A program made the position numbers and the translations under genes. From a virus, in the IMG/VR virus record IMGVR_UViG_3300042546_000192, positions 1 to 36,689 of that record: a stretch of DNA of 36,689 nucleotides; one strand, written 5' to 3'. Position 1 is the first letter of the stretch; every line of letters begins with the position of its first letter. This document shows positions 1-36,689 of this stretch, piece by piece. The notes under the pieces were generated by a model. The model made no database searches and was not told where the DNA came from. It was given only the letters and a program-made list of their open reading frames with translations.

Positions 1-15
1 AAAACTAGTTAACTA

Positions 16-157
16 ATTGAAATGTATAGCGAAAAGTCAAAATCCAAATTCTCTATTAGGTTTTTTAAAAAGATTTTGAATTTAAAACTGCCGTCGCTAC
101 TCCAGCCGCCCCCATCTATCGCCACATATAAAATCGGCCAACTTTCTTCAACGTCAG
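16..157. repeat. Left copy of terminal direct repeat
   Basis: These 142 bases recur at 36548-36689 with a single mismatch (G at 31 against A at 36563), so the sequence closes into a circle or has redundant ends. The 15 bases outside the repeat (1-15 against 36533-36547) still agree at 10 positions. That suggests the first ~31 bases are a diverged version of the same locus rather than unrelated sequence. It could be a true short terminal repeat or an assembly overlap between strain variants. Confidence 0.9.
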
Positions 158-169
158 ACAGGAGGATAT
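37..169 (+). promoter_or_regulatory. Leader region of the late (terminase) operon
   Basis: This non-coding stretch continues from the right end of the window when the map is closed. It holds an inverted repeat (TCAAAATC at 37-44, GATTTTGA at 72-79), an AT-rich patch, a C-rich patch, a possible -10 box TATAAA at 127-132 without a good -35, and the element CAACGTCAG at 149-157. The last is shared with the control region at 34042-34369. AGGAGG at 160-165 is the ribosome binding site of the small terminase. Regulation by the shared element is inferred. Confidence 0.5.
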
Positions 170-703
170 ATGGATGATGAGATAGTAGAGAAGTTACCAT
201 TAGCGAGTGATAGGTACAGTGAGGAGGAGAAGCGTAGGAGGTCTACGCCCAGTGTGGTGTATAGCAAGTGTCCTGAGGTTAGTGGGCAGGTTAGGAGGCT
301 ATCAGCGGTAGCGTTGACGAAGAGGCAGGTAGCTATAGCGTGTAAGTTGAGTGAGGATCAGCTTAACAAGCACTATTTGGAGGAGTATTTAGCTGGAGTT
401 GCTGAGATGCAGCAGAAGGTGGCTTCTGCAGCGATGGATCAGGTTGAGAATGGCAATCCAGCGATGATCATGTACATGGCTAAGTCCAGGTTAGGTTGGA
501 CGGAGAACAACGTGGTTGAGCATGTAGGTGAGGTGAAGCATGTAGTTAGTGCTGAGCCTATGAGCAGAGAGGAGTTTTCCAGGAGGTACTTAGAGGTTGA
601 AGCAGACGACGTTCAAGTTCAAGGTACAGAAGAGACCGGAAAGGCTAGTGTACTTGAAGTGCAGGCAGTGCGGATTTCCGACAGTGAGGATGACGAGCAG
701 TAG
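170..703 (+). CDS. terS: Terminase small subunit
   Basis: This 177-residue protein should recognise the phage DNA and hand it to the large terminase for packaging. An HTH-like segment lies at about residues 46-70. It is followed by the pattern GNPAMIMYMAKSRLGW (about 96-111), typical of small terminases where an oligomerisation helix ends in a conserved LGW. The C-terminal 50 residues are acidic and variable. The start follows AGGAGG by 4 bases. It is the first gene of the rightward operon, and its tail is overlapped out of frame by a zinc-ribbon ORF. Confidence 0.85.
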   Translation: MDDEIVEKLPLASDRYSEEEKRRRSTPSVVYSKCPEVSGQVRRLSAVALTKRQVAIACKLSEDQLNKHYLEEYLAGVAEMQQKVASAAMDQVENGNPAMIMYMAKSRLGWTENNVVEHVGEVKHVVSAEPMSREEFSRRYLEVEADDVQVQGTEETGKASVLEVQAVRISDSEDDEQ

Positions 704-809
704 ATGGTTAGGATGCGATATTAAGCGTTGTGGTGCAGGACTTGATGTGTATAAAGATGAGATAACTATGGAAGAATATGATAGATTTTATGGTGTAGAA
801 AGGAAGTGA
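597..809 (+). CDS. Zinc-ribbon mini-protein overlapping terS
   Basis: This 70-residue ORF begins with TTG 10 bases after AGGAGG and overlaps the terS 3' end by 107 bases in another frame. It contains CRQC (residues 22-25) and, 14 residues on, CDIKRC (40-45). The spacing suggests a four-cysteine zinc ribbon like the small Com-type translational regulators of Mu-like phages. If translation instead began at ATG 690 (39 residues), the first cysteine pair would be lost, which argues for the longer form. It precedes another Cys4 mini-protein and terL. Function is unknown; Com-like RNA binding is only an analogy. Confidence 0.55.
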   Translation: MKQTTFKFKVQKRPERLVYLKCRQCGFPTVRMTSSRWLGCDIKRCGAGLDVYKDEITMEEYDRFYGVERK

Positions 810-838
810 TTGAAGAGTAGTTAGAGAAAAGTAATGAA

Positions 839-878
839 GGGGGGGGATGGGGGGATAATAAGGGGGGAAGGGGGGGGG
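839..878 (+). other. Four-run G-tract, predicted G-quadruplex
   Basis: The block has four runs of 8, 6, 6 and 9 G separated by AT, ATAATAA and AA, an ideal pattern for an intramolecular G-quadruplex on the plus strand and in the late mRNA. It lies between the terS-overlapping zinc-ribbon gene and the next zinc-ribbon gene, just upstream of terL, where packaging signals often lie. Run lengths in homopolymers may be slightly wrong from sequencing. Confidence 0.75.
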
Positions 879-910
879 CTGTCAAGAGGTTAAAGGCATA
901 TTTATTTTAC

Positions 911-1132
911 TTGAGGCATATAGTGGGCATAGAGCATAGTTTTAAGGAGAGTGAGGTCTTGGTTAGGCGGTGTCCTAAGTGTGAGCACTTGAGTACTGAG
1001 TGCGTTAGTGATGAGGAGCCTTACGTTAGCTTTTATGCTGGGCTGTCTGGAGAGTACTTTGTGTGTAAGAATCCAGAGTGTGACGTTGATCGGATTTATA
1101 GTAATGATTGTGTGGTGAATCTAAAGCCATGA
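911..1132 (+). CDS. Second zinc-ribbon mini-protein
   Basis: A 73-residue protein with CPKC (residues 21-24) and CKNPEC (52-57), spaced as expected for a Cys4 zinc ribbon; C31 and C67 are also present. The longest start is TTG 911, and GTG 923 is possible; neither has a strong SD. Its stop overlaps the terL start (ATGA at 1129-1132), so the two are translationally coupled. No family is recognised. Position suggests a role in packaging or in control of the terminase region (inference). Confidence 0.65.
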   Translation: MRHIVGIEHSFKESEVLVRRCPKCEHLSTECVSDEEPYVSFYAGLSGEYFVCKNPECDVDRIYSNDCVVNLKP

Positions 1133-2541
1133 CCGAAGAGAATCGCGACGAGAAGGTGATATGGAGGCCGCAGAGGGGGCCTCAGGAGATGTTGGTCAAC
1201 TGTCCTATCACTCTTATTGGCTACGGTGGTGCGCGAGGTGGAGGAAAGACTGACGGCGTACTAGGCAAGTTCGCTATTAAGCAGGAGCAGCTTGGACCGG
1301 ACTTTAACGCTATCTTCTTCCGTAAGGAGCTACCACAGGCAGACGACTTGATAGAGCGTGCTAAGCAGATTTACCTGCCTTTACGAGCCCATTGGCAGGA
1401 ACAGAAGAAGCAGTTCACATTTCAAAACGGCGCTAGGTTGAGGTTTCGTCCTCTGGCTAATGATGCTGACGCTGAAAAATTTCAAGGTCAGAACATTTCT
1501 GACGCTGCAGTGGAGGAGGCAGGCGCTTATTCTGATCCTGCGCCGATTTATAAGCTCTTTGGAGCGTTGCGAGGTTCCGGCAACGGTCAGATTATCCTCA
1601 CATTCAATCCTGGCGGTGTTGGTCACAAGTGGCTAAAGGACTTGTTTGTAAAACCTTGGCCAACCGGCAAAAAGATACTCTATAAAGAGCTTCCTGACGG
1701 TAGTAGGTTTGACTACATCTACATTCCAAGCCGTATTAGAGATAACCAGATTCTCCTGGCAAAGGATCCGTCTTACATATCACGCCTCCACATGGTAGGC
1801 TCGCCAGAGCTAGTTAGAGCGTGGCTAGAAGGAGACTTTGAAATTCATGAAGGCACTTATTTTCCTGAATGGAGTAGTCGACACATTGTTGCTCCTTTCA
1901 ACATTCCTAAGCATTGGCCTCGTTACCTTGGCTATGACTGGGGCTATCGGAGCCCTTTTGCTGCTGTGTGGGGCGCTGTTAGTAGCGGACGCGATGACTA
2001 TGGCAATGAGGTTCCATATCCAAAAGGTTCCATCGTTATCTATAGAGAAATGTCAGGAAAAGGCGTTGATAATAAGCAGCAAGCCGAAATGATAGCTGCT
2101 GCAGGAGCCGGAGAGAACGTCCACGCTGCTGCCGATCCTAGTATCTTTAACACTCAAGGTGGCCCCTCAATAGCCGACCAATTCCACCAAGTATTTGCTA
2201 AATACAGACATCCAAACTTCCGTTTGGCTGACAATGACAGAGTTTCTGGATGGTCACAGATACGTCAGAGGTTGGTTGCGAATCCACCTTTGTTGTATAT
2301 TGCGTCTAACTGCCATCAGCTTATAGACACTCTGCCTGCTCTTGTCATGGACAAGAACAATCCAGAAGATGCTGACAGTACAGGTGACGATCATCACAGC
2401 GATGCATTAAGATACCTCTGTAAAGAGCGTCTTATAGATGCTAAGTGGGAACAGCCACCAGAGGTATTTAATAAAGGCGTCATTAGAATTGAAGCGTACG
2501 TTCAAAAGATGCGAGCACAACGAGGTAGAGCCAGTATATGA
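1129..2541 (+). CDS. terL: Terminase large subunit (ATPase and nuclease)
   Basis: This 470-residue protein is the packaging motor. The N-terminal ATPase has a Walker A motif GGARGGGKT at residues 33-41 and a Walker B/catalytic region DAAVEEAG from residue 125. The C-terminal RNase H-like nuclease shows its metal-binding aspartates in GYDWGY (D270), AADPS (D336) and HHSDALRY (D425). The start at ATG 1129 is chosen because it overlaps the preceding stop; a TTG seven codons upstream is less likely. The next gene overlaps by ATGA. Confidence 0.97.
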   Translation: MTEENRDEKVIWRPQRGPQEMLVNCPITLIGYGGARGGGKTDGVLGKFAIKQEQLGPDFNAIFFRKELPQADDLIERAKQIYLPLRAHWQEQKKQFTFQNGARLRFRPLANDADAEKFQGQNISDAAVEEAGAYSDPAPIYKLFGALRGSGNGQIILTFNPGGVGHKWLKDLFVKPWPTGKKILYKELPDGSRFDYIYIPSRIRDNQILLAKDPSYISRLHMVGSPELVRAWLEGDFEIHEGTYFPEWSSRHIVAPFNIPKHWPRYLGYDWGYRSPFAAVWGAVSSGRDDYGNEVPYPKGSIVIYREMSGKGVDNKQQAEMIAAAGAGENVHAAADPSIFNTQGGPSIADQFHQVFAKYRHPNFRLADNDRVSGWSQIRQRLVANPPLLYIASNCHQLIDTLPALVMDKNNPEDADSTGDDHHSDALRYLCKERLIDAKWEQPPEVFNKGVIRIEAYVQKMRAQRGRASI

Positions 2542-5072
2542 AAATTAAGCCGTTAGTGGAGAGATTTTCAGGTAAGTATTGGCATACAGAGATTACTCGC
2601 GCTGAAGAGCGTTTTAAAAAGTTCGTTGAAGCCGCAGAAGAGTCTATCAGAGTTTATAATGCACAAAAGCAGGTAGGCATCCTAAATGATACTGAAAGAC
2701 GACTTAATTCTTGGTGGTATTGCGTCAATACTCTTCTTCCTGCTTACTTTTCGTCCACGCCGAAAGCAGAAGTAACGCTTCGTAAGAGAACCGGCGGTGT
2801 AGTAGAGGAACTAACCGCTGTCGGTCTAGAGCGAAACATTCAGTACGATATGGATACTGAGTTTTGCTTTGCAGACGTAGGCAGAAATGCAGCTCTGCAC
2901 TTCCTCCTTACCGGCTTGGCTGTTCTTTGGGCACGATACGAGACAGAAATTGAGGATGATGAGGTTGAAATCGCTCTCTTCCAGCTTCCTGATGGACAAC
3001 TCGTTGACGACCAAGGACAGCCATTCCAAGGAGAACCGCTAGAGATTAAAGACGGTCCAGGACAGCTAAAGCTAGTCAAAGTTCAGACACAAAAGAAGTC
3101 AGAAGAGTGCGCGATTCTGGAGAATATCCAGTACAACGACTACCTCTGCTCCGATGCTAGAAACTCCTATGAGATTGAGTGGCAGGCTAGACGCGCTTTT
3201 GTTACTCGCTACCAAGCAGAAAAGCTCTTTGGTGAGGACTTGGCTGATAAGCTAAACTTTGACCAGTTTCCTGACAAAGATAAAAAGGACTGGCATAGAG
3301 GCGAAGACCAATACGAAGGAAAAGCAGAGATTTTTGAGATTTGGTGCGAGGAAGCCGAAAAGGTATTCTGGGGCAGTAAGAGCGTAGACGAGTTTATCTT
3401 CAAATCAGGCGAGCCTCCTATCGACTTTGAAGGCTTCTATCCTTGCGTAGTCATCGCTCAGAATACAGATCCTGATAGTATCATTCCAGTGTCAGACTAT
3501 GTCCATGTAAAAGACCAGATCCTTGAGGTTGAGCGGCTCACTACTCGTATTCATGCTGTCACTCAGGCCGTTCGTACTAACTTTGCCTACGATTCAGCGC
3601 TTGGACCTGCAGTAGAGCAGCTTATGATCGGCGACCTAAAAGGTGTGCCAATGAATAACTGGCCATCCTATAAGCAGCGTGGTGGATTAGCCAACTCTAT
3701 TGAGTTTTTAGACATTCAAGCATTTGTAAACACGCTCCAGATACTACAGAACACCAGAGACACAGCACTAAACAAGCTATTTGAGTTCCTAAAGGTTACT
3801 GACCTGCTTCGTGGTACGTCAGAGCAGTACAAGAGCGCAACCGCTAACAGACTAGAGGCTCAGTGGAGTTCTCTTGGTCTTATCGTGCGCCAAAACATCT
3901 TCGCTAAGTTCATTTCAGACGGAATCGACAAGATAGGTCAGATTATTTCCTCGCAATACAACCTAGAGAAGTTCTTCGACGTAGCTGACATGGATAGGAT
4001 GATTATGGCAGTGCTGCCACCTCCTCCTCCAATGCCAGAGCCTGATCCTAACATGCCTCCAGAGATGCAGCCTCCTCCTCCAAATCCAGAGTTGCAGATA
4101 CTCGCGTTTAAGCAGCAGGTAATTAACCTATTGCGCAACGAGGATAGGCGCTGCTACAGAATAGCCATTGCGTCAGACAGTATGATTGCTATTGACCAGG
4201 CTCAAGAGCAGGCAGAAGGTCAGGCGCTCATGGCAGCGTGCGGAGATTTCTTTAATCAGATGAAGGCACTCATTGAACAGTATCCTCCTCTGCTTGAGTT
4301 CTCAATGACGCTATTCCAGAACGTGGTGAAGAGGTTCAAAGGAGGCAAAGAAGTCGATGGTATCTTCACTAAGGCGCTCTCTCAGATTGGAGAGATTTCT
4401 AAAGCAAAAGAAGAAGCAGCAAAACAACCACCTCCACCAGATCCAATCATGCAAGAGATGCAAGCTAGAATGCAAATCGCGCAAATGGAGTCTCAAGCAC
4501 GCATTCAAGCTGCCCAAATGGACATGCAAGACAAGGCTGCTAAGAATCAGCTCATGTATCAGGAACAGCAGCTTAAAATGCAGCGCGATCAGTTGGATTC
4601 TCAGCTCGCAATTCAAAAGCAGCAGTTTGACGAGTACATGCGACAACAAGAACTTGCTATTGCTCAACAAGAAGTACAGGTCAAAGCGAACTCTGTACAA
4701 ATTGATGCGCTTAAAGTTCAAGCTAATGCGGAAAATGAACAGGCTAAGCAGGCCATTGTTCAAGAGACTAACCGCATGGCTCAAATCCTTGAGATCCAAA
4801 AACTAGAGCTAGAGCAGATGCGTATGAAGCTCTCCGAAAGCGAAAAGCTAATGGAAGAGCGTAGACTCGCGTCCGAACAAGCATTAGAAAGAGTGCGTAT
4901 GCAAATGGAAAGCATAAACACTACAAAAGCAGCGGTTGAATCTAATCCAACAAAGCAACAACCTATAGTAATCAATAACATCATTCCAAAAGCCAGTAGG
5001 AAGTTAGGCACGCTTGGAACTGATGCTCTTGGAAACACAACTTTGTCTATTGATAACATTGATGAGGACTAA
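2538..5072 (+). CDS. Portal protein with long coiled-coil tail
   Basis: This 844-residue protein follows terL by an ATGA overlap, the usual place for the portal, the dodecameric ring through which DNA enters and leaves the head. The N-terminal ~480 residues are the portal body. A proline-rich linker (about 493-523, runs of four and five prolines) leads to a helical region, and residues about 630-800 form a glutamine- and methionine-rich coiled coil. That extension could form the long barrel seen in P22-like portals. Family assignment rests on position, size and architecture. Confidence 0.85.
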   Translation: MKIKPLVERFSGKYWHTEITRAEERFKKFVEAAEESIRVYNAQKQVGILNDTERRLNSWWYCVNTLLPAYFSSTPKAEVTLRKRTGGVVEELTAVGLERNIQYDMDTEFCFADVGRNAALHFLLTGLAVLWARYETEIEDDEVEIALFQLPDGQLVDDQGQPFQGEPLEIKDGPGQLKLVKVQTQKKSEECAILENIQYNDYLCSDARNSYEIEWQARRAFVTRYQAEKLFGEDLADKLNFDQFPDKDKKDWHRGEDQYEGKAEIFEIWCEEAEKVFWGSKSVDEFIFKSGEPPIDFEGFYPCVVIAQNTDPDSIIPVSDYVHVKDQILEVERLTTRIHAVTQAVRTNFAYDSALGPAVEQLMIGDLKGVPMNNWPSYKQRGGLANSIEFLDIQAFVNTLQILQNTRDTALNKLFEFLKVTDLLRGTSEQYKSATANRLEAQWSSLGLIVRQNIFAKFISDGIDKIGQIISSQYNLEKFFDVADMDRMIMAVLPPPPPMPEPDPNMPPEMQPPPPNPELQILAFKQQVINLLRNEDRRCYRIAIASDSMIAIDQAQEQAEGQALMAACGDFFNQMKALIEQYPPLLEFSMTLFQNVVKRFKGGKEVDGIFTKALSQIGEISKAKEEAAKQPPPPDPIMQEMQARMQIAQMESQARIQAAQMDMQDKAAKNQLMYQEQQLKMQRDQLDSQLAIQKQQFDEYMRQQELAIAQQEVQVKANSVQIDALKVQANAENEQAKQAIVQETNRMAQILEIQKLELEQMRMKLSESEKLMEERRLASEQALERVRMQMESINTTKAAVESNPTKQQPIVINNIIPKASRKLGTLGTDALGNTTLSIDNIDED

Positions 5073-5074
5073 TT

Positions 5075-5515
5075 ATGTCAATGACTAACGCTGCTGAGGC
5101 AGCACTTCTTGATTTGCTCTTTCTAAACATAGATTGGGCTAACATTGGTGATGCTGCTGGATTGCAGAACTCAGCTGCGGCTGGAAGTTTCTACATTTCG
5201 CTTCATACTGCTGATCCAGGAGAGGCTGGCAACCAGGCAACTAACGAGGCGGCCTACACTAGCTATGCTCGTGTTGCTGTTGCTAGAACTGCTGGCGGCT
5301 GGACTAGAAGCGTTAGTACCGTATCAAATACAGCACTTGTTCAGTTTCCACAGGCAACTGGAGGTTCCGCAACAGTAACTCATTTTGGTATCGGCACTGA
5401 TTTGTCAGGTAACGGTAATCTGCTCCTTAAAGGTGCGTTGACATCTTCGTTAGCTATCTCAACTGGTATTCAGCCTCAGTTTGCTGCTGGTGCCTTAACA
5501 GCTACGGTAGACTAA
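5075..5515 (+). CDS. Conserved virion-associated protein
   Basis: A 146-residue protein of a type common in phage structural regions. It has an N-terminal helical part (residues 1-30), then a beta-rich body containing SLHTADPGEAGNQATNEAAY and YARVAVARTAGGWT, and a C-terminal GGSATVTHFGIGT segment. It is two bases from the portal stop. The small, threonine- and alanine-rich beta body suggests an exposed head or tail component. The exact role is unknown. Confidence 0.6.
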   Translation: MSMTNAAEAALLDLLFLNIDWANIGDAAGLQNSAAAGSFYISLHTADPGEAGNQATNEAAYTSYARVAVARTAGGWTRSVSTVSNTALVQFPQATGGSATVTHFGIGTDLSGNGNLLLKGALTSSLAISTGIQPQFAAGALTATVD

Positions 5516-5516
5516 T

Positions 5517-5666
5517 ATGGATTATTACTGCGTTCATTGTGGAAAGGCTCTGGAGTTGGTAGACGACAAAATCGTTCCATGTCCAGACCATCCACATGGC
5601 GCAGTAGCTTGGTCAGGTGCCGCAATAGAAAAAATGATAGAGGAAACGGTCGATGGGCTTCAGTAG
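5517..5666 (+). CDS. 49-residue zinc-binding mini-protein
   Basis: The ORF starts at ATG one base after the previous stop and overlaps the next start by 14 bases. The peptide has CVHC (residues 5-8) and CPDH (22-25), a Cys3His zinc-ribbon pattern, and then a short helix. It is the third such mini-protein in the late operon. Tight packing on both sides supports expression. Function is unknown. Confidence 0.65.
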   Translation: MDYYCVHCGKALELVDDKIVPCPDHPHGAVAWSGAAIEKMIEETVDGLQ

Positions 5667-6513
5667 CATAGCAGACGTCACCGCTGCGATTGATAATGGC
5701 CAGGTGTGGTCACAGCACTACTTTAAGCCTGGAGCCCCAACAATAGCTAATTCATTTACTGATTTGTCTTGGTCGTCCGGTACGCCATCTTATAATTCCT
5801 ATGCAGCAACTCCACTTACTTTTAGTCCTGTTGTAAATACAAACAATAAATACGTTTTCACTGGGCCTAATCCAGCAACAGGGCAGCAAAAGTATTTACT
5901 TTCTTGGAACATGAGACATTCAAAAACTACTGCCGGTTCTAGTAGTAGTTTTATGCTAGTTGATACTTTAGGTTTTTATCCTGTTATCGATTGCGATTCT
6001 GTAGACTTGCAGGAGATGGATAACACTTTGACTCTACCTCGCTACACTGATGGGGAAGGAGTTAGAATGGCAATTTTTGCTTCATTATCAACTAATGCAG
6101 TAAATACCAGCGCAACTATTGTTTACACAAATCAAGACGGCAATACCTCAACCATTTCGACAGCACTAATTAACGAAACTACATCGCATAGTTTAACTTC
6201 TGCTAGTACCTCTGTATCAGCAAATGCTCGTTCTTTTTTTGTTAGCCTTGCACCTGGCGATACTGGAATTAGAAACATTATAAGTATTCAACTTAATCAA
6301 GGCATTGGTGGATTAGCTTACATAGCTTTAGTTAGGCCATTAGCAGTATTGCCAGTATTTCCTAGTGTAGTTTCCGAAAAGAGATTTATTACCGAAACAA
6401 GTATTAAAATGCCAGAGATTCCTGTAGGAGCAGGATTGACTGTCTATTCGTATGATTTTGTTCAAAGTGGAACTGTGCCAATAGTTGGCGAATTTGTTTT
6501 TGTATGGGGATAA
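5653..6513 (+). CDS. Virion surface-type protein, paralogue A
   Basis: A 286-residue beta-rich protein beginning MGFSSIADV and ending FVFVWG. It is a diverged tandem paralogue of the next gene: both start MGF-S-I-D, share MLVD/LMLID-L-G-YP, a TLxxPxxRYxxGxGxR segment, LA-GD-G-(R/Q)N and RPL-LP near the C-terminus, and end in F-WG. Its position among portal, scaffold and capsid genes suggests a capsid surface or tail-decorating component. No catalytic motif is seen. Confidence 0.6.
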   Translation: MGFSSIADVTAAIDNGQVWSQHYFKPGAPTIANSFTDLSWSSGTPSYNSYAATPLTFSPVVNTNNKYVFTGPNPATGQQKYLLSWNMRHSKTTAGSSSSFMLVDTLGFYPVIDCDSVDLQEMDNTLTLPRYTDGEGVRMAIFASLSTNAVNTSATIVYTNQDGNTSTISTALINETTSHSLTSASTSVSANARSFFVSLAPGDTGIRNIISIQLNQGIGGLAYIALVRPLAVLPVFPSVVSEKRFITETSIKMPEIPVGAGLTVYSYDFVQSGTVPIVGEFVFVWG

Positions 6514-6516
6514 ATT

Positions 6517-7398
6517 ATGGGCTTTAACTCAATAGATGACTTAATAAACGAGATAACCACTAACGGCAAAACGCTGCGTACTGACTTTAATAAAATTACT
6601 GGTGCATCTGCTTATACGGCAGGTCGTTGGTACGACTTTAGCGGATTAGGAGGCTTTCCAGTCGCCAATGCTTTTGCTGGTACTTCGCTTGCCTGGACTA
6701 CTTGTAACGAATCTACTGGCAATGGAACGCAAATATTTGGATTGCCTCATGGTGGTAACGTAAGCACTGACACCAAGCATGGTATTAACGTATCAGCTTT
6801 GAGTATTGCAGCTGCGGCAGTACCATCTCAGCTTATGCTAATTGACCTACAAGGTTATTGGCCTGGTATTACTAACAACAGCGCATCCGCTCAAACATTG
6901 ACTGGAACTCCTACGCTTCGTTACGCAAACGGCGCTGGTTGTAGGCTTTTTTATGTTCAAACTGTTACTAATGGAGCAACAGCTCAAAACATATCTTTGT
7001 CATACACAGATCAAGGCGGTACTGGTGGAAACGCACTACCTGTAACGGTATCAATGACAGCTTCAACTATTGCTGGTCATATATCTCATTCAGGTACGGG
7101 AGCTAACAACTACGGCCCATTTTTGCCACTAGCTAACGGAGACTCCGGCGTGCAAAACGTAGCGTCTGTAACTTTCTCCGCAGCTAATACTGGCACTGGC
7201 GCTCTTTGCTTAGGTCGCCCGCTTCTTACCTTGCCACTAACTACGGCTGGTGTTGCGGCAGAGCGTGACCTGGTAAATCAGCTTCCTTCGATGCCAAGAA
7301 TTATGGACGGAGCTTGTCTTGTTTGGTTGTACTTTGCTGGAGCTAATACAGCAGCATCGACTAACTTTTACGGTTCAGTAGACTTTGCATGGGGCTAA
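6517..7398 (+). CDS. Virion surface-type protein, paralogue B
   Basis: A 293-residue relative of the preceding protein, three bases downstream. It has the same start (MGFNSIDDL) and end (VDFAWG) and the same internal landmarks, including LMLIDLQGYWPGI, TLRYANGAGCRLFY, LANGDSGVQN and GRPLLTLP. It resembles hypothetical structural proteins found in other phages. A duplicated surface protein could form a hetero-oligomer or bind two positions on the particle (inference). Confidence 0.6.
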   Translation: MGFNSIDDLINEITTNGKTLRTDFNKITGASAYTAGRWYDFSGLGGFPVANAFAGTSLAWTTCNESTGNGTQIFGLPHGGNVSTDTKHGINVSALSIAAAAVPSQLMLIDLQGYWPGITNNSASAQTLTGTPTLRYANGAGCRLFYVQTVTNGATAQNISLSYTDQGGTGGNALPVTVSMTASTIAGHISHSGTGANNYGPFLPLANGDSGVQNVASVTFSAANTGTGALCLGRPLLTLPLTTAGVAAERDLVNQLPSMPRIMDGACLVWLYFAGANTAASTNFYGSVDFAWG

Positions 7399-8369
7399 GA
7401 TTTAATTCCTCATTATTGTCTCAAAATCCAATACGCTACATCGGTGGCACACCTGGAAATTTGCGGCAGATGTGGGGCAGAACAGAGCTTAGGAATCAAT
7501 CCTGCGGTGAAGGCATTTCAGATAAAACCGCTGGAATACCTTATGGTCATCTTGCACCTTCGTCTTGGTGCTTGCCATTTAAGGCAGGTGCTATGTCGTC
7601 GTTTACCAACTGCGTGTTTCGTTTTACACCAGGCGACTTAAATCTTGCTGATGGTCGTAATCTTTCTGCTGCTACAACCGTAACAGTAACAGTAAGTGAT
7701 GCATTACTAGAGCTTATAGTATCTGCTGTCGGCAGCACTTCAATTACTTTTACGCTCACTGGTACTGCTCTTATTGCAGCTAACGCTATTGGTAACACTA
7801 GCTTTAGCTTTACCGTTAATAACGCAACGCTAGGCGCTATTATTGATGCTGTTGCTAATACTTTTATTCAGTTTAGTGCAGCCGCAACTCCTAGAGCTAC
7901 TGGAAACCTAGAAGGTCATATTACACCGTTTACTGAGCTTTCTCCGCAAAGCCTTGCGGCTGCTGTATGGCAAGCCTTATCTGCTGAGTACAATGATGCT
8001 GGTACAATGGGCAATAAACTAAACTCCGCTGCATCAGCCGGAGATCCTTGGAGCACCGCACTACCAGGAAGCTACAGCGCAGGAGAAGCTGGCTATATAC
8101 TAGGCAATCAAGTTCTTACTGAAGCAGATATTGTACGGATAGCCGATATTGTCCTTCGTCGTGCTACGTCTAACGTAGAGGCCTCTAGCGACGGAGATCC
8201 GCTAAGTGTTAAGTCGCTTTATGGTATGGTGGCTCAAGGAGTGCACAACACTCAAGTATCTGGGGCTACATTAACCGTAACCAAGAGTGATGACACAACT
8301 GTCTTAGGCACTAGAACTGTTACGACGGATCCAACAGCAGAGCCAATTATCGGTATAAATAGTGACTAA
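7389..8369 (+). CDS. Putative tail or virion structural protein
   Basis: A 326-residue protein whose ATG lies inside the end of the previous gene (10-base overlap). The first ~90 residues contain several cysteines. Residues ~90-170 are repetitive beta sequence (TVTVTVSDALLELI, TSITFTLTG, SFTVNNATLGAI). A helical segment SPQSLAAAVWQALSAEYNDA (about 185-204) follows, as seen in many phage tail-type proteins. The role is inferred from composition and location. Confidence 0.55.
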   Translation: MGLRFNSSLLSQNPIRYIGGTPGNLRQMWGRTELRNQSCGEGISDKTAGIPYGHLAPSSWCLPFKAGAMSSFTNCVFRFTPGDLNLADGRNLSAATTVTVTVSDALLELIVSAVGSTSITFTLTGTALIAANAIGNTSFSFTVNNATLGAIIDAVANTFIQFSAAATPRATGNLEGHITPFTELSPQSLAAAVWQALSAEYNDAGTMGNKLNSAASAGDPWSTALPGSYSAGEAGYILGNQVLTEADIVRIADIVLRRATSNVEASSDGDPLSVKSLYGMVAQGVHNTQVSGATLTVTKSDDTTVLGTRTVTTDPTAEPIIGINSD

Positions 8370-8670
8370 TGGAGGCTTTCAAAACTATTTACATTTGATG
8401 TACGGCTTGCCCAACGGCTTTATTCAAGCCAAGACGCAAGTCGATACATCTGATATTCTTAATAGAGGATTAAGAAAACGGCGTAAACGTAAGACCGAAG
8501 AAGAGTTACTAGAAGAGTATTTAGCAGCTCAAATTTTGCTTGGAAGAAGAGAGGAAGCACTTGCGGCAAAAAGAGCAGCAGAAGAAGTACTAGAACAAAA
8601 GAACTTAAAAGCAGAAGAAAAAGCAAAACAGGTAAGATTTTTAATGTTGTTTATGCTAATGGATGATTAG
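8362..8670 (+). CDS. Small charged helical protein
   Basis: A 102-residue protein with a strongly basic patch (RGLRKRRKRK, about residues 35-44) followed by a long Glu/Lys/Ala helix likely to form a coiled coil. The longest start, GTG 8362, overlaps the preceding stop and would be coupled to it. ATG 8398 is the alternative, although GGAGG at 8371-8375 is too far from it to decide. It ends directly before the next ATG. Function is unknown. Confidence 0.5.
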   Translation: MTNGGFQNYLHLMYGLPNGFIQAKTQVDTSDILNRGLRKRRKRKTEEELLEEYLAAQILLGRREEALAAKRAAEEVLEQKNLKAEEKAKQVRFLMLFMLMDD

Positions 8671-8991
8671 ATGAGCCAGAAATACAAACTGTTTCAGTAT
8701 TGCCCAGTTAAAGAAAAAGTAGTTCCAATAGATGAAGTTCAGCGCAGAATAAACACAAATGCTCGCGACTTATTCATTCAGGACGAGATGGAACCAACCA
8801 GGAATCCATTAAATCCAAAAGAGATTTACACAAGTAAAGCAAAGTTGAGAGCGGCCTATAAAGCTGCAGGTGCTGTGGAAGTAGGCGATGCGTACGAGCG
8901 AGGCTACAATCCTGAAAAGGATATGGCGTCTAGTACGGACCGCATGGTGAAGCAGTTTATTCAAAATGTAAGGGAGCGAATCAATGGATAA
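8671..8991 (+). CDS. Conserved protein upstream of scaffold
   Basis: A 106-residue protein with the segment YTSKAKLRAAYKAAGAVEVG and DAYERGYNPEK, a pattern seen in small phage proteins encoded just before scaffolds. It starts one base after the previous stop and overlaps the scaffold gene by 8 bases. A role in head assembly is inferred from position only. Confidence 0.6.
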   Translation: MSQKYKLFQYCPVKEKVVPIDEVQRRINTNARDLFIQDEMEPTRNPLNPKEIYTSKAKLRAAYKAAGAVEVGDAYERGYNPEKDMASSTDRMVKQFIQNVRERING

Positions 8992-10078
8992 CTTAAAAGC
9001 AACACAGAATACTGACGTTGAGAGCAATGATAGTGAGACAGATAGTGCTGAAAATTTTAGCATTAGAGAGTCTTTGACCAGAGCTTTTAGTAATGAAGAT
9101 GAGGCTAAAAGAGTTAATGATCCAGGAGCAAATGAGCCTGTAAAAGAGGACGATGATGAGGCAGAAGAGGAAACCTCTGCGCCTGTAGCAGCTCAAACAG
9201 AACCAGAGCGCATTCCTTTAGCCCCTCCTGCCGACATGAACGCTATGGAAAAGGAGGCGTTTCTTAATCCTACTCCAGCCAATGCTCATGTGCTTCAGCA
9301 GTACATGAACCGCAGAGCCTATGAGACTAGGTCAGACTACCAAAGGCGTATGCAGGAAGTGGAGGAATTGCGAAAGCAGACCGCAGGTTTCTATGACACC
9401 ATCAAGCAGTACGAAGGTGAGTACATTAAGGATAAGATAAACATATCTGACGTTGCCAAGAGGTCGATTGAGTGGGACGTATCGATGCAGAAAGCGCCGG
9501 TTGAAACGGCTCTTGATTGGCTTGATTCGTACGGTCTGACGTTGGAGCAATTAGCTGCTTACAAGAATGGTCAGCAGTACAACAATGGCTATCAGCAACC
9601 ACAGCAAGGCTACAGCTATCTTACTCGCGAAGAGGCAGAGAGAATTGCGGAGGAGAAGCTCCAGGCTAAGCTAGGAGAAATCGAACAGCAGCGTACACAG
9701 GAAGCTGTTGCCTATTATAATGAGCGTGTCGTAGAATCGTTTACAGCAGCTAAGCCGCTATTTAAGGATCCAGAGACAGCCTCTCAGCTAGAGGCCGAAA
9801 TGGCTCCGATAGTGCAAGCATTAGCTGGCACAGGCAAGTATAGCTCTCCAGAGGAGATCCTAGAAACGGCCTACAATTACGTTGTTGCTGGCAATCCTAC
9901 CTTTTCCAGTCTCCATAAAGCGATGACTGCAAAGCCAATGATTGAGCAACAAGCAGCCGAAGCCAAAAAGGCGCAAGCTGCATCGACTTCTATATCTGGC
10001 TCCGCTGGTTCAGGGACTCCCAGGCTACAAGTAAAAGACTTGAGGGATAACCTGCGCCGACGTATGTCTGGCGAATAG
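8984..10078 (+). CDS. Capsid scaffolding protein
   Basis: A 364-residue protein directly before the major capsid gene. The N-terminal ~75 residues are acidic and disordered-looking. The rest is largely helical with glutamine- and glutamate-rich segments (about 195-250). The end is a basic helix (LQVKDLRDNLRRRM) after a GSAGSGTP linker. That layout, with a short basic C-terminal helix, is usual for scaffolds that bind coat protein during procapsid assembly. The assignment rests on position and composition. Confidence 0.75.
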   Translation: MDNLKATQNTDVESNDSETDSAENFSIRESLTRAFSNEDEAKRVNDPGANEPVKEDDDEAEEETSAPVAAQTEPERIPLAPPADMNAMEKEAFLNPTPANAHVLQQYMNRRAYETRSDYQRRMQEVEELRKQTAGFYDTIKQYEGEYIKDKINISDVAKRSIEWDVSMQKAPVETALDWLDSYGLTLEQLAAYKNGQQYNNGYQQPQQGYSYLTREEAERIAEEKLQAKLGEIEQQRTQEAVAYYNERVVESFTAAKPLFKDPETASQLEAEMAPIVQALAGTGKYSSPEEILETAYNYVVAGNPTFSSLHKAMTAKPMIEQQAAEAKKAQAASTSISGSAGSGTPRLQVKDLRDNLRRRMSGE

Positions 10079-10093
10079 CCTGGAGTAGACGCT

Positions 10094-10128
10094 GGTTGTC
10101 CTTCTTAAACCGTTTATAAAGGACAATC
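10094..10128 (+). promoter_or_regulatory. Hairpin sequestering the major capsid ribosome binding site
   Basis: Bases 10094-10103 pair with 10119-10128 (ten pairs, one G-U). Inside, TAAA (10106-10109) pairs with TTTA (10113-10116) around a CCG loop. The stem includes the SD AAAGGA and ends one base before the capsid ATG at 10129. There is no T-run, so it is not a terminator. It may limit or time capsid translation, or protect a processed mRNA end. Confidence 0.6.
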
Positions 10129-11085
10129 ATGGCAAACTTAGAGGAAGCAATCGTTGCAACCTTGTTTGATCAGAGCGATCAGATCGCAGATGTTGTGCTC
10201 CATCACAACGTACTGACGAAAGTTCTGGACGAGCAAGGTTTAATCAGAAAATTCTCTGGAGGATACGAACTCCGCAAGCCTGTAATGTACAATGATACAG
10301 CACAGGGCGGTTTCTACTCCGGATTCTCGTCATTCAATCTTGATGCAATAGAGGATGCTACAGCATTCCGGTTTGCGATTAAGCAGTGTTACGAGCCAGT
10401 GGCTCTTAACGGACGCGAGCGTCGTGCTAATCGTGACCAGGCTCAGCTCCTTGACTTGGCAGAGATGAAGATGAAGGCTGCTATCAGCCGTCTCCGTAAC
10501 ACCGTATCTACCTCGCTTCGTGGCGATGGAACTGGTTCTGGTGGACTGGAGTTCGACGGTATCAAGAAGGCAGTTTCGACTTCACCATCGTCAGGAACAT
10601 ATGGTCAGATTGATCGTGTGTCTAACTCGTTCGCTCGTAACTTGGCAGTAAACGTAACTCTCTCCGCATCAAATGTGCAGGAGCAGATTACTGACGTTAT
10701 CAGCCAGCTTACTCGTGGTTCTGAGCAGCCAGACCTTGGTCTTATGGACCGTACGGCATGGAAGTACCTCCATAGCTCACTCACTGCAATTCAGCGTATT
10801 CAGCTTCCTACGAAGAAGGCTACTGCTGGTTTCAGGGCGTTGAACTATGACAACTGCGACTTCGTGTTTGACGGTGGATTCAACTCCTCAGTGCTTGAGA
10901 CTAACTCTTGCCGACTGCTCAATACTAAGTATTGGACATTCGACATGGTGCGTGGGGCAGACTTTAAGCCTCTCGCTCCTGAGATGGCTCGTCCGGTTGA
11001 TCAGGATGCTTTCTTCACGGTTATTATCGTTGAAGGAAACCTCTGCTGCTCAGCTCCTGCACTACAAGGTGTTATTTACGCTTAA
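10129..11085 (+). CDS. Major capsid protein
   Basis: A 318-residue protein after the scaffold, of the size and pattern of an HK97-fold coat protein. The N-terminus is helical (ATLFDQSDQIADVVLHHNVL). A beta-rich extended-loop region with GFYSGFSSFN follows. A helical core carries LLDLAEMKMKAAISRLRNTV, and a C-terminal beta segment has VIIVEGNLCCSAP. Four to five hundred copies would form the shell. SD AAAGGA lies within the upstream hairpin. Confidence 0.87.
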   Translation: MANLEEAIVATLFDQSDQIADVVLHHNVLTKVLDEQGLIRKFSGGYELRKPVMYNDTAQGGFYSGFSSFNLDAIEDATAFRFAIKQCYEPVALNGRERRANRDQAQLLDLAEMKMKAAISRLRNTVSTSLRGDGTGSGGLEFDGIKKAVSTSPSSGTYGQIDRVSNSFARNLAVNVTLSASNVQEQITDVISQLTRGSEQPDLGLMDRTAWKYLHSSLTAIQRIQLPTKKATAGFRALNYDNCDFVFDGGFNSSVLETNSCRLLNTKYWTFDMVRGADFKPLAPEMARPVDQDAFFTVIIVEGNLCCSAPALQGVIYA

Positions 11086-11103
11086 TTAGTATAGGAGAAT
11101 ATT

Positions 11104-11583
11104 ATGAGTGGTTCAGGATCATTCGGTGTAAATTTTAAGAAGACCTGGGACGGAGTTTCGATTCCTTTGCCTGCAAAGGTTAAGGATGTCGGACATTCGA
11201 CTGAAGGCTCCTTCGTATTCGTTCAGGCTAGTGGCGCTATCGCTCAGTATGACTTTGTTCATATTGATGTCGATGGCCAGGCTGCTAAGTGCACAACGAC
11301 TCTCGCTGCTCAAACCAGCCAGGTTGGTGCTGCTCAGGTAGCTGCTGCTGACAACGAGTACTTGTGGGTCTGGATCGGTGGGCCTCAGGGCGGTGGAGCA
11401 GGTAAAGGTATCAAAGGTAACATCCTCACTGGATACGTTGCTAAGAATACTCTTAACACTACTGCTACTGCAGGTGCTGCTGATGATGCTGCTACTACCA
11501 AGCTAATTGGTGTAGTAGGTCTTACGGCTACATCAGGAACACAGGCTGTAGAGCTTGCTTCCACAGCAATCATCACAACCTAG
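11104..11583 (+). CDS. Probable head decoration protein
   Basis: A 159-residue glycine-, alanine- and threonine-rich beta protein immediately after the major capsid gene, with an SD TAGGAG 7 bases upstream. It begins MSGSGSFGVNFKKTWDGV and contains YDFVHIDVDGQAAKCTTT and a glycine-rich loop GGPQGGGAGKGIKGN. Its position and beta-rich character suggest a capsid-stabilising decoration protein. A terminator follows. Confidence 0.6.
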   Translation: MSGSGSFGVNFKKTWDGVSIPLPAKVKDVGHSTEGSFVFVQASGAIAQYDFVHIDVDGQAAKCTTTLAAQTSQVGAAQVAAADNEYLWVWIGGPQGGGAGKGIKGNILTGYVAKNTLNTTATAGAADDAATTKLIGVVGLTATSGTQAVELASTAIITT

Positions 11584-11591
11584 TTGTGTGC

Positions 11592-11624
11592 GAGGAGAGG
11601 CTTGTTTAGCTCTCCTCTCTTTTT
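11592..11624 (+). terminator. Rho-independent terminator after decoration gene
   Basis: GAGGAGAG at 11592-11599 pairs with CTCTCCTC at 11610-11617, followed by TCTTTTT. It lies between two co-directional structural genes, so it would lower expression downstream of the capsid genes rather than end the operon. Confidence 0.8.
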
Positions 11625-11635
11625 AGGAGTTTAAT

Positions 11636-12043
11636 ATGCCATTAGTTACTGACTTAATGGGCTTAGGAATGCCGCCAGAGCAGGCCAGTGTGATAGCAAA
11701 CGAAACGCTATCATCAGCACCAGCTTTGTCGTCATCTGGAACTCTTACGGCTGCTGGCTCCACCATTGCTGACGCTCTTACTCTTACCTCGTTTTTCAAC
11801 TTGGTAGGAACAGCGGCTGCCAGTACTGGTGTAAAGCTGCCTGTAGATTGTCCAGTCGGCCAGGCTGTTTATGTAGTAAACAACGGCGCGAATGCTCTAC
11901 GAGTATACGCCCAGAGTTCGCAAACAATGAACACGTCGATTGCTGGAGCAACTGGAGTTTCGGTTGCAACAACTCAGGCTGTTCAGTGTGTTCGCCAATC
12001 GGCAACAAACTGGATTGTTCTGTTACACACTAAGGCAACTTAG
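11636..12043 (+). CDS. Small virion-associated protein
   Basis: A 135-residue Ala/Thr/Ser-rich protein preceded by SD TTAGGAG. The N-terminus LMGLGMPPEQASVIA resembles a short helical hook, and the rest is beta-rich with NNGANALRVYAQ and TNWIVLLHTKAT. Proteins of this appearance are common next to phage capsid genes. The role is unknown. It sits between two terminators and so may be expressed at a distinct level. Confidence 0.55.
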   Translation: MPLVTDLMGLGMPPEQASVIANETLSSAPALSSSGTLTAAGSTIADALTLTSFFNLVGTAAASTGVKLPVDCPVGQAVYVVNNGANALRVYAQSSQTMNTSIAGATGVSVATTQAVQCVRQSATNWIVLLHTKAT

Positions 12044-12050
12044 TTTGAAA

Positions 12051-12075
12051 GGGGGGCTTGTCCCCCCAACTTTTT
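12051..12075 (+). terminator. Rho-independent terminator with G6/C6 stem
   Basis: Six G (12051-12056) pair with six C (12062-12067) around CTTGT. AACTTTTT follows. Confidence 0.82.
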
Positions 12076-12084
12076 AGGTGATTT

Positions 12085-12339
12085 ATGCCAGATTTTACTC
12101 CTTCTAATCCTACAGCACTGTTTCCTGCTAGGCGCGTAGCTGCTGTAACTCCATCAGATACTACTGATCTATCAGGCTGTCGGGCTCTCTGGATAGGTGG
12201 CGCAGGAAACGTAGTCATTAAGTGTGTAGATAATAGTACTGCTGTAACACTTATAGTGCCTGCAGGAACTCTTTTGCCGGTCTTTGCTGCGCGAGTAATG
12301 GCAGCTACAACTGCAACAAGTATTGTGGCTTTTTACTAA
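12085..12339 (+). CDS. Spike-base-like small protein
   Basis: An 84-residue beta protein with VTPSDTTDLSGCRALWIGGAGNV and IVPAGTLLPVFAARV. This matches a very common small phage and gene-transfer-agent family described as a spike base protein (recalled family resemblance, not searched). The start follows TTTAGGTG. It overlaps the next gene by one base (TAATG). It is probably displayed on the head or tail. Confidence 0.6.
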   Translation: MPDFTPSNPTALFPARRVAAVTPSDTTDLSGCRALWIGGAGNVVIKCVDNSTAVTLIVPAGTLLPVFAARVMAATTATSIVAFY

Positions 12340-12932
12340 TGTTTATCGGACTTTCTCCATCTTGCGTATCTGCTCAGGCAATAAATGCTGGTGGTGGTAG
12401 CACGGCTAATGCCAACGTAATAGCTTCGTCCAACGATGGAGATTTTCCTGCCGGTATTCAGTCTGGCGATATTATATTTACTACATTATCAAGCACTGGG
12501 CTTATTACCGTTGCCATAGACTTTACATCTGCAACATCAGGAGCTTCTGGTGGCGTAAACTATGATTTAGCCTATAAAATAGCTGATGGCACTGAAAGCG
12601 GATCGGTTGGTTCCGTAGCTCAATCTATAGGTTGTCTTGTTCTTAGAGATGTTAATATAGCTAATTTAGTAACTAGCGTAACTTCTGGCTCAACTTGGGA
12701 CAGTTTAACTGGATTGACGGCAGGCAGTACTGTTGTTGCCATGGGCTATAGCAATAACGGCTCTGGTAGTTTTGGTGGAGTGACTATTCCATCTGGCTGG
12801 ACGACGTATCAGTCATCAGGACTAGAAATAGTTGCAGTAAAGAATGAAACCGTTGCCGGTACCAGCTTTGCCTTCACAGGATTGAGTAATGGTGGAAGTT
12901 TGACTATGTGTTATTCTATAGGTATTGCCTAG
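12339..12932 (+). CDS. Beta-rich virion protein, unknown
   Basis: A 197-residue protein, Gly/Ser/Thr-rich, with alternating hydrophobic residues throughout and a SVTSGSTWDSLTGLTAGSTV segment, suggesting a beta-sandwich display protein. It starts in the TAATG overlap with the spike-base-like gene. No family or active site is recognised. Confidence 0.55.
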   Translation: MFIGLSPSCVSAQAINAGGGSTANANVIASSNDGDFPAGIQSGDIIFTTLSSTGLITVAIDFTSATSGASGGVNYDLAYKIADGTESGSVGSVAQSIGCLVLRDVNIANLVTSVTSGSTWDSLTGLTAGSTVVAMGYSNNGSGSFGGVTIPSGWTTYQSSGLEIVAVKNETVAGTSFAFTGLSNGGSLTMCYSIGIA

Positions 12933-12958
12933 CGGAATAAACCGCTGTTTATAAGGAG
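12931..12958 (+). promoter_or_regulatory. Alternative-hairpin leader of the 12963 gene
   Basis: AGCGG (12931-12935) can pair with CCGCT (12942-12946), or ATAAAC (12937-12942) with GTTTAT (12947-12952). The two stems share bases and exclude each other. AAGGAG (12953-12958) follows. The stretch resembles the capsid leader (TAAACCG...TTTATAA.GGA in both). Confidence 0.45.
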
Positions 12959-12962
12959 ACTT

Positions 12963-13670
12963 ATGGCGAACATAGATTGGCACTCAATCATGAACCAATA
13001 CGGAAATAGAGATCCTAGAGATTCTTACAGAGGATGCAACATTGAGTTTTTTAATGCATACAATGAGAACAAAGAGAAAAGCCTAAAAGAGGGCCGTCCA
13101 ATATACGACGAGATTCCATCGATTTCGTTTCAATGGCCTGGAATGGATAAGACGGTTAGACGTATTGAGCCGCAAGATATTCAGATGTTTCCAGAGAAAT
13201 ACGCTGCTTTTATGGCTGGTAATGAGCCAGTAGTTAGCGGAACTCCGCTTGCAGAGTGGAGCATTTGCCCAGGTACAGTAGTACGTCAGCTTCAGCATGT
13301 AGGCTTTAAAACGGTTGAGCAGTTGGCAGCAGCCAGCGATGACATTAAGCGTAAGCTAGGACCAGACGGTCGATTCATTAAGTTGGCCAAGGACTGGATG
13401 GAAGCTGCTAATAGCTCTCAGACTCAGGTCGCAGTTTTGAAGGACCAGCTTGAGCGAGAAAGGGCTCGTACTTCTAGGCTTGAGGAGACGCTGGAGCTTC
13501 TTATGCAGAGAGTAGAAGCTAACGAAGGTACTGACTTACGACCTGAACGTCGTGCTATGACTCTAGAGAGGTCGATTGCAGACATAGACGAGGCTCTTGA
13601 CGACTCTATGGATGATGAAATTGAGGTTGAGGCTCCGGTTAAGCGTAGAGGTAGACCAAGAAAAGTATGA
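12963..13670 (+). CDS. Structural-region protein with C-terminal AT-hook
   Basis: A 235-residue protein with SGTPLAEWSICPGTVVRQLQ and GFKTVEQLAAASDD (about residues 90-125), a small helical domain found in phage structural-region proteins. A coiled coil follows (about 150-190). The basic end KRRGRPRKV contains an AT-hook core (RGRPRK) that can bind AT-rich DNA minor grooves. It overlaps the next gene by ATGA. It could be a DNA-contacting minor head protein, but the role is unproven. Confidence 0.6.
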   Translation: MANIDWHSIMNQYGNRDPRDSYRGCNIEFFNAYNENKEKSLKEGRPIYDEIPSISFQWPGMDKTVRRIEPQDIQMFPEKYAAFMAGNEPVVSGTPLAEWSICPGTVVRQLQHVGFKTVEQLAAASDDIKRKLGPDGRFIKLAKDWMEAANSSQTQVAVLKDQLERERARTSRLEETLELLMQRVEANEGTDLRPERRAMTLERSIADIDEALDDSMDDEIEVEAPVKRRGRPRKV

Positions 13671-14530
13671 GTTTAGCGTCCGTAGTTACTAATGTTGCTA
13701 ACGAAGCTGGCTACACAGTTGAGTCAAATGTAGTTGCATCTACAGAGATGACTACTAAGCAGCTACGGACAATTTGTAATCGCATCAATCGCGAAATGTC
13801 TGATGCCTATATGTGGCCTCAGATGTTTGCGTCTGGTGCGATTACATTAGTTAGTGGTCAAGCAATGTATGCTTTGCCAGCAGCGTTCTCACATGGTCAC
13901 TATGAGACTTTTTGGAACTCCTCAACGCGCTGGAGAATCCTTGGTCCAATGTCAGAGCAGGAGTACGCAGAGATTCGTGGCTTTGGCTTAAACACTACTG
14001 TCTACCAGCGGTTCCAAATTAGAGGAATCTCCAACGACCAGCTTCTTATCAGTCCTACTCCTTCAGCAATAAATGCTAACAATGTAGTTATATTTGAATA
14101 TATTGCCGATAGGTCAGTAAGACCTGCAACATGGGCAACCAACGTCGCCTTTACCGCAAGTGCGTTTACCTTCTACAACGGTAACTATTATCAAACTGCT
14201 GCAGGTGGAACTAGCGGCGCTACTCCTCCTACTCACACTAGCGGTTCTGCTTCAGACGGTGGAGTTACTTGGACATACTATTCTGGAGCATACAACGAGT
14301 TTGTCGCAAATACTGATGTTACTATCTTCAATGAAAAGACTCTTGAGCAAGGAGTTCTTGAGAGGTTTGCTGAGATTCATGGACTAGATACCGTTCAGAA
14401 ACGGTTCGAAATCCAACTGAATGAGGACTTTGGAAGGACTCAAATGGGCAAAGTAATCTATGCAGGTGGTCATACTCGCGCAGAAATGTTTGCTAGAAAT
14501 GGCACTGCTGTATTTGGAACGTGGATATAA
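13667..14530 (+). CDS. Head-tail adaptor (P22 gp4-like)
   Basis: A 287-residue protein with the hallmarks of gp4-like adaptors of short-tailed phages: an N-terminal helical region with MWPQMFASGAITLVSGQAMYALPAAF (quoted in part from residues ~45-70), then WRILGPMSEQEYAEIRG, and a long C-terminal helix. It would extend the portal at the neck. Residues about 158-206 are a Gly/Thr/Ser-rich module (YYQTAAGGTSGATPPTHTSG, then DGGVTWTYYSG) that looks inserted. It overlaps the next gene by one base (TAATG). Confidence 0.72.
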   Translation: MSLASVVTNVANEAGYTVESNVVASTEMTTKQLRTICNRINREMSDAYMWPQMFASGAITLVSGQAMYALPAAFSHGHYETFWNSSTRWRILGPMSEQEYAEIRGFGLNTTVYQRFQIRGISNDQLLISPTPSAINANNVVIFEYIADRSVRPATWATNVAFTASAFTFYNGNYYQTAAGGTSGATPPTHTSGSASDGGVTWTYYSGAYNEFVANTDVTIFNEKTLEQGVLERFAEIHGLDTVQKRFEIQLNEDFGRTQMGKVIYAGGHTRAEMFARNGTAVFGTWI

Positions 14531-16098
14531 TGGCAGAAGCAGCACAAATGACTCCGCAGCAGTATTACTTAGACCTTGTGCAAAGAGGCCGTATGCGTCC
14601 TGCCGATGCTATGGCAGAGGTACAGCGTAGGTACGGTGCTCCGCAGTCTAGACAGCAGCAGCAAGAGAACGCTCAAAAGCAGCAAGATAAATCAGAACTA
14701 GCTTCTGCAGCAGGAATGATTGGTGGAGTCATCGCTGGCCGGTATTTGGTAAACAAAGTCGGAAAGTATATAGACATGCTTACCGGCAAGGAAGTTGCTG
14801 AAGAGGTAGTAAAGAAAACCGTTGAGCAGGTTGGTACAAGCGCAGGAACTACTGCAGCACAAACAGGCGCTACAGCAACATCAGGAGTTACAGAGGCAAG
14901 CAATCAGGCATGGAATGCTGGAGCTGATGCAGCAACATCAAATACTCCTCAAGTAATTAGCTCTGACGGTGGAATGTCTACCGTACAAACTCCTACCGGC
15001 CCACAGCAAGTTCCTACAGAATCTCTTAATGACGCTGGTTTCTGGGACTCCGTAAACTGGGGGCAAGTTGCTCAAGGCGGTCTTGCCGTAGCACAACTGT
15101 ATGGAGCATATAAGGCTTATCAGTCTGGAGATAAGGTTGGTGCAGGTCTATCTGGAGCTACAGGTGCAGCGAACTTAGCTGGTGCTGCTGGAGCTGATTT
15201 AGGCGCTAACGTCATTCCAGGGCTTAACATTGCAACTGGTGCATACACTGGATACAAGACAGCAGAGGCCATGAGTGATATGGCCGCAGGTTCAAAGCGA
15301 ACTCAAACCGGAATAGTAGGAGGTGCTGCAGCAGGAGCTTCTATAGGTGCAGGAATAGGCACACTTGTTCCGATACCTGGAATTGGAACGGCAGCAGGAG
15401 CAGCTATTGGAGCTTTAGTTGGAGCAACTGCAGGAGCGGTGGGCTCGTGGACTGGTTCAAGCAAAAACAAAGCGCAATTCATGCGCGACAACATTCGTGG
15501 AGTTTTGCAAAAAGGTGGAGTTCTTGATGATAAGTTCCAAGGCACTCTTGCCGATGGAAGCAAATTTGATTTTGGACAAGATGGTTCAAATCTTAAATGG
15601 AAAAACATCGATAAGCTGGCTGCAGAGAAACCAGCAGCATGGAATGGTGCAGTACCACTTTCAGATGCTTTGGCGGCCTCATACGGTTTCGTAGGTCAAA
15701 AGGCATCAGATATTTCTGCTTGGTATGCTCGCGCTGCAGTTTCAAATGCTGGAGATGATCCAGCGGTTGCCAAAACTAACATGCAGCATTTTGCTAAGCA
15801 GCAAGGCATTACCTTTGACCTTGTTAAAACAAAGCTAGATGAGGCTATGGCTGATAATCGTATTAGCCAAGGACAATACGATTCGTACCTTGCAGGCGCT
15901 AGAGAGCTTACTGCAGGAGTACAGGCTGGAGAAGGAGCTAAAGTAGAACCTCCGAAGAAAGGGCAGGTAGCAAGAGTATCGCCTGGTATGTATATGAACG
16001 ATCAGGGCCAGGTATCTGCTGCTAAAGATATGAGGCAGGCTTTAGAGCGAAATTACGGCAAGTCAAAGTCTAACAAGAAAAAGGATGAGGAGTTATAG
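14530..16098 (+). CDS. Probable ejection/internal virion protein with glycine zipper
   Basis: A 522-residue protein rich in Ala, Gly and Gln. A Q-rich N-terminus is followed by a membrane-active-looking glycine zipper at about residues 261-307 (GGAAAGASIGAGIGTLVPIP and continuing). The C-terminal third is helical. Such zippers occur in ejected proteins that cross the host envelope to form a DNA channel. ATG 14530 overlaps the adaptor stop; GTG 14521 is an alternative. The role is inferred from location between the adaptor and tail hub. Confidence 0.6.
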   Translation: MAEAAQMTPQQYYLDLVQRGRMRPADAMAEVQRRYGAPQSRQQQQENAQKQQDKSELASAAGMIGGVIAGRYLVNKVGKYIDMLTGKEVAEEVVKKTVEQVGTSAGTTAAQTGATATSGVTEASNQAWNAGADAATSNTPQVISSDGGMSTVQTPTGPQQVPTESLNDAGFWDSVNWGQVAQGGLAVAQLYGAYKAYQSGDKVGAGLSGATGAANLAGAAGADLGANVIPGLNIATGAYTGYKTAEAMSDMAAGSKRTQTGIVGGAAAGASIGAGIGTLVPIPGIGTAAGAAIGALVGATAGAVGSWTGSSKNKAQFMRDNIRGVLQKGGVLDDKFQGTLADGSKFDFGQDGSNLKWKNIDKLAAEKPAAWNGAVPLSDALAASYGFVGQKASDISAWYARAAVSNAGDDPAVAKTNMQHFAKQQGITFDLVKTKLDEAMADNRISQGQYDSYLAGARELTAGVQAGEGAKVEPPKKGQVARVSPGMYMNDQGQVSAAKDMRQALERNYGKSKSNKKKDEEL

Positions 16099-16100
16099 TT

Positions 16101-16664
16101 ATGGCACGTCGTGGAGCAATGACAAGAGCACCGGCATTACGAGGACAAGCTCGTAGAGATTTCAAAGCACAGAGAGCTGCACAGCAAGCACAGCCAGTTC
16201 CTGCGCCACAGCAGCCAATGGCTCCTGCGCAACCGCAACCACAAATGCCAGCACCGCAGCCTCAGTCTGGAGCTTTAAGTGGCGCTCTAGCTGGTGCAAT
16301 GCAAAGTTATAATCAAATGCCAAAGCAAAATCCTAGAGAGCAGTGGTTACAACAGCAAAAGCAGCAGTGGAGAAGCCAGGAGCTGACACCAGAAGAGGCC
16401 AATATGCAAATACCAGTAGGCGGCGGCTTCATGGGCGATCCAAACTACTACAGTGGTCAAGGTCAATCGCCAATGGCAGGTTTTCAACAAATACCACCGG
16501 ACAAGATGTACAGATTTCCACAGCCAGCAGGCGGCCCTCAAATGGCCAACGCGATTGGAGCTGTAGCAGGAGATTATCAACAGGCAGTAGTTCCAGATCA
16601 ATCCATGCAGCAGCAACAATTTCGAAGAATGCCAATGCCTATGCCTAACAGAAGGTTGTACTAA
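16101..16664 (+). CDS. Pro/Gln-rich virion-region protein
   Basis: A 187-residue, largely disordered protein starting MARRGAMTRAPA, followed by long Gln/Pro/Met-rich stretches. The first 12 residues and the DNA around the start are nearly the same as in the gene at 18275 (MARKGAMTRSPA). It is two bases after the previous stop. It may be a flexible internal virion protein or an assembly factor. No domain is recognised. Confidence 0.55.
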   Translation: MARRGAMTRAPALRGQARRDFKAQRAAQQAQPVPAPQQPMAPAQPQPQMPAPQPQSGALSGALAGAMQSYNQMPKQNPREQWLQQQKQQWRSQELTPEEANMQIPVGGGFMGDPNYYSGQGQSPMAGFQQIPPDKMYRFPQPAGGPQMANAIGAVAGDYQQAVVPDQSMQQQQFRRMPMPMPNRRLY

Positions 16665-16670
16665 GCAACT

Positions 16671-18272
16671 ATGAGTTTTCAAGGTATCACAATGCCTCCT
16701 CCGTCATTAGGGCTTGACCTAGTCAGCCCTGTAGACGGTATGGATCCAGCCTCAGCGCTGGAGCTCAGCAACGTGTTTCCTGGCGCTGGTACTCCGTCGG
16801 TTCGAAAAGGATATGAAGAATTTGCTTCACTAGCAGAATCTACTCCTGTGAAGTTCATGAAAGAACTTCCAAGACCAAACGGAACATCGCAACTTATAGT
16901 AGCTAACGACTCAAAGATATATTCAATATCTTCTAGCGGAACTGTGAGTAATGTTAGCAAAGCTGGAGGCTATACAAACGGTTCTTGGAACGCAGAGGTT
17001 TTTGCCAACAACATTTATATGTGTAATGGCGTAAACAATGCTCAGGTTTACACTGGAACTAGTACTGCTGCAGATTTACACGCAAACTTTGCTGGCGGTG
17101 GTAGCACTCTTGATAAGCTCATTAACGTCAATGCATATCGCGAAAGACTCTACTTTGTAGAGAAAGAGTCTTTTAAAGTCTGGTATCACGATACTGTAAG
17201 AGCTGTATTTACTATTGCGAGTTCTCAGCTAAAGTCTTACGACTTTCAATTTAATATGAAGCGTGGAGGCTATTTGTTGTTTACTACAACATTTAGCAAC
17301 CAGACTGCTGCTACGTCTCAAGATTACTTTGTAGCAGTGTCTAGCGAAGGCGAGATAGTGATGTATTCTGGATACTCTCCAGACGATACAGCATGGCAGC
17401 CAGTGGCTCACTTCATGATTGCCAAACCTCTAGGCCGTAAAGCCTATGTGCGAGTAAACCAAGATACATGGATAATTACAGACCAAGGAATTGTTCCTTT
17501 ATCTGCATTGTTTCAAACAGATCCAGAGCAGGCGTTAAACGTAGTTAGCTTAAAGATTAATCCTCTCATATCGCAATATGCGACTAACGCAAACCTTGTA
17601 GATTTTTGGCATGGATTTTTTTGGGGCTTAGGTCGCAGAGTTTATATCAGCATACCTGATTCAGAGAACACTGCATTCTTTCTCGTTTATAGTTTAGATA
17701 CTAAGTCATGGACTCAGTTTAATATGTATAGCGGAGAGCACATAAAAAGCTCCTGCAAATTCTTATCAAATCCTTATTATGGATCTGCTCTTGGCAAGAT
17801 TTATAAAGGAGAGTTTGGATATTCAGATGTAGTTACTTCTACATCTACTGGCCAAGGAATAGGCTTTTCTGGAAGACTTGCTTTCTCGTTTTATAACTCA
17901 CGAGGTAATTACAAAGCGTTTAAGGATATGCGTCCTATAATACGCACTCGTAGAGGAATTAGTCTCAGCCTTGGACTTGATACTGATTTTAAACGTCAAA
18001 GTTCTCTTGGAACAATAAACACCACTATTGGTAACTTTACTGCATGGGGCTCTCGCTGGGGCATTGGAGCAGGAACTCTTAATCCATCTACTGGATTACC
18101 TATGCCTACTTTCTATCAACCTTGGTCGGCTGATATTGACTACATATTTGATAGATATGCAACATTAGGCCAGGGCCACTGTGCTGCGATACGATTCGCA
18201 GGAAACATAAAGGGCTCTCCGCTTGATTTTTTTGGATTTGAGATTCGGTTTATTCTTGGAGGACAAGTATAG
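16671..18272 (+). CDS. Tail hub / DNA stabilisation protein (P22 gp10-like)
   Basis: A 533-residue beta-rich protein resembling the gp10-type hub that follows gp4 in P22-like tails. Features are an N-terminal segment PVDGMDPASALELSNVFPG, repeating beta units with V(Y/F)-x-VY-x-D motifs, and the central stretch FFWGLGRRVYISIPDSEN followed by VYSLDTKSWTQF. It would close the portal channel and hold the tail fibre. It is flanked by the two MAR(K/R)GAMTR genes. Confidence 0.75.
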   Translation: MSFQGITMPPPSLGLDLVSPVDGMDPASALELSNVFPGAGTPSVRKGYEEFASLAESTPVKFMKELPRPNGTSQLIVANDSKIYSISSSGTVSNVSKAGGYTNGSWNAEVFANNIYMCNGVNNAQVYTGTSTAADLHANFAGGGSTLDKLINVNAYRERLYFVEKESFKVWYHDTVRAVFTIASSQLKSYDFQFNMKRGGYLLFTTTFSNQTAATSQDYFVAVSSEGEIVMYSGYSPDDTAWQPVAHFMIAKPLGRKAYVRVNQDTWIITDQGIVPLSALFQTDPEQALNVVSLKINPLISQYATNANLVDFWHGFFWGLGRRVYISIPDSENTAFFLVYSLDTKSWTQFNMYSGEHIKSSCKFLSNPYYGSALGKIYKGEFGYSDVVTSTSTGQGIGFSGRLAFSFYNSRGNYKAFKDMRPIIRTRRGISLSLGLDTDFKRQSSLGTINTTIGNFTAWGSRWGIGAGTLNPSTGLPMPTFYQPWSADIDYIFDRYATLGQGHCAAIRFAGNIKGSPLDFFGFEIRFILGGQV

Positions 18273-18274
18273 TT

Positions 18275-19528
18275 ATGGCTAGAAAAGGTGCAATGACAAG
18301 ATCGCCTGCTAAGTCAGAGTCGAAACCTCCTCCAGGTAAAGGTGCTGGTGTTGGCAAGCCACCTCCTTCAGCAGCTAAGCCACCTCCTCCTGCAGCAAAC
18401 AAGCCTCCTCCTGCAGGTGGCATGACTTTTAAGCATGAAGAAAATCAAGCTGCTTATAATCAGCTATCTCCTAATCAACAGGCTCGTTACAGAAGGATTC
18501 TACAAGACAAAGGTAGAGGAGAGGCCAATAAGTGGATGGGCAGCGTTACTGGCAGCAATGTAGTAATGCCAGGCCAAAAGGCTCAGCCAGCAGGTCAACC
18601 TCCAGCATTCGGAGACATGAGCACAAAGCAGCAAAACGAGGCTTTGTATGAAGGCTATGGAGGTCTTTATAATCAAGCTGTGACTGGCGCTCAGAACTTT
18701 GATGTCAACAATCCAATGGCTGGATACGGACAGGCTTATAACCAGGACGTAGGTCAAGCTACTCAAGATGTAATGGGCCAGGCTGGGCAATCATCTCAAA
18801 ACTTTGTTGGCAATGCAGGAGCTGCAAGTCAAAACATTCTCAATCAAGCTGGTGGTTATGAGCAAGGATTTAATAGCCAGTTAGAGTCTGCTAGAAAGAA
18901 CGTAATGGACCAGTTTGAGCGCACCATGGCTCCTCAATTCCAACGCGAGCAGTCAGAGTTTCAGCAACGTATGGCAGAGCAGGGCATTGATCCTAATAGC
19001 GGAGCATACCAGGCTCAGTATAAGGCTATGATGGACTCTCAAAACTCGCAGCGATTAAACGCTCAGTCTCAAGCATTTCAGCTTGGAGCTGGCTATCAGC
19101 AGCAAGGCTTTGGTCAGTTTATGCAGGGCCAGCAGATGGGCGCAGGTCTACTTGGCCAGGGCTTTGAGCAGTCTATGGCAGGCCAGCAGCTTGGCATGGC
19201 TAGGCAAGGTCAAGGCTATGGTCAGATGCTCCAAGGTCAGATGCTGCCGTTCCAGCAAATACAGGCAGCGGAAGGACCGTGGAAGTACCAGTACCTTGCT
19301 CAACAGGAAGCTAGGCAAAACCAACTTAACAGGCAGGCTCAGTTACAGCAGGCTAGAATTGGTGCAGGTGCAAGCGTAAGAGCTGCGCAGATAGGAGCGG
19401 AGGCTTCTATGAACAGAGCTAACCTAGACGCTATTAATGAAGGCTATCCTAACCAGCAGAAGCCAAATCTAACCAATGATATTATTAGAGGTGGCGTAGC
19501 TGGAGCAACTGCAGGAATGATGAGATAA
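18275..19528 (+). CDS. Pro-rich/Gln-rich internal virion protein
   Basis: A 417-residue protein starting MARKGAMTRSPA, then a proline-rich tract (residues ~18-50, repeated PPP). The body is extremely Gln/Gly/Ala/Met-rich, with repeated (G/F)Q-(G/S)Q patterns up to residue ~345, then a helical end. The shared N-terminus with 16101 indicates duplication. Position in the ejection-protein block suggests an internal protein delivered with DNA, but no domain supports a specific function. Confidence 0.55.
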   Translation: MARKGAMTRSPAKSESKPPPGKGAGVGKPPPSAAKPPPPAANKPPPAGGMTFKHEENQAAYNQLSPNQQARYRRILQDKGRGEANKWMGSVTGSNVVMPGQKAQPAGQPPAFGDMSTKQQNEALYEGYGGLYNQAVTGAQNFDVNNPMAGYGQAYNQDVGQATQDVMGQAGQSSQNFVGNAGAASQNILNQAGGYEQGFNSQLESARKNVMDQFERTMAPQFQREQSEFQQRMAEQGIDPNSGAYQAQYKAMMDSQNSQRLNAQSQAFQLGAGYQQQGFGQFMQGQQMGAGLLGQGFEQSMAGQQLGMARQGQGYGQMLQGQMLPFQQIQAAEGPWKYQYLAQQEARQNQLNRQAQLQQARIGAGASVRAAQIGAEASMNRANLDAINEGYPNQQKPNLTNDIIRGGVAGATAGMMR

Positions 19529-19531
19529 GAT

Positions 19532-20713
19532 ATGGCAGAGAATCCGTTACTATCAGCGCTAAACTTGCAGTTCTCTCCGTCAGATACCAACTGGAATCTG
19601 GCGCAAAGTATCCTTGCGCAAACTGCTCCTAAGCTAATTAGCGACTATAGAAGCACAGGTGCCAACCTTGGTATCGGATTAGGTTCTGTCCTGATGAGCG
19701 CTCTGCTTGGCTACCAGGCCCGTTCTGAGGCTAATCAAAAGAGCTTGCTTGCTCTAGAACTTGCTAATGAGATGCAGAGTAAGGCTACTACTCCAGAGAC
19801 TAGAGTAGAGTTCCTAAAAGGACTTGAAGGCAGAGACATTGATACTGACGTTGTTGGTAAGTTGTCTACTCTTGCTGGTGCTTTGAGCACTCAAGATAGA
19901 CTTATAGCGATGGAAGATATTAAGCGTCAGAAGACCGCTGAGATGGAGGCTTACGCTAAGATTGCTGCAGAGCAGGGCATTCCAGTTGCTGATGTTGCAA
20001 ATTGGGCTACGCGTAGACGTGAAGCATTGGCAGGAGTGCGAGCAGGAACAACTACAGGACTACCTGGAGATTTGCAAACTGCAGATGAGATGAAAGCCGC
20101 TGCAGAAAGGCAAGCTAAGCAGACTGATTTAATCAAGCAGTCGCGTGCGAAGCTACAAGAGGACCAAGTATACAAGAGCGTACAAGAGGTTCGTGCCTTA
20201 TTAGACAGTGCAAAACAACTATCTAAGAAAGACACTGCAGCATCAGATGACGCGCTTATTAAGATTGTTGAGCGTATTGGAAATCCAGGCAACCAGGTTA
20301 CTTTGCCTGAGTTTGAGCGTGGAAACGTCAATACTATATTCCAAAATATAGTGGGCTCTTCCAGACGTATGCTTACTGGCAAAGGCAAGTTGTCAGCTCC
20401 AGCTAGGCAGCAGTTGATTGACGTAGCAGAAACATTCTCAGGTCAATTAAAAGATGTTTACAACACTCGTCTTAGGTCTGAGATTTCCTTTCTTAAACAG
20501 CAAGGCGTTTCAGATCCGTTACCAAGCATGGTTGGACCAGCGAGATATTTCTACACAAATAAAGAAGAATCTGATGTTACATCACGACTGGCTAGTCTTA
20601 GCGGTATTGAAGCAAGTCCGACTGCTTCTGAGCAGGATAAGATTCAAGCTAAGACTGTGAAGCAGCAAATATTAGATATTCTTAAAGACAAACGGAACTA
20701 CTACGAGCAATAG
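19532..20713 (+). CDS. Probable ejection protein
   Basis: A 393-residue, almost wholly helical protein. A short hydrophobic Gly/Leu stretch (residues ~45-62, ANLGIGLGSVLMSALLG) sits near the N-terminus, and charged helices fill the rest. It lies between the tail hub block and the transglycosylase, the place of gp14/gp15-like internal proteins in short-tailed phages. It is three bases after the preceding gene and three before the next. Assignment is from location. Confidence 0.55.
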   Translation: MAENPLLSALNLQFSPSDTNWNLAQSILAQTAPKLISDYRSTGANLGIGLGSVLMSALLGYQARSEANQKSLLALELANEMQSKATTPETRVEFLKGLEGRDIDTDVVGKLSTLAGALSTQDRLIAMEDIKRQKTAEMEAYAKIAAEQGIPVADVANWATRRREALAGVRAGTTTGLPGDLQTADEMKAAAERQAKQTDLIKQSRAKLQEDQVYKSVQEVRALLDSAKQLSKKDTAASDDALIKIVERIGNPGNQVTLPEFERGNVNTIFQNIVGSSRRMLTGKGKLSAPARQQLIDVAETFSGQLKDVYNTRLRSEISFLKQQGVSDPLPSMVGPARYFYTNKEESDVTSRLASLSGIEASPTASEQDKIQAKTVKQQILDILKDKRNYYEQ

Positions 20714-20715
20714 CT

Positions 20716-23700
20716 ATGGCAAGTATAGAAGACTTATTGGCGCAAGCGGATGCACTGATTTCGTCAGCAGGAAGCTCTACGGCTACTGCTGCTGCGCCGT
20801 CTTCTATGGAGCCATCTCTAGTAAGAGAAACGCCAAAGAGCATGATAGGTGCTGACCTATTAGGAGCTTTAGATACTGAGTATGCAAGCAGGAGGCCGTT
20901 TGAGCCTTCCTATGGCGACTTGGCATACGAAGCTCTAGTGCCTTCTAGAAAGGCTGCTGCAGAAACTGCGCAGGGCGTTATAGACCTAGCTAAGATGGGC
21001 GTAAATCTTGGAGCTAGAGGCGTATCTTCTATCTATGATTACGCCACTGTTGATGCTGCTACTCGCGAAGCAAGGCGCAAAGAGGAAGAGGCCAAGCAGC
21101 TTGAAAAAGATATGCTAGCTGCGCAGAACGCAGGAATATCTCTAGAGCAATACAGGACTGCAAAGAACACCGAACGAAACAAGGAACTCCTTGATATGGT
21201 CGGTAGTGGTGGCTCTCAAATAGTTGGTGGAGGTCTTGGTGCTCTTGGTGGAGCCAAGGCTGGCGCGTTAGCAGGAGCAGGACTTGGTTCCTTTATTCCT
21301 GTTGTAGGTACTGGCATTGGAGCAGGCATAGGTGGACTGGCAGGCGCTCTGTATGGAGGCTACCTTGGCTCTGGTACTGGAGAAGTAGCATACCAAAAAG
21401 CTAAGGAAGGAATAGGCAATCTTGTAGAGCCTGGTTCTGTTAGAGAACTCACTCCTATGGAGCTTGCTACTAGATTCTCTGAAGCTGGTACTGCAGGACT
21501 TGTTCCTGAGGCTGGAGGGGCCGCACTAAAAGCAGTTGGTAAAGGCTCTGCTAGAGGAGCGCAAAAGCTCGCAGATGCTCTTGGGCCATCGACAAAAGAA
21601 GAGGCATTGGCACGAGCTAGTGGTATTTTAGAGCCTCAATTTCCATCGGCTAAGGTGCGAGGTCGTTATGCTGGCCAGGTAGCTAGAGAGCAAACTGCAG
21701 GCATGAAAACTACCGCAGAAGTGCTGGGCACTCCTGAAGCGTACATGGCAGAGCAGGCAATAGGTACAAATCTTTTTAATCAGCCGCTATACAATGCTCG
21801 TATTGCAGAGAACGCAGTAGAGAGTCAGAAATTTCTAATTGATGATTTGTCAAAAGAAGTAGCTGCTAAATCTGGCCCAGATACAGTCAGCCTTTTGAAG
21901 AAGCCCGAAGTCTCAAATGAGACTGCAGGAAAGCTAATGACTGAGGCGATGGACGATGCAAAAGAAAGGCTTAAAAAAGAAGTAGCCTTGGAGTATGCGC
22001 CTCTTGATTTGGCAGAACGCACAAGCACAGCAGGAGTTAAGAGCGGAGTATATGATGCTCTGAAAGATGTATATGGAACTGTGCCTGTTGCTGGAAAGAA
22101 AGGAAAGCCAAGCACTGAAAAGCTATCCAAATCCATTCCAGGCGAAATTAGAACTTTTGCAGAAGAGATTCGAAATCCATCATTTAAGAATTATTCAGTA
22201 GAACAACTTCAGCGATGGCAGACTCGCGCTCGTAATCTTATTGATACATACGGAAACGATAAAGGCGCAGTCAAAGCACTTACTCAGATAAGAACCGTCT
22301 TAACTGAGAAGATTAAATCAACTCAAACAGGTGCAGCTTATTGGTCAAATGCTACTGAAACAGCGAAGAATGCTTGGAATCTTATGGAGAATCATAAGTT
22401 TGCCAAGATTCTAGAGCGGGACAGACTTAACGCAGGAGACATTTACAAAGCAGCTATAGCAGATCCAGAGAACTTCAAAGCATTTAAAGGAATGGTTGGA
22501 GACAACGCAGAAATTTTAAATGCGCTAAAAGCTAAAGCAATAGCCGACATAAAAGACATAGTAACCGCAGCAGGAGAAGATACTGCTGTTGCAGCAGCTA
22601 AAAAGGCTGCCTTTATTCGCAAGAATGAACCTTGGTTAAAAGAGCTGTTCACTCCAGATGAGTTTAAGCGTCTTGATGAATTAGCATTGCGAGGAGAGGC
22701 ACAAGCAGTCCGTTCTGCAAAAACAAATCCTCTTGGAGGTTCTCCTACTGCTGCAAGAAGTGTTGCATCACAATCTGGATTGCAAAGGTTAATTGGTAAA
22801 GGTGGAAAACCTCTTAACGAAGAAGCTCAAGCAGCAGCAAAGAATACAGAGCGCCTTAAAATGGCATTGCTGTATGGAGGAGGCGCATTAGGAGCTGGTT
22901 ATTTAGGCAACCAGCTAGGAGGATATGGAGGCATTCCAGTAGGAATGGCCGCAACCATATTAGCTCTTCGCAAAGGAGAAATGAGAGTTGGTCGTGGCCA
23001 ACAGTTTTTGCGCGAAGCTGCGTACGATATTGCAATGAATCCTAAGACCGCTGGATGGACAGCTCCAAAGCTAGCACAAGCACTTGCTAAGCGTCGTGTT
23101 GAGCAGGTCGGTCGCATGAGTCGTGTTGGAGAAAAGACAGGCCGTATCACTGGTAGAGCTGGTCAAGTAGGTAGACTCGTTCCTACGCAGGAGGAGAAGC
23201 AGGCAGCGCAAGAGGTAATGAAAAATCCTGATGCTTACCTAGCGATGGATGAACTTTTGAGGCAGTACTCTCCTCAAGAAGAAGCAGCTCCACAGAAACC
23301 AGCTACGCCTAAAGTAAGGTCAGTAGAGAGAGTTCCGTCGGAAGAAAAAAAAAGTATTGAGAACATGATCAATACAATTCCTAAGCAGTACGGAGTAGAT
23401 CCTAAGCTAGTAAAAGCTATTGCTTCTACTGAGTCATCAATGAATCCAAAGGCTATAGGACCAGACACGCGATTTGGTAACGCCAAAGGATTGATGCAGC
23501 TTATCGATGCTACGGCAAAATCTTTAAAGGTTAAGGATCCTTTCGATCCAGAGCAGAGCATTGTAGGAGCTAGTAAGTTACTCAAGGAGCTTGAGGGCTC
23601 ATTTGGTCAATACAAGGATCCACGATTTATCATGGCTGCCTATAATTCAAATCCTAGAACTTTGAACAGGGCAATAGCTAGAGTTAGAAAGCAAGGCAAG

Positions 23701-23781
23701 GGCGTTACTTGGTCAAACGTATCAGAGTACATGCCACAAGAGACGCAAGATTACGTTATAAAGGTATCAAAATTAGTTTAA
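20716..23781 (+). CDS. Ejected lytic transglycosylase
   Basis: A 1021-residue protein. The N-terminal ~100 residues are low complexity, and a glycine zipper spans about 168-222. A long helical middle follows. A C-terminal soluble-lytic-transglycosylase (GH23-like) domain lies at about 880-1015: catalytic glutamate E906 in ASTESSMNP, GLMQL from residue 925, and AAYN at 974-977. It should enter the host with the DNA and cut peptidoglycan, like gp16 of T7 but with the enzyme at the C-terminus. It is the last internal-protein gene before the fibre. Confidence 0.85.
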   Translation: MASIEDLLAQADALISSAGSSTATAAAPSSMEPSLVRETPKSMIGADLLGALDTEYASRRPFEPSYGDLAYEALVPSRKAAAETAQGVIDLAKMGVNLGARGVSSIYDYATVDAATREARRKEEEAKQLEKDMLAAQNAGISLEQYRTAKNTERNKELLDMVGSGGSQIVGGGLGALGGAKAGALAGAGLGSFIPVVGTGIGAGIGGLAGALYGGYLGSGTGEVAYQKAKEGIGNLVEPGSVRELTPMELATRFSEAGTAGLVPEAGGAALKAVGKGSARGAQKLADALGPSTKEEALARASGILEPQFPSAKVRGRYAGQVAREQTAGMKTTAEVLGTPEAYMAEQAIGTNLFNQPLYNARIAENAVESQKFLIDDLSKEVAAKSGPDTVSLLKKPEVSNETAGKLMTEAMDDAKERLKKEVALEYAPLDLAERTSTAGVKSGVYDALKDVYGTVPVAGKKGKPSTEKLSKSIPGEIRTFAEEIRNPSFKNYSVEQLQRWQTRARNLIDTYGNDKGAVKALTQIRTVLTEKIKSTQTGAAYWSNATETAKNAWNLMENHKFAKILERDRLNAGDIYKAAIADPENFKAFKGMVGDNAEILNALKAKAIADIKDIVTAAGEDTAVAAAKKAAFIRKNEPWLKELFTPDEFKRLDELALRGEAQAVRSAKTNPLGGSPTAARSVASQSGLQRLIGKGGKPLNEEAQAAAKNTERLKMALLYGGGALGAGYLGNQLGGYGGIPVGMAATILALRKGEMRVGRGQQFLREAAYDIAMNPKTAGWTAPKLAQALAKRRVEQVGRMSRVGEKTGRITGRAGQVGRLVPTQEEKQAAQEVMKNPDAYLAMDELLRQYSPQEEAAPQKPATPKVRSVERVPSEEKKSIENMINTIPKQYGVDPKLVKAIASTESSMNPKAIGPDTRFGNAKGLMQLIDATAKSLKVKDPFDPEQSIVGASKLLKELEGSFGQYKDPRFIMAAYNSNPRTLNRAIARVRKQGKGVTWSNVSEYMPQETQDYVIKVSKLV

Positions 23782-23791
23782 GGAGATAGCT

Positions 23792-25288
23792 ATGACTTGG
23801 TCTGGAGGAGTATACCGCAAAGGCAATTTTGCAAGTAACGGATGGACAGGTGACGCTGCCAACAGCATTGGTATAGAAGCTGGTCGTCATGATGTTCAAG
23901 ACGATGATTTTGCCAACGGTATCAATCAGTGCCTGACAAAGGATGGTAGCAACTCCGCAACTGCCGACATCAACTTTGGAGGCTATAAGCCAAGTAATAT
24001 AGCTGCTGGTACTGCTGCTGCTCCTGCTATTTGCGCAGGTAATGATGTCAACACAGGTATGTACTCATCTGCTGCTGATGAGATTGCTTTTGCGACAAAC
24101 GGAGTAGTCAGAGCAAACATTGATTCAAGCGGTAACGTTGGTGTTGGTACTGGTGGAGATGCTACGCCGGAAGGAGTTGTTTATGCCGGTGCTAAACAGC
24201 TAACAGTTAAAGCTACAAATAGCTATGCTCAGGTAAACGTATTTTCTCGTACGAGCACAGGCACCTACGGCTCTACCTTAAACTTATCGTACAGTCGTGG
24301 CACAACTGCTGGCAGCATGGCGCTAGTTTCTGCTGGCGATAATTTAGGGCAGATAAACTTCAATGGTGCTACTGGTACAGAAATGCGCCTTGCGGCTCAA
24401 ATTATGGCAGAGACGGAAAGTACTCCATCTGCTACATCAATGCCTGGTAGAATTAAATTTCTTACCACTCCAAACGGTTCCTTGTCGCCAGTAGAGCGCA
24501 TGAGAATTGATAGCGCTGGGCGCGTCGGAATTGGAACAAATGCGCCAAGTCAACTACTACATGTATCCGATGGTACTTCCTCTGGCGATGTAAGAGCGAT
24601 AGTTGGTGACGCTACCAACAACGTTACTCTGATTAGAAATGGAGCTACTGACGGTTGGATACGTTTTAATGGCGTAGACGGAATAGTGGATGCTGCCAGC
24701 AATAAGTCTTTAATTTTCCGCACCAATGCAGCAGAGCGCATGAGAATAAACGCTGCTGGAGATGTCTTAATTAATAAGACAGTAGCAAATACGACAGAGG
24801 CTGGAAGTTACTTTACCAAAGGTGGAGGGGCTACAAATCCTGCTACTTTGGCATTTGTAAAAACCGTCAGCGGATTAGTAAATGGTATTGTAAACTATTA
24901 TGCTGGTACATACGTTGGTGGAGTTGATTTTACCAACACAGCTACAGCATTTCCTACAGCGTCTGACTATCGACTAAAAGAAAATATAGTTCCTATTCCT
25001 AATGCTGTTAGCAGACTCAATCAATTAAAGCCTGTGCGGTTCAACTTTATCGCTGAGCCAGATGAAACAATCGATGGTTTTCTAGCGCATGAAGTTGCTA
25101 CAGTAGTGCCCAATGCTGTATCAGGCGAGAAAGACGCTGTGAACGCTGACGGTACGATTAAGGTGCAAGCGTTGGATCACAGCAAGCTAATTCCGCTGCT
25201 TGTAGGTGCGTTAAAAGAGCTTAGCACCAAAGTAGAAACTCTTGAGTCTCAAGTAGAAATGTTACAAACACAGGTGGCAATAGGATGA
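23792..25288 (+). CDS. Tail fibre with S74 intramolecular chaperone
   Basis: A 498-residue receptor-binding fibre. The N-terminal ~100 residues likely attach to the tail. The middle is Gly/Ala/Ser beta repeats containing GNVGVGT and GRVGIGTNAPS. Residues 391-498 form a Peptidase S74 chaperone with SDYRLKENI (S391, K396), which normally trimerises and then cuts itself off, and end in a coiled coil. SD AAGGAG precedes the start, and an ATGA overlap links it to the next gene. Confidence 0.85.
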   Translation: MTWSGGVYRKGNFASNGWTGDAANSIGIEAGRHDVQDDDFANGINQCLTKDGSNSATADINFGGYKPSNIAAGTAAAPAICAGNDVNTGMYSSAADEIAFATNGVVRANIDSSGNVGVGTGGDATPEGVVYAGAKQLTVKATNSYAQVNVFSRTSTGTYGSTLNLSYSRGTTAGSMALVSAGDNLGQINFNGATGTEMRLAAQIMAETESTPSATSMPGRIKFLTTPNGSLSPVERMRIDSAGRVGIGTNAPSQLLHVSDGTSSGDVRAIVGDATNNVTLIRNGATDGWIRFNGVDGIVDAASNKSLIFRTNAAERMRINAAGDVLINKTVANTTEAGSYFTKGGGATNPATLAFVKTVSGLVNGIVNYYAGTYVGGVDFTNTATAFPTASDYRLKENIVPIPNAVSRLNQLKPVRFNFIAEPDETIDGFLAHEVATVVPNAVSGEKDAVNADGTIKVQALDHSKLIPLLVGALKELSTKVETLESQVEMLQTQVAIG

Positions 25289-25674
25289 AACTAACGCTTG
25301 TCAGAATAGGAGAGTATCAGGACGCCACATTCGGAGCGCTTTCGATTGATGGTCGTCCTTACTTTACTACGCTAGAAGACAAGTGGCGCAACAATGAAAA
25401 GATGGTGTCTTGTATACCGAAAGGCAAATACAAGATTGCTGCTCATCGCTCTCCTAAGTTCGGAGAGTGCTACCAAGTTCTTAACGTACCTAATCGCAGT
25501 CACATTTTAATTCATGCAGGCAACACTCATGTTGATACGCATGGATGTATCCTACTTGGCCTGACGTTCTCTACGGAAGGCGACCAGGCTAAGATTCTGT
25601 CTAGCCGTGCTGCGATAGCAAAGTTCATGCAGTTGTTAAGTGGAGAACTAGAAGCAGACTTGGAGGTACGATGA
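25285..25674 (+). CDS. DUF5675-type protein, possible cell-wall enzyme
   Basis: A 129-residue protein with LEDKWRNNEKMVSCIPKGKY, NVPNRSHILIHAGN and VDTHGCILLG. This fits DUF5675, whose HAGN...THGC pattern resembles the histidine-cysteine active site of YkuD L,D-transpeptidases. It lies directly upstream of the membrane and lysis genes and overlaps both neighbours by ATGA. It may act on peptidoglycan during lysis (inference). Confidence 0.7.
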   Translation: MKLTLVRIGEYQDATFGALSIDGRPYFTTLEDKWRNNEKMVSCIPKGKYKIAAHRSPKFGECYQVLNVPNRSHILIHAGNTHVDTHGCILLGLTFSTEGDQAKILSSRAAIAKFMQLLSGELEADLEVR

Positions 25675-25910
25675 CAGACCATGACATTACGCAGGTAAGA
25701 TACTGGCTAGACCTAGCTATAAAAGCGGTCATTGGCATCGTTGTGTCCATCGTAGGCATGGACTATCGCGAGGTGAAGAACTCTCTTAAAGAGCTAGAGG
25801 TCAAGAAGTATGAGCTGACCACGCAGGCTCAGGTCATGCATATAGAGCTAGTCGGTATGAAGGACCGGCTTGAGCGCATAGAAAAGAAGTTGGACCAGGC
25901 TTTAAAATGA
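25671..25910 (+). CDS. Small membrane-anchored coiled-coil protein, lysis region
   Basis: A 79-residue protein with one hydrophobic segment (LAIKAVIGIVVSIVGM, about residues 14-29) and a charged C-terminal coiled coil (35-78). It lies in the lysis cassette with ATGA overlaps on both sides. It could be a holin, antiholin or spanin-like accessory. The single membrane segment leaves this open. Confidence 0.6.
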   Translation: MTDHDITQVRYWLDLAIKAVIGIVVSIVGMDYREVKNSLKELEVKKYELTTQAQVMHIELVGMKDRLERIEKKLDQALK

Positions 25911-26719
25911 GACTCCTGCTGGTGTGGTTACTGCTTGCCGTTCCTCTGGCAGCAGCCCAGGAAAGCTATTTGGCAATGTGCCACAGACAATGGAACTGTA
26001 AGGCTCAGGAAGCGGCCTGGCTGGCTCGTGGCTTTGCGATTACCGGCTGGCTAGAGAATACCTTCGGGCAGACCTGCGAATGCGCAGACAGGCTATTACA
26101 GCTTGATATACCGAAGACCATTAGAGTGCACCTAATCAACTCTCCATGCATGAGAAACAAACGGTGTGGTAGATACGAGGTTTTGTACAACGAAACTGCA
26201 GCATCGGCATCTCGCAAGGTTATGCGAGGTAACAGGCAGATGATGCGCAAATTCAACAAAGTTGTTGAGGCTTTTAGGCGCAGGTTAGAGCAAGCTAAAG
26301 GAGCAGTCACTTGCTATGTGTCGCCTTGTTTGGAGTGTGATTTATATGAGCCTGCTAGAAGACGTCTGGCCAATATTGTATCTGCTGCTGTGCCTGCTTG
26401 TATTATTGTGGACAGTCCTTACCGGCGACGCTGCCTGTCAGGAACAGTCTGCGAAAAGCATGGAGAAAGTCCTCGTGTTAATGAGCCGTGCATAGTAGAC
26501 CTGGACGGTATAGACGGAGCCACCATAGATGTAGGTAGCTTTGTTGAGCGATACAAGTCGTGTGATATTACTTACTACTGGGAACCTTGGATGAACTGCA
26601 TTCGTGGAGAGTTTAAGGATCCTCGTAGTAGGAACTGTAAGTACAAAGAAGAGTTTAATTCATTACAAGGATTGTTATGCCAATACTATTATCCATCGTT
26701 AGACATCTGCTCACTTTAG
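25907..26719 (+). CDS. Secreted cysteine-rich protein of the lysis cassette
   Basis: A 270-residue protein with a clear signal peptide (MRLLLVWLLLAVPLAAAQ) and 18 cysteines in the mature part, so it should fold with disulfides outside the cytoplasm. Segments such as TIRVHLINSPCMRN, CYVSPCLECDL, IIVDSP and IVDLDGIDG look like strands and active-site loops of a TIM-barrel-type glycoside hydrolase. That would make it the missing endolysin, but I do not recognise a named family. It is coupled to its neighbours and overlaps the holin gene. Confidence 0.6.
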   Translation: MRLLLVWLLLAVPLAAAQESYLAMCHRQWNCKAQEAAWLARGFAITGWLENTFGQTCECADRLLQLDIPKTIRVHLINSPCMRNKRCGRYEVLYNETAASASRKVMRGNRQMMRKFNKVVEAFRRRLEQAKGAVTCYVSPCLECDLYEPARRRLANIVSAAVPACIIVDSPYRRRCLSGTVCEKHGESPRVNEPCIVDLDGIDGATIDVGSFVERYKSCDITYYWEPWMNCIRGEFKDPRSRNCKYKEEFNSLQGLLCQYYYPSLDICSL

Positions 26720-26862
26720 CTGCAGGCAGCCTGCTTACCATCGGAATCTCTGAGGATGATGCTGCTGGTCTAGTGAAGGCTGCAGAGCCGGTTGTTGCAG
26801 GAGCCATACTTTACGGCGGTGCTCAGGTGTGGTCTGTCGTTGAAAAGAAAAAGAAACGCTAG
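26677..26862 (+). CDS. Putative holin (Pam3 gp28-like)
   Basis: A 61-residue protein with two hydrophobic stretches, LLSIVRHLLTLAAGSLLTIGI (quoted from residues 4-24) and VVAGAILYGGAQVWSVV (39-55), and a KKKKR end. This layout fits the small Pam3-gp28-type putative holins. It starts inside the secreted protein gene (43-base overlap) and is the last gene of the late operon. Its stop shares CTAG with the stop of the convergent gene. Confidence 0.65.
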   Translation: MPILLSIVRHLLTLAAGSLLTIGISEDDAAGLVKAAEPVVAGAILYGGAQVWSVVEKKKKR

Positions 26863-26867
26863 TTTCT
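26852..26867. terminator. Possible bidirectional terminator at convergent stops
   Basis: AGAAAC (26852-26857) pairs with GTTTCT (26862-26867) around GCTA. It has A-rich sequence before and T-rich sequence after, so each transcript would see a weak stem followed by a U-rich tail. The stem is only 6 bp and lies across both stop codons. Confidence 0.35.
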
Positions 26868-27344
26868 ATATCTCTTTTGCCGTAGTGGCACATAGTCCTC
26901 TGCAGGAGTCCATGCGTCCACTGCGGTAAACTGAGATACATACTCTCTTAGCTCTTTAAACAGACCTAGTTCGGTTGCCTCGTCGAAGTTCTTTTTAAAC
27001 TGCGCCATAGCCATGGCTCGTATCTTCTCTAGGATACCATCGCTGTCATCATAGAACGTCTGAATCAACAACGTCAGATTAAACTCCTCTGGCTCCTTAC
27101 AGAACAGGAACCACCGCAGCCTGTTTAGCTCTTTAATAGCTCTGACCTGGAATCCTTGCTTGTTGCCTTCCTTGTACGGATTGTAGCTTAGTATCTGACC
27201 TTTGCCGGAGGCGTGGAGCTTATCAAAGAAAAAACAGTAGTCTTTGAGTGCTCTCTCAATAACTGCCATCCATAACTGTCGTTCAGGAGTGTAGACATTG
27301 TTCTCTATGTCTGGCTCTGCGACGGTTATGACGGAAAATTTCAT
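26859..27344 (-). CDS. Conserved phage protein, unknown
   Basis: A 161-residue protein with YTPERQLWMAVIERALKDYC, LNRLRWFLFCKEPEEFN and FKKNFDEATELGLFKEL. I recall the same landmarks in unannotated proteins from other phages' early regions. It is mostly helical with no membrane segment. It is the last gene of the leftward operon and overlaps the nuclease gene by ATGA, so a DNA-metabolism role is possible but unproven. Confidence 0.65.
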   Translation of the reverse strand: MKFSVITVAEPDIENNVYTPERQLWMAVIERALKDYCFFFDKLHASGKGQILSYNPYKEGNKQGFQVRAIKELNRLRWFLFCKEPEEFNLTLLIQTFYDDSDGILEKIRAMAMAQFKKNFDEATELGLFKELREYVSQFTAVDAWTPAEDYVPLRQKRYRN

Positions 27345-27718
27345 AGCTTATTTGAGATGTACTTCGTGGCTATTTCGATTGCCTCTAAAGCCGACCAGCA
27401 TATACAGGCATAGCAGCCTATGGCTAGTAGCTCCTTTATTAGCTCTATCTGCTCCTTGGACGGTCTGTTTGGCTTTACCTTCATTTCGATATAGAGAGCG
27501 CTGTACTTGTCGTTAGCGAACGGTATACAGATGTCAGGTACGCCTTTCTTTACGCCTGCTCTGGCCATTGTAATCCTGCGCTGGATAGAGGCTTTGCGCT
27601 CGTTTGGTATGTGGTACGCGAGTTTCCAGCCAGGATGTTGGTGAGACATGGCCCTGGCGTAATCAAAGAACTGAATCATCTGCAGTTCTTCAGGGCCATG
27701 CCTAAAGGGGCGTTTCAT
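27341..27718 (-). CDS. VRR-NUC domain nuclease
   Basis: A 125-residue stand-alone VRR-NUC protein of the PD-(D/E)XK superfamily. HIPNER (residues 36-41) precedes AGVKKGVPDI (D62) and YIEMKVKPNRPSKEQ (E78, K80), which supply the metal-binding D and ExK residues. Phage members are proposed to act as structure-specific nucleases, for example Holliday-junction resolvases. It starts inside the stop of a small upstream ORF (ATGA). Confidence 0.85.
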   Translation of the reverse strand: MKRPFRHGPEELQMIQFFDYARAMSHQHPGWKLAYHIPNERKASIQRRITMARAGVKKGVPDICIPFANDKYSALYIEMKVKPNRPSKEQIELIKELLAIGCYACICWSALEAIEIATKYISNKL

Positions 27719-27822
27719 TTCTTCTTCTTAGGCTTTTGCTTTTCGGCCCCTTTTATTTTGCCCTTGTTTACGGTTGCGTAGAACACTTCTTCGCCTTTGT
27801 CCTCGCCGTAAAACTCCTGCAT
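27715..27822 (-). CDS. 35-residue basic peptide nested in the 27728 gene
   Basis: The peptide begins MQEFYGEDKGEEVFYATVNK and ends in a Lys-rich tail. KGEEVFYAT-N is a pattern seen at the ends of small phage proteins. Its stop overlaps the nuclease start by ATGA, the spacing used throughout this operon. It lies in another frame over the C-terminal part of the 27728-28018 ORF. It may be a separate gene, or the original C-terminus of that ORF after a frameshift. Confidence 0.5.
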   Translation of the reverse strand: MQEFYGEDKGEEVFYATVNKGKIKGAEKQKPKKKK

Positions 27823-28018
27823 TTTTTCTCTTATTTTTAGTCCTTTCTTTGTCAGCGGCGCCATGAAGTTCCTTATGTATTTTAAGAGCCTCCTCGTATG
27901 TTACAGACACCAGGTTCATCCAATCAAGGACTCTTCCTCGTCGGTAGAACTCTAGCGACAGCTCCAGTAGAGCGTTGGCAGCTTTGTTGTATAAAAAGTC
28001 AGACGATATATTAAGCAT
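27728..28018 (-). CDS. Small protein with basic, possibly off-frame C-terminus
   Basis: A 96-residue ORF. The first ~60 residues are a normal helical sequence (YNKAANALLELSLEFYRRGR). The last ~35 are almost all Arg/Lys/Asn/Gly, and the DNA there encodes the more protein-like nested peptide in another frame. The true product may therefore end differently. It overlaps the upstream gene by 8 bases. Function is unknown. Confidence 0.55.
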   Translation of the reverse strand: MLNISSDFLYNKAANALLELSLEFYRRGRVLDWMNLVSVTYEEALKIHKELHGAADKERTKNKRKNAGVLRRGQRRRSVLRNRKQGQNKRGRKAKA

Positions 28019-28256
28019 TGCTTTCTCCTTTGCTTCCAGCCTTTAGTTTCTCCATGAGGCGCTTGCGACTATCAACAAATGTTAGCTTGATAGTGGCGTC
28101 TGGATTCCTCTTCGCGTATCCATCCTTAAAGCCTTGAGCGTATGCATCGTATATCATATCTGCTATCCAGTCCGCATCCTCATACCTCGTGATGTCATTT
28201 AGCAGATTGAGCGGAAACATCTTCTCTATCATTTCATCCATGTCTATGTCGGTCAT
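28011..28256 (-). CDS. Small protein with FKDGY motif
   Basis: An 81-residue acidic protein with IYDAYAQGFKDGYAK (about 36-50), a variant of the F-x-x-GY-x motif repeated in several proteins of this operon. SD GGAGAA lies upstream; the start region (GGAGAA.GTATGACCGACA) matches that of the gene at 30567. It is the first gene after the tRNA. Function is unknown. Confidence 0.6.
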   Translation of the reverse strand: MTDIDMDEMIEKMFPLNLLNDITRYEDADWIADMIYDAYAQGFKDGYAKRNPDATIKLTFVDSRKRLMEKLKAGSKGESNA

Positions 28257-28275
28257 ACATTCTCCTTTGTGTTTC

Positions 28276-28357
28276 GGAAGAGGCAGGATTCGAACCTGCG
28301 GTACCTAAGTACTCCTCGTTAGCAGTGAGGTGATTTAAGCCACTCATCCACTCTTCC
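28276..28357 (-). tRNA. tRNA-Ser (anticodon GCU)
   Basis: On the minus strand the acceptor GGAAGAG pairs with CTCTTCC (7 bp). There is a 3-bp D stem (GAT/ATC). The anticodon loop CTGCTAA gives anticodon GCU for AGC/AGU serine codons. The long variable arm (GTAC/GTAC) is typical of tRNA-Ser, and the T arm is GCAGG-TTCGAAT-CCTGC. The last pair of the anticodon stem is A-C. CCA is not encoded and would be added by the host enzyme. Confidence 0.93.
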
Positions 28358-28364
28358 ATAAGTA

Positions 28365-28428
28365 GGACTATGCCAGCAACAGCCAACATGGGCCTCGTCA
28401 TCAGCGAGATGGACGTCTGGCATAGCCC
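28365..28428 (-). ncRNA. Structured RNA with tRNA-like features
   Basis: On the minus strand GGGCTATGCCAG (28428-28417) pairs over 12 bases with CTGGCATAGTCC (28376-28365). The 40-base interior holds a 5-bp hairpin with a 7-base loop CTGATGA, like an anticodon arm reading GAU (Ile). The two irregular pairs, one in each stem, are G-U in minus-strand RNA but A-C in plus-strand RNA, so the minus strand is the likely functional one. No T arm exists. It ends 7 bases before the tRNA-Ser. Confidence 0.6.
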
Positions 28429-28434
28429 TGAAAA

Positions 28435-28860
28435 TCATTCTTCTATCTTCTTTAGGCCCTGCACAACATGTAGGCAGAGCGTCATGCATTGTTTTACCTG
28501 CTCTTCGCTAGGCTCATTGTTGTACGGATAGCCATTTAGCGAATGGATATATTCTAGCGTATCGCAACCAGAGCAGGAGCCGTAGCTGACTATTACGGCA
28601 CACCAAGAGTCTCGTAAACTTCCTGACCATCCAGACTTTTCCTGGATGATGTAAAGGTAGTCTCCTTGGTAGTCTTCACCTCCAAGTTGCACAATGTTCT
28701 CTGGGCTTAGTATGCTTTCATAATCTCCGTATTGGTTATCCTCCAACACTTCTACAACCATCTTCACAATGTCGCAGTAGCTACCTGGAATCTTCTTGCG
28801 TAGCTTCTCTTCGGCCTTGTGCTTGTTGCGAAACCAGGCATCGACGTATTTCTGAATCAT
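28435..28860 (-). CDS. Conserved phage protein, unknown
   Basis: A 141-residue protein with DYQGDYLYIIQEKSGWSGS and VSYGSCSGCDTLEYI. The GSCSGCDTL segment recurs in phage hypothetical proteins as I recall them, and its cysteines could bind metal. It is linked to the gene before it by ATGA and ends just before the structured RNA. Function is unknown. Confidence 0.65.
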   Translation of the reverse strand: MIQKYVDAWFRNKHKAEEKLRKKIPGSYCDIVKMVVEVLEDNQYGDYESILSPENIVQLGGEDYQGDYLYIIQEKSGWSGSLRDSWCAVIVSYGSCSGCDTLEYIHSLNGYPYNNEPSEEQVKQCMTLCLHVVQGLKKIEE

Positions 28861-29378
28861 GCTTCCTCCTTCGGCGGCTCAGGTATTGGCATCCAGTGGG
28901 TGACTTGATCCTTATTGTAGTGTTTCCATCCACTGCACTCACTAGGATCTCCTGATGCAGTTTCAATAAAAACATATTCGCTTGTCCCGCATTTTATCCA
29001 TGCTAATACATTAGTGTTTCGATCTGGCAATCTAGTCCTTACTGAAATCCAGTTATTAAGAGTTGCTGAACTACTGACATCCACCATTTTGCTGACATCG
29101 ACAATATGGTTCCAGCTATCGGTGTCCTCCAATGCTTCTTGATACGCTGCTTTTGCATCAGCATCATCCTTAAATAGCTTTAGTCTACCGCCAGATTCTT
29201 CCATTAGTTGATCCTGCAACTCTTGTATCCTAGCCTCAGCCTCCTCTAGCGCTGCGTGTGCGTGTTCCTGTGCTGCTTTGTAGCCAGCGAGAAAACACTT
29301 TTTTTCAATGGCACCTGTGCCTGTCAATGCGTGTTTGTTTATATATTCCTCTGCCAACTCTTTAGGTGTTTTGCTCAT
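28857..29378 (-). CDS. DUF551-domain protein
   Basis: A 173-residue protein. The N-terminus has CFLAGYKAAQEHA (about 28-40), then a coiled coil. The C-terminal ~60 residues are a DUF551 domain: WISVRTRLPDRNTNVLAWI through to HWMPIPEPPK. DUF551 proteins are common in phage early regions and have no proven function. It overlaps the next gene by ATGA. Confidence 0.75.
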   Translation of the reverse strand: MSKTPKELAEEYINKHALTGTGAIEKKCFLAGYKAAQEHAHAALEEAEARIQELQDQLMEESGGRLKLFKDDADAKAAYQEALEDTDSWNHIVDVSKMVDVSSSATLNNWISVRTRLPDRNTNVLAWIKCGTSEYVFIETASGDPSECSGWKHYNKDQVTHWMPIPEPPKEEA

Positions 29379-29380
29379 CT

Positions 29381-29773
29381 TTAGTCTCCTGCTTTAATAG
29401 TTCTTTCTGGATATGGATACATTCGGTTTCCTTTATCTGCTTCGGCCCAAATCTCTCTTTGCTTTGCTTGCATTTCCTCAGTCAAACCTGGAAGCTCGCA
29501 CCAGTGTTTATATTCATCTGCTGGCAGGTAAAGAGGTTCTGGATCCTCACCAAATGGATTTTTAAATCCAGCTACGAGAACGCTCTTGCCATTGTGATCT
29601 ACTGCCTTAAAGCCTAAGACGATAGCGTAATGATTAAAATCGTTTGGTATCCACAACTGAACATAAGAGTCCGGCCATATCTCATCTTCATGCTTAAAGA
29701 TGCCACGGAACTCTTTTCTCTGTTCTGGTGTTATCCACTTTAGTTTTGTTGGTTCACTATTATTTTCGCTCAT
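29381..29773 (-). CDS. Hypothetical protein
   Basis: A 130-residue acidic soluble protein with WIPNDFNHYAIVLGFKAVD and a Pro/Tyr-rich end (GNRMYPYPERT). It overlaps the upstream gene by 14 bases. No motif, signal or membrane segment is seen. Confidence 0.6.
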   Translation of the reverse strand: MSENNSEPTKLKWITPEQRKEFRGIFKHEDEIWPDSYVQLWIPNDFNHYAIVLGFKAVDHNGKSVLVAGFKNPFGEDPEPLYLPADEYKHWCELPGLTEEMQAKQREIWAEADKGNRMYPYPERTIKAGD

Positions 29774-30041
29774 CTTTCTTTTCCTTTGTAACTGCTGCGT
29801 AAATTGAGTGTAACATTCCTGTTATCTCTTCCTTCTCGTCGTTCTCATAATGAAGCGCATAGTTTCGCGACTGTAGTGTGTCCAGAATCTGCTGCAGGCC
29901 ACTCTTCATAGCTGCCTCATATCCGGCATAGAACGCATCGCGAACGAACTCCTTGTAGCTAAACGGAGCTGGATCATCCGGTAGCTTGTCGGCATACGAA
30001 TATCCAGCACTCCTAAAAGTCTTTGTCATTTGCAGCTCCAC
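29760..30041 (-). CDS. Small protein with FYAGYEAA motif
   Basis: A 93-residue protein with FVRDAFYAGYEAAMKSG (about residues 31-47), the recurrent F-x-AGY-x-A motif of this operon, then a helical end rich in Glu/Lys. ATG 30041 is the longest start, overlapping the upstream gene by 16 bases; the second Met (residue 5, 30029) would leave a 4-base overlap like its neighbours. Function is unknown. Confidence 0.6.
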   Translation of the reverse strand: MELQMTKTFRSAGYSYADKLPDDPAPFSYKEFVRDAFYAGYEAAMKSGLQQILDTLQSRNYALHYENDEKEEITGMLHSIYAAVTKEKKDERK

Positions 30042-30292
30042 GATTTGATTGCATGAAACGAGTACCGTTTGTTTCCTTTACAGCTTAAAAAGCTGTCTTC
30101 TCGCCATGCCGTACACGTCTGAGCGTTCTCAATGGAGTTGTCGGTAAACTGAATTTTGCATTCTGTTTGTGTTTGATACGGAGACAACACAGTGAACAAG
30201 AATTTCAAAATATACAGAAAACCAAAAACACCAAACAGAACTAAAACAACACCTACTAAAAATATTGGTAAGTCCTTTGTTAGGTAGCTCAT
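30026..30292 (-). CDS. Single-pass membrane protein
   Basis: An 88-residue protein with a strong membrane segment (IFLVGVVLVLFGVFGFLYIL, residues 10-29) and a C-terminal part with four cysteines. By charge, the short N-terminus (K6, D7) is ambiguous; the cysteine-rich part could be periplasmic. ATGA overlaps the preceding gene. It may affect the host envelope, but nothing specific is recognisable. Confidence 0.6.
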   Translation of the reverse strand: MSYLTKDLPIFLVGVVLVLFGVFGFLYILKFLFTVLSPYQTQTECKIQFTDNSIENAQTCTAWREDSFLSCKGNKRYSFHAIKSWSCK

Positions 30293-30567
30293 GCGTCTAG
30301 ATCCTCTTCGTCTATCTCGCTTTTGAGCATTGCTGAGATGTCTGCCATTGTAGACTCTATCTCCTTGCGCAGCCTGTTGCCCTCCTCGCGTAGCTGCTCA
30401 GGACTAACACCGTCTGTGGTGCCTGATGCATAGCCAGCAATGAAGGCGTTCTCCAGGTCGCCTATTGTAAGCGGAGCCTCTGGGCTGATTGTGTTTACAA
30501 CGTGGTACATGTACATGCGAGCACGTTCCTTAGCTCGTAATAATCTTTCTGCCATAGTGTCGGTCAT
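30289..30567 (-). CDS. Small helical protein with FIAGYASG motif
   Basis: A 92-residue protein with IGDLENAFIAGYASGTTDG (about 37-55) and a charged helical C-terminus likely to coil. It overlaps both neighbours by ATGA. Function is unknown. Confidence 0.6.
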   Translation of the reverse strand: MTDTMAERLLRAKERARMYMYHVVNTISPEAPLTIGDLENAFIAGYASGTTDGVSPEQLREEGNRLRKEIESTMADISAMLKSEIDEEDLDA

Positions 30568-30920
30568 ACGTTCTCCATCTTTAATATTTCGATCAGTTGC
30601 TCTTGGCTTATCTCCTTGCGGTTCCAGTAAATCCTACCGTCTGACGGTTGGCGTTGCTCAAACTGCAGTAGCTTCATTCCAAGATAATTTGGATCGGCTT
30701 TACATGCCTCGTGAACCTTCTTGAGGAGAGTTCGCTGAGCGAGACTAACATCGCCCATGAACCTCTTCTCCTCTATCAGCATCCACTTACCTGTTTTATA
30801 ATTGCCCCACACATAATCCAGGTTGGTCGCAATGTAGCCATGACGTGAGTCCAGTGCCGGTTGGACTCTCAGCCAGTCTCCAAATTCAGTTCCTTTGTCG
30901 TCGTAGCGTTGTCGTGTCAT
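30564..30920 (-). CDS. Possible PD-(D/E)XK nuclease-like protein
   Basis: A 118-residue protein with NLDYVWGNY (D35) followed 15 residues on by MLIEEKRF (E50-E51-K52), the D...(E/D)xK arrangement of PD-(D/E)XK nucleases. The segment DGRIYWNRKEISQEQLIEIL follows. Size and position in an early operon fit a small nuclease or an inactivated relative. The call rests on this motif only. Its start overlaps the upstream stop (TAATG). Confidence 0.45.
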   Translation of the reverse strand: MTRQRYDDKGTEFGDWLRVQPALDSRHGYIATNLDYVWGNYKTGKWMLIEEKRFMGDVSLAQRTLLKKVHEACKADPNYLGMKLLQFEQRQPSDGRIYWNRKEISQEQLIEILKMENV

Positions 30921-31210
30921 TAGAAGTTAAACTTATCGAACATCTCGTCCACAGTCTTATTCACTACAGCATCAATAGCGTTCTTTACTTCGCCGTCTGT
31001 CGGACCTTGACCAGTCCATGACCTAGCTTCTTGAAGAAGGCTAATCAAAATATCCAACTCCTCTGGAAAGAACTGCTTAGCTTCCTTGTACTCTCCAGTC
31101 TGTTTGTCTTTGTAGCTTTTGCGAAATGAGAAGCTGTAGCCACCGTTTCTCGTCTGCCACATTGCTACGTCGATGCCTTTGTTTCTCGCTGCTTTAATCG
31201 GTTTGTTCAT
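30920..31210 (-). CDS. Small protein, possible ssDNA-binding (PC4-like)
   Basis: A 96-residue protein, first of the leftward operon, with a beta-sheet-like core: WQTRNGGYSFSFRKSYKDKQ and AKQFFPEELDILISLLQEA. The pattern of aromatic and basic residues, followed by a helix, recalls small PC4-like single-strand DNA-binding proteins of phages. SD AAAGGA precedes the start by 6 bases. The call is tentative. Confidence 0.5.
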   Translation of the reverse strand: MNKPIKAARNKGIDVAMWQTRNGGYSFSFRKSYKDKQTGEYKEAKQFFPEELDILISLLQEARSWTGQGPTDGEVKNAIDAVVNKTVDEMFDKFNF

Positions 31211-31228
31211 AAATCATCCTTTAAAGTA

Positions 31229-31257
31229 TTGCCTAACTACATGCGAGACATTATCAT
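31229..31257 (+). promoter_or_regulatory. Rightward promoter candidate
   Basis: TTGCCT (31229-31234), 17 bases, then TATCAT (31252-31257). The predicted start of transcription falls at about 31264, next to ATG 31266, so the mRNA would be leaderless. The -10 overlaps that of the leftward promoter. Confidence 0.45.
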
Positions 31258-31276
31258 GCCTCTCTATGCACGACAA
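31248..31276 (-). promoter_or_regulatory. Leftward early promoter
   Basis: On the minus strand TTGTCG (31276-31271), 17 bases, then TAATGT (31253-31248) with an extended -10 TGA just before it. The leader would be about 30 bases with SD AAAGGA before ATG 31210. It can drive the whole leftward operon. Confidence 0.6.
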
Positions 31277-31469
31277 TACACAATCTAATAATTTAGAGTC
31301 GTATGTGGATAGCAACGCTGTCATGGAGTTCCTTAGTGTGCCACGTCGCACGCTAGAGCTACTTGTTAAGCAGGGCCTGCCACATATTCGAATTAACCGA
31401 AGCCGCCGGTATCGTCTCAGTGAGATACAAGCGTGGATTGATGCCAAGCAGGAGGAGCGAAAGCAATGA
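31266..31469 (+). CDS. Excisionase-like HTH DNA-binding protein
   Basis: A 67-residue protein with an AlpA/Xis/MerR-type winged helix: NAVMEFLSVPRRTLELLVKQ, then the wing LPHIRINRSRRYRLSEIQAW. Such proteins choose a binding site by a short HTH and the RRYR wing. ATG 31266 is chosen as the first Met after the promoter; a longer upstream frame would run across the promoters. It faces away from the leftward operon, so it probably regulates the divergent promoters. It overlaps the next gene by ATGA. Confidence 0.7.
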   Translation: MHDNTQSNNLESYVDSNAVMEFLSVPRRTLELLVKQGLPHIRINRSRRYRLSEIQAWIDAKQEERKQ

Positions 31470-31741
31470 AGTACGCAGCGAAGGACAAAGCTGATTTATA
31501 CAAGAGACTCCACGCCATACTGCCAGAGTACAGGCCTATTTCAGAGTTCAACGGCAAGAGCGGCTCTTATAAAGCCGTAGACGCCGATGGTCGCGTTTTT
31601 CTCGTGACCTGGACCTGCGAGGAGGACCAAGTGCCACGACGCTCTGAGCGCTTCCTAATGGACTATAACAAGCTGTGTTCTGCGAGTGATACGGCTGTCG
31701 CTTGGTTTAAGCCGGATGACGGCTGGACTTTTGAGGAATAA
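31466..31741 (+). CDS. Hypothetical protein
   Basis: A 91-residue soluble protein, basic at the N-terminus and acidic at the end, with YKAVDADGRVFLVTWTCEED. Coupled to the HTH gene by ATGA and followed by a terminator-like stem. No family is recognised. Confidence 0.6.
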   Translation: MKYAAKDKADLYKRLHAILPEYRPISEFNGKSGSYKAVDADGRVFLVTWTCEEDQVPRRSERFLMDYNKLCSASDTAVAWFKPDDGWTFEE

Positions 31742-31782
31742 AAAAAACCACTCGATACCTTGGCCGGAAAAGAGTGGCTTTT
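31741..31782 (+). terminator. Terminator or attenuator before the initiator gene
   Basis: CCACTC (31748-31753) pairs with GAGTGG (31772-31777), preceded by seven A and followed by CTTTT. With only four T it is likely leaky. It would set how much transcript reaches the winged-helix gene at 31808, for which no separate promoter is clear. Confidence 0.55.
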
Positions 31783-31790
31783 AGAGAGCT

Positions 31791-31806
31791 GAAGAGTCGC
31801 CTCTTC
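31791..31806 (+). promoter_or_regulatory. Hairpin abutting the winged-helix gene start
   Basis: GAAGAG pairs with CTCTTC around TCGC. The stem ends one base before ATG 31808 and covers the only SD-like purines, so it should reduce translation. Confidence 0.5.
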
Positions 31807-31807
31807 T

Positions 31808-32083
31808 ATGAAAAATACAATAACACCACCACGATATTTTCTCAAGTTCTATAACGACATCATGACTGGCGAGATTACAGCCAGAGAGGCACTGGTCTAT
31901 GCCATAGTGGCAGAGTTTGAAGCTAACGGCGCTCAGTGCTTTATCAGCCGCAAGGAGTTAGGCCAAAGGATTAATGAGTCTGAGCACTCCGCAGAACGAG
32001 CTGTTCAGGTACTCTTAAAAGCTGGTTTGCTGGTCAGTCGGAGAGACGGTCGGACTAGGTACCTTTCTACCAGAAAACGGTAA
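31808..32083 (+). CDS. Winged-helix protein, candidate replication initiator
   Basis: A 91-residue protein with a winged-helix domain: REALVYAIVAEFEANGAQCF, ISRKELGQRINESEHSAERAV (recognition region, about 47-67), and a wing LVSRRDGRTRYLS. The layout resembles helix-turn-helix parts of DnaD/Rep-type initiators. The iteron array begins four bases after its stop, as for plasmid Rep genes next to their origins. A role in binding those iterons is inferred; simple repression is the alternative. Confidence 0.6.
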   Translation: MKNTITPPRYFLKFYNDIMTGEITAREALVYAIVAEFEANGAQCFISRKELGQRINESEHSAERAVQVLLKAGLLVSRRDGRTRYLSTRKR

Positions 32084-32273
32084 ACGATCTGTGCGCCAGT
32101 GAACAGAATCTGTGCGCCAGTGAACAGATCATCTGTGCGAAATGGGGCCTTGATCTGTGCGCCGGTGATACACTAATCAGATCAATAATTATAATAATAC
32201 ATATAGATCAATCTAATCAGATCAATGATCAGCAGTTAGCCTGTTGATAACTCTGTGGATAACTGTGTATAAG
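32084..32273. other. Candidate replication origin
   Basis: The stretch joins, in order, the four iterons, an AT-rich segment (32173-32230) with CTAATCAGATCAAT at 32173 and 32213 and a third AGATCAAT at 32205, and three tandem DnaA boxes on the minus strand: TGTTGATAA (32242), TGTGGATAA (32254, consensus) and TGTGTATAA (32264). Seven GATC sites lie between 32086 and 32230. The layout is that of iteron-type origins opened by Rep and DnaA. Confidence 0.7.
32087..32172. repeat. Four iterons of ~22 bp
   Basis: ATCTGTGCG begins at 32087, 32108, 32131 and 32153 (spacing 21, 23, 22). Copies 1 and 2 are the same over 20 bases (ATCTGTGCGCCAGTGAACAG), and copies 3 and 4 are diverged. Full copies carry a short dyad, ATCTGT...ACAG. 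The spacing places all on one face of the helix. Confidence 0.85.
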
Positions 32274-32308
32274 ATTACTAGGTTCAGTCCTAGTGTTGGT
32301 CACACGCA

Positions 32309-32347
32309 GCACAGGTCAGCGCACACATGCTGGCCTGTGCTTTTTTT
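32309..32347 (+). terminator. Strong terminator downstream of the origin
   Basis: GCACAGGTCAGC (32309-32320) pairs with GCTGGCCTGTGC (32329-32340), 12 bp with one G-U, followed by seven T. It ends rightward transcripts that have crossed the origin. A smaller palindrome, ACTAGG/CCTAGT, is at 32277-32294. Confidence 0.92.
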
Positions 32348-32543
32348 ATTTCTCTCCTCGTCTGTACTTTTCTCTTTTTAATTTTAAGAGTCTTTCTTTG
32401 TTAGCCTCGTACCAGCGTTTAAACCTAGCGGCTTCGACCTCTGGATTACGTTTCTTTTTTCGGTACTCAACGATTACTTCCTTGTGAGTCTCGTAATATT
32501 TCTTGTTTGCCTTGCTACGGCGCTTTTTAAATTCCTCATCCAT
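32346..32543 (-). CDS. Small basic helical protein
   Basis: A 65-residue protein composed largely of Lys, Arg, Glu and Tyr (NKKYYETHKEVIVEYRKKKR), helical, and likely to bind nucleic acid. Its sequence recalls the basic helices next to HNH domains, but no HNH is present. It is the last gene of its operon, and its stop overlaps the T-run of the opposing terminator. Confidence 0.55.
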   Translation of the reverse strand: MDEEFKKRRSKANKKYYETHKEVIVEYRKKKRNPEVEAARFKRWYEANKERLLKLKREKYRRGEK

Positions 32544-32820
32544 CTTGGACCTCGTTTTCGATTGCCTCTCTGAGCCACCGGATTCCTTCCAGGACTCCTC
32601 GCTCGTGTACTGTCATGCGCTCTGGACTGTTCTGGATAGAACTCTCTATCCTTTTAGCCTCAAAACGCATGATTGCCATTAGACAGCCTATACCGTCTTT
32701 AAAGCCTTTTTCTAATTTGGCCCTAGTCATACCATAGGCTAGGTCATTATCTCCTAACCTGGACGATTCTAGGGCCTTTAGAGAGTATTCTGCTGCCAGA
32801 GTTCTCACTTTGCTGCTCAT
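32536..32820 (-). CDS. Hypothetical helical protein
   Basis: A 94-residue protein with KLEKGFKDGIGCLMAIMRFE, a weak relative of the FxAGY motif, and VHERGVLEGIRWLREAIE. It follows the ERF gene with a TAATG overlap and overlaps the next gene by 8 bases. It could assist recombination. Function is unknown. Confidence 0.6.
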   Translation of the reverse strand: MSSKVRTLAAEYSLKALESSRLGDNDLAYGMTRAKLEKGFKDGIGCLMAIMRFEAKRIESSIQNSPERMTVHERGVLEGIRWLREAIENEVQDG

Positions 32821-33383
32821 TAAGCCTCCGACTTAGCGATTACAGCGTAAGCAGAGAGCCTGTCCATACGTTGAGGACAAGTCCAGATACCGTCATCGCC
32901 TAGTGTGCAGTTAGACTCTTTTAGGTACCTGACTGCAGCGCCTGTTTTGGATTGCTCCATAGCGCGAATGTCGTACTGGAACGATGCTCTTGGCTTTGAA
33001 GCAGCGTTACCATCGTCATCCTCAGGAGCTAGTCCTAGAGCTGTCATCAGACTGTACCTACGAGCGTAGGTCAGAGCGCTTCCGTAGCCTTGTGGATCTG
33101 ACTTAACTGCAGGAACGTGGAGCACTCCGAAATTAATTGAGTCTCCTGATTCATGCAGCAATCTAGTCTCTACTTTGACTCCTGAATCACACTCATAAGT
33201 GATTTGTATTAGGCCAAAACCATTAGCATGGAGAGCATCAATAACTGCCTCTACACAAGCCGATAAATCCGCATATTTACTGCGGAAATGTGGATTTGTT
33301 GATGATTTTAGAGCTGGCCCAAAAGACTTTTGAGCTGCAATAAACGCTTTGCTTAATATTGATGCTTTATTTGTTTCTGTCAT
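32820..33383 (-). CDS. erf: ERF-family single-strand annealing protein
   Basis: A 187-residue recombinase of the ERF family. It carries FRSKYADLSACVEAVIDALH, GYGSALTYARRYSLMTALGL and EDDDGN, the usual core of ERF annealing proteins. The C-terminal part holds C-x-x-x C-type residues (NCTLGDDGIWTCP). It would anneal single strands for circularisation or recombination-dependent replication. I start at ATG 33383; ATG 33392 overlaps the previous stop and is possible. Confidence 0.88.
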   Translation of the reverse strand: MTETNKASILSKAFIAAQKSFGPALKSSTNPHFRSKYADLSACVEAVIDALHANGFGLIQITYECDSGVKVETRLLHESGDSINFGVLHVPAVKSDPQGYGSALTYARRYSLMTALGLAPEDDDGNAASKPRASFQYDIRAMEQSKTGAAVRYLKESNCTLGDDGIWTCPQRMDRLSAYAVIAKSEA

Positions 33384-33385
33384 GA

Positions 33386-33685
33386 TTACCATCCTAGTAC
33401 GTCTTCAATTAATTTAGTTCCAGCGGACTTGCTGGTGTCATCCTCTCTATAGACTCGTAAAACACGCTTGGTAGCGTCTTTATCGCCCATGAGCCTGCGT
33501 GGTATGTCTGGTACCTCGCGCTCAACAGCGACTATCTCAGAGTCTTTAGGAAGGAATCGGTATGGACTTGTTGGGCCAAGAACCTGCTCTACGAGGTCTG
33601 GCTTATAGTCGTTATTGTCTTCTGGCAGTAGCGTTTGGCAAAAGCCTACAGACGGAATTAATAATGCTAGTAGTAATGTTCTCAT
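33386..33685 (-). CDS. Secreted protein in the recombination operon
   Basis: A 99-residue protein with a Sec signal peptide (MRTLLLALLIPSVGFCQ). The Cys is not in a proper lipobox, so it is probably not a lipoprotein. The mature part is soluble and charged (DSEIVAVEREVPDIPRRLMG). SD AGGAGA lies upstream. It may act in the periplasm on infection exclusion or envelope stress; nothing specific is recognised. Confidence 0.6.
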   Translation of the reverse strand: MRTLLLALLIPSVGFCQTLLPEDNNDYKPDLVEQVLGPTSPYRFLPKDSEIVAVEREVPDIPRRLMGDKDATKRVLRVYREDDTSKSAGTKLIEDVLGW

Positions 33686-33696
33686 AATTAGTCTCC

Positions 33697-34005
33697 TTAT
33701 TGGTCGTTTGAATCAAAGTTATCTGCCCATTCTGGAATAGACTCTCCTGCAGTTGGCCACGCGTTTAGCTCATCAGCCAAGAGCATGTAGGCTATTTCTT
33801 TCCAGTCGACAGCTTCGGTAACTTTGATAGTTATTGCGCGAAAGATTGCGAGTAGCTCCATGTGGCTTAGCTGCTCAACGTACTCTGCTAGGTTGTTAGC
33901 TAGGCGGTCAGAGAGAGCGCTCTCAGCAATCATTTTCTGCATCGCCTCTTTTGCTTCTTTGTCGTAATGAAAGAAGCGATACGCACGGTCTGTGTATTGG
34001 TTCAT
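33697..34005 (-). CDS. Hypothetical protein, first of ERF operon
   Basis: A 102-residue helical acidic protein (RLANNLAEYVEQLSHMELLA, WKEIAYMLLADELNAW). SD AGGAG and a promoter with operator-like repeats lie upstream. No family is recognised. Confidence 0.6.
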   Translation of the reverse strand: MNQYTDRAYRFFHYDKEAKEAMQKMIAESALSDRLANNLAEYVEQLSHMELLAIFRAITIKVTEAVDWKEIAYMLLADELNAWPTAGESIPEWADNFDSNDQ

Positions 34006-34053
34006 AATTAATCTCCTATGTTGGTCACTACGCTGTTTATTCAGCGTCAGATT

Positions 34054-34082
34054 AGTCTACGTCAGATAATTAGGTATTGCAA
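34054..34082 (-). promoter_or_regulatory. Promoter of the ERF operon
   Basis: Minus strand: TTGCAA (34082-34077), 17 bases, TAGACT (34059-34054). One CTACGTCAG element overlaps the -10, another lies just downstream and a third upstream of the -35, the placement of operators. Confidence 0.5.
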
Positions 34083-34210
34083 GATATTATTTTCTGACGT
34101 TGGAGACGGTGTGGATAAGTCTGGTAATGGCCTGAAACATTTGGAAAATTCAAATTTATTTTTCCATTATAGCGCTAAAAGAACGCGAAATTTCTAGGTG
34201 ATTTTCGATG

Positions 34211-34279
34211 CAGCGAGGTCGCGCTCGAGCAGGCGAGCAGGCGAGCACGGGCGCACGCAGGCAGGCACGCGCACGCGAC
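34211..34279. repeat. GC-rich low-complexity block
   Basis: CGAGCAGG is repeated at 34226 and 34234 and a variant CGAGCACG follows at 34242. Then comes GC/CA-rich repetition to 34279. It stands out sharply from the AT-rich sequence on both sides. Confidence 0.7.
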
Positions 34280-34353
34280 TACCACAGATTAGAGGCTTTG
34301 TCAACGTCAGATTGTAGAATGGTAAATATATTCAACGTCAGTATCTTTTTTAG

Positions 34354-34382
34354 TTGTGTTCAACGTCAGACTGTGCGATAGT
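34354..34382 (+). promoter_or_regulatory. Promoter of the right early operon
   Basis: TTGTGT (34354-34359), 17 bases, GATAGT (34377-34382). The CAACGTCAG copy at 34361-34369 lies in the spacer. Match to consensus is only moderate, so it may need an activator. Confidence 0.4.
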
Positions 34383-34423
34383 TGAAGAGTAGCAAGTCGC
34401 TACCACTAACAAGGTGACCAACT

Positions 34424-34612
34424 ATGACCAAGCACGAAAAAAAGGAAGCTCTTAAACAACTAGCTATCCAACTAGCTAGTGAAGAAAATTTAAACTATAG
34501 CGCGCTACCGTTTCACGAGAGACACCGACTAGTACATCGTGCGTGCGCGTTCTATCGGAACCGTTACGGTACTCCGACACAATCCGTTATTGATGCCGTT
34601 CTATACAATTAA
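34424..34612 (+). CDS. Small protein, first of right early operon
   Basis: A 62-residue basic, soluble protein (FHERHRLVHRACAFYRNRYG), with SD AAGGTGA 6 bases upstream. The same AAGGTGACC leader is used by the next gene. No family is recognised. Confidence 0.6.
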   Translation: MTKHEKKEALKQLAIQLASEENLNYSALPFHERHRLVHRACAFYRNRYGTPTQSVIDAVLYN

Positions 34613-34623
34613 AGGTGACCACA

Positions 34624-34854
34624 ATGAAACTAACAAAACAGAACGTAGAATACATCCAATCGGCGTGCAATCCACTAGCAGTAGCTAATACCTTGGCAGA
34701 ATGGCAACGCGAAATATTTGATGCCAATAACAGTATGACGGAGGTCAGACAAAACAGGTTATTGCGCGCAGTAGTAGGTAAGTTATGCGACCTATACGGA
34801 ATCGATCACGATGGTACATACGCGTACGAAATTTTCGGAGAAATCAAACAATGA
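34624..34854 (+). CDS. Hypothetical protein
   Basis: A 76-residue protein starting at ATG 34624 (SD AAAGGTGA). GTG 34615 lies within the SD and is rejected. It contains QREIFDANNSMTEVRQNRLL and ends YEIFGEIKQ. ATGA couples it to the next gene. Confidence 0.6.
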   Translation: MKLTKQNVEYIQSACNPLAVANTLAEWQREIFDANNSMTEVRQNRLLRAVVGKLCDLYGIDHDGTYAYEIFGEIKQ

Positions 34855-35075
34855 CACCAAGCGAGTTAAAATATCAGCACGAAAATCATAATCCTAGTAG
34901 CTACTTCTTTTCGCGTAACACTATGCGCTTCTTTGGTGACACTATGCGCAATTTTGGTGTGCGTAACGGTGGTACGGCTTGGATTTTGTATACCAAGCGA
35001 CCTACCAAAGCAGGTCATAGAGAGTGGTTATTTTGTAAGAAAACGTTTCAAAGATTACACAACGCAGAGGCATAA
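34851..35075 (+). CDS. Conserved phage/plasmid small protein
   Basis: A 74-residue protein with NPSSYFFSRNTMRFFGDTMR and NFGVR, a pattern known in small phage and plasmid proteins of unknown function. ATG 34851 overlaps the preceding stop. The DNA repeats ACACTATGCGC at the two TMR positions. No function can be given. Confidence 0.65.
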   Translation: MTPSELKYQHENHNPSSYFFSRNTMRFFGDTMRNFGVRNGGTAWILYTKRPTKAGHREWLFCKKTFQRLHNAEA

Positions 35076-35077
35076 GT

Positions 35078-35740
35078 ATGAGTGACATTATTAACTTACC
35101 AGAAAACGAGAGTCGGTGGATCAATGATGCTTCAATCAATACGGAAGCATGGTTAAAACACATCGGAAAAGAGATCAATTTGGAGCAATCAATAGAATGG
35201 GATAACGACCTAGAGGCATGGTTATTTCTCAATAGATTGCACAACGAAATGAGTAACAACGATGCGGAAGATGCTGAGGTAGTTCAGTATAGGTCTAGAG
35301 ATAACGTGTATAACCATGAAAACGATTTCTCTGATATATTCACCTACACGATTTACACCGTAGGTGATAATGGTGACTACCTATATCATGATGATGCATA
35401 TGTGGCGGTATGCCTCCATAGAGGAGGTGATGCGCGCGGTAACTATGGCAACGTAAAACTATACCGGCTCAGAGGTTCAGTAGCAGACTCAGGTTTTCTG
35501 GATTGGATGCTAGGATGGTATGTCGAAGATGCCGTTACAGGTGAGAATCTGGATTTGGATGGTATGTACGGAATAGGTTATTCAAATAATCCTACTCACC
35601 ACCTAGAAGGTCATTTTGCTAAGGAAGATGACGATACTCCATACGCTTGGAAAGATGGAGCCTTCCACGCAATTCTTGAGACTAAAAATACTGAGCGACC
35701 GACTATAGCAGTCCGTTGTATGCCGTATTGTAACCTATAG
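35078..35740 (+). CDS. Hypothetical acidic protein
   Basis: A 220-residue acidic soluble protein, the largest of this operon. It contains YTIYTVGDNGDYLYHDDAYV, VCLHRGGDARGNYGNVKLYR and FLDWMLGWYVED. It looks like a single beta-rich domain with conserved aromatic residues. It is two bases after the previous stop. No family is recognised; an early host-modifying role is only a guess from position. Confidence 0.6.
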   Translation: MSDIINLPENESRWINDASINTEAWLKHIGKEINLEQSIEWDNDLEAWLFLNRLHNEMSNNDAEDAEVVQYRSRDNVYNHENDFSDIFTYTIYTVGDNGDYLYHDDAYVAVCLHRGGDARGNYGNVKLYRLRGSVADSGFLDWMLGWYVEDAVTGENLDLDGMYGIGYSNNPTHHLEGHFAKEDDDTPYAWKDGAFHAILETKNTERPTIAVRCMPYCNL

Positions 35741-35752
35741 GAGTGTGACCAA

Positions 35753-36076
35753 ATGAAACAACTAGAAGATGTGGCAGAAATAGAAATCGTGCTTCACATA
35801 GAAGATATGGATCCATCGGATAGTTTTGACGATGCCGACACCATCCAACACATATATGAGAAGGCTAGGTTTTCTATGTGGGCATGGTGTTGTGTTGAGG
35901 TCAAAGCATCATACTTAGGAGTGAGTGAGTCAGAGTATTTGGGCGCTTGCTCCTATGATGGTGAGGCAGACTTCAAAGCATCGGGCTACTACGACGATAT
36001 GAGACTAGAAGCCCTCCATAGGCTAGGCGAGTCACTCAAAACAATAGCGGTAGGAGTATCGGAGGTAGAATTATAA
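35753..36076 (+). CDS. Conserved small protein, unknown
   Basis: A 107-residue acidic protein with FSMWAWCCVEVKASYLGVSE and LGACSYDGEADFKASGYYDD, a pattern I recall from phage hypothetical proteins. SD TAGGAG precedes the start. Its stop overlaps the start of the next small gene (TAATG). Confidence 0.65.
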   Translation: MKQLEDVAEIEIVLHIEDMDPSDSFDDADTIQHIYEKARFSMWAWCCVEVKASYLGVSESEYLGACSYDGEADFKASGYYDDMRLEALHRLGESLKTIAVGVSEVEL

Positions 36077-36159
36077 TGGATGCTTTCATAGAGTCTATAA
36101 TGGCGCTAGGCATCTTCGTATTGAGCTACTGGTGTCTGATATGCCTCTGGTCATTATAA
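36076..36159 (+). CDS. 27-residue membrane peptide
   Basis: ATG 36076 overlaps the previous stop and has GGAGGT 9 bases upstream. The peptide is one hydrophobic helix (IMALGIFVLSYWCLICLW) with a negative N-terminus. It could target or depolarise the inner membrane or act as a small regulator. It is too short for default gene callers. Confidence 0.55.
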   Translation: MDAFIESIMALGIFVLSYWCLICLWSL

Positions 36160-36170
36160 CGTAACCTTGA

Positions 36171-36193
36171 GCCCTGTAGACGTTTTACAGGGC
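36171..36193. promoter_or_regulatory. Palindrome upstream of the HTH gene
   Basis: GCCCTGTA (36171-36178) and TACAGGGC (36186-36193) are perfect inverted repeats 7 bases apart. No T-run follows. A -10-like TACAAT lies at 36196-36201, so the palindrome is placed to be an operator for the HTH protein. Confidence 0.6.
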
Positions 36194-36213
36194 ACTACAA
36201 TAGACTGGTGTAT

Positions 36214-36486
36214 ATGGCTGTCAAAAAGTACAATGTCAGAAATCGGGCTGAGAAGATTATCAGGGCAGGTCATAGAGGAGCTCTATATCGGATGGTCAGG
36301 GCTAAACTAGGTATGACTCAGACTGCTATGTCTCAGATACTCGGAATAGGTCGGCAGAATCTGATATATCGTGAGCACATGAAACAGTACTACATGCTAG
36401 AGGAGTTACACGCGATACAGCAATTGAGCGGTCTGAGTTGGTCGGAGTTAGGTGAGCTGATCGATGCGATAGTAAAACGTAGGTGA
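36214..36486 (+). CDS. HTH transcription regulator
   Basis: A 90-residue protein with a Cro/C1-like helix-turn-helix at about residues 25-50: YRMVRAKLGMTQTAMSQILG, then IGRQNLIYREH. ATG 36214 is preferred; GTG 36208 is an alternative. It ends the right early operon, between two perfect palindromes, so it probably regulates itself and the late operon that starts after the wrap-around. No repressor-type peptidase domain is present. Confidence 0.7.
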   Translation: MAVKKYNVRNRAEKIIRAGHRGALYRMVRAKLGMTQTAMSQILGIGRQNLIYREHMKQYYMLEELHAIQQLSGLSWSELGELIDAIVKRR

Positions 36487-36493
36487 GGCAAGG

Positions 36494-36510
36494 TGTCCCA
36501 CCGTGGGACA
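36494..36510. promoter_or_regulatory. Perfect 17-bp dyad after the HTH gene
   Basis: TGTCCCAC, a central C, then GTGGGACA. There is no T-run, so it looks like a dimer binding site rather than a terminator. It lies upstream of the terminase leader once the map is closed. Confidence 0.65.
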
Positions 36511-36547
36511 GTAAAAGGTCAATCGACTCACCGAAAGTAGGTAACCT

Positions 36548-36689
36548 ATTGAAATGTATAGCAAAAAGTCAAAATCCAAATTCTCTATTAGGTTTTTTAA
36601 AAAGATTTTGAATTTAAAACTGCCGTCGCTACTCCAGCCGCCCCCATCTATCGCCACATATAAAATCGGCCAACTTTCTTCAACGTCAG
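36548..36689. repeat. Right copy of terminal direct repeat
   Basis: Repeats 16-157 with one mismatch (36563). Apart from this repeat, 36511-36547 holds nothing recognisable. The window ends exactly after CAACGTCAG. Confidence 0.9.

Follow-up and report, generated by a model that had tools for sequence, protein, structure and literature searches.

Initiation in phage lambda depends on the O protein, which has an N-terminal DNA-binding domain and a C-terminal part. The O gene contains about four iterons spaced 20 to 24 bp, followed by an AT-rich region; the loader, P, is also encoded by the phage. The lambda initiator depends on the host replisome (PMC7466680, PMC5043065). In the RepA_N family of plasmid initiators (pSK41), the origin likewise lies inside rep, where it codes for a dispensable linker, and the C-terminal domain is host specific and can be swapped (PMC5703833). 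The N terminus of one chimeric initiator, pPR9 Rep, belongs to PF13730 (PMC5703833). Iteron plasmids such as RK2, P1, F, and pSC101 use initiators of the Rep_3/TrfA type and carry iterons, AT-rich unwinding repeats, and DnaA boxes in separate non-coding DNA beside rep. In RK2 and P1, the DnaA boxes beside the iterons serve both opening and helicase delivery (PMC4980987, PMC5043065).

The locus described here lies in a 36,689-nt stretch of DNA from an uncultured short-tailed phage (IMG/VR record IMGVR_UViG_3300042546_000192), which was analyzed as a whole and is referred to below as the window. Like lambda, it has an O-like winged helix in the N-terminal position and iterons followed by an AT-rich region. 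Unlike in lambda, the iterons lie 3' of the stop codon, the initiator has no C-terminal part, no P was found, and DnaA boxes are present. The window also lacks the DnaG-binding C-terminal domain that RepA_N initiators keep. With the iteron plasmids it shares iterons, AT-rich repeats, and DnaA boxes placed together in non-coding DNA beside the initiator gene. It is set apart from them by the lack of a recognizable Rep_3/TrfA-type initiator and by the homology of its origin repeats to origins inside phage genes. Related uncultured podoviruses (L130/L184, L154, L181, L186 to L191, and others) have winged helix, iterons, and AT repeats homologous to those of the window, but their gene extends across the origin and ends in a tail. 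What is odd about the window, and went unnoticed in an earlier note on this DNA, is that the C-terminal part found in all relatives is missing and that DnaA boxes stand at its distal end, past the repeats of the origin.

Features of the origin region and its surroundings (positions in the window)
Feature	Position	Strand	Basis or remark
HTH_17/excisionase-like DNA-binding gene, 5' of the initiator gene	31173..31469	+	profile scans; counterpart upstream of the initiator in L050 and L017
Leader hairpin: CCACTC stem, loop GATACCTTGGCCGGAAAA, GAGTGG	31748..31777	+	kept in most relatives, stems changed yet complementary
Winged-helix initiator gene, 91 aa, stop TAA at 32081-32083	31808..32083	+	homologous to the N-terminal domain of the relatives' O-like initiators
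Open -1 frame, 62 codons, ...GDTLIRSI...NQINDQQLAC, TGA at 32245	32059..32244	+	frame corresponds to the relatives' iteron-linker frame
Seven-GATC cluster, 145 bp	32086..32230		0 of 1,000 shuffles reached seven
Iteron 1, ATCTGTGCGCCAGTGAACAGA	32087..32107	+	repeat analysis
Iteron 2, 21-mer identical to iteron 1	32108..32128	+	repeat analysis
Iteron 3, 9-nt half copy ATCTGTGCG	32131..32139	+	repeat analysis
Iteron 4, ATCTGTGCGCCGGTGATACAC, 71% copy	32153..32173	+	same as relative L181 from TGATACAC onward
AT-rich region, 74% AT, probable unwinding element	32173..32240	+	repeats; homology to repeats within the L154 and L184 initiator genes
DnaA box TTATCAACA, one mismatch	32242..32250	-	motif search
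DnaA box TTATCCACA, perfect	32254..32262	-	motif search and shuffles
DnaA box TTATACACA, perfect	32264..32272	-	motif search and shuffles
Strong terminator-like hairpin, 14 bp, z -6.15, then T run	32308..32348	+	folding
ERF single-strand annealing protein	32820..33392	-	converges on the origin

Repeats, initiator, and gene content of the window

The iterons and AT-rich repeats that the earlier note had placed at 32084-32273 are present there and lie far above what shuffled sequences yield. The 9-mer ATCTGTGCG occurs four times and nowhere else in the window (32087, 32108, 32131, and 32153; spacing 21, 23, and 22), and none of 300 dinucleotide shuffles contained a 9-mer four times within 100 bp. 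The AT-rich region has repeated CTAATCAGATCAAT units, with AGATCAA at 32179, 32205, and 32219, and contains the 17-mer CTAATCAGATCAATAAT twice (32173-32189 and 32213-32229). The three DnaA boxes and the seven GATC sites in about 145 bp reported in that note were also recovered; all three boxes are on the same strand, and 1 of 1,000 shuffles yielded two perfect boxes on one strand within 30 bp. The suggestion of a Dam/SeqA host is weak and gains no support from the comparison, since GATC forms part of the iteron and AT-repeat units in the sub-clade that includes the window, and the origins of L017 and L156 lack it; it therefore says little about Dam or SeqA and is not conserved as a regulatory feature across the relatives' origins.

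GATC is depleted across the whole window (74 sites observed versus 121 expected), a strong under-representation that points to restriction or a similar pressure, not to Dam use.

Two other lines of evidence were discarded. GC skew, a check that the earlier note had asked for, tracks gene direction and is thus uninformative on the origin. Iteron spacings that are not multiples of three were considered as a sign of non-coding DNA and set aside, since the coding iterons of the relatives also lie in different frames.

The gene 5' of the repeats does encode a predicted winged helix, as had been proposed (pLDDT 86.6 for the model of the 91-aa protein), and it stops 3 bp before iteron 1, so that the origin lies outside the initiator coding sequence. 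Alone, the protein gave weak matches to O-like initiators (phrog_678, E of 3e-4; phrog_391, E of 9e-4), and as a query it returned no significant relative in phage, plasmid, and viral collections. Its best folds in the PDB are those of RepA_N plasmid initiators (4pql, 4pt7, 5kbj, and 4pta; E of 1.7e-3, TM of 0.69). Pfam gave no RepA_N match for the window protein, the sequence similarity being below family thresholds, and no Rep_3 or TrfA-type match; no related plasmid protein was found at E < 0.3.

The hairpin in the leader of the initiator gene looks like a regulatory element. It was seen in about 20 relatives (e.g., L154, 4143-4178; L174; L017), roughly 13 to 32 nt 5' of the initiator start, with stems that are very different but complementary and loops conserved as ACC.GC.AAAGTAA or ATACCTTGG.GGGAA. 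At gathering thresholds, Rfam searches of the leader and downstream elements matched only tRNAs.

Profile scans of the 40 window proteins recognized terminase, portal, major head protein, tail protein, and a lytic virion protein, together with an ERF annealing protein and a VRR-NUC nuclease. None of the 40 was recognized as a polymerase, helicase, primase, or loader, in agreement with the earlier statement that the genome has no replication enzymes of its own; this is absence by homology only, limited by some early genes that match no family. Nor was an integrase recognized in the window, whose phage the earlier note had called lytic. IMG/VR classes the record as linear, and it may be incomplete. 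In L101, L104, and L117, the small terminase gene, which is the first gene of the window, comes after the homologue of the last window gene, either directly or with a single methyltransferase gene intervening. Judged by this gene order, little of the phage seems to be missing.

Origins inside the initiator genes of relatives

Related loci (27) were gathered through portal, ERF, and terminase searches and an HMM, and then by alignment with the closest two; among the distant winged helices, the profile alignment was too divergent to serve as a query. The relatives are environmental phage contigs from uncultured phages, at least 27 of which carry an origin of iterons plus AT-rich repeats. The view of the earlier note that this mode is rare among such phages is thus not supported, although in these contigs the origin lies within the initiator gene.

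The initiators of the relatives are 154 to 237 aa long, and in every one of them the winged helix is followed in frame by the iterons, the AT-rich repeats, and a short C-terminal tail. Three to seven iterons are present, usually 22 to 23 bp apart, in the same placement as the four annotated iterons of lambda, which lie in the middle of O. Their palindromic nature suggests binding by dimers, as in lambda, and not by monomers. At full length these proteins match the PHROG families "replication initiation," "O-like," and "DnaD-like helicase loader," with E values down to 1e-10; for close homologues of the window protein, the O-like families are reached at E values down to 1e-8 to 1e-10. Several pass the Pfam threshold for HTH_36, and PF13730, the N-terminal family of pPR9 Rep, is the family matched by the relatives of the window.

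The window protein and its origin DNA both align with these genes. Its winged helix is 51 to 60% identical to the winged helices of the closest O-like proteins among the relatives. Iteron 4 and the AT repeats align with the DNA of L181 (77% of 57 nt, E of 2e-5), with 21 identical bases in common, TGATACACTAATCAGATCAAT, and with that of L154 (78% of 60 nt, E of 5e-7). Over about 60 nt, the AT-rich region matches the repeats inside the L154 and L184 genes at 75 to 78% identity. Moreover, the initiator and ERF genes converge on the origin region in L013, L043, and L050, as they do in the window. A direct search of viral contigs with the iteron pair returned no match, and no second copy of the window origin was found; phage records held no close relative at the DNA level, and searches of bacterial genomes with the initiator and the terminase gave no host or prophage.

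From these sequence comparisons, the window region is very probably an iteron origin of the widespread lambda-O/RepA_N type, and its descent from an origin inside an O-like initiator gene is well supported. The description of the origin as "plasmid-style" in the earlier note is only half right, since the relatives keep the same origin inside the initiator gene, as do lambda O and plasmid RepA_N.

The winged helix also matches MarR and ArsR repressors, and self-regulation is conceivable, so that the repeats might be operators at which the protein represses or activates transcription, with no origin present. We regard this as very unlikely, given that no promoter-like site above chance adjoins the iterons, that a terminator follows, and that the iterons of the relatives lie inside a gene of a replication-initiator family, beside AT repeats.

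Loss of the tail and the DnaA boxes

The tails of the relatives fall into the classes W(D/N)xxKxAM(V/I)RRK, DD(I/L)P(E/D), and FGL(K/R)(K/R)RF, with a few others. The tree of the winged helices scatters these classes, with 5 changes for the W class, 8 for the DD class, and 6 for the FGL class; at least 3, 5, and 4 of these, respectively, are required by well-supported branches. L171 and L174 have nearly the same winged helix and different tails. This indicates that the tail has moved repeatedly between winged helices. By analogy with lambda O and RepA_N, the tails presumably recruit helicase or primase.

Tails also go together with sequences downstream of the gene. The FGL(K/R)(K/R)RF tail was accompanied by a CATGTCTCC-like downstream element in 7 of 7 loci, a count inflated by related sequences, and the other tails mostly by another conserved element. 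These elements are possibly single-strand initiation sites or small RNAs. For downstream element 1, RNAalifold gave one 8-bp stem with a covariation term of almost nil, so an RNA structure is not established.

A conserved element of about 90 nt, CCAAGGTTAAANGATAATG..GGGGTAGGGATACCCCTAGGCTAC..GCAACCTAGGGG, lies 3' of the O-like genes of L184, L154, L186 to L189, L191, L127, L174, L155, L170, and others, and had no match in Rfam.

The window has none of this. A tail of the relatives is not encoded in any frame at its origin, no tail motif occurs in any window open reading frame, both conserved downstream elements are missing near the origin, and with them the C-terminal region that would recruit helicase or loader. 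This tail-less form of the initiator was found in one genome only. The position where the tail would begin is occupied by the three DnaA boxes and the terminator. Perfect DnaA boxes are missing in 23 of the 27 relatives, which shows that DnaA is not a general partner of this initiator family; in the remaining ones (L184 and L186 to L188) they sit between the winged helix and the iterons, on the other strand than those of the window.

The open -1 frame across the iterons and AT repeats lacks a start codon of its own and terminates within the first DnaA box. Because its 62 codons are uninterrupted and include GDTLIRSI in the place of the PDTLIRSI of L181, it once coded or can be recoded, and it may be a relic or a recoded part of the initiator gene. 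The same features would fit a recent 1-nt frameshift, either a real mutation or an assembly error, in an ordinary O-like initiator of about 147 aa that runs through the iterons of an origin otherwise working like those of the relatives. The distance from winged helix to iterons, 4 nt shorter than in L181, amounts to a frame change and agrees with this. Nevertheless, we consider a recent frameshift possible but rather doubtful, since openness is a weak sign (2.9% of shuffles for the given frame and 8.8% for any) and the protein of about 147 aa would still end at 32245 without the tail of any relative. The loss of the tail and the presence of the DnaA boxes would thus remain even in that case. 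Programmed -1 frameshifting on A_AAA_CGG_TAA, stimulated by an mRNA hairpin of iterons 1 and 2 and yielding initiators of 91 and about 147 aa, appears extremely unlikely. A slippery run of four A is indeed followed by a stop and by a stem from 32086, and the -1 frame codes for the linker of the relatives, but four A make a weak slip site, the hairpin arises automatically from inverted-repeat iterons, and the arrangement is found in no relative.

The explanation that we favor, and consider probable, is a phage iteron origin that was formerly inside the gene, with the 91-aa winged helix acting on the iterons and host DnaA delivering the helicase. The protein would bind the four iterons, the resulting strain would open the AT-rich CTAATCAGATCAAT repeats, and from the three boxes beside the opened stretch host DnaA would deliver the host helicase and hence primase and polymerase. 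DnaA would in this way take over the job presumably done by the swappable tail of the relatives. The homology, the layout, and the absence of the tail come from the comparison with the relatives; loading through DnaA is suggested by analogy with RK2 and P1. The earlier proposal of a small initiator that loads host DnaA and the replisome accordingly stands in part: the iteron origin, the winged helix, the lack of recognized replication enzymes, and the boxes all fit, with loading by DnaA as its conjectural step. A 91-aa initiator without helicase contact has few precedents.

Alternatively, the tail may act in trans, with another small phage protein recruiting the helicase and the DnaA boxes being accessory. 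Many early genes of the window have no assigned family, and the long tail module that is joined to the L191 and L163 initiators has a similar sequence in L096 as a separate frame 3' of the initiator (about 3529-3730). We judge this unlikely, as the tail motifs are absent from all window open reading frames.

Beyond DnaA-mediated loading at the window origin, we tentatively propose that the initiator consists of two halves, namely, the winged helix with the in-gene origin and the tail co-inherited with its downstream element. In the window, DnaA boxes would have taken the place of the second half, so that helicase loading would have shifted from the tail to DnaA and the initiator would consist of the DNA-binding domain alone. 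The loci form a natural series: the part for DNA binding and the origin is constant, and the recruiting part is swapped and once missing. Such a series allows direct tests of which part of an initiator selects the host replisome and of whether a recruiting tail can be replaced by DnaA boxes alone, and it displays a route from a lambda-type origin inside a gene to a plasmid-type origin that stands alone.

Neighboring genes

A small basic protein without a family match is encoded at 30920-31210 on the minus strand and has homologues in L013, L017, L043, L050, L104, and L117. Most of the homologues end in tips like DDIPF or DDLPF, and the window copy ends in DEMFDKFNF. An ending of the DDIPF or DDLPF type is the C-terminal tip of bacterial SSB, and owing to these tips the protein may be a candidate phage SSB.

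L104 and L117, whose terminase is about 80% identical to that of the window, are without a recognizable O-like gene, and in them a RecT/Bet-like annealing protein replaces ERF. A tRNA-Ser (GCT) gene lies at 28274-28358 on the minus strand of the window, and a tRNA gene is found near the origin in several relatives (L017 and L181).
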